Below the pieces are notes generated by a model, which ran no database searches, was not told the origin of the DNA, and was given only the letters and a program-made list of their open reading frames with translations. Shown here one piece after another: positions 1-64,000 of a stretch of 64,000 nt of DNA. The stretch's first letter is position 1. Each line of letters begins with the position of its first letter. The stretch lies in NCBI RefSeq assembly GCF_006363955.1, contig NZ_CP040948.1, positions 1,736,001 to 1,800,000 on the forward strand, in the 5' to 3' direction. Source of the DNA: Methylophilus medardicus. GTDB taxonomy: Bacteria; Pseudomonadota; Gammaproteobacteria; Burkholderiales; Methylophilaceae. The position numbers and the translations under genes are program-made.

Positions 1-181
1 CATTGACGCTCATTGGGCCGCCCATGAGGACAACGCCACTAAACGCCTCGACGCCCTCAGGCACCGCCTCGCCCTTGTCGATACGCACCTCGCACCATGG
101 AATAGCATGCCGCGCTAAAAAAGTGCCTAAATAGCCGGCACCCTCGCAGCAAGCGTGCCTGAAAATAACCACCGGTTTCAT
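1..181 (-). CDS. Class I glutamine amidotransferase-like protein (N-terminal part)
   Basis: The first 60 residues read from an ATG at 179-181 and run off the left edge of the window. The peptide starts MKPVVIFRHACCEGAGYLGT and reaches a GVVLMGGPMSV stretch, which matches the N-terminal strand and the oxyanion-loop region of GMP-synthase-like class I glutamine amidotransferases. Members of this group hydrolyse glutamine and pass ammonia to a partner, but many stand-alone copies have no known acceptor. The nucleophile-elbow cysteine and the His-Glu pair lie outside the window, so catalytic competence cannot be judged. It lies just upstream of rluE's stop on the same strand, separated by 3 bases between the rluE stop and this ATG, so the two may be cotranscribed. 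Confidence 0.75.
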   Translation of the reverse strand, partial: MKPVVIFRHACCEGAGYLGTFLARHAIPWCEVRIDKGEAVPEGVEAFSGVVLMGGPMSVN

Positions 182-184
182 GAT

Positions 185-727
185 TTACCTTACTAAACTG
201 ACTGCCTGATATTGCCCAAGCAAGATTCCGTCCAAGGTGTAGGGCCCAATCGCATAACGGATCAAGCGCAGGGTCGGAAAACCCACATGGGCCGTCATTC
301 GCCGCACCTGGCGGTTCTTGCCTTCACTAATTTTGAGCTCTAACCAAGTGGTCGGGATATGTTTGCGGTCTCGGATCGGCGGCTCACGTTGCCACAAATG
401 GTCAGGTTCAGGCATGATTTTGACTTGCGCCGGCTGCGTCACAAAGTCACCTAAATTGACGCCCTGTTGCAGTGGCATCAAATCTGCTTGTGTAGGAACA
501 CCTTCTACTTGTGCCCAATAGGTTTTGATTTGTTTATGCTTCGGATGACTTAAACGATGTTGCAATGCACCATCATCGGTTAAAATGAGCAATCCTTCGG
601 AGTCAGTATCTAACCGCCCGGCTGCATAGACGTTGGGAACCGGAATATAGTCTTTGAGCGTTGCATGCTTTTCATGCGCAGTGAACTGGCACACAACGTT
701 AAAAGGTTTGTTAAACAGTAATAACAT
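185..727 (-). CDS. rluE: 23S rRNA pseudouridine synthase RluE-like
   Basis: A 180-residue pseudouridine synthase of the RsuA/RluB/E/F family, which in E. coli isomerises U2457 of 23S rRNA. The catalytic motif is [13 protein letters not shown], where the Asp of GRLD is the nucleophile, near residue 45. The [20 protein letters not shown] block near the C-terminus is highly typical of RluE. There is no N-terminal S4 domain, as expected for RluE. The open frame extends 50 codons upstream into icd, but the family alignment (LLFNKP) puts the start at the ATG at 725-727. The divergent icd begins only 10 bases away, so each gene's promoter must lie inside the other's coding region. Confidence 0.9.
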
Positions 728-737
728 GGAAAGCGCT

Positions 738-1982
738 ATGTCTAAAATCAAGGTGCCAGCCACTGGCAGCAAAATTATTGTCAATGCTGATAATACCCTA
801 AATGTCCCCGACCAACCCATTATTCCCTTCATCGAAGGCGATGGGATTGGCATCGACATCACGCCACCCATGATCAAAGTGGTGGATAGCGCGGTGGAAA
901 AAGCCTACGCTGGCAAACGCAAGATCTCCTGGATGGAAGTGTATGCCGGTGAGAAATCCACCACCCTGTACGACAAAGACACTTGGCTGTCGGACGAAAC
1001 CATGGCGGCATTAAAAGAATACGTCATTTCGATCAAAGGGCCACTCACAACGCCCATTGGCGGCGGCATCCGTTCGTTAAACGTGACCTTGCGTCAAGAG
1101 CTGGATTTGTACGTTTGCTTACGACCAATTCAATACTTCACCGGAGTGCCTAGCCCGGTCAAACATCCAGAAAAAACCGATATGGTGATCTTCCGCGAAA
1201 ACACAGAAGACATTTATGCCGGCATTGAATGGGCGGCAGGCACCGAAGAAGTAAAAAAAGTAATCAACTTTTTGAGCGATATGGGTGTACGCAAAAAAAT
1301 TCGCTTCCCTGAGGCCTCTGCCATCGGGATCAAGCCAGTCTCCATCGACGGCAGCAAACGTCTGATCCGCAAAGCGATTCAGTACGCCATCGATAACAAC
1401 CGCAAATCGGTGACGATTACCCACAAAGGTAACATCATGAAGTTCACCGAAGGGGGTTTCCGTGATTGGGGTTATCAATTGGCTAAAGAAGAGTTTGGCG
1501 CTGAACTGATTGATGGCGGCCCATGGTGCAAACTGCCGAATGGCATCGTGATCAAGGACTGTATCGCCGATGCCTTCTTGCAAGAGATTCTGTTACATCC
1601 TGAAGATTACGATGTTGTGGCTGCACTCAACCTCAACGGTGATTACATGAGCGATGCGCTGGCAGCTCAAGTGGGCGGTATTGGTATTGCACCAGGCGCT
1701 AACTTGAGCGACACCATCGCCATGTTTGAGGCAACCCACGGCACAGCACCTAAAATTGCCGGCAAAAACTTAGCAAACCCGAGCTCGTTAATTTTGTCTG
1801 CCGAAATGATGTTGCGCCACATGGGCTGGACAGAAGCGGCTGATTTAGTGTTGAACGGCGTAGCCAAAGCCATTGCTAGCAAACGCGTCACCGGCGACTT
1901 CAGCAGCCAAATGGAAGGCGCTACACAGGTCAGCACTGCAGAATTTGGTGACGAAATCATCAAGCAAATGGCACCCGTTTAA
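738..1982 (+). CDS. icd: Isocitrate dehydrogenase (homodimeric, E. coli Icd type)
   Basis: A 414-residue decarboxylating isocitrate dehydrogenase that converts isocitrate to 2-oxoglutarate. It aligns with E. coli Icd along its whole length; the phosphorylatable active-site serine is at the same number (S113, in GGGIRSLNV). The start at 738 is preceded by GGAAAG and gives a family-normal N-terminus; an in-frame ATG at 726 is possible. The cofactor pocket is unusual: of the E. coli NADP-contact residues only Lys344 is kept (K339 here), while Tyr345, Val351, Tyr391 and Arg395 are replaced by I340, A346, G386 and S390. Three of these match changes known to shift the E. coli enzyme to NAD. The NAD preference is an inference; the family assignment is certain. 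A terminator follows the gene. Confidence 0.96.
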
Positions 1983-2001
1983 CGCTTTTTGCGTCCATTA
2001 A

Positions 2002-2029
2002 AAAACGGCTCGCATTGGCGAGCCGTTTT
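2002..2029 (+). terminator. Intrinsic terminator between icd and csp
   Basis: A 12-bp perfect stem (AAAACGGCTCGC / GCGAGCCGTTTT) with an ATTG loop. A-tracts and T-tracts flank both sides, so it can stop both icd and the convergent cold-shock gene. Confidence 0.85.
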
Positions 2030-2054
2030 GTATTTTGAACCCCTGAAACAAAAA

Positions 2055-2258
2055 TTATGCTTTTTGTATGTTGGAGGCCTGCTTACCTTTGGGACCTTCA
2101 GTCACATCAAAGGATACACGCTGGCCTTCTTTCAAGCTTTTATAACCAGATTCAACGATTGCGGAGAAGTGCGCGAACAAATCGTCACCGCCGTCATCGG
2201 GAGTAATGAATCCAAAGCCCTTAGAGTCGTTAAACCACTTTACGGTACCTGTTGCCAT
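2055..2258 (-). CDS. Cold-shock domain protein (CspA family)
   Basis: A 67-residue single-domain cold-shock protein, an OB-fold that binds single-stranded RNA and DNA and melts RNA secondary structure. The RNP1 motif KGFGFI and the RNP2-like DLFAHFSAI are both present, with the family start [10 protein letters not shown]. Length is exactly normal. It is a single gene, facing icd across a shared terminator. A good promoter lies about 130 bases upstream, giving a long 5' leader of about 120 nt, as in other csp mRNAs where the leader acts as a thermosensor. Which csp paralogue it is, and whether it is cold-induced or constitutive, cannot be told from sequence. Confidence 0.95.
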
Positions 2259-2387
2259 TTTACTTCCTTACTTTTTCTTAACAGGGAGGCGCCCCAAAAG
2301 TTTGTCTCAAGTACTCCAGTCGCAATAACCAAGCTTTGCTTTACTTAAAGACGGCTACAAAAAACCTGAACCCAAACGCCTTAAGGA

Positions 2388-2416
2388 TTTATAAGTGAGC
2401 ATAATTTAAAAGTCAA
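2388..2416 (-). promoter_or_regulatory. Sigma-70 promoter of the cold-shock gene
   Basis: Read on the minus strand: -35 TTGACT (2411-2416), 17-base spacer, -10 TATAAA (2388-2393). The predicted transcription start near 2381 leaves a leader of about 120 nt before the ATG at 2258. Confidence 0.7.
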
Positions 2417-2607
2417 GCCTATTTTTGTAACTTCTATAAAAACTAAAAAAATCACTTTAATATTTGCATAAATGCTGCATGAGAGTGCATCTTTTCAGCG
2501 ATTTGATTCGCAGCAGGCACCGGTATACTGCGGTGAAAAGTAGTGTTATATCAGTGCATTAAAGGTAAAATTAACGGTTTTTAACAGGCTCACTTTTAAA
2601 GAAATTT
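2417..2607. other. Intergenic region between csp promoter and pilB
   Basis: About 190 AT-rich bases hold no gene. A weak plus-strand promoter candidate for pilB is TTGATT (2503-2508) with TATACT (2524-2529), although the 15-base spacer is short. I see no clear repeat or operator. Confidence 0.4.
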
Positions 2608-4329
2608 ATGGCAACACTGGAAAGTTCTAAGAAATTGGGAGGCATGGCGCGCATGCTGGTGCAGTCTTCGCTGATGAGCGAAGCTGACGCAGCAGCATTG
2701 CAAGAAAAAGCCCAGGCGCTAAAAATCAGTTTTTTGGCCACGACCCTCGCGCAAAAGAAAATTGCCTCTAGAGATATTGCGCAAACAGCTGCTGAAGCAT
2801 TTGGTTTTCCTTTCTTTGACCTCGATGCGCTGGAGCAAGACTCACTGCCAGCCAAAACCATTGATATTAAATTGATGCAATCGCATCGCGTATTGCTACT
2901 GCAACAAAAAAGCAATATGGCCTATATTGCTATCTCTGACCCGACCAATCTGCATGCCCTCGATACGATTCAGTTTCAAATGGGCGCGACCTTGTTCCCG
3001 GTGGTGGTTGAGGATGACAAGCTCGGCAAGTGGATCGACAAAATTGTCGAATCCAAAGACACCACGATGGCTAGCCTGAATGCGGGCAGCGATGAGTTTG
3101 ATCTTGGGTTGGATGAGGCTGGCGAGGAGCAAGAGCTCGAGGCGACGCAAGAGGTAGACGATGCACCCGTAGTGAAGTTTTTGCAAAAAGTGTTGATGGA
3201 TGCGATCAATATGGGCGCTTCTGACCTACACTTTGAGCCCTACGAGAAATTTTATCGCATTCGCTACCGCGTCGATGGCGTGCTGCGAGACGTCTCGCAA
3301 CCGCCCTTGGCGATCAAAGAAAAACTGGCATCGCGCATTAAAGTCATTTCTAACCTAGATATCTCGGAAAAACGTATCCCGCAAGATGGTCGGATGAAGC
3401 TGATCATCAGTAAAAGCCGCGCCATTGATTTTCGGGTGAGCACGTTGCCACTGATCCATGGTGAAAAAATCGTCATGCGGATTCTGGATCCCACTAGCGC
3501 GACACTTGGCATTGAGGCCCTCGGCTACGAGCCTGAACAAAAAGAATCCTTGCTTAAAGCGATTCACCGTCCTTATGGCTTGGTGTTGGTCACGGGGCCA
3601 ACAGGCTCGGGCAAAACGGTATCGCTATATACCTGTTTAAACATGCTGAACGATCCTGCGGTCAACATTTCGACTGCGGAAGACCCGGCAGAAATTCCGC
3701 TGGCCGGCATCAATCAGGTCAACGTGAACGATAAACAAGGCCTGACCTTTGCGGCTGCGCTGAAATCATTTTTACGGCAGGATCCTGACATCATCATGAT
3801 TGGTGAGATCCGTGATCTGGAAACGGCTGACATGGCCATCAAGGCCGCCTCCACCGGCCACATGGTATTGTCAACGTTGCATACCAATGATGCGCCGACG
3901 ACTTTGTCCAGGCTGTTAAATATGGGTGTTGCGCCCTTTAACATTGCCTCTGCAGTGACGTTAATTACTGCACAGCGTCTGGCAAGACGCTTATGCAAAC
4001 ATTGCAAAGTGCCACTCAGCGTACCAAAAGAGGCGTTGCTAAAAGTGGGATTCACTGAAACCTCGCTGGCAGGCGATTGGCAATTATACGGCCCAAAAGA
4101 AGGCGGCTGTGAGCACTGCAACAATGGCTACAAAGGCCGTGTTGGCATCTATCAGGTGATGCCAGTGACCGAAGCGATTGCGCATATCATCATGACCAAC
4201 GGCAACGCCATGGACATTGCGGCACAAGCCAAACGTGAAGGCGTGAAAGACTTGCGTGAGTCGGGCTTACTAAAAGTCAAACAGGGGTTAACCTCGATTG
4301 AAGAAGTCGAAGCCGTGACCAATGAGTAA
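2608..4329 (+). CDS. pilB: Type IV pilus assembly ATPase PilB
   Basis: A 573-residue hexameric ATPase that powers type IV pilus extension from the cytoplasmic face of the inner membrane. It has an N-terminal T2SSE_N domain (about residues 40-150) that links to the membrane platform. The ATPase core has Walker A GPTGSGKT near residue 330, an Asp/His-box region (ILDPTSATLG), and Walker B IMIGEIRD near 395. Two zinc cysteine pairs, CKHC near 462 and CEHC near 501, are typical of PilB/GspE. Length is normal (about 565). pilC follows 37 bases downstream. The usual pilD and coaE partners are absent here, so the rest of the pilus genes lie elsewhere. Confidence 0.96.
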   Translation: MATLESSKKLGGMARMLVQSSLMSEADAAALQEKAQALKISFLATTLAQKKIASRDIAQTAAEAFGFPFFDLDALEQDSLPAKTIDIKLMQSHRVLLLQQKSNMAYIAISDPTNLHALDTIQFQMGATLFPVVVEDDKLGKWIDKIVESKDTTMASLNAGSDEFDLGLDEAGEEQELEATQEVDDAPVVKFLQKVLMDAINMGASDLHFEPYEKFYRIRYRVDGVLRDVSQPPLAIKEKLASRIKVISNLDISEKRIPQDGRMKLIISKSRAIDFRVSTLPLIHGEKIVMRILDPTSATLGIEALGYEPEQKESLLKAIHRPYGLVLVTGPTGSGKTVSLYTCLNMLNDPAVNISTAEDPAEIPLAGINQVNVNDKQGLTFAAALKSFLRQDPDIIMIGEIRDLETADMAIKAASTGHMVLSTLHTNDAPTTLSRLLNMGVAPFNIASAVTLITAQRLARRLCKHCKVPLSVPKEALLKVGFTETSLAGDWQLYGPKEGGCEHCNNGYKGRVGIYQVMPVTEAIAHIIMTNGNAMDIAAQAKREGVKDLRESGLLKVKQGLTSIEEVEAVTNE

Positions 4330-4366
4330 CGCATGCGGCCCCATCAACCAACTTTAAGAACACACT

Positions 4367-5590
4367 ATGGCGACAGCGAATACTAAACAATCCGTATACC
4401 AATGGGAAGGTAAAGACCGCAAAGGTAAGCTGGTCAAAGGCGAGATACGTGCCAATGGCGAAGCCGTGGTCAACGCCACGTTACGCCGCCAAGGCATTGC
4501 AAATATCAAGGTTAAAAAGCAAAGCGCACTCGCCAACAAAGGCCGCGTCACCGATAAAGACGTGACTTTATTTACGCGACAGCTGGCAACCATGATGAAA
4601 GCTGGCGTTCCCTTATTGCAAGCATTTGATATCGTCGGTAAGGGCCATCACAACCCAGCCGTCTCTAAATTGCTCGGGGACATCAAATCGGATGTGGAAA
4701 CCGGCAGTAGCCTGAGTGCCGCGTTCCGAAAATATCCACTCCATTTTGATCAACTATTTTGCAATTTAGTGGGCGCTGGTGAGCAAGCCGGGATTCTTGA
4801 TGCGCTGCTCGAGCGACTCGCCACCTACAAAGAAAAAATCCTCGCCATCAAAAGTAAAATCAAATCGGCCTTGGTCTACCCTATTTCGATCATCGTGGTA
4901 GCGTTTGTCATCACGGCGGTGATTATGATTTTTGTGGTGCCTGCGTTTAAAGATTTGTTTAGTAGTTTTGGCGCAGACTTACCTGGCCCCACGGTGGTGG
5001 TGATTAATCTGTCTGACTTTTTCGTTAAATGGTGGTGGGCCATTTTCGGCTCCATGGGGGGAGGCCTTTGGTTCTTTTTGTATACATGGAAACGCTCTGA
5101 AAAAATGCAAGCAACCATGGATCGCTTACTACTACGCATGCCTATTTTTGGCGAGCTCATCCGCAAAGCCACCATCGCGCGCTTTGCACGTACGCTGTCG
5201 ACCATGTTTGCCGCAGGCGTGCCGTTGGTGGAGGCACTGGATTCGGTTGCAGGTGCCTCTGGCAATAAAGTGTATTTTGATGCAACCAAGAAAATCCAAA
5301 GTGAAGTCAGTACCGGCACCAGCCTGACGGTCGCGATGCAAAATGCCAACGTGTTTCCCAATATGGTGATCCAGATGACCGCCATTGGCGAAGAATCTGG
5401 CTCGCTGGATGGCATGTTAACTAAGGTGGCTGACTTTTACGAAGGAGAGGTAGATGATGCCGTCGCCTCTATCTCGAGCTTAATGGAACCAGTCATTATG
5501 GTGGTGCTCGGCGTGCTCATTGGCGGCTTGGTCGTCGCGATGTATATGCCTATCTTTAAAATGGGTAAGGTGGTCAGTGGCGGCGGATAA
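4367..5590 (+). CDS. pilC: Type IV pilus inner-membrane platform protein PilC
   Basis: A 407-residue polytopic inner-membrane protein that forms the platform on which PilB works. It has two repeated T2SSF domains (about 70-195 and 275-395), each containing the conserved LxxGxPLxxA-type turn (FTRQLATMMKAGVPLLQAF and FARTLSTMFAAGVPLVEAL). Three hydrophobic segments lie at about 168-195, 220-240 and 375-400. The N-terminus (YQWEGKDRKGKLVKGEI) is the usual PilC cytoplasmic lead-in. It is cotranscribed with pilB, and a strong bidirectional terminator follows. Confidence 0.96.
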   Translation: MATANTKQSVYQWEGKDRKGKLVKGEIRANGEAVVNATLRRQGIANIKVKKQSALANKGRVTDKDVTLFTRQLATMMKAGVPLLQAFDIVGKGHHNPAVSKLLGDIKSDVETGSSLSAAFRKYPLHFDQLFCNLVGAGEQAGILDALLERLATYKEKILAIKSKIKSALVYPISIIVVAFVITAVIMIFVVPAFKDLFSSFGADLPGPTVVVINLSDFFVKWWWAIFGSMGGGLWFFLYTWKRSEKMQATMDRLLLRMPIFGELIRKATIARFARTLSTMFAAGVPLVEALDSVAGASGNKVYFDATKKIQSEVSTGTSLTVAMQNANVFPNMVIQMTAIGEESGSLDGMLTKVADFYEGEVDDAVASISSLMEPVIMVVLGVLIGGLVVAMYMPIFKMGKVVSGGG

Positions 5591-5606
5591 GTGCACCCAC
5601 TCAAAC

Positions 5607-5635
5607 AAAAAAGGGCTGTTTAACAGCCCTTTTTT
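5607..5635 (+). terminator. Bidirectional terminator between pilC and dsbC
   Basis: AAAAAAGGGCTG pairs with CAGCCCTTTTTT around a short TTTAA loop. The symmetric A/T tails fit use by both the pilC and the dsbC transcripts, which converge here. Confidence 0.85.
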
Positions 5636-5662
5636 GATGCAGTTTTACTGACATCTTCAAAC

Positions 5663-6403
5663 TTACATTGTCTTTTTTGCCGCCTGCAATGACTTCTCAA
5701 TCTCATCGTAGGGCTGCGCACCTAGCATACGCTTACCGTTTTCAAAAAATAGGGTTGGCGTGCTATTCACGCCCACTCGGTGCGCCAGTTCACCCACTTT
5801 TTCTAGCGGCACGTCACACTTAGCAGTGCTGGTGGGCAATTTATTGTTAAAAATCCAATCTTGCCAGGCTTTGACACGGTTGCTCGCACACCAAATGCTG
5901 CGAGATTTATTGGCGGCATCTGGATGTAACTGCTCAATCGGGTAGAGGAATGTGTAAATCGTGACGTCATTGAGATTCGTCAGCTCTTTTTGCTCTAAGC
6001 GTTTGCAAAACGGACAGTCAACATCCGAAAATACCACTAATTTACGGCTGCCATTGCCTTTGACCACTTTGATGGCTTGGTCTAATGGAAGACTGTTGAA
6101 GTCAATTTTGCTTAACTCATCCATGCGCTCGCCGGTGATATCTTTTTTAGTCTTGGGATCCACCAAACGGCCCTCAGCAATCAAGAAGCTGAATTTGTCA
6201 TCGGTGTAAATGATTTGCCCACCCATAAACACTTCGTATAAACCCGCATAAGGGGTTTTAGTCACACTCTCGACTTTAAATTTTGGATAGGCCGCTTCAA
6301 CCAGCTTTTTAACGCTCGCTTCGTCTGCCACACTGTGGACACTCCATAAGGTGGCCAAGGCAATCAAGCCCCCCATCACACACTGGCCGATAGATTTTTT
6401 CAT
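5663..6403 (-). CDS. dsbC: Periplasmic disulfide isomerase DsbC
   Basis: A 246-residue thioredoxin-fold disulfide isomerase of the periplasm. A signal peptide covers about residues 1-26 (hydrophobic GGLIALATLW, cleavage near HSVADE). The N-terminal dimerisation domain follows, then the catalytic domain with the CPFC active site at C130-C133. The second conserved pair, Cys about 172 and 195, and the cis-Pro loop (GVNSTPTLFF) are present. DsbC reshuffles wrong disulfides and is kept reduced by DsbD. It is last in an apparent pepP-ubiH-ubiI-dsbC operon, 29 bases after ubiI. Confidence 0.93.
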   Translation of the reverse strand: MKKSIGQCVMGGLIALATLWSVHSVADEASVKKLVEAAYPKFKVESVTKTPYAGLYEVFMGGQIIYTDDKFSFLIAEGRLVDPKTKKDITGERMDELSKIDFNSLPLDQAIKVVKGNGSRKLVVFSDVDCPFCKRLEQKELTNLNDVTIYTFLYPIEQLHPDAANKSRSIWCASNRVKAWQDWIFNNKLPTSTAKCDVPLEKVGELAHRVGVNSTPTLFFENGKRMLGAQPYDEIEKSLQAAKKTM

Positions 6404-6432
6404 GAATCACTCTTTCTCAAACATGCGCAGCA

Positions 6433-7641
6433 TTATCCTTGCGTGGCTGCGCGAATTAAAAAACGCTTAAGCATAGCACTGTTGCCTACCCCGCGTAAGC
6501 CCAACAAAGCGGCGTGTGTCCAGATCGCTTGCGGACGCGAGAACAAAGCATCCAGCCCACGGGTCAAGGCATGCATCTTTAACAGATCGGGTTGGCGTGC
6601 CCGCATCACATGCCTTAAAAAATGGGCATCGCCCAACCGCCGCATGGCAGGCAATTTAGCTATTTGCGCACACAGTGTCTGCACATCCTGAAAACCAAGA
6701 TTGACCCCTTGACCTGCCATGGGATGCACTTGGTGTGCCGCGTCGCCCAATAGCATGATGGGTGGCGCAGTCATGGACGCTGCCGTTCGCTGAATTAAGG
6801 GAAACGACCGCACTTCGCCACTGGGCGTTAACTTGCCCAGACGATGCTCACAGCGCGCTGCAACTTCAGCTGCCAACGCCAAGGCAGGTAACGCTTGCTT
6901 TTGTGCAGCCTCGGCCTGTGGCAAGGCCCACACCAGTGACACCTGCTGTTGGGGCATCGGCAACAAGGCCACGGTTTCATGGTTGCCAAACCATTGCCGC
7001 GCAACGTTATCATGTGGTCGCTCGGCGTGATAATTGGTCACCAAGGCGGTTTGCGCAAAATCCACCTGCTGCACAGTGATGTCGCACTGAGCACGCACCC
7101 AAGAATTTCCACCATCCGCACCGAGGATCAAAGACGCTTCGATCTCATGTTCTGGCAATGATAAACGCGCAATGTGACCCGCATATTGCAATGCCTGCGC
7201 TGGGGCGTCGGTGATCACAGTCACCTCAGACCCTGCCAACACCTGCCAACACGCATGCATCAAGGCCTGACTTTCAACAATGTAGCCCAGCTGTGTCAGG
7301 TTTGCTTCTTCAGCGTTTAAAGAGAGGCTGGGCGTGGCATGACGGTGGGTAGGCGACCACAAATCCATGGCTGCAATCGGATTAACGCGATTGGCTGGCA
7401 TCTGCGCCCAAACACCAATGTCGCGCAACCAAGCCACCGTTTGATTGGTGAGCGCATACACACGTGTGTCCCAATGCTCCATATCTGCTGCCCAGCCTTG
7501 CGGCAATTGAGTAGGCAATGTGGCATCCGTCAATACCACCTGTTTCCCTAGGCGTGCCAGCGCAATGGCGGCGGTTAAGCCGACCAAGCCTGCGCCAACA
7601 ATGGCAACATCGGTGTGGATCAATGCGGGTTTAACTGCCAT
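6433..7641 (-). CDS. ubiI: Ubiquinone biosynthesis FAD hydroxylase, UbiI/VisC-like
   Basis: A 402-residue flavoprotein monooxygenase of the UbiH/COQ6 family. It has the GAGLVGL dinucleotide-binding motif at about residue 16 and the FAD-ribityl motif LLGDAAHQVHPMAGQGVNLG near 295. The family hydroxylates the ubiquinone ring at C1, C5 or C6. The WDTRVYALTNQT segment resembles UbiI/VisC more than UbiH, and the gene order pepP-ubiH-ubiI matches enterobacteria. Which carbon it modifies cannot be fixed from sequence, and some betaproteobacteria use one enzyme for several positions. It overlaps the upstream ubiH by 11 bases. Confidence 0.85.
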   Translation of the reverse strand: MAVKPALIHTDVAIVGAGLVGLTAAIALARLGKQVVLTDATLPTQLPQGWAADMEHWDTRVYALTNQTVAWLRDIGVWAQMPANRVNPIAAMDLWSPTHRHATPSLSLNAEEANLTQLGYIVESQALMHACWQVLAGSEVTVITDAPAQALQYAGHIARLSLPEHEIEASLILGADGGNSWVRAQCDITVQQVDFAQTALVTNYHAERPHDNVARQWFGNHETVALLPMPQQQVSLVWALPQAEAAQKQALPALALAAEVAARCEHRLGKLTPSGEVRSFPLIQRTAASMTAPPIMLLGDAAHQVHPMAGQGVNLGFQDVQTLCAQIAKLPAMRRLGDAHFLRHVMRARQPDLLKMHALTRGLDALFSRPQAIWTHAALLGLRGVGNSAMLKRFLIRAATQG

Positions 7642-8800
7642 AACTCATCTTATTTACCAGTAGCCGTCTTGCTGAGGGCAACATGCTGAGTGCACCGAGG
7701 CCTGCACCCCGCAACAAGCCGACGCCGATTAGGTCATTTGAGAACACATTAACCAGAAAATCGGTAAATTGAAGACCACGCCCGGTATCACGTTGACGTG
7801 AGTGGTGATACGCGGCCAAGCGGTGGGCTGCGCCCCATTCATGCGCTTGCGTGGCAGAGACATTTTTTGCTAACGCAACGGCATCGCGAATGCCCACATT
7901 AAAACCTTGTCCGGCGACGGGATGCATGGTTTGTGCTGCATTACCGATCACCACACAATGCGCGGAAAAAGTTTGCTCCAACTTACTTAATTTAAGTGGG
8001 AACCTCAATCGCTTACCTACTTGTAGAAAGCGTCCCGCACGATCACCAAACGCCTCATGTAACGCTTGCAAAAAAGCCGTGTCATCAAGTGCGGCAATCT
8101 CGTCAATATAAGGTTGCTCACCTGTCCACACCAACGAAAAATGCTCACCATTAGGCAACAATGCCATCGGCCCGCGCGGGGTGAATCGTTCATAGGCAAT
8201 ATTGCGATGTGCTTGCTCGGTGTGCACCAAGCCGACCAGCGCGTCGTGGCCGTAATGTTTGGTATCACGCACCAGCCCCGGAATAGACGCTAGGCTGCGG
8301 CCGCCATCAGCGATCACTGCCAACGGCGTCGATAGCCGCTGAATGGCACCCGCCTCTGTTTGGTAGTCAATCTCTGCTGCGCTGGCATGCACCTCCAAAC
8401 CAGTGACCGGTGCTTGATATTGAATGACAATGTTTGCGGCAGACTGCGCAATCCGTGTATCCAACGCCTGCATCAATGCCCCATAGGACACCACATAGCC
8501 TAAGGCGGGCAAATCGTGCTCATGTGCTTTGAGCTGGGTGCGGCCAAAGCCTTTTTGTTGCGAGACGTGAATTGTTTCAATGGCGGTGACTGCAGAAGCC
8601 AATAATGGCCAAATGCCCAACTGTTCTAGCACCTGACGCGTGCCGTAGGACAGTGCCAACGCGCGGTGATCACCGGCCATTGCCCCCGCCGGCTGACCTT
8701 CTAGCACCGTCACCGGCACCCCTGCCTGTTGCAAAGATAACGCCAGCACTAGCCCAACCGGACCACCACCAATCACCACGGGATGACTCACCATTTGCAT
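7631..8800 (-). CDS. ubiH: 2-octaprenyl-6-methoxyphenol hydroxylase UbiH
   Basis: A 389-residue FAD monooxygenase of aerobic ubiquinone synthesis. The GxGxxG-type motif is IGGGPVGL near residue 10; the motif DHRALALSYGTRQVLEQLGIW and the VVIGNAAQTMHPVAGQGFNVG block near 285 are characteristic of UbiH (GNAAQ rather than GDAA). It acts at the inner membrane with the Ubi complex. The start is the ATG at 8798-8800; an ATG two codons later is also possible. It lies between pepP and ubiI, the same order as in E. coli. Confidence 0.9.
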   Translation of the reverse strand: MQMVSHPVVIGGGPVGLVLALSLQQAGVPVTVLEGQPAGAMAGDHRALALSYGTRQVLEQLGIWPLLASAVTAIETIHVSQQKGFGRTQLKAHEHDLPALGYVVSYGALMQALDTRIAQSAANIVIQYQAPVTGLEVHASAAEIDYQTEAGAIQRLSTPLAVIADGGRSLASIPGLVRDTKHYGHDALVGLVHTEQAHRNIAYERFTPRGPMALLPNGEHFSLVWTGEQPYIDEIAALDDTAFLQALHEAFGDRAGRFLQVGKRLRFPLKLSKLEQTFSAHCVVIGNAAQTMHPVAGQGFNVGIRDAVALAKNVSATQAHEWGAAHRLAAYHHSRQRDTGRGLQFTDFLVNVFSNDLIGVGLLRGAGLGALSMLPSARRLLVNKMSYGS

Positions 8801-8844
8801 GAATACACAGCCTTTTTAAAGAATGAATCCATCATAAGCCGGCG

Positions 8845-10152
8845 CTATTGGCGCATAAGCGCTTCGATATCAGCCACGGTTTTCACCGCTGTAGAAGTCA
8901 GCACCTCGTGACCATTCGGGGTCACGAGAACATCATCTTCAATGCGGATGCCGATATTCCAGAAGTGCTCAGGCACCTGTTCTGCCGGGCGCACATAACA
9001 ACCCGGCTCCACCGTTAACACATTGCCAGCTTGCAAGGTCACCCAATCGCCTTGTGCCGTTTTGTATTCACCGGCATCATGTACATCCAAGCCCAGCCAG
9101 TGGCCGGTGCGATGCATATAAAACTGGCGATAACTCCCGGTTTCAAGCACAGAGTCACGGCTACCCTGACACAAACCATAATGAATGAAGCCCTCCACCA
9201 GCACATTTAAAGCAGCCTCATGGGGCGCGTTCCAATGATGTGTTGGACTGACGCTACTAATTGCAGCCTGCTGGGCAGCTAACACCAACTCATAGAGATC
9301 CTTTTGCGCGGCACTAAAACGGCCATTGACGGGGAAAGTCCGCGTGATATCAGACGCATAGCCATCCAGCTCACAGCCTGCGTCAATCAATAGCAAATCC
9401 CCGGCATGTAATGGTGCATTGTTTGCGTTGTAATGCAGGGTACAGGCGTTTGCCCCCCCTGCCACAATGCTGGTATAGGCAGGCGCTTGCGCACCTTGGC
9501 TATAAAAAGCATGCAGAAACTCAGCCTCGATTTCATATTCGGACTTGCCGGGCATCACGGCTTGCATGGCACGATTGTGCGCGCCGGCAGCGATTTCAGC
9601 CGAACGACGCATCAACGCGATCTCGTAGGGGGATTTAATTAGACGCATGGCGTCCAGTGCTTGACGCACATCCACCAATTTGGCGGGTGCCTGTACACCG
9701 GTGCGGGCTTGTGCTTTCACTGCATTTAACCAGCCACTCACTTTGGTATCCCAGCCAGCATCACTGCCAAGACTGAAAAACAGTTCTGGTTGATTACCCA
9801 TCATGGTCGGTAACAGCGTATCTAGCTGCGTGATTGAATAGGCCTCATCAAACCCAAATTCATCTTTGGCGGCTTCTGGCCCATAGCGAAAACCATCCCA
9901 AATTTCGCGCTCGATGTCTTTGTCACGGCAAAACAGAATACTCTTGGGGGACGGGCCAGCGATCAGCACCAATACCGCCTCTGGCTCTTTAAAGCCGGTG
10001 AGGTAATAAAAATAACTGTCAAAACGATAAGGATAATGACTATCGCGATTGCGTGTCACTTCTGGCGCAGTTGGAATCACTGCGATACCAGCCTGCATGC
10101 GATCCATCAATTGCTGGCGACGACGGGAAAATTCTTGCATGAACACACTCAA
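8845..10152 (-). CDS. pepP: Xaa-Pro aminopeptidase
   Basis: A 435-residue M24B metallopeptidase that removes an N-terminal residue preceding proline. The five dimetal ligands can be seen in order: Asp and Asp in LLIDAGCELDGYASDITRTF, His in HRTGHWLGLDVHDAGEY, Glu in LTVEPGCY and Glu in GIRIEDDVL. An aminopeptidase P N-terminal domain covers about residues 1-140. Length matches E. coli PepP (441). It heads the pepP-ubiH-ubiI-dsbC run, with 44 bases to ubiH. Confidence 0.95.
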   Translation of the reverse strand: MSVFMQEFSRRRQQLMDRMQAGIAVIPTAPEVTRNRDSHYPYRFDSYFYYLTGFKEPEAVLVLIAGPSPKSILFCRDKDIEREIWDGFRYGPEAAKDEFGFDEAYSITQLDTLLPTMMGNQPELFFSLGSDAGWDTKVSGWLNAVKAQARTGVQAPAKLVDVRQALDAMRLIKSPYEIALMRRSAEIAAGAHNRAMQAVMPGKSEYEIEAEFLHAFYSQGAQAPAYTSIVAGGANACTLHYNANNAPLHAGDLLLIDAGCELDGYASDITRTFPVNGRFSAAQKDLYELVLAAQQAAISSVSPTHHWNAPHEAALNVLVEGFIHYGLCQGSRDSVLETGSYRQFYMHRTGHWLGLDVHDAGEYKTAQGDWVTLQAGNVLTVEPGCYVRPAEQVPEHFWNIGIRIEDDVLVTPNGHEVLTSTAVKTVADIEALMRQ

Positions 10153-10228
10153 AGCACATTCTGGAGGGTTAACTATTGTAGCCTATTTGGGTATCAAATG
10201 CAGGAATGGTTCAACCTGGTCAGCATGT

Positions 10229-11005
10229 CTAAAAGCCCATCATTTCATAGAGCGCCGACTGCCGCACCTGTTGCTCAGCATGTTGAATGGTGCCGTCGAG
10301 TTGCCATTGCTGTAACTGACCCGCCAAAATGGGTTGTATTTGTGCCGCACGCATGCCCGGCTTGATCGCAGGCAAATAAAGCATTTTCAACAGCAAAGCA
10401 TCAAGGCCGGTTAGCAGTGACTCTGGGGTTTTATCATTAAATACCGAGGGGTACACATGTTCTGAATCGTTAGGCAAGCCCATGGCTTGGGTGATTTCTT
10501 CAACGATGCATGACACCAAGGACCGATGTTCCTGCGCATGATCGACCGGAATCACGACCCAAGCGCGCTTGATCGCTTTATGGGTGTCTAAGCTGAGTCC
10601 GAACATACAGACGGCATCATCAGGCGGTTGCAGCTTGGCATTGCCGCTCACCTGAGCAATATCTTGCCGCCATTGCGCAGCTTGGCTAAAAACCACTGTC
10701 ATGTTTGCTTCAGCCGCATGTATCGCCATGTTGATGGGTAAGCCAGTCAATTGGGATAAGTGTTGTAAGTGCGCACGCGTCAACCACGCCGTTTTTTCAG
10801 ACTGATCAGCATCATGCTGCACCAACCACACTTTGATGGGCTGTTGCCACTTACGCACGGTTTGCTCGCCGGCCACATACTCATTGCGCAAAGCGACTTC
10901 GACAAACGCTTGCTGTAAATACGCGGGCGACTGCCACGGTTCTTCAGCGCACGCCAAGCTTGTTGTCAGCATCAGCATCCACCCACCGTGGCGCAAATTA
11001 ATCAT
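10229..11005 (-). CDS. Secreted DUF2927 family protein
   Basis: A protein of about 258 residues of unknown function that matches the pattern of DUF2927. The conserved block CIVEEITQAMGLPNDSEHVY followed by SVFNDKTPESLLTGLDALLLKMLY can be seen near residues 160-210, with the early motif RKWQQPIKV. The EExTQ-GLxND pattern resembles a degenerate zincin-type metalloprotease helix, but no complete HExxH is present, so enzyme activity is not claimed. I chose the ATG at 11003-11005, which gives a signal peptide (MINLRHGGWMLMLTTSLACA); an in-frame ATG lies at 11026. The start overlaps the upstream DUF3820 gene by 8 bases, suggesting translational coupling. Confidence 0.7.
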   Translation of the reverse strand: MINLRHGGWMLMLTTSLACAEEPWQSPAYLQQAFVEVALRNEYVAGEQTVRKWQQPIKVWLVQHDADQSEKTAWLTRAHLQHLSQLTGLPINMAIHAAEANMTVVFSQAAQWRQDIAQVSGNAKLQPPDDAVCMFGLSLDTHKAIKRAWVVIPVDHAQEHRSLVSCIVEEITQAMGLPNDSEHVYPSVFNDKTPESLLTGLDALLLKMLYLPAIKPGMRAAQIQPILAGQLQQWQLDGTIQHAEQQVRQSALYEMMGF

Positions 11006-11228
11006 GCGATTGCGTCGCATGAGCACGCAGCGGGGTTAACAATGATGACAAGCCGTTGTGGTCTATCTCACGCATTAAATACAACAAACGCCCTAACTCG
11101 CCGGGCGGAAACCCCTCCCGCGCAAACCAATGCAGATAATGACCAGGCAAATCGGCAATCAAGCGACCTTGATACTTGCCATAGGGCATTTTAAGCGTCA
11201 CTAACTGAATTAAATCTTCTTGTTTCAT
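10998..11228 (-). CDS. DUF3820 family small protein
   Basis: A 76-residue cytoplasmic protein with the DUF3820 signature: MPYGKYQGRLIADLPGHYL, then WFAREGFPPGELGRLL and LMREIDHNGL. The open frame runs 54 codons further upstream, but that part is low-complexity basic sequence and the family begins near the ATG at 11226-11228. Function is unknown; some relatives are annotated as quorum-regulated factors on thin evidence. It is cotranscribed with the following DUF2927 gene (8-base overlap). Confidence 0.8.
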   Translation of the reverse strand: MKQEDLIQLVTLKMPYGKYQGRLIADLPGHYLHWFAREGFPPGELGRLLYLMREIDHNGLSSLLTPLRAHATQSHD

Positions 11229-11401
11229 AAAAAAACACAATCGAACAATCCATCCATTGTAAGCAAAATCACATGCCTTGCAGATTTTTTTGCAGCGCAC
11301 CCTTAAAAAATTCCGCCAACGTCCGTTATCCCTTTTGAGTATGGTTTGCGCCATAACAACAAAAAAAATACTTTGCGTGACAATTAACATCGCGAAAGAC
11401 C

Positions 11402-12433
11402 ATGATGCAATACGAGATTACTAAAGAAAAAAGTGCAGAATATTTAAGACAAGCGATTCATCACATGTCGCAACAAGATGCCGCCTTTCATCCCGTCAGC
11501 TATGCTGTCTGGTATGAATATTCATCAGGCGAGCATGCGCGCCTGATTGATGAAGTCAATGATTTGATCGAAAAAGAAAAGAAACTGAACGAAAAAAGTA
11601 CGGCACACCTGTTTCATAAACATATCGCCGCGACCGACCCCGATAGTGCTAAGGTATTGGTAGAACGGTTTAATCAAGTGGTCACGGACATTACCACTTC
11701 AACCAAGCAAGCTGGCCAAGAAACCTCACAGTTTAAAAAATCGCTGGATGCCTGGTCGGGTGAGATTCAACAACTAGAGCCGCAACTGGGTGCGCAATTA
11801 GGCTCTTTGTTATCGGACACCTTGCAAATGCAGAGCGCCATGCATGGTTTGCAACACAAACTCGAATCGAGCTTAGAAGAGATTTCTGACCTGAAGAGTG
11901 AGATCATGAAGGCCAAGCAAGAAGCGATTTCAGATGGCTTGACCGGACTGATGAACCGCAAAGGCTTTGATTCGGCCCTGCATCAATGCCTGGACACCCT
12001 CCCAGACCAAGAAACCTGTCTTGTCATCGCCGACATTGATTTTTTCAAAAAAGTAAACGACAGCTACGGCCATTTGTTTGGGGATAAAGTCATTCAGGCC
12101 GTCGCCAGAGTACTCAAAACAGTGTCTGGCAACTTGTATACCGCTGCGCGTTACGGAGGTGAGGAATTTGTGCTGTTATTGCCACACACCAGCATGGAAA
12201 CGGCGCGCGAGATTGCTGAAAATATCAGGCGCCAAGTTGCCGCGATCACGATTAAAAACAATGTGTCGCAACGACTGATCTCAAACATCACCATTTCTCT
12301 CGGCCTCACCGTTTACCAGCCAGGCGAATCTGTCGATAGTTTTATCACGCGCGCCGACCAGGCCTTGTACACCTCAAAAGCCAAAGGTCGCAACCGGGTG
12401 ACGATGATTGAGGATGCCCTAGCCGCAGCTTGA
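11402..12433 (+). CDS. Diguanylate cyclase (GGDEF domain)
   Basis: A 343-residue protein that should make cyclic di-GMP. The N-terminal part (1-160) is a soluble helical region with a coiled-coil-like stretch (about 115-165, HGLQHKLESSLEEISDLKSE) that probably dimerises the enzyme. The GGDEF domain begins at DGLTGLMNRKGF near 180 and carries the intact signature RYGGEEFVLLLP near 250. The product-inhibition site RxxD that usually sits a few residues before GGEEF is not present (GNLY here), so feedback control by c-di-GMP is unlikely through that site. No transmembrane segment or receiver domain is visible. It stands alone, transcribed away from DUF3820. Confidence 0.92.
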   Translation: MMQYEITKEKSAEYLRQAIHHMSQQDAAFHPVSYAVWYEYSSGEHARLIDEVNDLIEKEKKLNEKSTAHLFHKHIAATDPDSAKVLVERFNQVVTDITTSTKQAGQETSQFKKSLDAWSGEIQQLEPQLGAQLGSLLSDTLQMQSAMHGLQHKLESSLEEISDLKSEIMKAKQEAISDGLTGLMNRKGFDSALHQCLDTLPDQETCLVIADIDFFKKVNDSYGHLFGDKVIQAVARVLKTVSGNLYTAARYGGEEFVLLLPHTSMETAREIAENIRRQVAAITIKNNVSQRLISNITISLGLTVYQPGESVDSFITRADQALYTSKAKGRNRVTMIEDALAAA

Positions 12434-12478
12434 TTCAGCGACGGGCGCCAAACAGTTAACCTGCTGGCGCCCCAGCGT

Positions 12479-13584
<1,106 letters not shown>

Positions 13585-14568
13585 TTAGGCCACCTTTTCC
13601 AAGGTGAGCAGCAGCCGTAAAAATGGCCGCAATTCAACATAACGCTCGCAAGCTGCCTGCAGATACTGCATCACTAAAGGCATATCCTTGAGGTAGCCAT
13701 CCTTGCCATCCCGATGAGACAAGCGGGCAAAAATCCCCAACACTTTAATATGGCGTTGCACACCCATCCACTCAAAATCTTTATAAAACTCACCAAAATC
13801 ATTGCTAACCGGCAAGCCAGCTTTTTTAGCGGATTGCCAATAGCGCACCACCCAATCCATCAGGTCTTCTTCGTCCCAACGAATGTAGGCATCTTTGAAC
13901 AAAGAGGCCAAGTCATAGGTAATCGGCCCAATCACAGCATCCTGAAAATCTAAAACGCCCGGGTTATGATCCGCGGTTACCATCAGGTTGCGGGAGTGAT
14001 AATCACGATGCACGGTCACTTGTGGTTGCTGCAGAATATTATTAATCAGCAGACCAAAGGTCTTATCCATCACCGCCTGCTGTTCAGCAGTCAGCGTTTT
14101 GCCCAAATGTTTTGCGATGTACCACTCAGGAAACAGCTGTAATTCTCGCATCAGCAGCGCTTCGTCATAGGGTGGCAACGCGTCTGTACGCGTTGCGAGT
14201 TGCATCTTGATCAACGCTTGGCAAGCATCGCCATACAGGGCTTTGGCATTATCGCGATTGAGTACCGAGAGATAGGTATCATTGCCTAAATCACTCAATA
14301 ACAAAAAACCTTGCGCAATATCTTGCGCGATAATGTTGGGCACATTAAGCCCGGCCGCCAGCAACTGCTCGGCCACTTGCACGAAGGGACGACAGTCCTC
14401 CTGTGGCGGTGGCGCGTCCATCGCGATCAGGGTCTGCGTGGGTAAATGCACGCGAAAATAGCGCCTGAAGCTCGCATCCGCCGAGGCCGTGGTCATCGTA
14501 AAAGGCTGATCAAGCACCTGCTCAAGCCATTGTTGAAGTTGCTGTGTTCTATCCACAAATGTTCCCAA
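13585..14568 (-). CDS. amgK: N-acetylmuramate/N-acetylglucosamine kinase AmgK
   Basis: A 327-residue aminoglycoside-phosphotransferase-fold kinase. The catalytic loop VTVHRDYHSRNLMV (near 188) and the metal motif GVLDFQDAVIGPITYDLASL (near 210) are intact. AmgK phosphorylates MurNAc at the anomeric carbon, giving the MurU substrate, so the pair returns cell-wall sugar to UDP-MurNAc; strains with this route tend to be less sensitive to fosfomycin. It is the first gene of amgK-murU-psiE and is divergent from lptD across about 190 bases. Confidence 0.87.
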   Translation of the reverse strand: MGTFVDRTQQLQQWLEQVLDQPFTMTTASADASFRRYFRVHLPTQTLIAMDAPPPQEDCRPFVQVAEQLLAAGLNVPNIIAQDIAQGFLLLSDLGNDTYLSVLNRDNAKALYGDACQALIKMQLATRTDALPPYDEALLMRELQLFPEWYIAKHLGKTLTAEQQAVMDKTFGLLINNILQQPQVTVHRDYHSRNLMVTADHNPGVLDFQDAVIGPITYDLASLFKDAYIRWDEEDLMDWVVRYWQSAKKAGLPVSNDFGEFYKDFEWMGVQRHIKVLGIFARLSHRDGKDGYLKDMPLVMQYLQAACERYVELRPFLRLLLTLEKVA

Positions 14569-14754
14569 ATAATGAATCAGCCCATGCTTCGGGCATTACT
14601 GTTAAAATGTGGCTGTCATTTTAAGTGAAAAATGACTTTTTAAGCGTTTTCATGAATAATATAGCCCAACAGAAGCGGGACATCTGGCCATCGGGTCCGG
14701 GATGCGTGCATACAAACGTCGGCCATCAATGGGCCTCACCGAAACGATCACTCT

Positions 14755-17151
14755 TTGAATAATTTGCAAGTTCACTCATCCTCTTTTCAGGATCGCGGCA
14801 TTCGCCTGATTTTGGCGCTGATCGCCATCAGCATGCTTGCGCCAGTCGTTGCGCGCGCGGATGACACAGCGCCTGCGATGCCACCGGCTGAAAACCTGCA
14901 GATGGCAGAAAATGCTGCGCTACCCGGGGCAATTGAAATTGAAGGTGATAGCTTGCAGCTGCGCATGGATAGGCAGATGCGTGCAATTGGCAATGCCGTG
15001 ATTCGTAAAGAAGGTCAGCAAGTCACTGGTGACGATATCCGCTATGACATTCAAAACGACGAACTACAAGTAGATGGCAACGCGGTGATTACTGCGGGGC
15101 AAACCACCATTAAAGGACCCCTGTTGCGCATGCGGCTGAGCGAAAACATCGGCGAAATGCGGGATGTCACCATTGAATTCAAAAGCAGCCAGCCGCCGCC
15201 TAGTAATCAAGACAGTAGCCCACTTTTAAATGATCAAGCCATTTTGCTGAGTGATCCGAAAAGGTACATGGAAGACAACCAGTCTTACAGCACACAAAAA
15301 ACCACCAGCTCGTTTGACAATATCCGCGCAACGGCAAAACAAGTGCTGTTTGAGGGCCAAAATATCAAACGCTTGAAAAATGCCAGCTATACCTCTTGTG
15401 CTGCGAACGTGGATGATTGGTATATCAAAACCAACAATCTAGAACTCAATGACTACACGCGCACTGGCGAGGCCACCAATGCCTTTGTTGAGTTTAAAGG
15501 CGTACCGATTCTTTACACGCCATGGATGAGTTTTTCATACAATAATCAGCGTAAAAGTGGCCTGCTGGCGCCGCTGTGGGGTTCGACCTCCCGTAGTGGC
15601 TTCGAATTGCTGACGCCTTATTACATTAATATCCGGCCGGATATGGATGCCACGATTGCTACCCGCTTCTTGAGTAAACGGGGCGTACAACTGCAGGGTG
15701 AATTCCGCTATCTGGATGAAGATTATTCCGGCATTAATAATCTGGAATATCTGGACAAAGACAGCTTGACTGGTCAAACCCGGTTTTACGCCAAATTATC
15801 GCATTTGCAACGATTTAGTGACCACTGGTCTGGCGGCTACAACTTAGAAAAAGTCTCCGATGATACTTATTTTTCGGAGATGGCGACCCGCATTCAGGCT
15901 ACCTCCCGTGTTAACTTACAACAAGGCGCATTCCTCAACTATAACAGTGAGCACTTAACATTTAACGGCGTAGTCCAGCGTTACCAAAACTTGGATAACG
16001 TCTCCTATGTTTACCAGAGACTGCCACAGTTAACATTGACCTATAACGATGAATGGAAAGGTTTTAAGACCCAAACCGGCGCGCAGTATGTCAATTTTCA
16101 GGCCATGGATGAGATGATCAATGCACCCTCCGGGAGCCGCTTGAGTCTATACCCATCGGTGGCTTATCCGATGAAAAATGCCTACGGCTACATTACGCCT
16201 AAAGTCGGCGTTCAAACCACCCAATACAGCCTGAACAATAATATTCCGCTGGGGTATTCTCAAGAATATAACCAACTCAGCAGAACGCTACCGATCATGA
16301 GCCTAGATTCAGGCTTATATTTTGATCGTGAAACCAGTTTGTTTGATACCACATATACTCATACTCTGGAGCCACGTGCTTATTATGTCTATATCCCTTA
16401 TCGCGACCAGAGCAAGCTACCGATTTTTGATACTTCATTGAACACGCTCAACCAAAACTCCATTTTTTATGAGAACCAATTTAGTGGCGATGACCGTTGG
16501 AACAATGCGAACCAGATGACCGTGGCTGTCACCAGCCGCCTGATTGATAGCGAGACCGGCATTGAGCGCCTGAGTGGAACCCTAGGCCAGCGGTTTTATT
16601 TTGAGGACCAAAAAGTCAGCTTACCGAATTCCACCAACAGTACCCGAAAGTCTTCCGATATTCTGGCTGGATTCACTGCGCGTCTGTCAAGTCGACTCAA
16701 TCTGGATACCTTCTGGCAATATGACCCAGACCGAGGCAATATGGAGCGCAATAACTATCTATTGCGCTATAACCCAGAACCCGGCAAGTCGTTCAGCTTT
16801 GGCTACCGTTATACGGCCAACGTCCTCGAGCAGTTCGATACGTCGGCCCAGTGGCCACTGGGCGCAGGTTGGTACGGTATCAGTCGCCTGAATTATTCCA
16901 TTCGCGATGGCAATGCAGTACAGTTTTTGGGCGGACTGGAATATGATGCCGGTTGCTGGCAGGCTCGTGCAGTCATGCAGCGCGTACAAACAGCGACCGC
17001 AAATGCCAACTATGCCATGTTTTTCCAACTCGAACTGGGCGGGCTGACTTCGATTGGCGCCAACCCGTTAAATGTGATCAAGCGCAATATTCCAAGCTAT
17101 ATGCGCACCTATGATATCCCGGCAATTTACAGAGACCAGAACTCGCAATGA
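14755..17151 (+). CDS. lptD: LPS-assembly outer-membrane protein LptD
   Basis: A 798-residue outer-membrane beta-barrel that, with LptE, inserts lipopolysaccharide into the outer leaflet. The signal peptide is RLILALIAISMLAPVVARA (about 17-35). The N-terminal OstA/LptA-like jellyroll (about 50-150, IEGDSLQLRMDRQMRAIGNAV) is followed by a large LptD barrel ending near residue 770. No ATG lies upstream of the signal peptide in this frame before an in-frame stop near 14662, so translation must start at a TTG, at 14755 or at 14764. It heads lptD-surA-pdxA-rsmA and overlaps surA by 4 bases. LptE is also in this window, at 26.2 kb. Confidence 0.95.
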   Translation: MNNLQVHSSSFQDRGIRLILALIAISMLAPVVARADDTAPAMPPAENLQMAENAALPGAIEIEGDSLQLRMDRQMRAIGNAVIRKEGQQVTGDDIRYDIQNDELQVDGNAVITAGQTTIKGPLLRMRLSENIGEMRDVTIEFKSSQPPPSNQDSSPLLNDQAILLSDPKRYMEDNQSYSTQKTTSSFDNIRATAKQVLFEGQNIKRLKNASYTSCAANVDDWYIKTNNLELNDYTRTGEATNAFVEFKGVPILYTPWMSFSYNNQRKSGLLAPLWGSTSRSGFELLTPYYINIRPDMDATIATRFLSKRGVQLQGEFRYLDEDYSGINNLEYLDKDSLTGQTRFYAKLSHLQRFSDHWSGGYNLEKVSDDTYFSEMATRIQATSRVNLQQGAFLNYNSEHLTFNGVVQRYQNLDNVSYVYQRLPQLTLTYNDEWKGFKTQTGAQYVNFQAMDEMINAPSGSRLSLYPSVAYPMKNAYGYITPKVGVQTTQYSLNNNIPLGYSQEYNQLSRTLPIMSLDSGLYFDRETSLFDTTYTHTLEPRAYYVYIPYRDQSKLPIFDTSLNTLNQNSIFYENQFSGDDRWNNANQMTVAVTSRLIDSETGIERLSGTLGQRFYFEDQKVSLPNSTNSTRKSSDILAGFTARLSSRLNLDTFWQYDPDRGNMERNNYLLRYNPEPGKSFSFGYRYTANVLEQFDTSAQWPLGAGWYGISRLNYSIRDGNAVQFLGGLEYDAGCWQARAVMQRVQTATANANYAMFFQLELGGLTSIGANPLNVIKRNIPSYMRTYDIPAIYRDQNSQ

Positions 17152-18467
17152 TGAAACGTTTATTTAATTTCCTGTTGGCCGCCATGGTAATGGCCATCAG
17201 TGCATCGCCATCCCCTGCTTTATGGGCTGCTGAAAAAAAATCGATTGAAAAAATGGACCGGATCATTGCGGTCGTCGATCAATCGGTGATCACTGAGCGA
17301 GAAATGCTTAACCGGATGGCATCAGTCAAAGCACAAATGATTAAAAAAGGGGTCGATGTCCCCCCTGATGACGTCCTGCAGAAACAAATTCTTGAGCGCT
17401 TGATTGTCGACAGCCTGCAACTACAATTGGCGGCACAAACCGGTATTAAAGTAGAAGATGCGCAATTAGATAAAACCATCGAGCGCATTGCAGAACAAAA
17501 CAATCTGACCTTGCCGGCGTTTAAAAAAGCGCTCGAAGAGGACGGCACCCAGTTTTATAAATTCCGCGAAGATATTCGCAACGACATTATTCTTGCGCGT
17601 CTGCGTGAGCGTGACGTGGACAACAAGGTAAATATCTCAGAGGCCGAGATTGATAACTATTTAACCACGCAAGAAAAAGAAGGCGATTTGGATGAATTTA
17701 ATATTTCTCAAATCCTGATTCGGCTGCCAGAAGACAGTGCCCCGGAAGACATCCAAAAAGCACGCGCCCGCACCGAACAAATTACCAAAGCACTGGCCGA
17801 AGGCATGAGTTTCGAGAAGGTTTCTGCCAATTTTTCAGATGCGCCGAATGCGCTCGATGGCGGCGGATTAGGCTGGCGTAGTGGTCAGCAAATGCCTGCT
17901 CAGTTTCTCGAACTGGTGAAAACCTTGCAGCCTGGTGGCGTCTCACGTCCGATCAGAAGCGGCACTGGCGTTCACATCCTAAAATTGAACGACCGTCGTG
18001 CTGGCGCCAGTACCTTGATTGTAGAGCAAACACATGTGCGCCATATTCTGTTGAAGCCCAACGAAGTGCTGTCAGACAAAGAAGCAAAACAAAAAATCGA
18101 AGGCATCAAAGAGCGTATCGACCATGGCACGCCTTTTCAGGACATGGCGCGCCAATATTCCGACGATGGTAGCGCGTCTAGTGGCGGTGATCTCGGCTGG
18201 ATCAGCCCGGGCGACACGGTGCCGGTATTTGAAAAGACCATGGCAGAATTGGCAGTGAACGAGGTCAGCATGCCAGTGCGCAGTCAGTTTGGTTGGCACC
18301 TGATTCAGGTGTTAGAGCGCCGCAAGCAGGATATGTCGAAAGAATCCAAACGACTCAAGGCGCGTCAAGAGATCCGGGCCCGCAAAGCCGAAGAATCCTA
18401 TAACGACTGGATCCACGAGCTACGCGACAAAGCGTTTGTTGAAATGCGCTTAGAAGATAAATTCTAA
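17148..18467 (+). CDS. surA: Periplasmic chaperone/peptidyl-prolyl isomerase SurA
   Basis: A 439-residue periplasmic chaperone that brings outer-membrane proteins such as LptD to the BAM complex. It has a signal peptide (about 1-27), a SurA N-terminal chaperone domain (MDRIIAVVDQSVITEREML onward, to about 170), and two parvulin PPIase domains at about 185-280 (ISQILIRLPE...GGGLGWRSGQQMP) and 295-390 (VRHILLKPNE...GGDLGWISPGDTVP). Translation starts at ATGATG overlapping the lptD stop, so the two are coupled. Length matches E. coli SurA (428). Confidence 0.96.
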   Translation: MMKRLFNFLLAAMVMAISASPSPALWAAEKKSIEKMDRIIAVVDQSVITEREMLNRMASVKAQMIKKGVDVPPDDVLQKQILERLIVDSLQLQLAAQTGIKVEDAQLDKTIERIAEQNNLTLPAFKKALEEDGTQFYKFREDIRNDIILARLRERDVDNKVNISEAEIDNYLTTQEKEGDLDEFNISQILIRLPEDSAPEDIQKARARTEQITKALAEGMSFEKVSANFSDAPNALDGGGLGWRSGQQMPAQFLELVKTLQPGGVSRPIRSGTGVHILKLNDRRAGASTLIVEQTHVRHILLKPNEVLSDKEAKQKIEGIKERIDHGTPFQDMARQYSDDGSASSGGDLGWISPGDTVPVFEKTMAELAVNEVSMPVRSQFGWHLIQVLERRKQDMSKESKRLKARQEIRARKAEESYNDWIHELRDKAFVEMRLEDKF

Positions 18468-18471
18468 GCCC

Positions 18472-19470
18472 ATGAACCACTTGCCTCGGATTGCGGTGAC
18501 CGCCGGCGAACCCGCCGGTATCGGACTCGATTTGTGTGTTCAGCTCGCACACACGCCGGTGCCAGCAACGTTAGTCATCTTGGCCGACCCCAATGCATTG
18601 CGGGCCAGAGCTGCACAATTGGGGCTTGCGCTCACCTTGCACCCCTACGTTAGCCCAGTGCCGGCCCATGCCGGGGATGGTCAACTCTACGTGTTGCCGG
18701 TAGAGACTGCAGAGCCTGTCGTCGCCGGCACGCTTAACGTGCGTAATAGTGCGGCCGTACTCAGCATGCTTGACCATGCATTGTCTGGCTGCCAGTCTGG
18801 CGCGTTTGATGCCATGGTGACTGCCCCCGTGCACAAAGGCATTATCAATGAGGCAGGGTTTGCCTTTACCGGGCATACCGAGTACCTCGCAGAACAAACC
18901 GCCACTGCACAGGTGGTGATGATGTTAGTCGGCGGCGGTATGCGCGTGGCACTGGCGACCACGCACCTCCCGCTCACACAAGTCAGTGCCGCCATCACGC
19001 CACATGCACTCACCACGACGTTACGCATTTTGCACCAAGATTTAGTGCAGAAATTTGCTATCAGCCACCCAACCATCTATGTTGCCGGCCTGAATCCGCA
19101 TGCGGGCGAAGGTGGTTACTTAGGTAGAGAAGAAATCGACACCATTCAGCCCGTATTAGACCAACTGCGTGCCGAGGGCATGCAATTGATTGGCCCGTTG
19201 CCAGCCGACACCATGTTTTCACAAAAAAATCTGGCGCAAGCCGATGCTTTTCTGGCCATGTATCACGATCAAGGGCTCACCGTACTCAAATACGCGAGTT
19301 TTGGCGAAGGCGTCAATGTTACGTTGGGTCTCCCTATCATCCGCACCTCCGTCGACCATGGCACGGCACTCGATATTGCCGGTAGCGGCCAAGCCACCCT
19401 CGGCAGTATGTTGAGCGCCATCCAGTTGGCGATCGACTTATGCCAGTCACAGCAAGCACGCCCTTTATGA
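18472..19470 (+). CDS. pdxA: 4-hydroxythreonine-4-phosphate dehydrogenase
   Basis: A 332-residue enzyme of the DXP-dependent pyridoxal phosphate pathway that oxidises 4-phosphohydroxy-L-threonine using NAD. It has the family start RIAVTAGEPAGIG and the conserved TAPVHKGIINEAG, GHTEYLAE and GLNPHAGEGGYLGREE blocks; the last includes metal-binding histidine. FADTMF-like PADTMF and MYHDQG are also present. Length is normal (about 330). The order surA-pdxA-rsmA is widely conserved. It overlaps rsmA by 4 bases (ATGA). Confidence 0.96.
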   Translation: MNHLPRIAVTAGEPAGIGLDLCVQLAHTPVPATLVILADPNALRARAAQLGLALTLHPYVSPVPAHAGDGQLYVLPVETAEPVVAGTLNVRNSAAVLSMLDHALSGCQSGAFDAMVTAPVHKGIINEAGFAFTGHTEYLAEQTATAQVVMMLVGGGMRVALATTHLPLTQVSAAITPHALTTTLRILHQDLVQKFAISHPTIYVAGLNPHAGEGGYLGREEIDTIQPVLDQLRAEGMQLIGPLPADTMFSQKNLAQADAFLAMYHDQGLTVLKYASFGEGVNVTLGLPIIRTSVDHGTALDIAGSGQATLGSMLSAIQLAIDLCQSQQARPL

Positions 19471-20240
19471 AACATATTGCTAAGAAAAAATTTGGTCAGA
19501 ATTTTTTAATTGACCAAGCCATCATTCAAAGTCTGATCAATGCCATTCATCCGCAAGCTGACGACCTGATGGTCGAAATTGGCCCCGGCTTGGGCGCCAT
19601 GACGCAACCCTTGATCAAGCATCTCGATCATTTACATGTGGTTGAGATAGATCGCGACATTATTCAGTGGATGCAAAGTTTTTATCCCCCCCAAAAAATC
19701 ACCATCCATAATTCAGACGTGTTGAAATTCGACTTTAGCCACATCGGCGAGCGGATTCGCGTCGTCGGCAACCTACCCTACAACATTTCCAGCCCGATTT
19801 TATTCAAACTGCTCGAAAACACGGCGCAGATTATTGATATGCATTTTATGCTACAAAAAGAGGTGGTTGAGCGGATGGTGGCTGCACCCTCCACGTCAGA
19901 ATATGGCCGGTTGTCGGTCATGCTGCAATATCGCTTGCATATGGAATATATGGTGACGGTGCCGCCTGAAGCGTTTGACCCAGCACCTAAAGTCGAGTCT
20001 GCTTTTGTGCGGTGCGTGCCGCATGCCCGCCTGCCGTATCCCGCCGCAGACGAAGCCTTGTTTGCCAAAGTAGTGACCGCGGCTTTTGGTCAACGGCGAA
20101 AAACCTTACGCAACACCTTAAAAGGGTTGCTAGATGACGCGGGATTCAGCGCAATCAATATCGATTCGCAATCGCGTGCCGAAAACTTGGGCGTGGCCGA
20201 GTTTGTTGCTATCAGCAATTATCTAAGCGCCCATACCTAA
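19467..20240 (+). CDS. rsmA: 16S rRNA dimethyladenosine transferase RsmA (KsgA)
   Basis: A 257-residue SAM-dependent enzyme that dimethylates A1518 and A1519 of 16S rRNA late in 30S assembly. The start KKKFGQNFL is canonical; SAM motif I is VEIGPGLGAMT near residue 40 and catalytic motif IV is NLPYNIS near 105. The C-terminal helical domain (QRRKTLRNTLKGL) is present. The open frame extends 9 codons upstream inside pdxA, but the ATG at 19467 overlapping the pdxA stop gives the family-normal N-terminus. Confidence 0.95.
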   Translation: MKHIAKKKFGQNFLIDQAIIQSLINAIHPQADDLMVEIGPGLGAMTQPLIKHLDHLHVVEIDRDIIQWMQSFYPPQKITIHNSDVLKFDFSHIGERIRVVGNLPYNISSPILFKLLENTAQIIDMHFMLQKEVVERMVAAPSTSEYGRLSVMLQYRLHMEYMVTVPPEAFDPAPKVESAFVRCVPHARLPYPAADEALFAKVVTAAFGQRRKTLRNTLKGLLDDAGFSAINIDSQSRAENLGVAEFVAISNYLSAHT

Positions 20241-20292
20241 ATCGACCTGCGTAAAGCATGACCGGCTTCACCTGATTTAAAGTTTAGCCTGA

Positions 20293-20987
<695 letters not shown>

Positions 20988-21005
20988 CGAGTCACACGCT
21001 TTTAA

Positions 21006-21040
21006 ACACACAGCCCGCGATTGCGGGCTGTGTGTTTTTT
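21006..21040 (+). terminator. Intrinsic terminator of adk
   Basis: A 13-bp GC-rich stem (ACACACAGCCCGC / GCGGGCTGTGTGT) with a GATT loop is followed by six T. It has no T-run on the other strand, so it mainly serves adk. Confidence 0.9.
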
Positions 21041-21062
21041 ACTGCTATTAATCAAGCGTACC

Positions 21063-23240
21063 TTAAAAGTCGTAACGAATCCCGACAAATACTTGGCGAG
21101 GACGGCCCGCCACCTTGCCATCTACGCGACTCGCCAAATACTCTCTGTCGGTTAGATTATATCCACTCATGAAATAAGTCACTCTTGAACCCACTGGACG
21201 ATAATTTGCAGACATGTTGAACAATGTGTACGCTGGAATAGTGCCTGTTGTACCTGCTGCATTCTCTACACGTGTATTGGCGCTATCAGAAAACTGCTCA
21301 CTGACATAGTCTGCACCGATGCGAACGTCAAAACCAACTGGATGTAAGTATCCCACACTCATTGAAGCCATATGTTTGGGGGCATATTGCAAACGATTAC
21401 CTTTATCTGCCCCTTTTTCAAAATCTGCAGTAAAGACGTTTGTATAGGACCCTAACAAATAAAAGTGATGGGCGCTGTCAAAAATGGTTCCAAAATCAAC
21501 TTTACCAGCCAATTCAATCCCTGCTTGCTCAGTTTCACCCGCGTTTATAAACCGGCCTGCCGGCTGCTCAATCACAATGTCATCAAATTTAGTTTTAAAC
21601 AGCGTACTTTCAAAACTAACTCCCTTGAAGTATGCAGATCTTAAACCTAATTCATAATTGGTACTCTCCTCAGCGCGCGTCTGAGAAATATTCGCTCCAT
21701 CTAGATCTCGGCTAGCACGCGGTGGGGCAAAACCTTTATGCACACCACCAAATACTGTTGTATTTGTTATGCCATTCCAAGCCAAACCCAAGCCAGGTAA
21801 CACCTTAGACTGATGATTACTTTGCGAATTGAAAACGGCATTTCCACCAGCTTGAAAAATCGTGGTTCTCTGTTTGATATCTTCATAGCGAACGCCTGGC
21901 GTAATTGCAAAATCACCCGCATAAAAAGTGTTTTGGAAGTAATAGGATTTAGCCTCCACTGCAATTCTAATATCCTCACGAAAATCGGCTACTGCACTCG
22001 CAATACCAGGCTGCTCTGCATTAGCTTTCAGAAATGAGAGGCTTTGCGCACGTGCATCATTTCCACGCCATTGGCGACGTCTCTGGTCTTCTTCATGGTA
22101 TCTAAACCCAATGACTGCTTCACTTTGCAGTCCGAATAATGAATGTTGAAAGTCCAAACGCGGCTCAATGCCCCAGTATTGAAAATCTCGAGGTCTGTGA
22201 CGTCCACCGCACTGATCCGCATTAGCTAGATTATTATTCCCACTTGGCAAACCTGCCGGACACCTTTCCAATTGTGAAAAGCCTGCATTGCTACCTGGCG
22301 TATCAATTTGCCTAAATGAGGATCTGAATACATCGACATAATATGCATTTGTGGTGAGTCTGGCTGTATCGCTAATATCAAATATGTGTGTAAGTTGTCC
22401 GCTTTTTCTTTCAAGTTCAAAAAAATCATTATTCCCAGTAGGAGCTTGGTACTTATCGAGCGCGTATTCCGCTGCGCCAAGTCCAGTTTCACTGACATGA
22501 GACTCTTCTTTATAGTAACCAACCTTAGCAATTAACTTTTGGCTATCTGTTAGGTTAAGCTGACCTTTCAAGGTCATATCTAGAACATCAAAATCATGGT
22601 TTTTACGAATACCATCGCCTTTTTTCTGATTGACATCCAGCATGACACCGCCCCGCTCATTTCCATAGCCTGCGTTTGCGTACAGGCCGGTAAAATCATT
22701 ATTCCCAAGCATGGCTTGGACGGCGCCTTGAAAACCATTGGTTGGTACAGGACGAGTGACGAAGTTGATCATGCCGCCCACCGTTTGTGGACCATACAAT
22801 ATTTGACCAGACCCTTTAACTACTTCAATCCGTTGAATACGTTCCATAGGTGTTGTTAAATGCAGTGATGGATCTCCATATGGCCCTAACTGCAAAGGCA
22901 CACCGTCCTCCATCACTAGTGTTCGAGAAGTGCGACGAGGATTCAAACCACGTATACCGATATTCAAACCCAAGCCGAAAGAGTTCTCACCGACCACATT
23001 TACACCTGGTACGTTGTTTAGGGCTTCTTGAACCGAAAATGGACGTCTTAGATCTAGATCTTTTTTATCCAACAAATAATAAGAGCCCGGAACAGACTCT
23101 AGCCTGTCAGGCAATATTCCGCGTACTTCTACTGGAGAAATATCTAAAGATTTCTCTAGCCTTGCGCTTTCCTCTGAAAATACCTCCATAGCCGGATTCA
23201 AAGCCAACATAGTTGCAACCAACACACTTTTCTTCTTCAT
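21063..23240 (-). CDS. TonB-dependent outer-membrane receptor (FecA/siderophore type)
   Basis: A 725-residue TonB-dependent receptor. A signal peptide (about 1-22) is followed by a TonB-box-like stretch (DISPVEVRG), the plug domain (about 40-160, with VQEALNNVPGVNVVGENS, IRGLNPRRTSRTLVMEDGVP and RIEVVKGSGQILYGPQTVGGMINFVTR), and a 22-strand barrel ending in the terminal signature FVGIRYDF. There is no N-terminal FecA-type signalling extension and no anti-sigma/sigma pair nearby. The substrate is probably a ferric chelate, but no transport partner is adjacent. The gene is visibly richer in A and T than its neighbours and sits alone between adk and leuS, which fits acquisition by transfer. A Fur-like site lies 76 bases upstream. 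Confidence 0.9.
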   Translation of the reverse strand: MKKKSVLVATMLALNPAMEVFSEESARLEKSLDISPVEVRGILPDRLESVPGSYYLLDKKDLDLRRPFSVQEALNNVPGVNVVGENSFGLGLNIGIRGLNPRRTSRTLVMEDGVPLQLGPYGDPSLHLTTPMERIQRIEVVKGSGQILYGPQTVGGMINFVTRPVPTNGFQGAVQAMLGNNDFTGLYANAGYGNERGGVMLDVNQKKGDGIRKNHDFDVLDMTLKGQLNLTDSQKLIAKVGYYKEESHVSETGLGAAEYALDKYQAPTGNNDFFELERKSGQLTHIFDISDTARLTTNAYYVDVFRSSFRQIDTPGSNAGFSQLERCPAGLPSGNNNLANADQCGGRHRPRDFQYWGIEPRLDFQHSLFGLQSEAVIGFRYHEEDQRRRQWRGNDARAQSLSFLKANAEQPGIASAVADFREDIRIAVEAKSYYFQNTFYAGDFAITPGVRYEDIKQRTTIFQAGGNAVFNSQSNHQSKVLPGLGLAWNGITNTTVFGGVHKGFAPPRASRDLDGANISQTRAEESTNYELGLRSAYFKGVSFESTLFKTKFDDIVIEQPAGRFINAGETEQAGIELAGKVDFGTIFDSAHHFYLLGSYTNVFTADFEKGADKGNRLQYAPKHMASMSVGYLHPVGFDVRIGADYVSEQFSDSANTRVENAAGTTGTIPAYTLFNMSANYRPVGSRVTYFMSGYNLTDREYLASRVDGKVAGRPRQVFVGIRYDF

Positions 23241-23315
23241 CAGTTTTCCCTCTCTTATTGGTTTTTTATCATCAACAAAAATAACGGAAGTGCAATTTCA
23301 ATGCCAAACATATCG

Positions 23316-23330
23316 CGATAATATTTATCT
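23316..23330 (-). promoter_or_regulatory. Candidate Fur box upstream of the TonB-dependent receptor
   Basis: The 15-mer CGATAATATTTATCT matches the 7-1-7 Fur consensus TGATAAT-N-ATTATCA at 11 of 14 positions. It lies 76-90 bases before the receptor start. No experiment supports it, so it is a suggestion that iron controls this gene. Confidence 0.4.
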
Positions 23331-23456
23331 AGCTGTTTTTAATACACAAATAACCATCGTAGCCCCCCTCCATCAGTCACTGTGTAGTGGTTTATATAAG
23401 CCACTTTTCAGCCATATGTTTTATAACAACCCATTTACATGCTTATCCCGCCGTGA

Positions 23457-26150
<2,694 letters not shown>

Positions 26151-26153
26151 TCC

Positions 26154-26159
26154 AAGGAG
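26154..26159 (+). promoter_or_regulatory. Shine-Dalgarno that fixes the lptE TTG start
   Basis: AAGGAG directly after the leuS stop lies 7 bases before a TTG at 26167. No ATG in this frame falls in a comparable place except one inside leuS at 26137, which would lack a ribosome site. The position argues for TTG initiation. Confidence 0.6.
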
Positions 26160-26166
26160 CACAACC

Positions 26167-26673
26167 TTGCTGCAAAAACTTACGCAAAGATACGTGATTT
26201 ACTGGTTCAGCATGCTGACACTGTCAGTCATGTTGACGGCTTGCGGCTTTCATTTACGGCAACCGTCACCGATTGCCTTTAAAACCGTGCAGATTAAGGG
26301 CACCACCTTGATCAATACGGCGCTGAAAAAATTACTCATCGAACAGGGCGTGAAAGTAGTGACGGATGCCGAAGAGGCAGAGCTGCAACTTGAACTGCTC
26401 AAAGAAGAAAACGAACAACGTATTCTGTCCTTAAGCGGCACAGGGGTAGTGCGAGAGTATGAACTGTATTATCGCGTGCAATACCGCACAAAACTGGCGT
26501 CCGAAGCCACTTGGGCTTTACCGTTGGTGATGGAAGGTCGTCGCGACTACACCTATAACGATGCGAACCTGCTCGCAAAACAAGCTGAGCAAAAACTGTT
26601 GACTGACAGCATGCAAACGGATGTGCTGAACGGCATCATGCGTCGTTTATCCGCCCTCAAAAAAGTGCAGTAA
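26167..26673 (+). CDS. lptE: LPS-assembly lipoprotein LptE
   Basis: A lipoprotein of about 168 residues that plugs the LptD barrel. With the TTG start the N-terminus is a lipoprotein signal (YVIYWFSMLTLSVMLTAC), with lipobox LTAC and the acylated Cys near residue 26, followed by GFHLRQP, which is typical of LptE. The later part (IKGTTLINTALKKLLIEQGVKVV, and the C-terminal DYTYNDANLLAKQAEQKLL) fits the LptE alpha-beta fold. An ATG at 26137 inside leuS would give a longer N-terminus with no ribosome site and a displaced signal peptide. It ends 2 bases before holA. Confidence 0.88.
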   Translation: MLQKLTQRYVIYWFSMLTLSVMLTACGFHLRQPSPIAFKTVQIKGTTLINTALKKLLIEQGVKVVTDAEEAELQLELLKEENEQRILSLSGTGVVREYELYYRVQYRTKLASEATWALPLVMEGRRDYTYNDANLLAKQAEQKLLTDSMQTDVLNGIMRRLSALKKVQ

Positions 26674-26675
26674 TC

Positions 26676-27716
26676 ATGCGCATTCAGGCTGCGCAACTTG
26701 TGCAACATCTACCGCCGAAACAGTCGCTATTTGTGTTGGCTGGCGATGAGCCGTTGTCTATTACTGAAGCCATGGATCAGATTCGTGCTGCTTCACGTCA
26801 GCATGGTGCGCAAGAGCGCGCAAGTTTTACGGTAGAGCGCTACTTTAATTGGGCACAAGTCAGCCAGTTTCTACAAAGTTTTTCGCTGTTTGCAGAGCAT
26901 CGCATTCTCGAGATCAACATTCCCACTGGCAAACCGGGGGTCGAAGGCGCCAAGGCCTTACTGCAACTGGCTGAACAACCCACTGCCGACACCACCATCA
27001 TTATCACCTTGCCAGCGCCGGACCGTGACATGACCAGCAGTGCATGGTATGAAGCCTTGTTGCAGCTTGGCGTATTACTCATTCTCAACCAAGTCCCATT
27101 AGCGCAATTGCCTGAATGGATCGCCCAACGGCTGGCCATTCAGCAGCAAACGGCGGATGAAGCCTCGCGCCGTTTTATTGCCGAACAGGTCGAAGGCAAT
27201 TTACTGGCGGCGCATCAAGAGATTCAAAAACTCGGTTTGCTGTATCCGCCCGGGCCACTCTCTGAGGCCGCCATTCGCCAGTGTGTGCTCAACGTCGCGC
27301 GCTTTGATGTGTCACAACTCGGCGAAGCCATGCTGCAGGGTGACCAGAGTCGTGTGATGCGTATTATTGAAGGTCTGCGTGAAGAGGGCGAAACGGCTGT
27401 CGCCGTGATGAATCCGCTGGTGTGGTTGTTTCGGCCTTTATTGCAAGTGCGTCAAGCCATGCAAAACGGGCAATCCGTGCAAACGGCCCTGAGCCAAGCG
27501 CGACTATTTGGCGACCGTCAGCTGTTAGTCAAACGGGCGGTGGAATTTTTACCGCAAAAACATATCGAAGCGGCATTACAAAAACTGTCAGAGATAGACC
27601 GCATCGCAAAAGGCGTTGGTCAAGGCGACGCTTGGTTGGAGCTCTCGCGCCTGTGTAGCGGCATCGCCCGGATGGCCGCGGGTAAATCAGCGCGTGCCGT
27701 CAACAAACCGCGATAA
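26676..27716 (+). CDS. holA: DNA polymerase III delta subunit
   Basis: A 346-residue clamp-loader delta subunit, which opens the beta clamp during replication. It has the family start MRIQAAQLVQHLPPKQSLFVLAGDEPLSITEAMDQIR and the AAA+ like fold without a functional Walker A, as is normal for delta. The central FSLFAEHRILEINIPTGKPG block and the C-terminal LSRLCSGIARM are typical. It is placed right after lptE, as in many proteobacteria. Confidence 0.94.
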   Translation: MRIQAAQLVQHLPPKQSLFVLAGDEPLSITEAMDQIRAASRQHGAQERASFTVERYFNWAQVSQFLQSFSLFAEHRILEINIPTGKPGVEGAKALLQLAEQPTADTTIIITLPAPDRDMTSSAWYEALLQLGVLLILNQVPLAQLPEWIAQRLAIQQQTADEASRRFIAEQVEGNLLAAHQEIQKLGLLYPPGPLSEAAIRQCVLNVARFDVSQLGEAMLQGDQSRVMRIIEGLREEGETAVAVMNPLVWLFRPLLQVRQAMQNGQSVQTALSQARLFGDRQLLVKRAVEFLPQKHIEAALQKLSEIDRIAKGVGQGDAWLELSRLCSGIARMAAGKSARAVNKPR

Positions 27717-27756
27717 GCGTTTAAGCAGATCGCGCGTTTAAGATAGAATATCGAAT

Positions 27757-29013
27757 ATGGACATCACACAATACATGAAACAACTGGGTGAGCAGGCTCG
27801 CGCCGCTTCCCGCTTGATGGCAAGTGCCGACACCAACACCAAAAATCAGGCGTTGCGCAACATTGCAGCTTTAATTCGCCAGCATGACAAAGCCCTGCTG
27901 GCAGCGAATCAGCAAGATTTAGACGCCGCGAAAGCCAATGGCATGGACGCCGCCATGCTGGATCGTCTGACCTTGAGCGACAAGTCTGTAGCGACCATGG
28001 CCGAGGGTCTTGAACAAATTGCCAGCCTGCCAGACCCCATTGGTGAAATGAGCGGTTTCAAATACCGTCCTTCTGGCATACAGATCGGGCAAATGCGGGT
28101 GCCACTGGGCGTGATCGGCATCATTTATGAAGCCCGGCCGAATGTGACGGTCGATGCCGCTGGTTTGTGTATTAAATCAGGGAACGCCTGCATTTTGCGT
28201 GGGGGCTCTGAAGCCATCCATTGCAATCAGGCACTGGCAAAATTAGTGCATCAAGGTCTGCAACAAGCGGGCCTGCCACAAGCAGCGGTGTTGGTGGTTG
28301 AAACGACTGACCGCGCGGCTGTGGGCGAACTCATCACCATGAAGCAATATATTGATGTGATTGTGCCACGAGGCGGCAAGGGACTGATCGAGCGCATCAG
28401 TAATGATGCCCGTATTCCAGTGATCAAACACTTAGATGGCAACTGCCATGTTTATGTGGACGACGAAGCTGACCTCGACAAAGCGGTGCGCATTCTTGAA
28501 AACGCAAAAACCCAGCGCTTGGGCACCTGCAATACCGCCGAATCCTTACTGGTGGCGCGCGGCATTGCCAACACAGCCTTGCCGCTATTGGCTGAAATGC
28601 TGACCGCCAAAGGCATCGAGATTCGGGGCTGCGCGGAAACGCTTGCCTTGGTGCCGCAAGCGATTGCCGCGACCGATGAAGACTATTACACCGAATATCT
28701 GGCAGCGATCATCTCGTGCAAAGTCGTCAGTGGCGTTGATGAAGCCATCGCGCACATCAATCAACACTCCAGCCAGCACACTGAGGCAATCGTGACCGAA
28801 AACTATACCAAAGCGCGCAAGTTTCTGCGCGAAGTGGATTCCAGCAGCGTCATGGTGAATGCCTCCACACGTTTTGCTGATGGCTTCGAATATGGCTTTG
28901 GCGCCGAAATCGGCATCTCAACCGATAAATTGCACGCGCGCGGACCGGTCGGCCTTGAAGGGCTGACCTCGCTAAAATATGTGGTCTTGGGCGACGGTCA
29001 CGTTAGAGCTTAA
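27757..29013 (+). CDS. proA: Gamma-glutamyl phosphate reductase
   Basis: A 418-residue NADPH-dependent aldehyde-dehydrogenase-fold enzyme that reduces gamma-glutamyl phosphate to glutamate semialdehyde in proline synthesis. The catalytic Cys lies in [12 protein letters not shown] near residue 255. The conserved [30 protein letters not shown] and C-terminal [17 protein letters not shown] blocks are present. Its usual partner proB is not here. It interrupts the common leuS-lptE-holA-nadD order. Confidence 0.97.
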
Positions 29014-29106
29014 TCCTGATCGCGGCCGCAACACGCACATGGATGCGGCCCGATCAACCCCTTACCGCCCTCAAGACGCTTTACACCCGCATTGATTCAG
29101 GCACCC

Positions 29107-29745
29107 ATGGAAACCATAGGCATCTTCGGTGGTACGTTCAACCCCATTCACAATGGGCATTTGGCGTTGGCAAACAGTGTGCTCAACACACTGCACTGCG
29201 CGCAAATACGCTTGATCCCTGCCGCCGTGCCACCGCATAAAGAAACCCCGGCCGTGACAGCAGAGCATCGCGCAGCGATGGTAGCGTTAGCGATTCAAGA
29301 CCAACCACAACTCGTGCTCGATACCTGTGAGCTAGCGCGACAAGGTCCCTCTTACACCATTGATACCCTGCACTTGCTGCGCCAGCGTTTTCCAGCGCAG
29401 GCACTCTGCCTCATCATGGGCCAAGATAGTTACCAAAAGCTGCCTTCTTGGCATCGCTGGCAAGCATTGCTAGACGCATGTCATCTGTTGGTGGTACACC
29501 GGGCAGATTGTGATGAACAGCTCAGTCTGCATGCAGCGCATGCTGGGCGCCTGATCGACATTGCACGCGCAGCACACATGTTTGCGCAACAAACCCATGG
29601 CTTGATTAGTTTTTTACCCAACCCTCCGCCCGACCTCTCCTCAACCCGTATTCGAGCAGAATTACAGGCGCAAAGCCCCGCAATCACGACAGCCCTGCCG
29701 CCATTGGTGCTGCGTTATATTCAGCAAAATCACCTGTATCAATAG
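29107..29745 (+). CDS. nadD: Nicotinate-nucleotide adenylyltransferase
   Basis: A 212-residue enzyme that adenylates nicotinate mononucleotide in NAD synthesis. The HxGH-type nucleotidyl-transfer motif is GGTFNPIHNGHLAL at the N-terminus, and the C-terminal LSSTRIR is the matching SSTxIR motif. IPAAVPPHKET and MGQDSYQKLPSWHRW are typical. The start at 29107 is preferred over the frame opening at 29092. In many bacteria rsfS and rlmH follow; here they do not. Confidence 0.95.
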   Translation: METIGIFGGTFNPIHNGHLALANSVLNTLHCAQIRLIPAAVPPHKETPAVTAEHRAAMVALAIQDQPQLVLDTCELARQGPSYTIDTLHLLRQRFPAQALCLIMGQDSYQKLPSWHRWQALLDACHLLVVHRADCDEQLSLHAAHAGRLIDIARAAHMFAQQTHGLISFLPNPPPDLSSTRIRAELQAQSPAITTALPPLVLRYIQQNHLYQ

Positions 29746-30041
29746 CGCAACGCCTGACTTGCCCCCGGCAGAGTCAGTGAAATCATCCCGCAGCAACTGA
29801 TCAATCAGCAGAAGCCGCAGAAACGCCGACAATTCTGCACCCTGAAATACACATTTAACCCATTTTAAAGCGCACTTAGCGTGTTCATTTTAGGTGTTTT
29901 ATACAAAAATGCACTTAAAGTATTGAATTGAATGACTAATCAGCCCCTTTACTGGCTATACAGGCTTTCTATAGTTTGCTAATGTATGGATATCAAAATA
30001 ATTGCGGTGATGCACACCGCTTCATGCCCGGGGTGACATTG
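29746..30041. other. Intergenic region after nadD
   Basis: About 296 bases without a gene. The second half is AT-rich (CACTTAAAGTATTGAATTG region) and could carry the promoter of the small gene that follows. I see no repeat, riboswitch or RNA gene. Confidence 0.4.
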
Positions 30042-30275
30042 ATGAAAATGGAGCATAGGTCAGGCAAGTATTTGTACAGCATACGCAGTGCAAATGGGGT
30101 GTTGGTTGAAAACTTACAGATATTTGGCAAGTCGCGCAGCGATGCGGATGCGAAAATCCGTCAGATGTACTGGCGCTGTGAGATTTTGAGTTGTAGCTTA
30201 GTCGCGGACTTGCGTGCGCGCGCACCCAATTTGAAGATGCAATGGGAACGGCCAATGCCACGCCCAGCCACTTAA
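30042..30275 (+). CDS. Small protein of unknown function
   Basis: A 77-residue basic protein (SGKYLYSIRSANGVLVENLQ, later YWRCEILSCSLVADLRARAP) that I do not recognise. The start at 30042 follows GGGGTGA at a normal distance; the frame opens at 29976 but without a ribosome site. It is soluble, with no signal peptide or membrane segment. The IRSANGVLVENLQIFGKSRSDADAKIRQMY arrangement reads like a small beta hairpin plus helix. A perfect terminator follows, which supports that it is a real transcription unit. Compositional fit to the neighbours is ordinary. Confidence 0.55.
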   Translation: MKMEHRSGKYLYSIRSANGVLVENLQIFGKSRSDADAKIRQMYWRCEILSCSLVADLRARAPNLKMQWERPMPRPAT

Positions 30276-30281
30276 GAAGTC

Positions 30282-30310
30282 AAAAAAGCGCTTGATTCAA
30301 GCGCTTTTTT
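30282..30310 (+). terminator. Bidirectional intrinsic terminator
   Basis: A 12-bp perfect stem AAAAAAGCGCTT / AAGCGCTTTTTT with a 5-base loop. It ends the small gene and can equally end the convergent nrdA-nrdB-yfaE transcript. Confidence 0.85.
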
Positions 30311-30343
30311 TACGACGAAATGCAACCCGCCAAGACCAAGCAT

Positions 30344-30754
30344 TTAAAATAATGACAGGTTGCTGGCTTGCGTTTGCTGCTTAACCGCTCTTCTTCTGGC
30401 CAGTTTTTTCACTGGGCTGGCCCCCGCAAACAATGCCTCATCGAACAATGATTGCTGTGCCGGAAACATATCGTTTTGCAAGAAAGCATCTTGCAAATCA
30501 AACCTGAGTTCGCAATCTACATGAATATCAGACTTGGGCACACAGCAACAAGGCAGAATCTCATCCGTGGCGATGAAGGCTAACGGCTGATCCAGGTATT
30601 GGACTTCACCATCAATCAACCGCACACGACAGGCGCCACAATACCCGCCCCGACATTGAAACTCTACTTCGTGGCCGGTACGTTCTAGGCCCTCGAGCAG
30701 CGTTTCATGAGGGAGCAGACTAAAGCGGCTATGTTGGCTACGGATGCTGATCAC
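30344..30754 (-). CDS. yfaE: 2Fe-2S ferredoxin, YfaE-like
   Basis: A 136-residue plant-type [2Fe-2S] ferredoxin. The cluster cysteines are in CRGGYCGACRV near residue 34, with the fourth in LPCCC near 68. E. coli YfaE, encoded next to nrdB, helps rebuild the diferric-tyrosyl radical of NrdB, and the position 8 bases after nrdB fits this. It is longer than E. coli YfaE (84 residues): about 50 extra C-terminal residues (QQSLFDEALF, then basic ARRRAVKQQ) have no domain I know. Confidence 0.88.
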   Translation of the reverse strand: MISIRSQHSRFSLLPHETLLEGLERTGHEVEFQCRGGYCGACRVRLIDGEVQYLDQPLAFIATDEILPCCCVPKSDIHVDCELRFDLQDAFLQNDMFPAQQSLFDEALFAGASPVKKLARRRAVKQQTQASNLSLF

Positions 30755-30762
30755 AGTGCGAA

Positions 30763-31896
30763 TTATAGTTCAAAGCCGTTTAGATCATCCGCCGAGACTT
30801 CAGAGTCAATCTGACCAATCAGATAAGAACTCAGCTCAACTTCTTGCGGAGCCACTTGTACCGTGTCTGAGGCTAACCAAGTGTTAATCCATGGAATCGG
30901 ATTGTTTTTAGCATTGGGGAAAGCGGCAGGCAAGCCGACCGAAGCCATCCGGCTGTTGGTGATGTATTCGACGTACTGGCATAAAATGTCTTTATTCAGC
31001 CCAATCATCGAGCCATCTTTAAACAGATACTCCGCCCATTGCTTTTCTTGTTCGGCAGCGGTTTTAAACATCTCGAAGCACTCCTGATGTAACTCCGCTG
31101 CAATCTCGGCAAACTCTGGGTCATCCTGACCAGAGCGCATAATATTCAGCATGTGCTGCGTGCCGGTGAGGTGCAAGGCTTCATCACGTGCAATCAAGCG
31201 AATAATTTTGGCATTGCCCTCCATCACTTTACGTTCGGCAAAGGCGAACGAACACGCAAAGCTGACATAAAAGCGGATCGCTTCCAAGATATTCACGCTC
31301 ATCAAGCAACGGTAGAGCAGCTTTTTCAGTTCTCGCCGCTTCACAGATTTGAGCTCGCCATTAATGATGTGCTCGCCCTCCCCCAATTGCGAATACAACA
31401 TCGTCTGCTGAATCAACTCATCATAATAATGCGCAATATCGGTCGCGCGCGCAGTGATGTTTTCGTTACGCACAATGTCGTCAAACATGACTGATGGATC
31501 GTTGACGATGTTGCGAATAATGTGGGTGTACGAGCGCGAATGAATCGTTTCAGAAAACGCCCAGGTTTCAATCCACGTTTCAATCTCAGGCAGTGAAACC
31601 AAAGGCAGCAGCGCCACATTTGGACTGCGGCCTTGAATCGAATCCAGCAAGGTCTGATATTTGAGATTACTGATAAAAATATGCTTCTCGTGCTCAGGCA
31701 GACCTTGATAATCTGCACGGTCTTGCGACACATCGACTTCTTCAGGACGCCAGAAAAAAGAAAGTTGCTTCTCAATCAACTTTTCGAATACCGGGTATTT
31801 CTGTTGATCATAACGCGCCACATTGACTGGCTGACCAAAAAACATGGGTTCTTTTAACTGCTCGTTATCTATTTTGGTGAAAATGCTGTAAGCCAT
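30763..31896 (-). CDS. nrdB: Ribonucleoside-diphosphate reductase class Ia, beta subunit
   Basis: A 377-residue diferric-tyrosyl radical subunit. The radical tyrosine is Y123 in [13 protein letters not shown], and iron ligands are visible (D85, E116, H119, the later E and EH pairs in [13 protein letters not shown]). The C-terminal tail ADDLNGFEL is the peptide that docks on NrdA. Length and sequence follow E. coli NrdB (376). It lies between nrdA and yfaE. Oxygen is required for radical formation, so this is the aerobic enzyme. Confidence 0.97.
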
Positions 31897-32011
31897 CTTC
31901 TTCTCTAATCTTCAGATTAATTGATACATTAGTTGCTAGGTAGAGGCCGCGCCCTAGGGGATGGGGAGTTTTATCCCCGCCCACCCCGCAGAGCGATTCG
32001 GTGAATACTGC

Positions 32012-34291
32012 TTAAATCTTGCAGGCGCCGCTTGCGCAGCCATCGTCCTCTGCCTCTGTGCCGCCTTCAGTCGCACCATCGCGTGTGTTGTGGTAATACA
32101 AAGTTTTAATCCCCAGCTTGTACACTTGCAGCAGGTCTTTTAACAACTGCTTCATCGGTACGCGCCCACCTTCAAAGCGTGTCGGATCGTAGTTGGTATT
32201 GGCTGAAATAGATTGATCCACAAACTTTTGCATAATGCCGACCAATTTGAGGTAACCCTCGTTGTTTGGCATCTTCCACAACAACTGATACTGGTCACGC
32301 AGGCGATCAATCTCTGGCACCACTTGGCGCAAGATACCATCCTTAGACTGCTTGACCGAGACCAGACCGCGCGGCGGCTCAATCCCATTGGTGGCATTGG
32401 CAATCTGGCTGGAAGTCTCTGACGGCATCAGGGCGGTCAAGGTTGAGTTACGCAGACCATCTTGCTGAATCTCTTTGCGTAAGCTTTCCCAGTCCAACAA
32501 TAGTGGCTCGCTACACACGGCATCCAAATCGGACTTGTAAGTATCAATTGGTAAAATGCCTTTGGCATAGGTGGTTTGATTAAACGCGCCACACGGACCA
32601 AACTCACGGGCCAGCTGCACCGAGGCTTTTAACAAATAATACTGAATTGCCTCAAAGGTACGGTGGGTTAAGCCCAAAGCCGCATCGCTGGTGTAATTGG
32701 TGCCATTTTTGGCCAAGTAGTAAGCGTAATTGATGACACCTACCCCCAGTGAACGGCGCTTGTCGGTGGCATTTAAGGCGGCTTTAACTGGATAATCCTG
32801 ATACTCCAACAACGCATCCAACGCACGTACGACTAAATCTGCCAAGCCTTCCAGTTCGTCCAGTGACTCCAACGCGCCCAAATTAAAGGCTGACAACGTA
32901 CACAAGGCAATTTCACCTTCCGTGTCGTTGATGTCGTTGAGTGCATTGGTCGGCAACGCGATTTCCATGCACAAATTGGATTGACGCACCGGTGCCACAG
33001 ACGGATCAAACGGACTGTGAGTATTGCAGTGGTCAACGTTTTGAATATAAATACGACCCGTGCCTGCGCGCTCCTGCATCATCAGGGAGAACAGATCTAC
33101 CGCGGGCAAACTACGTTTACGGATGCTGGCATCAGCCTCATATTGGGTATACAGACGCTCAAACTCATCTTGGTCTGCAAAAAACGCATCATACAAACCG
33201 GGTGTGTCGTGCGGTGAGAATAAAGTGATGTGCTGGCCATTAATCAGGCGTTGATACATCAAGCGGTTCAGTTGTACGCCGTAATCTAAATGACGCACAC
33301 GGTTTTCTTCTACACCGCGGTTGTTTTTAAGCACCAATAATGACTCAACTTCCAGGTGCCAGATCGGGTAAAACAAGGTCGCCGCCCCACCACGAACACC
33401 GCCTTGCGAACAAGACTTCACCGCAGATTGGAACAATTTATAAAACGGTAGGCAACCCGTGTGCTGTGCTTCGCCGCCACGGATTTCACTCCCCAGCGCG
33501 CGGATACGGCCTGCATTGACACCAATCCCTGCGCGTTGTGACACATATTTCACAATGGCGCTGGTGGTGGCATTGATGCTATCGAGACTATCGCCACACT
33601 CAATCAACACGCAAGAGCTGAACTGACGGGTCGGTGTGCGCACGCCAGACATAATCGGCGTCGGCAATGAAATTTTAAAGGTAGACACTGCGTCGTAAAA
33701 ACGCTTGATGTATTCCAGACGTGCCTCGCCTTTGTATTTGGCAAACAGACACATGGCAACCAACATATACAAGAACTGCGGACTCTCATAGATTTTTTTG
33801 GTCACGCGGTTTTGGACTAAGTATTTACCCTCAAGCTGCTTGACGGCGGCGTACGAAAAATTCATGTCACGCCAGTGGTCGATCGTACTGTTAAGTAGAT
33901 CAAACTCTTCGCGGCTATAGTCTTGCAACAAGTGCTGATCATATTTGCCCAGCGCCGTCAGGTTGGTCACATGGTCAAATAAATGGGGCGGTTCAAATTG
34001 GCCATAGGCAATCTTGCGCAGGTGAAAAATAGACAGGCGCGCAGCCAAATATTGGTAGTCCGGTGTTTCTTCTGAGATCAAATCCGCGGCTGATTTGATA
34101 ATGGTCTCATGAATGTCATCAGTACGAATCCCATCATAAAACTGAATATGCGAGCGCAGTTCCACTTGGGAGACCGAAACATTATTCAGGCCTTGCGATG
34201 CCCAATCAATCACGCGATGAATTTTATCGAGATTGATGGGTTCCTTGCGGCCATCTCTTTTCGTGGCCTGCATGGATTCGTATTTTGACAT
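32012..34291 (-). CDS. nrdA: Ribonucleoside-diphosphate reductase class Ia, alpha subunit
   Basis: A 759-residue catalytic subunit that reduces ribonucleoside diphosphates to deoxy forms. An N-terminal ATP-cone (KRDGRKEPINLDKIHRVIDW) gives dATP control. Active-site Cys residues lie in QFSSCVLIECGDS, SNLCMEIALPT and GEIALCTLSAF; the radical-path tyrosines are in KTLYYHNTRDG; and the C-terminal redox pair is in GCASGACKI. The start at 34289-34291 follows GGGAG and matches E. coli NrdA; the frame opens 11 codons earlier. Upstream are two NrdR boxes, a sigma-70 promoter and a cobalamin riboswitch, so the operon nrdA-nrdB-yfaE is probably under dual control. Confidence 0.97.
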   Translation of the reverse strand: MSKYESMQATKRDGRKEPINLDKIHRVIDWASQGLNNVSVSQVELRSHIQFYDGIRTDDIHETIIKSAADLISEETPDYQYLAARLSIFHLRKIAYGQFEPPHLFDHVTNLTALGKYDQHLLQDYSREEFDLLNSTIDHWRDMNFSYAAVKQLEGKYLVQNRVTKKIYESPQFLYMLVAMCLFAKYKGEARLEYIKRFYDAVSTFKISLPTPIMSGVRTPTRQFSSCVLIECGDSLDSINATTSAIVKYVSQRAGIGVNAGRIRALGSEIRGGEAQHTGCLPFYKLFQSAVKSCSQGGVRGGAATLFYPIWHLEVESLLVLKNNRGVEENRVRHLDYGVQLNRLMYQRLINGQHITLFSPHDTPGLYDAFFADQDEFERLYTQYEADASIRKRSLPAVDLFSLMMQERAGTGRIYIQNVDHCNTHSPFDPSVAPVRQSNLCMEIALPTNALNDINDTEGEIALCTLSAFNLGALESLDELEGLADLVVRALDALLEYQDYPVKAALNATDKRRSLGVGVINYAYYLAKNGTNYTSDAALGLTHRTFEAIQYYLLKASVQLAREFGPCGAFNQTTYAKGILPIDTYKSDLDAVCSEPLLLDWESLRKEIQQDGLRNSTLTALMPSETSSQIANATNGIEPPRGLVSVKQSKDGILRQVVPEIDRLRDQYQLLWKMPNNEGYLKLVGIMQKFVDQSISANTNYDPTRFEGGRVPMKQLLKDLLQVYKLGIKTLYYHNTRDGATEGGTEAEDDGCASGACKI

Positions 34292-34478
34292 TGATGGCTC
34301 CCAATTCAGGAGACGAAGGTGCAATCACGTCATGCATTCAGTTCAAATGACGCGCGGGACAACCGTGCGTCTGAATAAATACATGCGATCAAAGGCTAGA
34401 CATACAATCAGCGAGACAAATCAAGCTTAATGCATCTGCCGAGGACACCCCGCCTCAAACGTTAACAATAAAAAAATC

Positions 34479-34643
34479 ACGGCAGGTCTCCTGGCTCTCA
34501 GGTCCTAATTATTTGCCCATGCCTTCCCGAATGACTTCAGTGGCGGAGTTCGCAGCAAATAACTCGCTGATCACAGTTGCGGGGGCAGCCCTGGCTTGAC
34601 GATTCGTGTAAAAATCACACTCCAGGTTCCCTATTAAATGCGA
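34479..34643 (-). ncRNA. Cobalamin (B12) riboswitch in the nrdA leader
   Basis: Read on the minus strand, the leader contains the cobalamin-riboswitch core in order: GGGAA, GGAG...A, CCAGGGCTGCCCCCGCAACTGT (the B12 box region), GCCACTG, GGGAAGGC and GAGAGCCAGGAGACCTGCC. Seven U follow at once (34470-34476), which could form an attenuator, though I could not resolve a clear terminator stem. B12 riboswitches usually switch genes off when adenosylcobalamin is present. The next gene is nrdA, about 187 nt downstream, with no other coding sequence between. Confidence 0.93.
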
Positions 34644-34677
34644 AAGAAGAAGTTCTTTTGCATACCGTATGGGCATG

Positions 34678-34706
34678 ACTATAAATCAATATATAGACAT
34701 CATCAA
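34678..34706 (-). promoter_or_regulatory. Sigma-70 promoter of nrdA
   Basis: Minus strand: -35 TTGATG (34701-34706), 17-base spacer, -10 TATAGT (34678-34683). The expected start near 34671 places the whole riboswitch in the 5' leader. An NrdR box fills the spacer. Confidence 0.7.
34684..34699 (-). promoter_or_regulatory. NrdR box 1 (within the nrdA promoter)
   Basis: The core CAATATATAG matches the palindromic NrdR consensus acaCwAtATaTwGtgt across all ten central positions. It lies between the -35 and -10 hexamers, so bound NrdR would block RNA polymerase. Confidence 0.7.
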
Positions 34707-34715
34707 CCCACAAAA

Positions 34716-34731
34716 ACACAATATATTGATT
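34716..34731 (-). promoter_or_regulatory. NrdR box 2
   Basis: ACACAATATATTGATT matches the NrdR consensus at 14 of 16 positions. It is separated from box 1 by 16 bases, that is 32 bp centre to centre or three helical turns, the spacing known for tandem NrdR boxes. With box 1 it forms a perfect 14-bp inverted repeat. Confidence 0.8.
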
Positions 34732-34998
34732 TATTTGCCTTGACTCCAAGCAACTGATTGTTTTTATTCAAGAATATTTTTGTGGGGAAAGCATGGCATT
34801 TTTTTCATGCCAAGCGAGGGGTGCGCCGAGTGTTAAAACTGGCTGGGCATCGCACCCAAACGCTCGCTATTTTTAGGCAAAAACCCCGAGAAGCACGTAT
34901 CTTTGAAGCCGATCGCAGAAGCAGAGCAACGTGACGATGCCAAAGCGCGGCTAGAGTATGCGACAATCAATTGATAACAATTTTAAAAAATTTCTGTG
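34732..34998. other. Intergenic region upstream of the FadL-like gene
   Basis: This 267-base stretch contains nested inverted repeats at 34813-34868 (AGCGAGGGGTGCG ... CGCACCC ... CTCGCT, followed by ATTTTT), a small GGCAT/ATGCC hairpin at 34795-34811, and AATTGATAACAATT at 34969-34982. A frame from about 34837 to 34974 encodes a peptide of 46 residues with natural-looking composition, ending KARLEYATIN and stop; it has no start codon and may be a gene remnant. Confidence 0.4.
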
Positions 34999-36264
34999 AT
35001 GACTACACATCGTCTTGTCGCCATGCACACCGCCGCCCTTTGGATGGCTTTCAGTAGCGTTGCTGCGCATGCCACCAACGGTATTAATCTCATCGGCTTT
35101 GGTGCCGAGTCAACCCTAATGGGCGGTGCCGATGTTGCAGTGGCGCGTGATACCAGTGCGCTGAACACCAATCCCGCTGGACTAACGCAGATCAAGGCAC
35201 CGTTACTAGATATGTTCGGCTCGTTATTGCGCACCACCGATCTGGTGCACAAGGACCCGCGCAACGAAGAACACGCATCAAACCGCTATACCCTGCTCGG
35301 TGGTGGTGGCTACGCGAGGCCATTAGATAACATCCCTTGTACGGCTGGCATCGGTCTGTTTGCGCAAGGGGGCGCTGGTGGCGTTTTCGACAATCTGCGG
35401 ACGCCGTTTGGCAATCGTGATGATCTGTCCTCACTGTTTGGAATTGCTAAAATCATTCCTGGTGTTGGCTGCCAAGTCAGCGATCAACTCTCATTAGGCA
35501 TCAGCCTAAACATTGTTTATGCCAGCATAGAACAAGATTTCTTCGCTAACACCTCGGTCGGCTCAGCCTTTGCTGGCTACAAGTTAGATCACGCAGCCGC
35601 GCTACGCAGCGGTTTCAAGCTGGGCATGCAATATCATCTCACTCCAGCGCTGACGCTGGCGGCAAGCTATACCGAAAAAACAGTGCTACCGCTGACAGGG
35701 GGCTCGCTGGTCGCAGACTTTACCGGACGAGGATTAGGCAAGGTGAGATATGGGGATGCGTCAGTGAAAGGCTTTGCGCTGCCGCGTGAGGTCGCTCTGG
35801 GGTTTGCATATCAACCCACAGACGCTTGGCTGCTCTCATTCAAGCTCAACTGGCTTAACTGGGATGATGCGATCAATGACATTCAACTGCGTGCGACGCA
35901 GCCTAGCAATGTGGCGGCCCCTGCGGTATACCCTTTTCCGACCGCGGCAGCCGACTGGAAAGACCAATGGGTGGTTGCGACCGGGGTTGCCTATCAATGG
36001 GATACCCAGACCACACTATACGCGGGTCATAATTATGGCAGAAACCCGATTCCGCGCAAGAATTCCAGCCCATTGCTGGCGGGGATTCTGCAGCATCATC
36101 TGACATTTGGCGCAGCGCACAAGCTGGATCCACACTGGCGGGTGACCGGCGGGGTGGAGTGGATGCTGCCCGTCAAAGAACAATATAACAGCGCCTTATT
36201 GGGTCCCTCTGAAATCCGTAACGAGGCGCTGTTTTTCCACTTTATGCTGAGTCGTCAATGGTAG
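34999..36264 (+). CDS. FadL/OmpP1 family outer-membrane transport protein
   Basis: A 421-residue outer-membrane channel of the FadL/TodX family, which carries hydrophobic compounds such as fatty acids or aromatics across the outer membrane. After a signal peptide (about 1-26, ending AAHA) comes the FadL hallmark: TNGINLIGFGAESTLMGGADVAVARDTSALNTNPAGLTQ, where the NPA-type kinked N-terminal hatch forms. The barrel ends in FMLSRQW with an aromatic terminal residue. The ATG at 34999 is chosen over a GTG one codon earlier. The substrate is unknown. It faces metE tail-to-tail, 8 bases apart. Confidence 0.87.
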   Translation: MTTHRLVAMHTAALWMAFSSVAAHATNGINLIGFGAESTLMGGADVAVARDTSALNTNPAGLTQIKAPLLDMFGSLLRTTDLVHKDPRNEEHASNRYTLLGGGGYARPLDNIPCTAGIGLFAQGGAGGVFDNLRTPFGNRDDLSSLFGIAKIIPGVGCQVSDQLSLGISLNIVYASIEQDFFANTSVGSAFAGYKLDHAAALRSGFKLGMQYHLTPALTLAASYTEKTVLPLTGGSLVADFTGRGLGKVRYGDASVKGFALPREVALGFAYQPTDAWLLSFKLNWLNWDDAINDIQLRATQPSNVAAPAVYPFPTAAADWKDQWVVATGVAYQWDTQTTLYAGHNYGRNPIPRKNSSPLLAGILQHHLTFGAAHKLDPHWRVTGGVEWMLPVKEQYNSALLGPSEIRNEALFFHFMLSRQW

Positions 36265-36272
36265 AGCACGGG

Positions 36273-38561
36273 CTAAGCTGCACGTAAGGCGTGCGCAGCC
36301 GCGACCATATTTCGCAGCGCAGGCAATACTTCCTCCCACTGCCGCGTTTTTAGGCCACAATCAGGGTTCACCCACAACCGCTCCGCCGGAATCCGCTCGG
36401 CGGCTTTTTGCATCAGTTGCACCATATGTTGTTGCGTCGGGATATTCGGGGAATGAATGTCATACACGCCAGGCCCGATATCATTCGGATAATTAAAGTG
36501 CTCAAACGCATCCAGCAACTCCATGTCAGAGCGCGCCGTTTCAATAGTGATGACATCGGCGTCCATGTCAGCAATCGCAGCAATAATATCGTTAAATTCC
36601 GAGTAGCACATATGGGTGTGAATTTGAGTCGTGTCCTGCACGCCGTTGGCGGCAATGCGGAACGACGCAACGGCCCATTGCAGATAGTCTTTCCAGGCTG
36701 ACTGGCGCAAAGGTAAGCCTTCACGCAATGCGGCTTCATCAATCTGAATAATCTGAATCCCTGCTTTTTCTAGGTCCAGCACTTCTTCACGAATCGCCAA
36801 TGCCAATTGGTAACAACTGACCGAACGCGGCTGGTCATCCCGCACGAACGACCAATTTAAAATCGTCACAGGCCCGGTCAACATGCCTTTCATCGGCTTG
36901 GTCGTGCGTGATTGTGCATAGTTGGTCCAAGCCACTGTCATGGCTTGAGGACGGCGAATATCGCCGAACAAAATGGGTGGCTTCACGCAACGTGAACCAT
37001 ACGATTGCACCCAGCCATACTGGCTGAACGCATAGCCCTCTAACTGCTCACCAAAATACTCGACCATGTCGTTGCGCTCCGCTTCCCCGTGCACCAGCAC
37101 ATCCAAGCCAAGTGACTCTTGCTCACGCACGCAACGATCAATTTCTGCGCGCATCGCCGATTCATAGGTAGCGAGATTCAACGTGCCCGCTTTAAACTGG
37201 CTGCGTGCTTGCCGAATAGCCGCCGTTTGTGGAAAAGAACCGATGGTTGTGGTCGGATACTTAGGCAGTTTAAGCAGCGCAGCTTGTTTTGCCGATCGCA
37301 CAGCATAGGGTTGCTGGCGCTGACCCAGCACAGGCGTACAGGTTTGCAATGCCGCCTTGACGGCAGGATTGTGCACGCGTTGCGAACCACGGCGCGCAAC
37401 CATCGCCGCAAGGTTTGTGGCTAATGCTGCTTTCACCGCGTCACGGCCTTGATTTACCGCCAGGGCCAAGGTCTGCAATTCTTCTAATTTTTGCGTGGCA
37501 AATGCCAGCCAAGATTTCACCTCGCTGTCTAGCGCTACTTCGCTCTGCAAATCCACCGGCACGTGCAGTAGCGAGCACGAAGGCGCTAACCATAACCGGT
37601 CGCCCAATCGTTCAGCAATCGGCTCCAGCCAATCTAGCGTGGCAGTTAAATCCGTTTTCCAAATATTGCGGCCATTGATCACGCCCAGTGACAACACTTT
37701 GTGCGCGGGCAGCATCGCCAGCAATGGCAAAACCTCCTGTCGCGCATTGATCGCATCCACATGTAACCCTGCGACAGGCAAATTTGCCGCCAAATACTGA
37801 TTATCAGCCAACTGACCAAAATAAGTCGCCACCATTAATTTAACCCGACTGCTCTTCAATTGATGATAGGCGAGGTTAAACGCATGCTGCCACTCCGCAT
37901 CCAGCTCGGTCACCAACATCGGCTCATCCACTTGCACCCACGAAACACCTTGGGCCGCCAGCGTTTCAAGCAGTGCGGTATACACTTGCAATAAAGCTGG
38001 CAACAATGCGAGTTTGTTGGAGCCATCCTTTGCTTTACCAATAGCGAGATAGGTCACTGGGCCGATAATGACCGGTTTAGCCTGCACCCCCTGTAACTGC
38101 GCCTCAGCGAGCTGCTCAAGCAAACGCGAAGCATCCAGCGTAAATTGCGTCGTTGCCGTAAACTCTGGCACGATGTAATGATAGTTGGTATCAAACCACT
38201 TAGTCATCTCGCCTGCCGCCACGCCGCCGCAACAGGCTGCGTGGGCTTCAGCCGCTGCTGAAGAGCGTCCACGCGCAACGCGAAAATAATTATCCAGCGC
38301 ATCGCCGTGAAAATCTTTGACGCGTGCAGGCAGGTGGCCGAGGGTAAAGCTCATGTCTAGCACTTGGTCATAAAATGAAAAATCACCCACTGGGGCAAAA
38401 TCAAGTGCAGATTGCTGCGCCCAATGCCGCTGACGCAAATCTTTGCCCACTTGTGTTAGTGCGTCGAGTGAAGACTGTCCTTTCCAATAGGCTTCGAGGG
38501 CAAACTTCAGTTCGCGTTTTGCGCCGATGCGCGGAAATCCCAGATTGTGTGTGATGGCCAT
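36273..38561 (-). CDS. metE: Cobalamin-independent methionine synthase
   Basis: A 762-residue enzyme that transfers a methyl group from methyl-tetrahydropteroyl-triglutamate to homocysteine without B12. The N-terminal barrel starts [17 protein letters not shown]. The C-terminal zinc site can be seen as His and Cys in [11 protein letters not shown], Glu nearby, and Cys in [13 protein letters not shown]. Length matches E. coli MetE (753). The start at 38559-38561 is preceded by GAGG, better than the frame opening 7 codons upstream. MetR is divergent and 109 bases away, so MetR with homocysteine is the probable activator; no riboswitch is seen here. Confidence 0.97.
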
Positions 38562-38670
38562 AGCCGCCTCGTGTGTGATCATGAAAGAACACGCATTCTA
38601 GGAAACGCAAACCATGAAGTAAAATGGTATTATTTCAACAATCCATTAATTTAATTCATACATAATCCCA

Positions 38671-39579
38671 ATGATAGAACGCATGCACCTGGCGATCATT
38701 CGCGAAGTCGAGCAACAAGGCTCACTCACAGCGGCCGCTGAAAAGTTATTTCTCACGCAATCGGCCCTGAGTCATTCGATTAAAAAACTGGAGCAGCAAT
38801 TGGGCACCGATATCTGGTTGCGTGAAGGCCGCAGCCTGCGGCTGACCCAAGCCGGACAATATTTACTGGCGGTCGCTCATCGGCTGTTGCCGCAACTCTC
38901 GCTGGCCGAAGCGCGCTTGCGCCAGTTTGCGCAAGGCGAACGTGGCACCTTGCGTATCGGCATGGAGTGCCACCCGTGTTATCAATGGTTATTAAAGGTG
39001 GTCTCGCCTTATTTGGCCGATTGGCCCGATGTGGATGTGGACGTAAAACAGAAGTTCCAGTTTGGCGGCATTGGCGCGCTGTTCGGCTACGAAATCGATA
39101 TGCTGGTCACCCCCGACCCACTGCATAAACCCGGCCTGCTGTTTCAACCGGTGTTTGATTATGAGCAGGTACTGGTGGTGCATCGCCAGCATGCACTGGC
39201 GCCACTGGACTATGTGCGCCCAGAACAGTTGACCAATGAAACGCTGATCACCTACCCAGTCGATATTGACCGACTCGATATATACAACCAGTTTTTGCAA
39301 CCCGCAGGCATCCGTCCGCAGGTACATAAACCGATTGAAACCACTGACATCATGCTGCAAATGGTTGCCAGTGGGCGCGGAGTGGCTGCTTTACCGCGCT
39401 GGCTGGTGGAGGAATATCAACACCGCTTTGAGGTGGTGCCGGTCAAGCTAGGCAAGCAAGGCATCGCCAAACAGATTTACCTTGGCATCCGTGAAACGGA
39501 TATGGTCACAGACTACGTTCAGGCGTTTATTACACTGGCGAGTGCCCAACCGTCATCATTCTCACCCGCCAAGAATTAA
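38671..39579 (+). CDS. metR: LysR-type regulator MetR
   Basis: A 302-residue LysR-family activator. The N-terminal winged helix-turn-helix is LTAAAEKLFLTQSALSHSIKKLEQQLG (about 18-45). The effector domain follows (EQGERGTLRIGMECHPCYQWL and so on), and the MECHPCYQWL motif is typical of MetR, which binds homocysteine. It is divergent from metE. The stop overlaps that of the convergent hflX by 4 bases. A clean TGAA-N5-TTCA site was not found in the intergenic gap. Confidence 0.92.
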   Translation: MIERMHLAIIREVEQQGSLTAAAEKLFLTQSALSHSIKKLEQQLGTDIWLREGRSLRLTQAGQYLLAVAHRLLPQLSLAEARLRQFAQGERGTLRIGMECHPCYQWLLKVVSPYLADWPDVDVDVKQKFQFGGIGALFGYEIDMLVTPDPLHKPGLLFQPVFDYEQVLVVHRQHALAPLDYVRPEQLTNETLITYPVDIDRLDIYNQFLQPAGIRPQVHKPIETTDIMLQMVASGRGVAALPRWLVEEYQHRFEVVPVKLGKQGIAKQIYLGIRETDMVTDYVQAFITLASAQPSSFSPAKN

Positions 39580-40940
39580 AGCGAATCGTCTGGCGATGTT
39601 GCTTGGCGTTGGCCCAACTGTTCACGCAGACTTTGGATATCATTGTGCGCACCACGCACAGTCAGGAAAGTGCCTTCATCCTCTGAGCGCTCGCCCAAGA
39701 CCTGACAGGTGCTGTAAATTTTGCCGCGCAGTTGTTGTGCTGACCACGGCAGAAAAAGCGCAGCTTCCACCAAATCCTGCTGAAAAAAATCGACAATCTT
39801 CTGGCGTAAACTAGCCACTTCATCCGGGCGGCGGGCACTCATGACGATGCAATCCGGATATTTGAGGCGCAGGCTAGCTTCACACGCGGCTTGTGCTTGG
39901 GCATCGCCGACATAATCAATTTTGTTAAATACGCGAATGCGCGGGACGGTATCAGCATCGATCTCTGCAAGCACGGTATCGGTGACCTCAAGCTGCCGCT
40001 CAAAGCCCGGATCGCTCGCGTCAATCACATGCAACAAGAGCGCGGCATCCAGCGCCTCATCCAAGGTTGATTTAAATGAAGCCACCAGACCATGCGGCAA
40101 GTTTTTAATAAAGCCAACCGTGTCACTCACCAACACGCGCGGTACGCTCTCTGGGTATAAAGCCCGCACCGTGGTATCCAAGGTCGCAAACAACTTGTTC
40201 GCCACCAGCACCTCGCTGCCGGTCAGCGCACGCATCAAGGTAGACTTACCGGCGTTGGTATAGCCCACCAATGCCACACTCGCTAGCGTCTGCCGCTCCT
40301 GACGTCTCGCGCGCTGCGTGCGGCGCTCGCCATCCATAATCACAATTTCTTGCTGCAGCTCTGCAATGCGGTCACGAATTTTACGTCTATCCAATTCAGT
40401 ATGCGACTCACCTGCACCGCGACCACCCGCCCCACTACGCTGCCGCCCCTGCGGCCCTGCCAGTTTCGCCGCCTCGCGCAAACGTGGTGCCATGTAGCCC
40501 AGCCGCGCAATCTCCACCTGCGCACGCGCTGCGCGCGAACGCGCATTACGGTGAAAAATTTCGAGAATCACCATGGTGCGGTCCATCACCTCGCAGCCCA
40601 CTTCAATTTCAAGGTTACGCGCCTGTGACGGCGAGATTTCATGGTCCACCAGCACCGCGTCAATATTCAAGGCGTCAGGGTTAAACGCCAGCGCGTCTGG
40701 GTCACCGGCCATACTGCGCACATAATCACGAATCTCTTCGCGCTTACCCACACCCAGATATCCGGTCATATCAAAACCCGTGCGCTTTTGTACAAAGGTA
40801 TGCACAATCTTATAACCGAGCGTTTTTGCCAACTCGCGCAGCTCATTCAGCGAGGCTTCAAACTCCATATCGCTGATATTGGGCAGTTGTACTGCTGCCA
40901 CGACGGCATGGCTAATGGGCTCTTTGACTTCACTTTGCAT
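39576..40940 (-). CDS. hflX: Ribosome-associated GTPase HflX
   Basis: A 454-residue GTPase that splits stalled or heat-damaged 70S ribosomes. The HflX N-terminal domain carries the signature GGRGAGESHTELDRRKIRDRI near 190-210, which is characteristic. The G domain has G1 GYTNAGKSTL, G3 DTVGF and G4 NKID. The open frame extends 46 codons further upstream, but that part is not family-like; the ATG at 40938-40940 gives the usual N-terminus (MQSEVKEPISHAVVAAVQLP). The typical hfq neighbour is not present. Confidence 0.94.
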   Translation of the reverse strand: MQSEVKEPISHAVVAAVQLPNISDMEFEASLNELRELAKTLGYKIVHTFVQKRTGFDMTGYLGVGKREEIRDYVRSMAGDPDALAFNPDALNIDAVLVDHEISPSQARNLEIEVGCEVMDRTMVILEIFHRNARSRAARAQVEIARLGYMAPRLREAAKLAGPQGRQRSGAGGRGAGESHTELDRRKIRDRIAELQQEIVIMDGERRTQRARRQERQTLASVALVGYTNAGKSTLMRALTGSEVLVANKLFATLDTTVRALYPESVPRVLVSDTVGFIKNLPHGLVASFKSTLDEALDAALLLHVIDASDPGFERQLEVTDTVLAEIDADTVPRIRVFNKIDYVGDAQAQAACEASLRLKYPDCIVMSARRPDEVASLRQKIVDFFQQDLVEAALFLPWSAQQLRGKIYSTCQVLGERSEDEGTFLTVRGAHNDIQSLREQLGQRQATSPDDSL

Positions 40941-41098
40941 GTGGGAATGACGCTTCTTGAATGGTAGAGGGCAGATAGTACCTGTAAATGTGCAAACCAC
41001 CACTATCGGCGGTGAGATTAAAGCGGACTTAGCACGGATGGCATCACGATGGATAGTCGCTCGGTGACGTGCAACCATCCATTAAAAAGTGCGTTGCC

Positions 41099-42481
41099 TT
41101 AACTTCCACCCAGCGCCTTAAACAGCCCCACCTGATTCTGCAACGCCTGCTGTTGAATGAGTAGCGCTTGCGATTGCGCATCGAGCACACTGCGTTGGGC
41201 ATCGAGCAACTCAAGGTAAGTCACCAGCCCCTGATCGAGCTTGCGTTTTACCAACTGCAGTCGACTGGTTTCCAGTGCTTGCAAACGGGCTCTGGCTGCG
41301 GCTTCCTCAGCGATCACGGTGCGCGTGCTTAAACTATCCATGACTTCTTTGAATGCGGTTTGGATGGCTTTTTCATAATTGGCCACTTCAATGCGTTCGC
41401 GGGTTTGGGCAAGATTGAGATTGGCTTTGTTGCGCCCATAATTAAAGATCGGAATGACCAGTTGCGGGCTGAAAGACCAGTAATTGCTGCCAGTGTCAGA
41501 AAACAATTTAGAGAATTCAGCATTCACCAAACCCACATTGGTGGTAAATTGCAGGCGCGGATAAAACGCCGCTCTCGCAGCACCGATATTGGCGTTGGCC
41601 GCTTTGAGCTGATGTTCAGCAGCGCGAATATCCGCACGCCGGGTTAACAAACTGGACGGCAAACCGGGGGGGAGGTCGGCCAGCTTTAATGCCTCTAGAG
41701 GTTTCACCGGCAAGGGGGTGTGGTGTGAGGGTTCTCCAAGCAGCAAATACAGCGCATTTTGTGTGGTAGCGAGTTGGCGCTGCCATTGCGCAAGTTGCGC
41801 CTGCACTTGCTCGACTTGAATTTGTGCAGCTTTCACATCCAGCACTTGGTCTAAGCCGGCGTCAAATCGGCGTTGCGTGCGTTGCAGCATTTGCTTTCGA
41901 TCGTCCAGCGTTTGCTCGGTCAACTTGCGTTGAGCGTTGAGGGCTAGCCAATTGACATACTGCCTAGCGAGCTCGCTAATCAGGGTTGCTTGCACCGCTT
42001 GCCGGTTTTCGGCCACCGCCAAGTACTGTGATAACGCCGCTTGCGAGAGACTTTTGACACGGCCAAATACATCCACTTCATAGTCAGAGATACCCACACC
42101 GACACGATACAGTTCGGCCTCAAAAGCCTGGTTGGCACTGAATACGGTGCGGCTTCGATCGTAGCCAAGCGTGCCTTGGATCGTGGGCAAACGGTTGGCT
42201 TTCTGGATCCCATAATTCGATTTGGCTTCATCCATGCGCAACACTGCGATTTTGAGATCGCGATTATTGGCCAAACCGACCGCGATTAATTGCTGCAAAT
42301 CGGCATCTTCAAAGTAGCTTTGCCAAGTGAGCGGCGGGCTGTCATCGGCTGTTTCGTTCGCGGTCTGCGCGGTGTATGACGCAGGCACCGGCGCGGCAGG
42401 TCGAAAATACTCCGGGATCAGCGAGCAACTACTGAGTAAATACCCCAGCGCGATGAGGGCTGCGATACGGTTAAACTTCAT
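41099..42481 (-). CDS. RND efflux outer-membrane lipoprotein (OprM/NodT family)
   Basis: A 460-residue TolC-like outer-membrane channel. A lipoprotein signal ([19 protein letters not shown]) with lipobox LSSC leads into the two outer-membrane efflux repeats, at about 60-250 and 270-450, each with coiled-coil helices. [34 protein letters not shown]-type text, here [13 protein letters not shown] onward, is the standard hallmark of NodT/OprM. It overlaps the end of the RND pump gene by 11 bases, so the three genes are one operon. It completes a tripartite pump. Its substrate is not known. Confidence 0.93.
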   Translation of the reverse strand: [460 protein letters not shown]

Positions 42482-45400
42482 GGGGGACCCCTTGCTGAAC
42501 GGTGGGTTTTTTCATCCATCGTCCAACCATCACAAAAAAGAGTGGTACAAAAAAGATCGCTAACAAGGTGGCGGTTAAAATACCCCCTAACACACTGGTG
42601 CCAATGGCCACTTGTGCACCTGAGGCGGCGCCACTTGAAAACGCCAGCGGAATCACCCCCACGCCAAAGGCCAGCGAGGTCATGACGATGGGACGCAGGC
42701 GCTCTTTGGCCGCCATCAGGCTGGCTTGTATCAACGGCATCCCCTGCAATGCATGCTCTCGCGCAAACTCCACAATCAAAATCGCATTTTTTGCTGATAA
42801 ACCGATGGTGGCGATCAAGCCCACTTTAAAATAAATATCATTTGGCAATCCACGTAACGTGACCCCGAGCAATGCCCCCAAGACGCCCAAGGGCACCACG
42901 AGCATCACCGCAAACGGAATCGCCCAACTTTCGTATAACGCAGCCAACACCAAAAACACAATCAGAATCGACAGACCAAACAGCATGACAGCTTGGCTAC
43001 CGGATTGTTTTTCTTCCAGCGATTGTCCGGCCCATTCGAAACCAATGCCTTTGCCTAACCCCTGCACCAGCTTCTCGATGGTTTGCATGGCCTCACCACT
43101 ACTGTAGCCTACCCCGGCGCCACCATTAATGTTGAATGAAGGGAAACCGTTAAAGCGCGTGCGTTGCGGCGAACCCATCGCCCAATGGAGCGTCACAATA
43201 GATGACAGTGGCACTAGGCTACCGTTGGCCGCTTTAAGCCGGATTTTTTTGATATCCTCTAGAGTCTGGCGTTGGTTGCCATCTGCTTGCACCAACACTC
43301 TGCGTACCTGATTACCATAGACAAAATCTCCTAGATAATTTGAACCCAGCAAGGTCGCCAGCGAATCATTGATTTCATCGAGCGAAATACCGAGCGCACT
43401 CGCCTTAGTGCGATTGAGCTGGATATTCACGACGGGGGTATCGTATAACCCGGCAAACAATACGTTGGCTAACTCAGGATGCTTGCTCGACTCGGCAATC
43501 AGCTGGTCACGCGCTTGCATCAACGTCTCAATACCCACGTTGGCTCTGTCGACTAACTTCAGGTCAAAGCCGCCCACACTGCCCAACTCAGGCAAAGGCG
43601 GCGCATTCATGGCAAACACACTTAAATTCGGGCGGGCAAAAAACTGTTGATTGATGCGCTCGACAATGGCCTGCACCTGTTGCGCAGGCAATGGTCGTTG
43701 CGACCAATCTTTGAGCGTAATGAACAACATACCGCTGTTGGTGCTAGACCCATAAAAACTAAAGCCACTCACCTCAAAAATGATATCCACCGGCTCGTGT
43801 TGTTGGATATAGCGACTCATCTCCCCCAGCACCGATGCGGTTTCGCTCAGTGTGGCGCCTTGCGGCAATGACACCATCACGATCAGGTTTCCTTGATCCT
43901 CCTCCGGTAAAAATGCCCCAGGCAAACGCACAAACAAATAAGCGACCAAGCTCACAATCAAGGCAAACACCGCCAGCCAACGGATTGGCTTTTGCAGCAG
44001 GCCACTGGTCAGAAGCGTATAGCGTTCAGTCAGCTGTTGAAAGCGGTTATTAAACCAGACAAAAAAACGAGCTTTAGGCGTTGTTTCATGACGCAGCAGC
44101 GTCACGCACAATGCAGGCGTGAGCGACAGTGCCAAAAAAGCCGAAAAACTAATCGACACCGCGAGCGCCAATGAAAACTGACGATAGATATTGCCCACCG
44201 CACCACTAAAAAACGCCATCGGGATAAATACCGACACCAGCACAGCGGTGATCCCTACTACTGCGCCGCTGATTTGCGCCATGGCTTTCACCGTCGCGTC
44301 ATAAGCTGACAGGCCCTCCTGTGCAATCAGACGCTCGACGTTTTCAACCACCACAATCGCATCATCCACCAAAATGCCAATCGCCAGCACCACGCCGAAC
44401 ATGGTGAGCACATTAATCGAGTAGCCCAGCCAATACATCACGGCAAAGGTGCCTAGCAAAGCAATAGGCACCACAATGGTCGGAATCAGCGTCGCCCGTA
44501 GATTTTGCATAAACAGGTACATGACCACAAACACCAGCACGATGGCTTCGATCAATGTTTGAATGACTTTTTTAATTGAAATAGACACGAACGCCGACGA
44601 GTCATATGACAGTTGATAAGCCACATTGGGCGGAAAAAAAGTGTGCATCTGTGCCATGGCATCTTTGACGCGCTGAATCGTTTCTACCGCATTGGAGCCC
44701 GGCGCGAGTTTAATTGCCATGCCGGCTGCATTTTTGCCGTTGACCTTAGAGCTGTAGGTGTAATCACTGCTGCCTAACTCTACGCGTGCCACGTCTTTGA
44801 CCAATAACGCCGAGCCATCGGGTTGCGTACGGATGGGCACATGGGCAAAATCCTCGACGGTTTTAAGCGTGGCCTCGGCCTCCAGCGAAACGCTTAATGG
44901 CGCGCTGTCCGGCACGCCACTCGCCCCAACCTGCCCCAGCGTCAAGCGGGTGTTGTAGCTGCGTAAGGCACTCGAGATTTCAGTCACACTCACATTGAGG
45001 CCCGCCATTTTCTGCGGATCCGGCCAGATACGCATGGCGTATTCCGGGCTGAACGATTGCACTTTACCCACGCCTTGCACCCGTTTTAGCGTCGGCATGA
45101 CGGTGGCAGATGACAATTCACCAAGATCAATTTCGCTATAGTGGTTATCCTCAGAGGTCAAAGACACGATCAACTGAAAACTGTCCGCAGACTTTTCAAC
45201 CATGATGCCACTGCGACGGACAATTTCAGGCAAGCGCACCTCAACACTTTTCAGGCGGTTCTGCACATCAACCGCTGCCAAATCCGGGTTAGTGCCCTGG
45301 CGAAAGGTCACGCTGACAGACGCCATGCCCTGATTACTAGTGGCAGAGACATACATCAGACCGGGGATGCCGTTCATTTCACGCTCAATGATAGAGGTGA

Positions 45401-45581
45401 CCGTTTCTTCAACCACTTTGGCAGACGCGCCTGGGTAGGTCGCGGCAATATTGACGACTGGCGGCGCAATATCAGGATATTGGGCAATGGGTAATTGTTT
45501 GATGGCGATAAGACCTGCCAACACAATCAGAATGGCAATGACCCAAGCGAAAATTGGGCGATCAATAAAAAATCGACTCAT
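42471..45581 (-). CDS. RND multidrug efflux pump (AcrB/MexB type)
   Basis: A 1036-residue hydrophobe/amphiphile efflux RND transporter in the inner membrane with large periplasmic domains. It starts with the family text MSRFFIDRPIFAWVIAILIV. The proton-relay pair of aspartates is in GILVDDAIVVVENVERL (about residues 405-410), and the partner lysine lies in transmembrane helix 10. The periplasmic hairpin segments (GATLSETASVLGEMSRY, GSVGGFDLKL) are normal for AcrB relatives. It follows the membrane-fusion gene by 4 bases. Substrate range cannot be predicted. Confidence 0.95.
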   Translation of the reverse strand: MSRFFIDRPIFAWVIAILIVLAGLIAIKQLPIAQYPDIAPPVVNIAATYPGASAKVVEETVTSIIEREMNGIPGLMYVSATSNQGMASVSVTFRQGTNPDLAAVDVQNRLKSVEVRLPEIVRRSGIMVEKSADSFQLIVSLTSEDNHYSEIDLGELSSATVMPTLKRVQGVGKVQSFSPEYAMRIWPDPQKMAGLNVSVTEISSALRSYNTRLTLGQVGASGVPDSAPLSVSLEAEATLKTVEDFAHVPIRTQPDGSALLVKDVARVELGSSDYTYSSKVNGKNAAGMAIKLAPGSNAVETIQRVKDAMAQMHTFFPPNVAYQLSYDSSAFVSISIKKVIQTLIEAIVLVFVVMYLFMQNLRATLIPTIVVPIALLGTFAVMYWLGYSINVLTMFGVVLAIGILVDDAIVVVENVERLIAQEGLSAYDATVKAMAQISGAVVGITAVLVSVFIPMAFFSGAVGNIYRQFSLALAVSISFSAFLALSLTPALCVTLLRHETTPKARFFVWFNNRFQQLTERYTLLTSGLLQKPIRWLAVFALIVSLVAYLFVRLPGAFLPEEDQGNLIVMVSLPQGATLSETASVLGEMSRYIQQHEPVDIIFEVSGFSFYGSSTNSGMLFITLKDWSQRPLPAQQVQAIVERINQQFFARPNLSVFAMNAPPLPELGSVGGFDLKLVDRANVGIETLMQARDQLIAESSKHPELANVLFAGLYDTPVVNIQLNRTKASALGISLDEINDSLATLLGSNYLGDFVYGNQVRRVLVQADGNQRQTLEDIKKIRLKAANGSLVPLSSIVTLHWAMGSPQRTRFNGFPSFNINGGAGVGYSSGEAMQTIEKLVQGLGKGIGFEWAGQSLEEKQSGSQAVMLFGLSILIVFLVLAALYESWAIPFAVMLVVPLGVLGALLGVTLRGLPNDIYFKVGLIATIGLSAKNAILIVEFAREHALQGMPLIQASLMAAKERLRPIVMTSLAFGVGVIPLAFSSGAASGAQVAIGTSVLGGILTATLLAIFFVPLFFVMVGRWMKKPTVQQGVPHEV

Positions 45582-45585
45582 CTGA

Positions 45586-46794
45586 TTACTTTCGCACCGC
45601 TGCATTAGCACTGAGGTTAGACGTTGCGCTCACTGACGCCTCCACCGCTGTTTGCGGCCGTGCAACCGGCATTTCTTTAGGCGTGACCTTCGCGCCAGTG
45701 GTTTGCGTAGCGGCATTGGTGACCACCACGCGTTCTCCCGGCTGCAAGCCCTGTTCAATCAGCCACTGCTTATCCACCGCCCGGCCGACTTGCACCTCGC
45801 GGGATTCCAGCACACCCTCTGCGTTGACGACCCATACCCGCGTTGAAAACTGGTCACGAATCAAGGCATCTCTGGGAATCAAAATCGCCTTTGGATTAGT
45901 CGCCTGTCGGATTTTAAGCCGTACATAGGCGCCCGGCATTAGTTCGTGTTGCGGATTATCAAACACGGCACGCATCACCACCGAATCAGTGGTCTGGTTC
46001 ACCGAGACATCCGAGAATGAGAGTTTTCCGCTACCCGCATAAAGCGTGCCATCGGGCAGCAACAATTGAATATTGAGTCCACCATCGCTGCCTTTAAGTT
46101 GGCCGTCGCGCAACGCTTTGCGCAAAGCAAACACCTCAGAGGAAGACTGGGCAAAATTAACATACACGGGATGAATTTGCTCAATAGTAGTCAGATGCGT
46201 TGCCTCATCTTTTCCGACCAGGGCCCCCTCGGTCACCAGGGCCCGACGCGCCACCCCCGCAATCGGCGCACGCACGTTCGCATAGCCAAGATCGAGCTTG
46301 GCGCGGTTGAGTTTCGCTTGCGCAGCCGCGACCTCCGCTTTTGCCAACTGAGCGTCAGCCTGCGCAGCGCGATAATCACGCTGACTCACTGACTGATCGC
46401 CAACCAATGCTTGATAGCGCTGCAACTTGTCATTGGCATTGATTAAATTCGCTTCTGTTCTAGCCACCTCGGCCTCCGCCTCCAGCTTGCTGGCTTGCAA
46501 TTGCTCTGGATTAATAGCAAATAACAACGTATCCGCCTGCACCGTCTGCCCCTCTTGATAAAAGCGCTTGGCGACGATGCCTGACACGCGCGCACGCACT
46601 TCGGCGATGCGGTAGGCCTCTACCCTGCCGGGCAGCTCAACCTCGGTCGGCATCTCCGCCGTGCGCACGGTCAGCACGGCCACCTCAGGCGCAACACCCG
46701 CTGCCTGACTGGCCGGTTGCGGCTTGCTGCAGGCTGACAGTTGCAACATGCATAAAAAGGGAATGAACAGCGTGCGGACAGGAAAACGGAACAT
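45586..46794 (-). CDS. RND efflux periplasmic adaptor (membrane-fusion protein)
   Basis: A 402-residue periplasmic adaptor. The signal is a lipoprotein one with lipobox LSAC near residue 20. The order is a lipoyl half-motif (VSGIVAKRFYQEGQTV), an alpha hairpin (about 95-165, NDKLQRYQALVGDQSVSQRDYRAAQ), the second lipoyl half (NVRAPIAGVARRALVTEG), then the beta-barrel and membrane-proximal domains. It is the first gene of the pump operon. The start at 46792-46794 has AAGG upstream. The divergent TetR gene is 129 bases away. Confidence 0.93.
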   Translation of the reverse strand: MFRFPVRTLFIPFLCMLQLSACSKPQPASQAAGVAPEVAVLTVRTAEMPTEVELPGRVEAYRIAEVRARVSGIVAKRFYQEGQTVQADTLLFAINPEQLQASKLEAEAEVARTEANLINANDKLQRYQALVGDQSVSQRDYRAAQADAQLAKAEVAAAQAKLNRAKLDLGYANVRAPIAGVARRALVTEGALVGKDEATHLTTIEQIHPVYVNFAQSSSEVFALRKALRDGQLKGSDGGLNIQLLLPDGTLYAGSGKLSFSDVSVNQTTDSVVMRAVFDNPQHELMPGAYVRLKIRQATNPKAILIPRDALIRDQFSTRVWVVNAEGVLESREVQVGRAVDKQWLIEQGLQPGERVVVTNAATQTTGAKVTPKEMPVARPQTAVEASVSATSNLSANAAVRK

Positions 46795-46841
46795 ACAGGC
46801 GCCTTGCAACCAGAGAGACTTGCTCATTTTAGGCGCAGCGC

Positions 46842-46873
46842 AATAATTAATCAATCATGACTGATTAATTATT
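46842..46873. promoter_or_regulatory. Palindromic operator between the RND operon and its TetR regulator
   Basis: A perfect 12-bp inverted repeat, AATAATTAATCA / TGATTAATTATT, with an 8-base centre ATCATGAC. It lies midway in the divergent gap, 48 bases before the efflux start and 50 before the regulator, so one bound dimer could control both genes. Confidence 0.65.
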
Positions 46874-46922
46874 TTTTGCTATGATGGACGCTATTGTTTG
46901 ATGGAGGTTAGCCCTAGTAATC

Positions 46923-47525
46923 ATGGCGAGAAAAACCAAAGAAGATGCGCAAAAAAGCCGTGATCAGATCCTCGATGCGGCAGAGCATGTGTTCTATCGC
47001 AAAGGCTTCACCCTTACCACCATGACTGACATCGCTGAGCATGCCTCCCTCTCTCGCGGCGCGGTATATGGCCATTACAAAGGTAAACTGGAAGTCGCAA
47101 CAGCGATGGCTGAACGCGTGATCCAATGTGCCTCACCGTTTCAAATCCAAGCGCATCTATCTGCATTAAGCAATCTCAAACACTATTGCCTGCAAGAGAT
47201 TCACAGTTACATTGCGCCCAGCTCGATCCAAAGGGTATTATTTTTTTTGTATGTGGGCATTGATGACTCTCCCGAGTTACTGCAACTCAGGTTTGCTTGG
47301 GAGAAAAAACGCATTGCACAAATAGACAGCTTACTCAAACAAGCGATTGCGCAAAAAGAGTTGCCGGCCGAGGTCGACTTCGAGCTCATCAGCCTGTACT
47401 GCAAATCGATTATCGAGGGCGTATTTAGCATTATTTATTTTGGTAATCTCAGCGCCTCTGAGCGTTGGCAGCGGGCGGAACAGCTCTGTGAATATGGTCT
47501 GCAGCGCTTATCCCTCAAGCTGTAA
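46923..47525 (+). CDS. TetR/AcrR family transcriptional regulator
   Basis: A 200-residue TetR regulator. The N-terminal helix-turn-helix is KSRDQILDAAEHVFYRKGFTLTTMTDIAEHASLSRGAVYGHYKGK (10-55), the usual TetR_N sequence of AcrR/TtgR-like repressors of RND pumps. The C-terminal ligand domain is helical with no motif I can name. It is divergent from the RND operon, across a strong palindrome. It should repress the pump until a ligand binds. The ribosome site (GGAGG) is at an unusual 15 bases. Confidence 0.9.
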   Translation: MARKTKEDAQKSRDQILDAAEHVFYRKGFTLTTMTDIAEHASLSRGAVYGHYKGKLEVATAMAERVIQCASPFQIQAHLSALSNLKHYCLQEIHSYIAPSSIQRVLFFLYVGIDDSPELLQLRFAWEKKRIAQIDSLLKQAIAQKELPAEVDFELISLYCKSIIEGVFSIIYFGNLSASERWQRAEQLCEYGLQRLSLKL

Positions 47526-47727
47526 ACACTGCGTTCGCAGGCGCATCCATCGCAGATGCTGATTGACGAGCACACCCACCTTGCGGCAAGATGAAGGCTA
47601 AATGTATTGATTGCAATAAAATTGCTCATATGTAGCGTGCACAAGGTCATGAGGATCTGATGCCGCACCTCTCGTTTCTCCGCCATGACCCGCCACGATT
47701 AAAAAACACTGAAGAAAATACACTGCT

Positions 47728-49425
47728 ATGGACCACAACCTCTCTCTCATTACCACCATTGCCGCCGCCTTTGCGCTGGCGCTAATCTTTGGCTTGATTG
47801 CAGAAAAACTCAAATTACCCGCGCTGATTGGCTATTTATTTGCCGGCATCTTAATTGGTCCGTCCACACCAGGCTTTGTAGCCGATATTGCCATCGCCTC
47901 CCAATTGTCTGAAATCGGCGTCATGTTGTTAATGTTTGGCGTGGGTTTGCATTTTTCGGTACAAGATTTGATGTCCGTCAAACGGATTGCGCTACCCGGG
48001 GCCTTGGCGCAGATGACGTTGGCCACCTTACTCGGCATGCTAGTGGCGCATTATTGGGGCTGGAGTATGGGCCATGGCTTAGTGTTTGGCCTGTCATTGT
48101 CTTGCGCCAGCACGGTCGTGTTACTCAAGGCACTCGAATCCAGACGGATTCTAGAGAGTATGAACGGCAAAATTGCAGTGGGCTGGTTAGTGGTCGAAGA
48201 CATGGTTACCGTGTTGGTACTGGTCTTAATGCCGGCACTGGCAGGGGTGTTGGGCGGTCAAGGCGAGGTGGGCAATACCGGCGCCATTTGGGAAGCCATC
48301 GGCGTGACCCTGCTCGAAATTACCGGATTTGTGGTGGTGATGCTGGTGGTCGGTAAGCGCGTATTACCTTGGTTATTGTGGTACGTGGCCGGCACCGGCT
48401 CGCGTGAGCTGTTTACCTTAACGGTGATTGCAGTAGCCATCGGCGTGGCTTTTTTTGCCTCTTCACTCTTTCATGTATCGTTTGCACTCGGCGCCTTTTT
48501 TGCCGGCATGATCATGCGCGAATCTGAATACAGCCACCGAGCTGCAGAAGATTCACTCCCGTTTCGCGACGCATTCGCAGTATTGTTTTTTGTGGCGGTC
48601 GGCATGCTGTTTGACCCGGCCATTTTGGTTAAACAACCAGTGCAAGTATTGTCGGTGGTCGCGATTATTATTTTAGGTAAATCGCTCGCGGCGATCGCGA
48701 TTGTATTGGCCTTGCGATACCCCTTGAACACCGCGTTGACGGTGGCGGCTAGTTTGGCACAAATTGGTGAGTTCTCATTCATTCTGGCGGGCCTAGGCGT
48801 CTCACTTAACTTGTTGTCACAAGATGGCATGAGCCTGGTGCTGGCGGGTGCGCTAATCTCCATTGCCTTAAATCCATTGGTCTTTGCCACTATTAAACCG
48901 TTGTCAAATTGGGTGATCAACAAATCAGACGTGGCAAGGCGCTTATCCGAGCGCATGGACCCCTACAGCGAGCTACCGATGTCGACTGAACGCAAGTTTC
49001 TTGAGGGGCAAGTGGTGCTGGTAGGCTATGGCCGAGTCGGCAGACGGATTGCGCAAGCACTCACGGCCTCTATGATTCCATTTGTGGTGGCCGAACAAAA
49101 TCGAGAGGTGGTCGAAAAACTCCGCAAACAAGGTCAACCCGCGGTGTCCGGCAATGCTGCTGACCCCATGGTATTGATACAAGCCCACATTGCCAATGCC
49201 GCCATGCTGATTATTGCAACACCGGATTCGATGGATATTCGCAAAATGGTCGACATTGCCAAGCAACTCAAGCCAGAGATTGAGGTCGTGATTCGAACGC
49301 ACCACGAAGATGAGTATCAACGTTTGCAAAAAGAATTCGGCGAAGCTGTTTTTTTTGGCGAAGAAGAACTGGCCAAGGGCATGTCCGGACATGTGTTGCA
49401 GCGCTTTGAAAAACAGATCATTTAG
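47728..49425 (+). CDS. Kef-type/YbaL cation:proton antiporter
   Basis: A 565-residue CPA2 monovalent cation:proton antiporter. About 12 transmembrane helices fill residues 1-385, with the family motif RILESMNGKIAVGWLVVEDMVTVLVL holding the ED pair near 150. The C-terminal TrkA_N/RCK domain begins at VVLVGYGRVGRRIAQAL (about 430), where a nucleotide may bind and gate. The overall form is closest to YbaL, though KefB/C are related. It stands alone after the TetR gene. Ion specificity (K+ or Na+) is not predictable. Confidence 0.88.
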   Translation: MDHNLSLITTIAAAFALALIFGLIAEKLKLPALIGYLFAGILIGPSTPGFVADIAIASQLSEIGVMLLMFGVGLHFSVQDLMSVKRIALPGALAQMTLATLLGMLVAHYWGWSMGHGLVFGLSLSCASTVVLLKALESRRILESMNGKIAVGWLVVEDMVTVLVLVLMPALAGVLGGQGEVGNTGAIWEAIGVTLLEITGFVVVMLVVGKRVLPWLLWYVAGTGSRELFTLTVIAVAIGVAFFASSLFHVSFALGAFFAGMIMRESEYSHRAAEDSLPFRDAFAVLFFVAVGMLFDPAILVKQPVQVLSVVAIIILGKSLAAIAIVLALRYPLNTALTVAASLAQIGEFSFILAGLGVSLNLLSQDGMSLVLAGALISIALNPLVFATIKPLSNWVINKSDVARRLSERMDPYSELPMSTERKFLEGQVVLVGYGRVGRRIAQALTASMIPFVVAEQNREVVEKLRKQGQPAVSGNAADPMVLIQAHIANAAMLIIATPDSMDIRKMVDIAKQLKPEIEVVIRTHHEDEYQRLQKEFGEAVFFGEEELAKGMSGHVLQRFEKQII

Positions 49426-49654
49426 GGTTGCCAGACGCCTAGCCTTTGTTTGCAGCGCCTGGCAGACAACGCAGCGCTAGCAAATCGGCAATCAACTCCC
49501 TTTAAGGCAAGCGCAGGCTAATCGCTGGACTGCGATGCGCTTGCAACTGAGCGTCGACGCACTTTTATTTGCTGCGTCACCACCGCATGCGCCGAAATGA
49601 CTGTATCATCGCGCCGAATTAAAAACGCGCACAATTTTTGCTTAAATCTTGCAA

Positions 49655-50926
49655 ATGCAAACCGATCTCACCGCCGAACAAACCATTCTCTTGGCCAAAC
49701 TCAGACATATCGAAGAGTTAGAGCGTCTGGTAATTTGTACCGAATTTGTAGAGACGCTTGGCCAAATGGTGCATCAAATTCAGGCTGAACGTGGCGCCAG
49801 TTGTCTCTATCTGGCTTCGACCGGGCAACATTTTGCCAGGGAGCGTGCCGATCTCGTGGCACAAAACAGTCCGCTAGATCACCGCTTTAAGCAGGCACTG
49901 CAACGCCACCTGCATGCCAATCCACAAGCCGACGCCAAACAATTGACACTGGTCTCTTGGATATTGCTGGGCTTTGATCAACTCACGGCATTGCGCCATC
50001 AAGTCACCTTGCACCAAATTTCATTTGAAGACTGCATACAATCGTTTACGCGCCTCATCGGCAGCCTCATCTCCTTAATCTTTGAAATCACCGACAATAC
50101 GGTCAACACCAAGATTTCAAGCAGTCTATTAGCCCTCTACAACTTGGTGCAGGGCAAAGAGTTTGCGGGCCAAGAACGTGCAGTTGGTGCTTATTTGTTT
50201 GGTTCCGGCAGGTTGCAGTTAGCGCATCAGCAAAAATTGATGGAACTCATTGCACTACAAGAGCGCCATTTTGAGTCGTTCTGCCAATTCGCCACGCCGA
50301 CGTTACGTGATGCCTGGGCTTTGGCGAGGGTGTCAGATACGCAGCGCACCTATCAACAATATCAAACACGACTTACGCTTGCCAAACCGGAGCAGTCGTT
50401 GCAGGCCAAAGATGCAGATATCTGGTTTGAGCTTTGTAGCCAACGCTTGACCGAACTCTGGCAAATTCAATGTCTGCTGATTCAAGACATGCATCATATG
50501 CTCAACGCATTGGTAGAAAGCGCCCGTCAGGATTTGGAAAAAACCCGTCAATATTTGCAGCAACTACAACGCAAGAGCAGCCCGACTAAGCCCGATAGCA
50601 CGTTTTTTAACCTGTCTATTCCGGTAGAGAATGCCTATGCCTTTTTGAGCCACCATCCCAACCAACCCTACCCGATAGAGTCAGTGCTGTCTTTGTTACA
50701 GCAACAGTCGCAGCACATTGCAGAGGTAGAGTCAGAGTTATCAGACACCAAAAAAGCCCTCACTGAAAGAAAGCAAATAGAACGGGCGAAAGGCCTACTC
50801 ATGAGCAACTTGGGCCTGAGCGAGGTGGAGGCTTACAAAAGCATGCGGAGTACCGCCATGGAACAAAAACGCAAAATCATTGATGTGGCAGAAAACATTC
50901 TGCTTCAACACAAACTACCGCAATAA
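49655..50926 (+). CDS. nasR: Nitrate-responsive antiterminator NasR (NIT-ANTAR)
   Basis: A 423-residue protein that combines a nitrate/nitrite-sensing NIT domain with an ANTAR RNA-binding domain. The NIT part is helical and includes the ERGASCLYL motif (about residue 45) that marks it. The C-terminal ANTAR (about 345-415) shows LTERKQIERAKGLLMSNLGLSEVEAYKSMRSTAMEQKRK, the three-helix signature. In Klebsiella NasR binds the nasF leader when nitrate is bound and stops termination. The leader directly downstream here has exactly the expected hairpins. The ATG at 49655 is preferred over a TTG at 49649. There is no clear ribosome site, so translation may be weak. Confidence 0.94.
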   Translation: MQTDLTAEQTILLAKLRHIEELERLVICTEFVETLGQMVHQIQAERGASCLYLASTGQHFARERADLVAQNSPLDHRFKQALQRHLHANPQADAKQLTLVSWILLGFDQLTALRHQVTLHQISFEDCIQSFTRLIGSLISLIFEITDNTVNTKISSSLLALYNLVQGKEFAGQERAVGAYLFGSGRLQLAHQQKLMELIALQERHFESFCQFATPTLRDAWALARVSDTQRTYQQYQTRLTLAKPEQSLQAKDADIWFELCSQRLTELWQIQCLLIQDMHHMLNALVESARQDLEKTRQYLQQLQRKSSPTKPDSTFFNLSIPVENAYAFLSHHPNQPYPIESVLSLLQQQSQHIAEVESELSDTKKALTERKQIERAKGLLMSNLGLSEVEAYKSMRSTAMEQKRKIIDVAENILLQHKLPQ

Positions 50927-50950
50927 CCAACCCATGTTAATGGTGCATCC

Positions 50951-50965
50951 GCACCCGAATGGTGC
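50951..50965 (+). promoter_or_regulatory. NtrC-binding site upstream of nasF
   Basis: GCACC-CGAAT-GGTGC is a perfect inverted repeat of the NtrC half-site, identical in layout to the glnA site (GCACC-N5-GGTGC). A further GGTGC at 50942-50946 overlaps it on one side. The site lies about 100 bases upstream of the sigma-54 elements, as usual for enhancer sites. Confidence 0.75.
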
Positions 50966-51052
50966 GCATCAAGTTGGCATCAAACGCCGCTTAGGCTGCG
51001 AAATAAAAACAAAAAACCAATCAAAATCAGTCCCTTAATAAAAAGTTCCGCG

Positions 51053-51069
51053 TTGGCATGCCATTTGCT
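51053..51069 (+). promoter_or_regulatory. Sigma-54 promoter of the nas operon
   Basis: TTGGCATGCCATTTGCT contains GG and GC ten bases apart, as in the -24/-12 consensus TTGGCAC-N5-TTGCT (one difference). Transcription should start near 51081, ahead of both hairpins and the terminator. Confidence 0.85.
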
Positions 51070-51111
51070 AACGTTTATTTAAGCAGTGACGTCTGAACAA
51101 GACCAACGAGC

Positions 51112-51151
51112 TTACCGACCACTGATCAATGGCGATCACTGCGTCGGGTAA
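51112..51151 (+). ncRNA. ANTAR target hairpin P1 in the nasF leader
   Basis: A stem with small bulges (TTACCGACC ACTGATC / GATCACT GCGTCGGGTAA) closes a six-base loop AATGGC (51128-51133). The loop has A at position 1 and G at position 4, the positions required by ANTAR proteins. Confidence 0.8.
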
Positions 51152-51187
51152 ACATTACTCTTATCAACCGAACTGGTTGGCAATACT

Positions 51188-51201
51188 GGACAAAGGCGTC
51201 C
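51188..51201 (+). ncRNA. ANTAR target hairpin P2 in the nasF leader
   Basis: A GGAC/GTCC stem closes the six-base loop AAAGGC (51192-51197), again with A1 and G4. Its 3' half (GGCGTCC) is also the 5' arm of the terminator, so P2 and the terminator exclude each other. Confidence 0.78.
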
Positions 51202-51249
51202 TGAGTGTAGACAAAAAAGTCTGCATTCAGGACGCCTTTTTTGTTTTTT
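51195..51249 (+). terminator. NasR-controlled intrinsic terminator before nasF
   Basis: An 18-bp stem (GGCGTCCTGAGTGTAGAC / GTCTGCATTCAGGACGCC) has an AAAAAA loop and is followed by TTTTTTGTTTTTT. It lies between the promoter and the first gene, so it must be overcome for expression. NasR bound to P1-P2 would hold P2 and prevent it. Confidence 0.92.
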
Positions 51250-51282
51250 ATTTCCCGTGAATCACTCTTTTCAGGAGCCCTT

Positions 51283-52596
51283 ATGCGCAGTACTGACAAA
51301 CCTACCGTCGACACCCCCTCTGACATTGATCTGCCGACCGCCGCGACGCCGGTAGATCATACGCGGCGCGACTTTTTCCGTCAGGCCATGGCGGGCGCCT
51401 TTGGCGCGGCTGCCATGATGAATATGGTACCGGCTGCCATTCGCAGCCAGGCATGGGCTGCAGGTTCTGATGCGCCAGAGATCACCGAAGTCAAAGTGGG
51501 TTTTATTCCCCTGACTGACTGTGCCCCGATTGTTGTCGCCGCGCAAATGGGGTTTGATAAAAAATATGGCATCAAAATCATCCCGTCCAAAGAAGCTTCT
51601 TGGGCTGGGGTGCGCGACAAAATGGTCAATGGCGAGCTGCATGCGGCCCATGTCCTCTATGGCCTGATTTATGGGGTTCAACTGGGCATTGGGGGTCAAC
51701 AAAAAGACATGAACATTCTCATGACTTTAAACAATAACGGTCAGGGCATCACCTTGGCCAACCAGCTTAAAGAGAAAGGCGTCACCAGCGGCGCTACCCT
51801 CAAGCGCCTGCTTGAAAACGAAAACCGAGACTTTACCTTTGCCCAGACGTTTCCCACCGGCACGCATGCCATGTGGTTGTATTACTGGCTAGCCAGTTAC
51901 GGCATCAATCCGATGCAAGATGTGAAAACCATCGTTGTCCCCCCGCCACAGATGGTCGCCAATATGCGTATCGGCAATATGGACGGCTATTGCGTAGGCG
52001 AGCCATGGAACGCGCGTGCTATCTACGACAAAATTGGTTTCACGGTCGCGACCACACAAGACATCTGGACCGATCATCCGGAAAAAGTGTTGGGCACCAC
52101 GGCGGAGTTTGTGACCAAACACCCGAATACGGCCTTAGCACTCACCAAAGCGATTTTGGAGGCCTGCCGCTACATAGATGCGACCAAAAACCGCCCTGAA
52201 GTGGCCAAATTGATTGCAGGGAAAGCCTATGTGAACGCACCGGAAGAGGTGATTGAGGGGCGCTTCTTGGGTCACTATGACAATGGCATCGGGAAAAAAT
52301 GGGAAGACCCTAATTACATGAAGTTTTTCAATGATGGCAAGGTGAACTTCCCTTACCTGTCTGACGGCATGTGGTTTCTCACCCAGCACAAGCGCTGGGG
52401 GCTACTCAAGTCCGACCCGGATTACTTAGGCGTGGCGAAAAAGGTCAACCGCATTGATATTTATACCGAGGCGGCCAAGTCACTGGGCATCAATGTGCCG
52501 GTTGACGTCATGCGCACAAGCAAGCTCATGGATGGCGTGGTGTGGGATGCAAAAGATCCCAAAGCTTATGCCAATAGTTTCAAGGTAAAAGCCTAA
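51283..52596 (+). CDS. nasF: Nitrate ABC transporter substrate-binding protein
   Basis: A 437-residue periplasmic nitrate-binding protein of the NrtA/NasF family. A twin-arginine signal is present (TRRDFFRQAMAGAFGAAAM, residues about 27-45), so export is by the Tat route. The mature part shows the family text VKVGFIPLTDCAPIVVAAQMGF and MWLYYWLASYGINP. The ATG at 51283 has AGGAG at 51273. It is the first gene after the regulated leader and is followed by the permease and ATPase genes. Confidence 0.94.
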   Translation: MRSTDKPTVDTPSDIDLPTAATPVDHTRRDFFRQAMAGAFGAAAMMNMVPAAIRSQAWAAGSDAPEITEVKVGFIPLTDCAPIVVAAQMGFDKKYGIKIIPSKEASWAGVRDKMVNGELHAAHVLYGLIYGVQLGIGGQQKDMNILMTLNNNGQGITLANQLKEKGVTSGATLKRLLENENRDFTFAQTFPTGTHAMWLYYWLASYGINPMQDVKTIVVPPPQMVANMRIGNMDGYCVGEPWNARAIYDKIGFTVATTQDIWTDHPEKVLGTTAEFVTKHPNTALALTKAILEACRYIDATKNRPEVAKLIAGKAYVNAPEEVIEGRFLGHYDNGIGKKWEDPNYMKFFNDGKVNFPYLSDGMWFLTQHKRWGLLKSDPDYLGVAKKVNRIDIYTEAAKSLGINVPVDVMRTSKLMDGVVWDAKDPKAYANSFKVKA

Positions 52597-52615
52597 TCGT
52601 CAAAGGAGACGCACC

Positions 52616-53524
52616 ATGAACGTGGTTAGTTTAAAGCAAGAAAAAAGCGCGCAGGCTGTGAAAACTGCCTCTGCGCAACCTGTGATGGCGGTGGTTACCC
52701 CTCTCTCAACCACGGCTACCAGCACCAGCGCGCCCAAAGGCGCCGCATGGGCGGCAACTTTCCGTCGTGTGTTTGAATGGGGGTTGCCGCCTGTGATTGG
52801 CTTAATGATATTTGCGGCGATTTGGGCGGTGGTGGCCGCATTAACCCAAGGATTACCGGGGCCACTCAGCACTTGGCATGCCGCAGTGGTGCTGTTCAGT
52901 GACCCTTTTTACATCAACAACCCAAACGACATGGGCATTGGCTGGAACATTCTCAGTTCGCTCAAACGGGTGGCGACAGGGTTTGGACTCGCTGCCATCG
53001 TGGGTATTCCGATGGGCTTCATCATTGGCCGCTATCACTTCATGTCCAGAATGGCCGCACCCATTATCAGCCTGCTCAAACCTGTCTCACCGCTGGCATG
53101 GCTACCGATTGGCTTGTTGGTGTTTAAAGCAGCCGACCCTGCGGCGATTTGGGTCATTTTTATCACCGCCGTCTGGCCAATGGTGATCAATACCGCGGTT
53201 GGCGTCAGCAAAGTCCCGCAAGATTATATGAATGTGGCCAAGGTGCTCAACCTGTCCGAATGGAAAGTCGTCACCAAAATCTTGCTGCCCTCTGTGATGC
53301 CCTATCTCATGACAGGCGTCAGGCTTGCCATGGGCGCTGCTTGGCTGGTGATTGTGGCTGCAGAAATGCTCACGGGTGGGCTGGGGATTGGCTTTTGGGT
53401 ATGGGATGAATGGAACAACTTGAATGTGGAGCACATCATCATCGCCATTTTCATTGTTGGCATTGTCGGCTTGCTGCTAGAGCAGTGCCTGGTGCTGCTG
53501 GCAAAACGCTACAGCTACGAATAA
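52616..53524 (+). CDS. nasE: Nitrate ABC transporter permease
   Basis: A 302-residue integral membrane permease of the NrtB/SsuC type. Six or so hydrophobic segments lie after residue 55, and the EAA-like cytoplasmic loop is GVSKVPQDYMNVAKVLNLSEW (about 198), which contacts the ATPase. The N-terminal 45 residues are low-complexity and cytoplasmic. It is 19 bases after nasF with AAAGGAG before the ATG. Two copies probably make the channel. Confidence 0.93.
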   Translation: MNVVSLKQEKSAQAVKTASAQPVMAVVTPLSTTATSTSAPKGAAWAATFRRVFEWGLPPVIGLMIFAAIWAVVAALTQGLPGPLSTWHAAVVLFSDPFYINNPNDMGIGWNILSSLKRVATGFGLAAIVGIPMGFIIGRYHFMSRMAAPIISLLKPVSPLAWLPIGLLVFKAADPAAIWVIFITAVWPMVINTAVGVSKVPQDYMNVAKVLNLSEWKVVTKILLPSVMPYLMTGVRLAMGAAWLVIVAAEMLTGGLGIGFWVWDEWNNLNVEHIIIAIFIVGIVGLLLEQCLVLLAKRYSYE

Positions 53525-53543
53525 TACGTAAAAAGGAATTGTT

Positions 53544-54353
53544 ATGACGACCAGTGGTTTGCAAGACCGTTATGTGCTGATTGAAAACGTCAATATGACT
53601 TTTCAAACTAAAAAAGGCAGTTTTCAGGCGCTCAAAGACATCAACCTGTCTATCCAAGAAGGCGAGTTCATTTCGATTATCGGCCACTCCGGCTGCGGTA
53701 AATCAACCGTGCTCAATCTGATTGCAGGCTTGCTGCAACCGAGCGAGGGTTATCTATTTTGCGCCGGACGCGAAATTGCCAAGCCTGGCCCCGAGCGGGC
53801 AGTGGTGTTCCAAAATCATTCTTTGCTACCTTGGTTGAGCTGTTTCGACAATGTCTATCTTGCAGTTGAGCGCGTATTTGCTGACCAAGAGAGCAAATCC
53901 CAACTGGCGGACCGCACCCATGCGGCACTGGCACTGGTCGGACTCAGCCATGCCACGGAAAAACGCCCCACTGAGATCTCTGGCGGCATGAAACAACGCG
54001 TCGGCATTGCGCGTGCATTAGCCATGGAACCCAAAGTGCTGCTGTTAGATGAACCGTTTGGCGCACTGGATGCACTCACCCGCGCCGGGTTACAAGACGA
54101 GTTGATGACCATTATGGCGCGCTCAGGGTGTACGGCTGTAATGGTTACCCATGATGTAGACGAAGCCGTATTGCTCTCCGACCGCATCGTCATGATGACC
54201 AACGGGCCTGCGGCCACCATCGGTGAAATTTTGCCAGTGGACTTGCCTCGCCCACGCAATCGTCTGGCGCTGGTTGAAGACCCTGCCTACACCCATCTAC
54301 GCAGCGAAGTATTGAAGTTTTTGTATGAGCGGCACGCCAAAAAGGCGGCCTAA
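53544..54353 (+). CDS. nasD: Nitrate ABC transporter ATPase
   Basis: A 269-residue ABC ATPase. Walker A is GHSGCGKST near residue 50, the signature ISGGMKQRVGIARAL near 145, Walker B LLLDEPFGALD near 168, and the switch His in VTHDVDEA near 202. It closes nasFED, the high-affinity nitrate importer. Unlike cyanobacterial NrtC it has no extra sensor domain. Its ribosome site is AAAAAGGAA, 19 bases after nasE. Confidence 0.94.
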   Translation: MTTSGLQDRYVLIENVNMTFQTKKGSFQALKDINLSIQEGEFISIIGHSGCGKSTVLNLIAGLLQPSEGYLFCAGREIAKPGPERAVVFQNHSLLPWLSCFDNVYLAVERVFADQESKSQLADRTHAALALVGLSHATEKRPTEISGGMKQRVGIARALAMEPKVLLLDEPFGALDALTRAGLQDELMTIMARSGCTAVMVTHDVDEAVLLSDRIVMMTNGPAATIGEILPVDLPRPRNRLALVEDPAYTHLRSEVLKFLYERHAKKAA

Positions 54354-54438
54354 AAAGGGGTGCTGACGGGCGGACACCCGCCAGCACCGCATACCTCATC
54401 GAAGTATGGTTACCCCCCATTGCATAAAGGAGCAACAC

Positions 54439-55875
54439 ATGAACGCTAACCCACAGCCACGCCTGCGTCAAGTTTCAATGGCGATCTTACTGGCGGCCTT
54501 GAGCACACCCGCCTTGGCAGAAGAAGAATTACTGCCCGAATACACGTTTATGGATGCGATTAAAACCGGTAAAAACATGACCAGTTTTAGATTGCGTTAT
54601 GAATATGTACAACAAGATGGTTTGCAACCAAACAATCTGAGTAACGCGGCGAACAGTCTCAATCCAACCCGTGCGGAAGACATCAAAGATGCCAACGCAT
54701 TGACATTGCGTAGCTTGATCGGTTGGCAAACCGCCCCCTTTCATAACTGGAGCATCGCTGCGCAGTTGATCAATGTCAGCAAGCTAGACGATGATTTTAA
54801 CGATGGCACCAATGGCTTTCGTACCAATGGCGCCTCTAACCAGAACAACCGTATTGCTTATGCCAAGGTCGTAGATCCTGATCACACCGATATCAATCAG
54901 TTATACGTAGACTGGACCGGCATTAAAAACACCCGTGTCCGCGCCGGGCGCCAACAGGTGAACCTCGACAACGTACGCTTTATTGGTGACATCGCTTTCC
55001 GTCAAGTGATGCAGGTGTTCGACGGGGTCTCTGTGTTTAACAAAACCATACCGGATACTGAGTTGTTTGTTGCGCACTTTGAAAAAGTGAACCAGATTTT
55101 CACCACCGAGCGTAACGGCAACCTCGAGATTATCAATGCCCGTTACCGGCTCTCGCCTACAGAGTTTTTGGTGGGATACGGCTATCTGAGTGCCTTCGAC
55201 AATCTGGGGATGGGCAATGCCTGGTTCGGCACCGGTGCGGCTAACTTGGCAGCAGACCAATCCAACAAAACCTTTGGTATTCGGCTAGATGGCACCCACC
55301 CGTTTACGCCTAATTACCGTGCGCATTACACCGCAGAATATGCCAAACAGTCTGATTACAAAGGCGGCGATGACCGCATCGACGCTCATTACTACAAGCT
55401 TGGCGGCGGCTTTGGCATCGATAACTTCAATGTGCGCATTGATCAAGAACTGCTCTCCAGCAACAAAAATCAATTCGCTTTTCAAACCCCTTTTGGCACC
55501 AATCACCTGTTTCAAGGCTGGGTAGATAAGTTTCTGGTGACGCCGCGCGCTGGCATCAAAGACAGCTTTGTCACCGCCACCTACCGCTACGGAGATGTGG
55601 TCTTTTTTGCCGATTATCACGTGCTCGCCTCCGATGAGGATTTCTACACGGTGAATGGGGGCGCAAGCCGCACTGGCAACCGCTACGGCACAGAATGGAA
55701 CGCAGCGATGACTTGGAATGTGGATAAAAACTGGATGACCAAATTGGAGTACGGCAAATTTAGTGAAGACGATCACTTTGCGGCTGCGGCCAACACCACC
55801 AGTAATGCGGCGGGCACCCGCGGCCGTATCCGTGACACCGAAAAACTATGGCTGACCGCCATGTACACCTTTTAA
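54439..55875 (+). CDS. Outer-membrane porin, alginate-export-like
   Basis: A 478-residue outer-membrane barrel with a signal peptide (AILLAALSTPALA, cleavage near residue 26). The barrel shows TSFRLRYEYVQQDG early and the AGRQQVNLDNVRFIGDIAFRQ region that marks alginate-export (AlgE-like) porins, ending in the aromatic LWLTAMYTF. It sits between nasD and cobA in the same transcription direction, so it is probably the outer-membrane entry for nitrate or nitrite; this is an inference. AAAGGAG precedes the ATG at 54439. Confidence 0.82.
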   Translation: MNANPQPRLRQVSMAILLAALSTPALAEEELLPEYTFMDAIKTGKNMTSFRLRYEYVQQDGLQPNNLSNAANSLNPTRAEDIKDANALTLRSLIGWQTAPFHNWSIAAQLINVSKLDDDFNDGTNGFRTNGASNQNNRIAYAKVVDPDHTDINQLYVDWTGIKNTRVRAGRQQVNLDNVRFIGDIAFRQVMQVFDGVSVFNKTIPDTELFVAHFEKVNQIFTTERNGNLEIINARYRLSPTEFLVGYGYLSAFDNLGMGNAWFGTGAANLAADQSNKTFGIRLDGTHPFTPNYRAHYTAEYAKQSDYKGGDDRIDAHYYKLGGGFGIDNFNVRIDQELLSSNKNQFAFQTPFGTNHLFQGWVDKFLVTPRAGIKDSFVTATYRYGDVVFFADYHVLASDEDFYTVNGGASRTGNRYGTEWNAAMTWNVDKNWMTKLEYGKFSEDDHFAAAANTTSNAAGTRGRIRDTEKLWLTAMYTF

Positions 55876-55898
55876 TTGACCCACCCAAGGACAGTGCA

Positions 55899-56684
55899 AT
55901 GACCGCGACCGCAAAAGTCTATCTCGTTGGCGCCGGACCCGGCGACCCGGAGCTTATCACGCTCAAGGCGCTCAAGGCCTTGCAGCAAGCGGAGGTGGTG
56001 CTGGTCGATGACTTAGTCAATCCAGCCTTGCTCGCGCACTGTCCGCAGGCACGCATTGTGCCGGTAGGCAAACGCGGCGGCTGCAAGTCTACTCCACAAC
56101 ACTTTATTAACCGGATGTTGGTGGCGTTGGCAGCGCAAGGACAAACCGTGGTGCGGCTTAAAGGGGGAGATCCTTTTGTATTTGGGCGGGGCGGGGAAGA
56201 AATGCTCGCCTTGCGAGCAGCCAATGTGCCGTATGAGGTGATTCCCGGCCTGACCAGTGGCTTAAGCGCCTGCGCCAGCATGGAGGTGCCCGTCACCCAT
56301 CGCGGGCTGAACCATGGCGTCACGCTGATAACAGGCCATACCCAAGATGGTGAACCGCTGCCATGGGCGGCGCTCGTCGCAACGCAGACCACCTTGGTGG
56401 TTTACATGGGGATGCAGCACTTGCCTGAGATTAGTCGCGGCCTCATCCAAGCAGGCATGTCGCCGGAGATGCCCTGCATGGTGGTCGAAAACTGCACCCG
56501 CCCGCAGCAACGTGCCGTGGTGTCGTCACTGCAAGCGATGCCCTATCTGGCACACACACAACAGTTGAAAAGCCCAGCGATTATCGTGGTTGGCGAAGTG
56601 GTCACCCTCGCTAAAACTACGCAACAAACACAAGACTGGCAAGACCAACTGCAAAGCTGGCTCAGCGTAGCCAATGCAGCTTAA
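55899..56684 (+). CDS. cobA: Uroporphyrinogen-III C-methyltransferase (SUMT)
   Basis: A 261-residue SAM-dependent enzyme that methylates uroporphyrinogen III at C2 and C7 to give precorrin-2. The SAM-site motif VGAGPGDPELITLKALKAL at the N-terminus and the VVRLKGGDPFVFGRGGEE block are intact. In this operon it should make precorrin-2 for siroheme, the cofactor of NirB. It lacks the CysG dehydrogenase/chelatase domain, so another gene must finish siroheme. The start at 55899 is preferred; the frame opens earlier within the porin gene. Confidence 0.94.
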   Translation: MTATAKVYLVGAGPGDPELITLKALKALQQAEVVLVDDLVNPALLAHCPQARIVPVGKRGGCKSTPQHFINRMLVALAAQGQTVVRLKGGDPFVFGRGGEEMLALRAANVPYEVIPGLTSGLSACASMEVPVTHRGLNHGVTLITGHTQDGEPLPWAALVATQTTLVVYMGMQHLPEISRGLIQAGMSPEMPCMVVENCTRPQQRAVVSSLQAMPYLAHTQQLKSPAIIVVGEVVTLAKTTQQTQDWQDQLQSWLSVANAA

Positions 56685-56702
56685 GTAAAAAGGAGCGATT
56701 TG

Positions 56703-59129
56703 ATGATGAAACAGAAACTGGTAGTGGTCGGTAACGGCATGGCAGGGATGCGCGCAGTGGAAGAACTGCTCAAAATCGCCCCCGACATGTATGACATCAC
56801 CGTGTTTGGCGATGAGCCCTACCCCAATTACAACCGTATTATGTTGTCACCGGTGCTAGCCAATGAGCAAACCATTGATGACATCATTCTCAACAGCCGT
56901 GAGTGGTATGCCGAGCACCAGATCACGCTGCACACCAGCGCACGCGTAAACAACATCGACCGCGTCGCGCGTCGTGTCACCACCGAAAACGGCATTACCG
57001 TCGACTATGATCGCCTTTTGTTGGCCACAGGCTCCAAGCCGTTCATGTTGCCTATCCCCGGTGCAGATTTGCAAGGGGTGCTGGGCTATCGCGACATCAA
57101 AGATACCAACGACATGATCGCCGCCGCCAAGCAATACCAACACGCAGTGGTGATTGGTGGCGGCTTACTCGGACTAGAGGCCGCCAATGGCCTTAAGATT
57201 CAGGGCATGGACGTGACCGTCGTACACAAAAATGAATGGTTGCTTGAGCGCCAGCTAGACCGCACGTCAGGCAAGATGTTGCAAAAATCGCTCGAAGCCC
57301 GTGGGCTGAAATTTTTGCTGCAAAAAGATACTGAACAACTATTAGGCAAAGACGGCCGTGTCGTGGCTATCCGCTTCAAAGATGGCCAAGAAATCGCCGC
57401 CGACCTGGTGGTGATGGCCGTGGGTATCCGCCCCAACTATGCGCTGGCGGAATCAGCAGGCATCTATTGCAACCGCGGTATCGTCGTCAACGATACCATG
57501 CAAACCTTTGACCCTCGCGTCTATGCTGTGGGGGAATGCGTCAGCCATCGTGGCATTGCCTACGGTTTGGTCGCGCCGCTATTTGAAATGGCCAAAGTGT
57601 GCGCCACCCATTTGGCTAACTTTGGGATTGGGCTGTATAAAGGGTCGGTCACGTCCACCAAACTAAAAGTGACTGGCATTGATTTATTCTCTGCGGGCGA
57701 CTTCATGGGCAGTGATGATGCCGAAGAAATCTTGCTACACGACGCCGTCGGCGGCGTATACAAAAAACTGGTGATCAAAGATGATGCCATTATCGGTGCG
57801 GTACTTTACGGCGACACCACCGATGGCGCTTGGTATTTTCAGCTGTTGCGCGACAAAAAACCCATACACGAGATCCGCGATCATTTAATGTTTGGGCAAG
57901 ACAGCTTGGGCAATACCGGTCACCAAGGCCAGGACAAGGTGTCGACCATGACAGACGCGATGGAAGTCTGCGGCTGTAATGGCGTATGCAAAGGCACCAT
58001 CGTAAAAGCGATTCAAGAAAAAGGCTTGTTCACGCTCGATGATGTCAAGAAGCAGACCAAAGCCGGCTCTAGCTGCGGCAGTTGTACCGGGTTGGTCGAG
58101 CAAATTCTCGCCTCCACCCTTGGTGGTGGCTATGCGCCGCCATCTTCAAGCAAAGCGGTGTGTGGTTGCACAGATTTTAACCATGAAGAAGTGCGTGAGG
58201 AGATTCGAAAACATCGCTACCTGAGCATCCCCAATGCGATGAAAGGCATGGGCTGGAAAACGCCTAATGGCTGCGCGACGTGTAGACCCGCCCTAAACTA
58301 TTACCTGATCTCCACCTGGCCACATGAGGCCAAAGATGACCCACAATCACGCTTTATTAATGAACGGGTGCACGCCAACATCCAAAAAGACGGCACCTAT
58401 TCAGTGATTCCGCGCATGTATGGCGGCGTGACCTCCTCAGATCAACTGCGCAAAATTGCCGATGTAGCAGATAAGTACAAGGTGCCGATGGTGAAGGTCA
58501 CCGGCGGTCAGCGGATTGACTTGCTTGGCGTCAAAAAAGAAGATTTAACCAATATGTGGGCCGATCTGGATATGCCCTCCGGCTACGCTTATGGCAAATC
58601 GATTCGTACCGTCAAAACCTGTGTCGGCTCGGAGTTCTGCCGCTTTGGCACGCAAAACTCCACGCAATTGGGCATCGATATCGAAAAAGCCTTTGACCAC
58701 ATGTGGGCACCACACAAAGTCAAATTTGCCGTGTCTGGCTGCCCACGTAATTGTGCAGAATCCGGGATCAAAGATGTTGGCATTATTGGGGTGGATTCTG
58801 GCTGGGAAATTTATGTCGGCGGCAACGGCGGTATCAAAACCGAAGTTGCGCAGTTTTTATGCAAAGTCAAAACGGCTGAAGAAGTGATCGAGTTCTCAGG
58901 CGCCTTTATCCAAATCTACCGCGAAGAAGCGCGTTACCTCGACCGCACCGTGCATTGGATTGAGCGCATCGGGCTAGACTATGTGAAAAAACGCGTAGTA
59001 GAAGATGCCGAGGGACGCAAAGCGGCCTTTGAACGACTGTTGTACGCATTACAAGGTTCGGTAGATCCTTGGGCTGAGCGCGTCAATCATCGTGACCAGC
59101 ACAAAGAGTTCGACACGATTACCGTGTAA
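56703..59129 (+). CDS. nirB: NADH-dependent nitrite reductase, large subunit
   Basis: An 808-residue assimilatory nitrite reductase that reduces nitrite to ammonium. It has an N-terminal FAD/NAD reductase (LVVVGNGMAGMRAVEELL, about 1-380), a BFD-type [2Fe-2S] region (CGCNGVCKG...CGSCTG, about 420-460) and a second Cys cluster (CGCTDFNHEE...GCATCRPAL). The C-terminal siroheme-4Fe-4S domain is TCVGSEFCRFGTQNSTQLG with SGCPRNCAESG (about 640-690), where four Cys bind the cluster. AGGAG precedes ATGATG at 56703; a TTG lies one codon earlier. NirD is encoded further on, after narK and the kinase gene. Confidence 0.96.
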   Translation: MMKQKLVVVGNGMAGMRAVEELLKIAPDMYDITVFGDEPYPNYNRIMLSPVLANEQTIDDIILNSREWYAEHQITLHTSARVNNIDRVARRVTTENGITVDYDRLLLATGSKPFMLPIPGADLQGVLGYRDIKDTNDMIAAAKQYQHAVVIGGGLLGLEAANGLKIQGMDVTVVHKNEWLLERQLDRTSGKMLQKSLEARGLKFLLQKDTEQLLGKDGRVVAIRFKDGQEIAADLVVMAVGIRPNYALAESAGIYCNRGIVVNDTMQTFDPRVYAVGECVSHRGIAYGLVAPLFEMAKVCATHLANFGIGLYKGSVTSTKLKVTGIDLFSAGDFMGSDDAEEILLHDAVGGVYKKLVIKDDAIIGAVLYGDTTDGAWYFQLLRDKKPIHEIRDHLMFGQDSLGNTGHQGQDKVSTMTDAMEVCGCNGVCKGTIVKAIQEKGLFTLDDVKKQTKAGSSCGSCTGLVEQILASTLGGGYAPPSSSKAVCGCTDFNHEEVREEIRKHRYLSIPNAMKGMGWKTPNGCATCRPALNYYLISTWPHEAKDDPQSRFINERVHANIQKDGTYSVIPRMYGGVTSSDQLRKIADVADKYKVPMVKVTGGQRIDLLGVKKEDLTNMWADLDMPSGYAYGKSIRTVKTCVGSEFCRFGTQNSTQLGIDIEKAFDHMWAPHKVKFAVSGCPRNCAESGIKDVGIIGVDSGWEIYVGGNGGIKTEVAQFLCKVKTAEEVIEFSGAFIQIYREEARYLDRTVHWIERIGLDYVKKRVVEDAEGRKAAFERLLYALQGSVDPWAERVNHRDQHKEFDTITV

Positions 59130-59178
59130 TTCATTGATCTGGCGTGCGACAATCTGATCGCACGCCCCGGGAGACATC

Positions 59179-60390
59179 ATGCAAAAAAGCTTTTGGGAAG
59201 TCGGCCATAAACCGACACTGTTTTCAGCCTTCTTTTATTTTGACCTCAGTTTCATGGTATGGGTCATGCTCGGCCCGCTCGCGGTGCAAATCGCAGCGGA
59301 TCTGCAATTGAATCCGGCACAAAAAGGCTTGATGGTGGCAACGCCGGTATTGACTGGCGCCCTGTTACGCATTGTCATGGGCGTGCTGGTTGATCAGCTC
59401 AAACCGAAAAAAGCCGGCCTAATCGGTCAAGTCATCGTCATTGCCGCCCTGCTCACCGCTTGGCTGCATGGCATTCATAGCTACCAGCAAGCGCTGTTAT
59501 TGGGCATGTTTTTAGGGTTTGCCGGCGCTGCATTTGCAGTGGCGTTGCCACTGGCTTCCCGCTGGTATCCACCCGAGCATCAGGGGACTGCACTTGGCAT
59601 TGCGGGTGCTGGCAACTCAGGTACTGCATTAGCCGCGTTATTTGCCCCAGGGCTGGCAGTGGCTTTTGGATGGAGCAATGTGTTTGGCTTGGCGCTGATT
59701 CCGCTACTAATTGCGCTTGTGGTTTATACCGTGTTTGCCAAAGATGCGCCGGATACGCCAGCCGCTAAATCCTTGTCCCAGTACTTGGCCGTGCTTAAAG
59801 ACCACGACGCCTGGTGGTTTATGTTTTTTTACAGTGTGACCTTTGGCGGCTTTGTAGGCATGGCTTCATCACTCACGCTGTATTTTCATGACCAATATGG
59901 CCTCGACCCTGTGCATGCTGGTTACTTTACGGCGGCCTGTGTCTTCGCAGGCTCCTTGGTGCGGCCATTTGGTGGCTTGCTGGCTGACCGTATGGGCGGC
60001 ATCCGCACATTGAGCGCCATGTATGTACTAGCGGCTATTTTCTTGTTCACCTTAAGCGTTGGCATGCACACGCAACTTGCGGGCTTGGCCGTGGTGGTGT
60101 TGGCCATGGCTGCGCTCGGCATGGGCAATGGCGCGGTGTTCCAATTAGTGCCACAACGTTTCCGTCGAGAGATTGGCGTCATGACCGGGCTGGTCGGCAT
60201 GGCAGGCGGCGTCGGAGGCTTTTACCTCGCGTCCAGCCTCGGGTATTCTAAACAACTCACAGGCAGCTATCAGGTGGGTTTAGCGGTCTTTGCAGGTTTG
60301 GCGATGCTGGCACTGGTTGGGTTGTCTCGCGTGAAGCATCGCTGGCGCACCACTTGGGGTGCTGCCTCTGTCACGCGCGCTAAAATTTAG
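59179..60390 (+). CDS. narK: NarK/NasA-type nitrate/nitrite MFS transporter
   Basis: A 403-residue major-facilitator transporter with 12 hydrophobic segments. The NarK nitrate signature GFAGAAFAVALPLASRWYPPEHQGTALGIAGAGNSGTA (about 115-155) is intact, along with the second signature near GMGNGAVFQLVPQRF (about 313) and GGVGGF. It can be an uptake symporter or a nitrate/nitrite exchanger. Next to the ABC importer nasFED it is a second route for nitrate. GGGAGA precedes the ATG. Confidence 0.92.
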   Translation: MQKSFWEVGHKPTLFSAFFYFDLSFMVWVMLGPLAVQIAADLQLNPAQKGLMVATPVLTGALLRIVMGVLVDQLKPKKAGLIGQVIVIAALLTAWLHGIHSYQQALLLGMFLGFAGAAFAVALPLASRWYPPEHQGTALGIAGAGNSGTALAALFAPGLAVAFGWSNVFGLALIPLLIALVVYTVFAKDAPDTPAAKSLSQYLAVLKDHDAWWFMFFYSVTFGGFVGMASSLTLYFHDQYGLDPVHAGYFTAACVFAGSLVRPFGGLLADRMGGIRTLSAMYVLAAIFLFTLSVGMHTQLAGLAVVVLAMAALGMGNGAVFQLVPQRFRREIGVMTGLVGMAGGVGGFYLASSLGYSKQLTGSYQVGLAVFAGLAMLALVGLSRVKHRWRTTWGAASVTRAKI

Positions 60391-60419
60391 TCCATCCCCA
60401 GCCAACAACGGAAACAGTG

Positions 60420-62108
60420 ATGAAATTGCGCTTCAGTAGCGGTGAATGCAGTGTGACTGGGCCTAGACCTCGTAACGAGGACTATATTGGCTTAGTCACG
60501 CCTGCGGATGCGCAATTAGAAATTAAAGGCGCCTTGCTGGCCGTGGCAGATGGCATTAGTGGCGGCGCGGGTGGGGCCGAAGCGGCAGAAATGACCATAC
60601 GCACGCTCTGCGCGGACTACTATGCCACGCCGGACACTTGGACCATACAGCATGCTTTGGACAAAGTTTTGCTGGCGGCCAATCGCTGGGTGTTATCACA
60701 GGCCCGCAAGCATCAACACATGGCAGGTATGGCCACCACGCTCTCGCTGCTGGTATTGCGCGGACAGCGTTACGTACTGGCGCATGTCGGCGACTCGCGC
60801 ATTTATCGGTTGCGTGCGCAATCGCTACAGTGCCTGACCACGGATCATGTGTGGGACAGACCCGATATGCGCCACGTGCTCAAACGAGCAGTCGGCTTGG
60901 ATGATCAGCTCAGTGTGGATTATGCCGAGGGCTTGCTGCAAACTGGTGACGTGTATGCCATTGTGAGCGATGGGGTATGGGCGGCGCTGGGGGATGCTGA
61001 TATTCATAAGGTCTTGATGCTATATCACACGCCTCAACTGATGGCAGAAGCACTGAGCCGTCTAGCTTTAGAAAAAGGGGGGCAAGACAACGCCTCTGCC
61101 GTGGTCGTAAGGGTTGATCAGTTGGGTGACGATCATCTCACCGATATGCTTGCGGATGCTTTAAGCCTGCCCTTACCACCAAAACTGGCCATCGGCGACC
61201 AACTCGACGGTTTTACCATCACGCAAATTCTCCACGATTCGCGCGTTAGCCTGCTCTATCAGGTTAAAAATCCAGCTGGCCAGTTGTTTGTATTAAAAAC
61301 CTTGCAGGCCAGCCGGGCCGACGACCCCGCCAGTTGTGAGGCGCTGCTCAACGAAGAGTGGCTGGCCAAGCGGGTGGTGTCGCAGTGTGTGCCACAAATA
61401 TTACCCCTAAGCCGTGAGCAGCGCACCGCGCTCTATTACGTGATGACTTGGCATGAAGGCGCCACCCTGCAACAGCGTTTGAATGCCGGACACCATTTCA
61501 GCATCAATGGCGTGGCCAATATCGGCCAAGATCTGATGCGCGGGCTGAGTATGCTGCATCGGTTAAATATCGTGCACCGTGACATCAAACCCGCCAATAT
61601 TCATATGGGCAGCGACAATCGCCTCCGTATTCTCGACTTGGGCGTAGCACTTAACAGCACATTAGCCATGCCTGCACAAATCGACAATCCCGGCACGCCA
61701 AGTTTTATGGCGCCTGAGTTATTTGAAGGAAAACTGGCTGATCGACAAGCCGATATCTATGCCGCCGGCGTCACGCTCTATCACTTACTCACACGCAAAT
61801 ATCCCTATGGCGAGGTAGAGCCTTTTCAATCGCCCCGCTTTGGTGAGCCGATACGGCCCAGTCGCTATCGTCCAGAGATTCCGGCCTGGCTTGAAAACAT
61901 TATTCTTAAAGCGATTGCCCGAAAACCGGATCAGCGTTTTGAAACCGCCGAAGAAATGTTGCTCGCACTGGAACATGGCGAGTTAAAACCGATTGTGATT
62001 CCACGTACCCCGCTGATCGAACGCGCACGACTAGTGAAATGGCAATGGCTGGCCATCATCTCACTTTGCATCAACCTATTACTGATTTACTTGTTACTGG
62101 TCTCTTGA
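60420..62108 (+). CDS. Bifunctional PP2C phosphatase-Ser/Thr kinase membrane protein
   Basis: A 562-residue fusion. Residues 1-235 are a PP2C phosphatase with its motifs in order: PRPRNEDYIG, VADGISGGAGG, LAHVGDSRIYRL, IVSDGVW and GGQDNAS (metal-site Asp residues present). Residues 260-520 are a Hanks-type kinase: the Lys in FVLKTL, VHRDIKPANIHM catalytic loop, LDLGVAL (DLG in place of DFG), GTPSFMAPELFEG and DIYAAGVTLYHLL. The glycine-rich loop is degenerate. A single membrane helix (WLAIISLCINLLLIYLLLV) ends the protein, so the catalytic parts are cytosolic. It lies between narK and nirD, which suggests a role in nitrate transport or assimilation. The target is not known. Confidence 0.9.
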   Translation: MKLRFSSGECSVTGPRPRNEDYIGLVTPADAQLEIKGALLAVADGISGGAGGAEAAEMTIRTLCADYYATPDTWTIQHALDKVLLAANRWVLSQARKHQHMAGMATTLSLLVLRGQRYVLAHVGDSRIYRLRAQSLQCLTTDHVWDRPDMRHVLKRAVGLDDQLSVDYAEGLLQTGDVYAIVSDGVWAALGDADIHKVLMLYHTPQLMAEALSRLALEKGGQDNASAVVVRVDQLGDDHLTDMLADALSLPLPPKLAIGDQLDGFTITQILHDSRVSLLYQVKNPAGQLFVLKTLQASRADDPASCEALLNEEWLAKRVVSQCVPQILPLSREQRTALYYVMTWHEGATLQQRLNAGHHFSINGVANIGQDLMRGLSMLHRLNIVHRDIKPANIHMGSDNRLRILDLGVALNSTLAMPAQIDNPGTPSFMAPELFEGKLADRQADIYAAGVTLYHLLTRKYPYGEVEPFQSPRFGEPIRPSRYRPEIPAWLENIILKAIARKPDQRFETAEEMLLALEHGELKPIVIPRTPLIERARLVKWQWLAIISLCINLLLIYLLLVS

Positions 62109-62140
62109 GATCGGTATTACTGCAACAAAAGAGGAAAAAA

Positions 62141-62452
62141 ATGAGCTGGACTAAAATCTGCCCGATGAACGAAATCCCGGTGCTGGGTGCACGCGTCGTA
62201 CGCCATGGTGAGGTCGACATCGGCGTGTTTCGTACCGATGACGACCGAGTGTTTGCGCTAAACAACCGTTGCCCGCACAAGGGCGGGCCGTTGTCACAAG
62301 GCATGGTCTATGGCGATAAAGTCGCCTGCCCATTACACAGCTGGAAAATCAGCTTGGTGGATGGCAAAGCTGAAGAGCCGGATGTCGGGCAGACGGCGTG
62401 TTTTGCGGTGAAAATTGAAAACGGCGATGTTTATCTACAACTCAATCCTTAA
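62141..62452 (+). CDS. nirD: Nitrite reductase small subunit (Rieske)
   Basis: A 103-residue Rieske-type protein with the [2Fe-2S] ligands in CPHKGGPLSQG and CPLHSW (C-x-H, then C-x2-H). It is the small subunit of NADH-nitrite reductase, NirBD. The ATG at 62141 follows AGAGGAAAAA. The frame opens further upstream inside the kinase gene, but that part is not family-like. In many genomes nirD directly follows nirB; here two genes intervene. Confidence 0.95.
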   Translation: MSWTKICPMNEIPVLGARVVRHGEVDIGVFRTDDDRVFALNNRCPHKGGPLSQGMVYGDKVACPLHSWKISLVDGKAEEPDVGQTACFAVKIENGDVYLQLNP

Positions 62453-62458
62453 TCAAAG

Positions 62459-64000
62459 ATGCAAGACCATTTTATGATGCAACCGTCACCGCGCCCACCC
62501 ACCTCCAGCGCCGTCTCTACTGCGCCGGTCACGTTTTATCCCACGCGCAAAGAGACGCGGAGCACTTGCTGTTATTGCGGGGTGGGCTGTGGCGTCATCA
62601 TTACCAGCGAAGGTAAGCAGATCGTCGACGTGAAGGGGGATCCTGAACATCCTGCCAATGCCGGTCGCTTGTGCTCCAAAGGCGCAACGCTGCACCTGAC
62701 TACCAAGCTGGATGCACGCGCGCTTTATCCCGAGCGGCGCCTCTCACGTGACTTGCCGCGCGATCGCGTGGATTGGGATACCGCGTTAGACCATGTGGTC
62801 GACCGCTTTGCGGACATTATTCAAACGCATGGCCCGGATGCGGTTGCATTTTACATATCGGGCCAATTGTTAACCGAAGACTATTACGTTTTTAATAAGC
62901 TGGCCAAAGGGCTCATTGGTACCAACAACGTCGATACAAATTCCCGCTTGTGCATGAGCTCTGCCGTGGCAGGCTACAAAGCCACGCTGGGTGCCGATGC
63001 GCCACCCGCCTGTTATGAGGATATCGAACAGACCAATTGTCTGTTTATTGCCGGCTCGAACACAGCGTTTGCGCATCCGGTGCTGTTCCGCCGCATTGAG
63101 GATGCCAAAGCTAAAAATCCAGCGCTCAAGGTGGTCGTGGTTGATCCGCGTCGCACCGACACCGCGCAATTTGCCGACTTACATCTGGCCATTTTGCCCG
63201 GCACCGATGTTGCCCTGTTTAATGGTTTGCTGCATGTGATGTTGTGGGAAGGTCTGCTCGATATGGCCTATATCCGCCACCATACCGAAGGCTTCGAAGC
63301 GCTCAAAGAAACCGTGCGCGAATACACGCCAAAAATGGTAGCCGATATCTGCGGCATCGGCGAAAAAGACATTATTCAGGCAGCCAAGTGGTTCGGGGCT
63401 GGCCCCACCTTGTCCCTGTATTGTATGGGGCTGAATCAATCGATCCACGGCACTGAAAAAAATGCCGCTTTGATTAACTTGCATTTAGCTACTGGCCAAA
63501 TTGGCATCCCAGGCGCAGGTCCGTTCTCTCTCACCGGCCAGCCCAATGCCATGGGGGGTCGTGAGGTCGGTGGCATGGCCAACCTGTTATCTGGTCATCG
63601 CGATTTGGCCAACGCAGCACACCGTGCCGAAGTGGCGCAGTTGTGGGGCATACCCGAGGTGCCGGCGCAGCCCGGCAAAACGGCGGTCGAAATGTTTGAA
63701 GCGCTAAAAACGGGCGAGATTAAAGCCATTTGGATTGCCTGCACCAACCCTGCGCACTCAATGCCCGATTTAAATCCAGTGCTATCTGCCTTGCAACATG
63801 CCGAACTGGTGGTGTTACAAGATGCTTTTAACAACACCGAGAGCAATGCCTATGCTGATGTGGTGTTACCAGCGACCACTTGGGGAGAAAAAGAAGGCAC
63901 GGTGACGAACTCAGAGCGTCGCATCACAAGAGTGCGCCAAGCGGTCCCCAACCCCGGTGAAACCCGCCATGACTGGGAAACCGTGGTCGACTTTGCGCAA
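62459..64000 (+). CDS. nasA: Assimilatory nitrate reductase catalytic subunit (start, cut by window end)
   Basis: At least 514 codons of a molybdopterin oxidoreductase, open to the right edge. The N-terminal [4Fe-4S] ligands are in STCCYCGVGCGV and AGRLCSKG. The molybdopterin core has NVDTNSRLCMSSAVAGYK, FIAGSNTAFAHPVLFRRI, LPGTDVALFNG and LTGQPNAMGGREVGGMANLL, all typical of the assimilatory NasA/NasC group. It reduces nitrate to nitrite for NirBD. The start could be ATG 62459 or ATG 62474; neither has a strong ribosome site. Naming follows the Klebsiella system (nasFEDCBA). Confidence 0.95.
   Translation, partial: MQDHFMMQPSPRPPTSSAVSTAPVTFYPTRKETRSTCCYCGVGCGVIITSEGKQIVDVKGDPEHPANAGRLCSKGATLHLTTKLDARALYPERRLSRDLPRDRVDWDTALDHVVDRFADIIQTHGPDAVAFYISGQLLTEDYYVFNKLAKGLIGTNNVDTNSRLCMSSAVAGYKATLGADAPPACYEDIEQTNCLFIAGSNTAFAHPVLFRRIEDAKAKNPALKVVVVDPRRTDTAQFADLHLAILPGTDVALFNGLLHVMLWEGLLDMAYIRHHTEGFEALKETVREYTPKMVADICGIGEKDIIQAAKWFGAGPTLSLYCMGLNQSIHGTEKNAALINLHLATGQIGIPGAGPFSLTGQPNAMGGREVGGMANLLSGHRDLANAAHRAEVAQLWGIPEVPAQPGKTAVEMFEALKTGEIKAIWIACTNPAHSMPDLNPVLSALQHAELVVLQDAFNNTESNAYADVVLPATTWGEKEGTVTNSERRITRVRQAVPNPGETRHDWETVVDFAQ

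Follow-up and report, generated by a model that had tools for sequence, protein, structure and literature searches.

Organization of the nasR locus

The genes and features described here lie in a 64-kb window (the whole stretch of DNA analysed, to which all coordinates refer) of a host genome that consists of a single 2.6 Mb contig. Along the window, these were as follows.

49655-50926, plus strand: nasR, 423 aa, with NIT at residues 38-279 and a C-terminal ANTAR domain at residues 364-416 (Pfam)
50942-50947, plus strand: extra GGTGCA half-site adjoining the NtrC site, seen in the sequence
50950-50966, no strand assigned: NtrC-type enhancer cGCACC-CGAAT-GGTGCg, with the repeat GCACC-N5-GGTGC at 50951-50965
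51053-51069, plus strand: sigma-54 promoter TTGGCATGCCATTTGCT, with transcription start expected near 51081
51115-51147, plus strand: P1, ANTAR hexaloop hairpin of the predicted fold, with core TGATC-AATGGC-GATCA at 51123-51138 and loop AAUGGC at 51128-51133
51139-51187, plus strand: linker of 49 nt between the P1 and P2 stem cores, from the fold
51164-51180, plus strand: middle (third) hairpin inside the linker, with stem UCAACC/GGUUGG and a 5-nt loop, from the fold
51188-51201, plus strand: P2, ANTAR hexaloop hairpin GGAC-AAAGGC-GUCC, with its loop at 51192-51197
51192-51249, plus strand: intrinsic terminator, with a 5' arm made of the P2 loop and P2 3' arm, an A6 loop and a T-rich tail
51283-52596, plus strand: NrtA-like nitrate-binding protein (Pfam NMT1_2), first gene of the presumed operon
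52616-60390, plus strand: remainder of the presumed operon, namely ABC permease, ATPase, porin-like protein, siroheme-type methylase, NirB-type nitrite reductase and MFS transporter (Pfam and open reading frames)

The product of nasR scored 165.5 bits for NIT and 65.2 bits for ANTAR, both above the Pfam cut-off, in agreement with a first-pass annotation of this DNA that had placed a NIT-ANTAR gene directly upstream of the leader; the leader thus has the cognate NIT-ANTAR gene that is a feature of the NasR type. The closest solved structure was that of a nitrate regulatory protein (4akk), and the nearest named NasR, from Methylophilus sp. QUAN, was 79% identical, which places the window in Methylophilus or a near relative within Methylophilaceae. 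By analogy with Klebsiella NasR, the protein would be expected to sense nitrate and to bind RNA. The ABC transporter of the presumed operon was of the nitrate type by Pfam, and a CmpA/NrtA gene also follows nasR and its leader in records of Klebsiella, Erwinia and Pantoea. A fusion of PP2C phosphatase and Ser/Thr protein kinase was noted in the nitrate gene region (60417-62108), and a bifunctional kinase/phosphatase is annotated close to nasR in Ideonella and Pseudoalteromonas as well. Elsewhere in the window there is a cobalamin riboswitch (34464-34684, minus strand, 96.3 bits).

Promoter region

Judged by the consensus sequences, the repeat at 50950-50966 is one that we take to be of NtrC type and the element at 51053-51069 is presumably a sigma-54 promoter. 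The inverted repeat at 50951-50965, earlier described as perfect, was the sole exact match to GCACC-N5-GGTGC in the 64-kb window, where 0.14 were expected. Thirteen of the 14 named Methylophilaceae loci carried the looser form GCACN-N5-NGTGC 5' of their leader (L106 did not), and GGTGC stood at the position of the extra half-site in 9 of 10 aligned leaders, the window's own included. TGGCAYN5TTGCW occurred twice in the window as opposed to 0.56 times by expectation. Judged by its letters the sigma-54 element is weak on its own, yet its position is kept in relatives; a GG-N10-GC promoter preceded the leader in all 14 named Methylophilaceae loci, which upholds the -24/-12 promoter first proposed at 51053-51069. 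Single motifs being weak by chance counts, conservation was therefore taken to decide. The host genome carries both ntrC (716 bits, over the cut-off) and rpoN (sigma-54 DNA-binding domain, 226 bits), so that a -24/-12 element, an NtrC site about 100 bp upstream of it and genes for both regulators were all present at the sequence level.

Predicted folding of the leader RNA

The loops AATGGC of P1 and AAAGGC of P2, with A1 and G4 in both, had been read from the sequence in the first pass and were recovered in the predicted folds; in each hairpin the loop is closed by a C:G pair. From the earlier set of hairpins P1 and P2 were retained, P1 was found to extend to 51115-51147, and the third hairpin at 51164-51180 and the 49-nt linker, both overlooked before, were added. 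Within P2, GACAAAGGCGTC was invariant across 10 aligned leaders, and 0.07 matches to the P2 14-mer were expected in the window at one mismatch or fewer. In near relatives both arms of the middle-hairpin stem differ from those of the window (by eye), reading CCACTG/CGGTGG in L034 and CAACCT/AGGTTG in L036.

The terminator stretch folded at -39.2 kcal/mol (z -9.8), and in the fold of the full leader (-73.5 kcal/mol, z -6.3) the terminator formed and P2 was open. When the 3' arm of the terminator was removed, P1 and P2 formed with intact hexaloops (127-nt fold, z -2.1), the middle hairpin and P2 being enclosed by a short helix of UACUC and GAGUG (51156-51160 with 51203-51207). Because the terminator fold opens P2 and the hexaloops form without the terminator 3' arm, P2 and the terminator are mutually exclusive in the predicted folds, as a NasR-type leader requires and as the folding check suggested in the first pass had anticipated. 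The sharing of a P2 arm with the terminator was also as first described, while its stated length of 18 bp was replaced by 19 uninterrupted pairs in the fold and 21 by eye.

The 12-nt P2 motif has two exact copies in the genome, the second of which sits in a 223-codon open frame. In a search for a second leader, 8 of 28 P2-motif sites with at most one mismatch were read, and these comprised the leader's own site, the exact copy in the open frame and six one-mismatch sites without leader features. At the DNA level, the only matches of the leader in the host genome were to itself, forward and reverse.

A 43-codon open frame (51129-51260) starts inside the P1 loop and crosses the terminator. Its being open in the window (by eye) is what would be expected of a leader peptide and hence of translational attenuation; the P1 loops that read AACGG, the majority of the sites listed, contain no ATG, however, and the frame of L034 ends after 7 codons (by eye), which makes this explanation extremely improbable.

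Distribution of NasR leaders

The genome_contigs collection contained 312 stretches with a confirmed NasR relative. By title, the best 80 of these 312 loci included 71 that were beta-proteobacterial, 3 that were gamma-proteobacterial (Acidiferrobacterales, Competibacter) and 6 from bins without such a name. With 6 more from a plasmid collection, these best 80 made up 86 named loci. For 50 of them a script placed all three of promoter, P2 and terminator no more than 700 nt from the NasR match (L129 and L146 being doubtful). Among the 36 loci in which the script found no P2 or terminator (13 Aquabacterium, 3 Cupriavidus and others scattered), the leader of Klebsiella L090 was found by eye, the other 35 resting on the script. 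A P1 call was absent in 4 of the 50 leader loci, namely L129, L146, L158 and L095, in the last of which P1 was seen by eye. Promoter, P2 and terminator were present in all 14 named Methylophilaceae loci, in each of which a script that required A1 and G4 and allowed one mismatch also called P1. Three further loci lie outside the 86 (L093, L094 and L096); L093 has P2 and a weak promoter without P1, and L096 has a P2-like hairpin without P1 ahead of a nirC-type gene. When the whole leader was compared as DNA, 15 of 61 genomes matched (own included), all from one genus.

With 71 of the best 80 loci beta-proteobacterial and 50 of 86 carrying the leader, the system is therefore ordinary in this group, and one Burkholderia record already annotates the protein as 'nitrate regulatory protein'. 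The opinion given in the first-pass annotation, that the complete set was little explored in a beta-proteobacterium of this kind, was accordingly misleading as to rarity. A passage of PMC5424462 describes nasR as 'mainly found in gamma-proteobacteria', and among the papers listed there was, by title and abstract beginning, none about NasR of Methylophilaceae. As a further observation, L101, L106, L109 and L110 each have two leaders of this kind per nitrate region, 3.4-4.4 kb apart, and in some of these the first leader precedes a formate/nitrite transporter-like gene (by eye).

Spacing of P1 and P2

The window leader differs from known members of its family in one respect that had been missed before, the long linker between P1 and P2. 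The loops are 64 nt apart, which corresponds to 49 nt from core to core and to 40 nt after the extended P1. Loop distances of 45-151 nt were noted in 24 of 25 Methylophilaceae leaders; the 24 distant P1s consisted of 19 by the strict rule (at least 4 perfect pairs), 3 with one mismatch (L019 through its match L106, L034 through L099, and L100) and 2 called by eye (L036 and L046, with just two pairs adjoining the P1 loop in L046), and the remaining leader, L051, had no callable P1. Core-to-core linkers, measured in 22 of the 25, were 31-137 nt long.

Other groups with the same order of parts as the window (Variovorax, Hydrogenophaga, Polaromonas, Ideonella and Burkholderia) differed in loop distance. 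Thus, the distance was 27-30 nt in 18 of 19 Variovorax-type leaders (a set of loci in which a leader had already been found, three of which, L162, L171 and L173, lack a Variovorax title), 41-42 nt in Hydrogenophaga, Polaromonas and Ideonella alba, 54 nt in Burkholderia and 67 nt in Ideonella dechloratans and I. oryzae. The P2 loop of Burkholderia, AACAGC, departs from the A1/G4 rule with A rather than G at position 4 in all five loci with a leader (L092, L098, L140, L144 and L156). Distances in Klebsiella, Erwinia and Pantoea were 25, 26 and 27 nt, respectively. The Klebsiella leader (K. pneumoniae record) shares with the window an upstream NIT-ANTAR gene, a sigma-54-like element, the loops AATGGC and AAAGGC and an NrtA-type first gene, but differs in its loop distance (25 as opposed to 64 nt) and in its NasR, which is 29% identical to that of the window.

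Comparison with published spacing covered the EutV and actinobacterial rules. For curated ANTAR RNAs of Actinobacteria, a passage of PMC8164766 requires a linker of 2-25 nt, a range exceeded by the 49 nt between the window cores. Enterococcus EutV-type leaders resemble the window in their A1/G4 hexaloops and in the opposition of P2 and terminator and differ in having eut linkers of 5-12 nt; linkers of 3 or 14 nt led to a drastic loss of induction (passages of PMC3369931), and 20 additional nt abolished EutV antitermination in vitro (a passage of PMC8934654). No report of such long linkers was met in the titles, abstract beginnings and passages of the papers listed, a body of literature that mostly excludes subscription papers. 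Because the linker is defined only as variable in passages of other work (PMC3369931), the window leader was filed as a variant. It is a NasR leader of known kind with a linker that, across its family, breaks the published spacing rule.

Conservation of the distant P1

Of the 25 Methylophilaceae leaders, 16 had a strict AAHGRY hexaloop (at least 4 perfect pairs) 5' of P2, at 55-151 nt in every case, as compared with a mean of 0.23 in dinucleotide shuffles (200 rounds, largest 2). Any A1/G4 hexaloop was found in 20 of the 25, as compared with 2.85 (largest 7). In the Variovorax-type set, strict AAHGRY hexaloops appeared in 18 of 19 leaders, all at 27-30 nt. A count of pairs over 19 distinct Methylophilaceae P1s, with L043, L051 and L107 left out and L014, L023 and L031 dropped as well for repeating the 16-mers of others, gave 90.5% of cells paired and a covariation score of 0.825 (0.317 shuffled, 0.09-0.23 slid), figures that lean towards structure in that these P1s were pre-chosen for A1, G4 and mostly pairing. 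For this reason sites were also picked by the letters AAHGG alone: in 22 of 25 leaders such a site had at least 4 of its 5 flanking pairs, and among distinct sites this was so for 15 of 22, against a mean of 5.0 when right arms were dealt anew (largest 11, 2000 rounds). The leaders are related, so that these P1 statistics are not independent and none is a probability. All tests together, the sequences indicate that P1 is a hairpin kept by selection.

These results bear on the possibility that P2 alone matters for antitermination, NasR binding only to it and the distant P1 having another role or being a relic. Spacing that is both long and variable would suit such an arrangement, as would the affinity of K. 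oxytoca NasR for a single hairpin (approximately 12 uM, compared with approximately 1 uM for both; passages of PMC7496416). A relic would decay, however, whereas full-consensus P1 hairpins were far above chance in the 25 leaders and flanks paired around loops chosen by letters only; we regard this possibility as unlikely.

It is still less likely, in our estimation, that P2 works, at normal spacing, with the adjoining hairpin at 51164-51180, whose loop would have changed, and that the distant hairpin is an extra. Several relatives do have a hairpin before P2, and in four ANTAR loci of NasT size (L015, L017, L024 and L028) one of three A1/G4 hexaloops lies close to P2. Nevertheless, the near hairpin has a loop of 4-5 nt in those Methylophilaceae NasR leaders in which it was read (the window's own, L013, L014, L021 and L023), and the near A1/G4 calls at 22 nt (L034/L099 and L041) both fold with a loop of 3-4 nt. 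The reading that we prefer remains that in which the distant P1 is the partner of P2.

Folding of the linker

Linkers of 22 of the 25 Methylophilaceae leaders (L036, L046 and L051 excepted) had a mean z of -1.30 relative to shuffles, with 13 of 22 below -1; six linkers of 31-42 nt did not reach -1. In 12 other leaders with loop distances greater than 40, the mean z was -1.22, with positive values for L160, L169 and L166. The predicted path between P1 and P2 was 22 steps in both Ideonella L091 and Burkholderia L092, in neither of which P2 folded as a hexaloop, and 18-22 steps in six short-linker leaders; it was 26 in L160 and 32 in L063. In Methylophilaceae (22 of 25 leaders, without L043, L051 and L107) the path was 21-56 steps, and in just 3 of 22 did the real linker give a shorter path than its shuffled versions, as bridging would lead one to expect. 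These leaders are related, so that the linker counts are not independent either. Because of the path result the folded linker was dropped as a bridge in Methylophilaceae and bridging is not claimed there; in the Ideonella and Burkholderia leaders the predicted folds make it possible. The stretch between NIT and ANTAR in the window NasR is longer than that in Klebsiella NasR, and the Variovorax NasR is likewise longer. As a cause of long spacing this was rejected, since Variovorax has the longer stretch together with short RNA linkers.

Related RNA families and other ANTAR loci

No Rfam family matched the window leader at its gathering score, P11 reaching 24.5 of 70 bits and narK 16.1 of 43.2 bits, and a scan of 20 related loci at the gathering level gave nothing. 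Sub-threshold matches to miRNA, snoRNA and sRNA families followed the terminator stem and were discarded. The narK RNA model (RF03032) has the look of a sigma-54 promoter with an AAAGAC hexaloop hairpin behind it. In 229 genomes at E 0.001, narK and P11 were each matched in 10, with 2 and 1, respectively, over gathering. Seven of 8 narK loci were read: by eye, L179-L183 had a promoter, P1 and a T-rich terminator, with P2 at 22-33 nt from P1; L185 had P1 only and L186 was apparently a chance match. Six P11 (RF00625) loci within L187-L192 were also read, all of which had a P2 of GGAC or AGAC type and a terminator; in 5 of the 6 a further A1/G4 hexaloop lay 18-62 nt upstream, and L190 repeats L182. 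From their sequences, the narK RNA and P11 matches look like ANTAR leaders. Control of nirBD by antitermination is reported for P. aeruginosa, to go by the title of one study.

The leaders of L015, L017, L024 and L028 have one hexaloop 17-25 nt and another 57-117 nt before P2, with a poor promoter match in L015 and L028. A 77-aa open reading frame with little beyond ANTAR was seen in L002 (1474-1707, minus strand) and in the host genome (C1:379989-380132), with radC not far away (by eye), and short open frames (65-88 aa) matching ANTAR were present in 15 of the 22 genomes searched within the genus, the host's among them. Such a stand-alone ANTAR protein, having no sensor, could compete for or share hexaloops. 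In four congeners (G004, G005, G014 and G021) a second ANTAR match occupied a frame of 227-240 aa approximately 1.35 kb from that of nasR; this second frame is possibly NasT-like. The NasS-NasT system of Pseudomonas, Paracoccus and Azotobacter also provides nitrate-responsive ANTAR control of nas genes (passages of PMC3795266 and PMC5424462) but consists of two proteins, with NasT having no nitrate-sensing domain.

Proposed mechanism and implications

We conclude, with a probability of about 0.88, that this RNA is a transcription attenuator which responds to NasR and is driven by a sigma-54 promoter that NtrC activates; P1 would act across the linker of approximately 49 nt. Under nitrogen limitation, NtrC-P would switch the promoter on, and where nitrate is absent RNA polymerase would stop at the terminator (51192-51249). 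In response to nitrate or nitrite, the NasR dimer would free its ANTAR domains and bind the P1 and P2 hexaloops; with NasR holding P2, the shared arm would be kept out of the terminator and the genes for nitrate uptake and reduction would be read. Dual control of this kind, by nitrogen through NtrC and by nitrate through NasR, had been predicted in the first pass and is well supported, still as a prediction, by anatomy, gene context and conservation.

How P1 might act over such a distance is suggested by two published observations, that NasR is a constitutive dimer (a passage of PMC7496416) and that a recruitment role has already been proposed for the P1 of EutV (a passage of PMC8934654). We favour a P1 that would first recruit NasR and then pass it on to P2, spacing being looser for the constitutive NasR dimer, and the strict EutV rule may accordingly not be valid for this NasR branch. 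In a more general form, for which we consider the odds to be about even, the branch (Methylophilaceae and, more mildly, Burkholderia, Ideonella and others) works with hexaloops 31-137 nt apart core to core, either because P1 recruits and hands over NasR or because two dimers bind independently, and the fixed-distance rule of EutV is not general.

The use of two hairpins by an ANTAR dimer is unsettled, and the successive 'recruitment hairpin' model of EutV, as set out in passages of PMC8934654, leans on the short eut linker. Natural leaders with spacing of 45-151 nt and nearly fixed loop letters offer a ready test of how the two hairpins are used. If the general form is true, leaders of this kind would escape any model with an upper linker limit of 25 nt, which suggests that linker-limited search models undercount ANTAR regulons.
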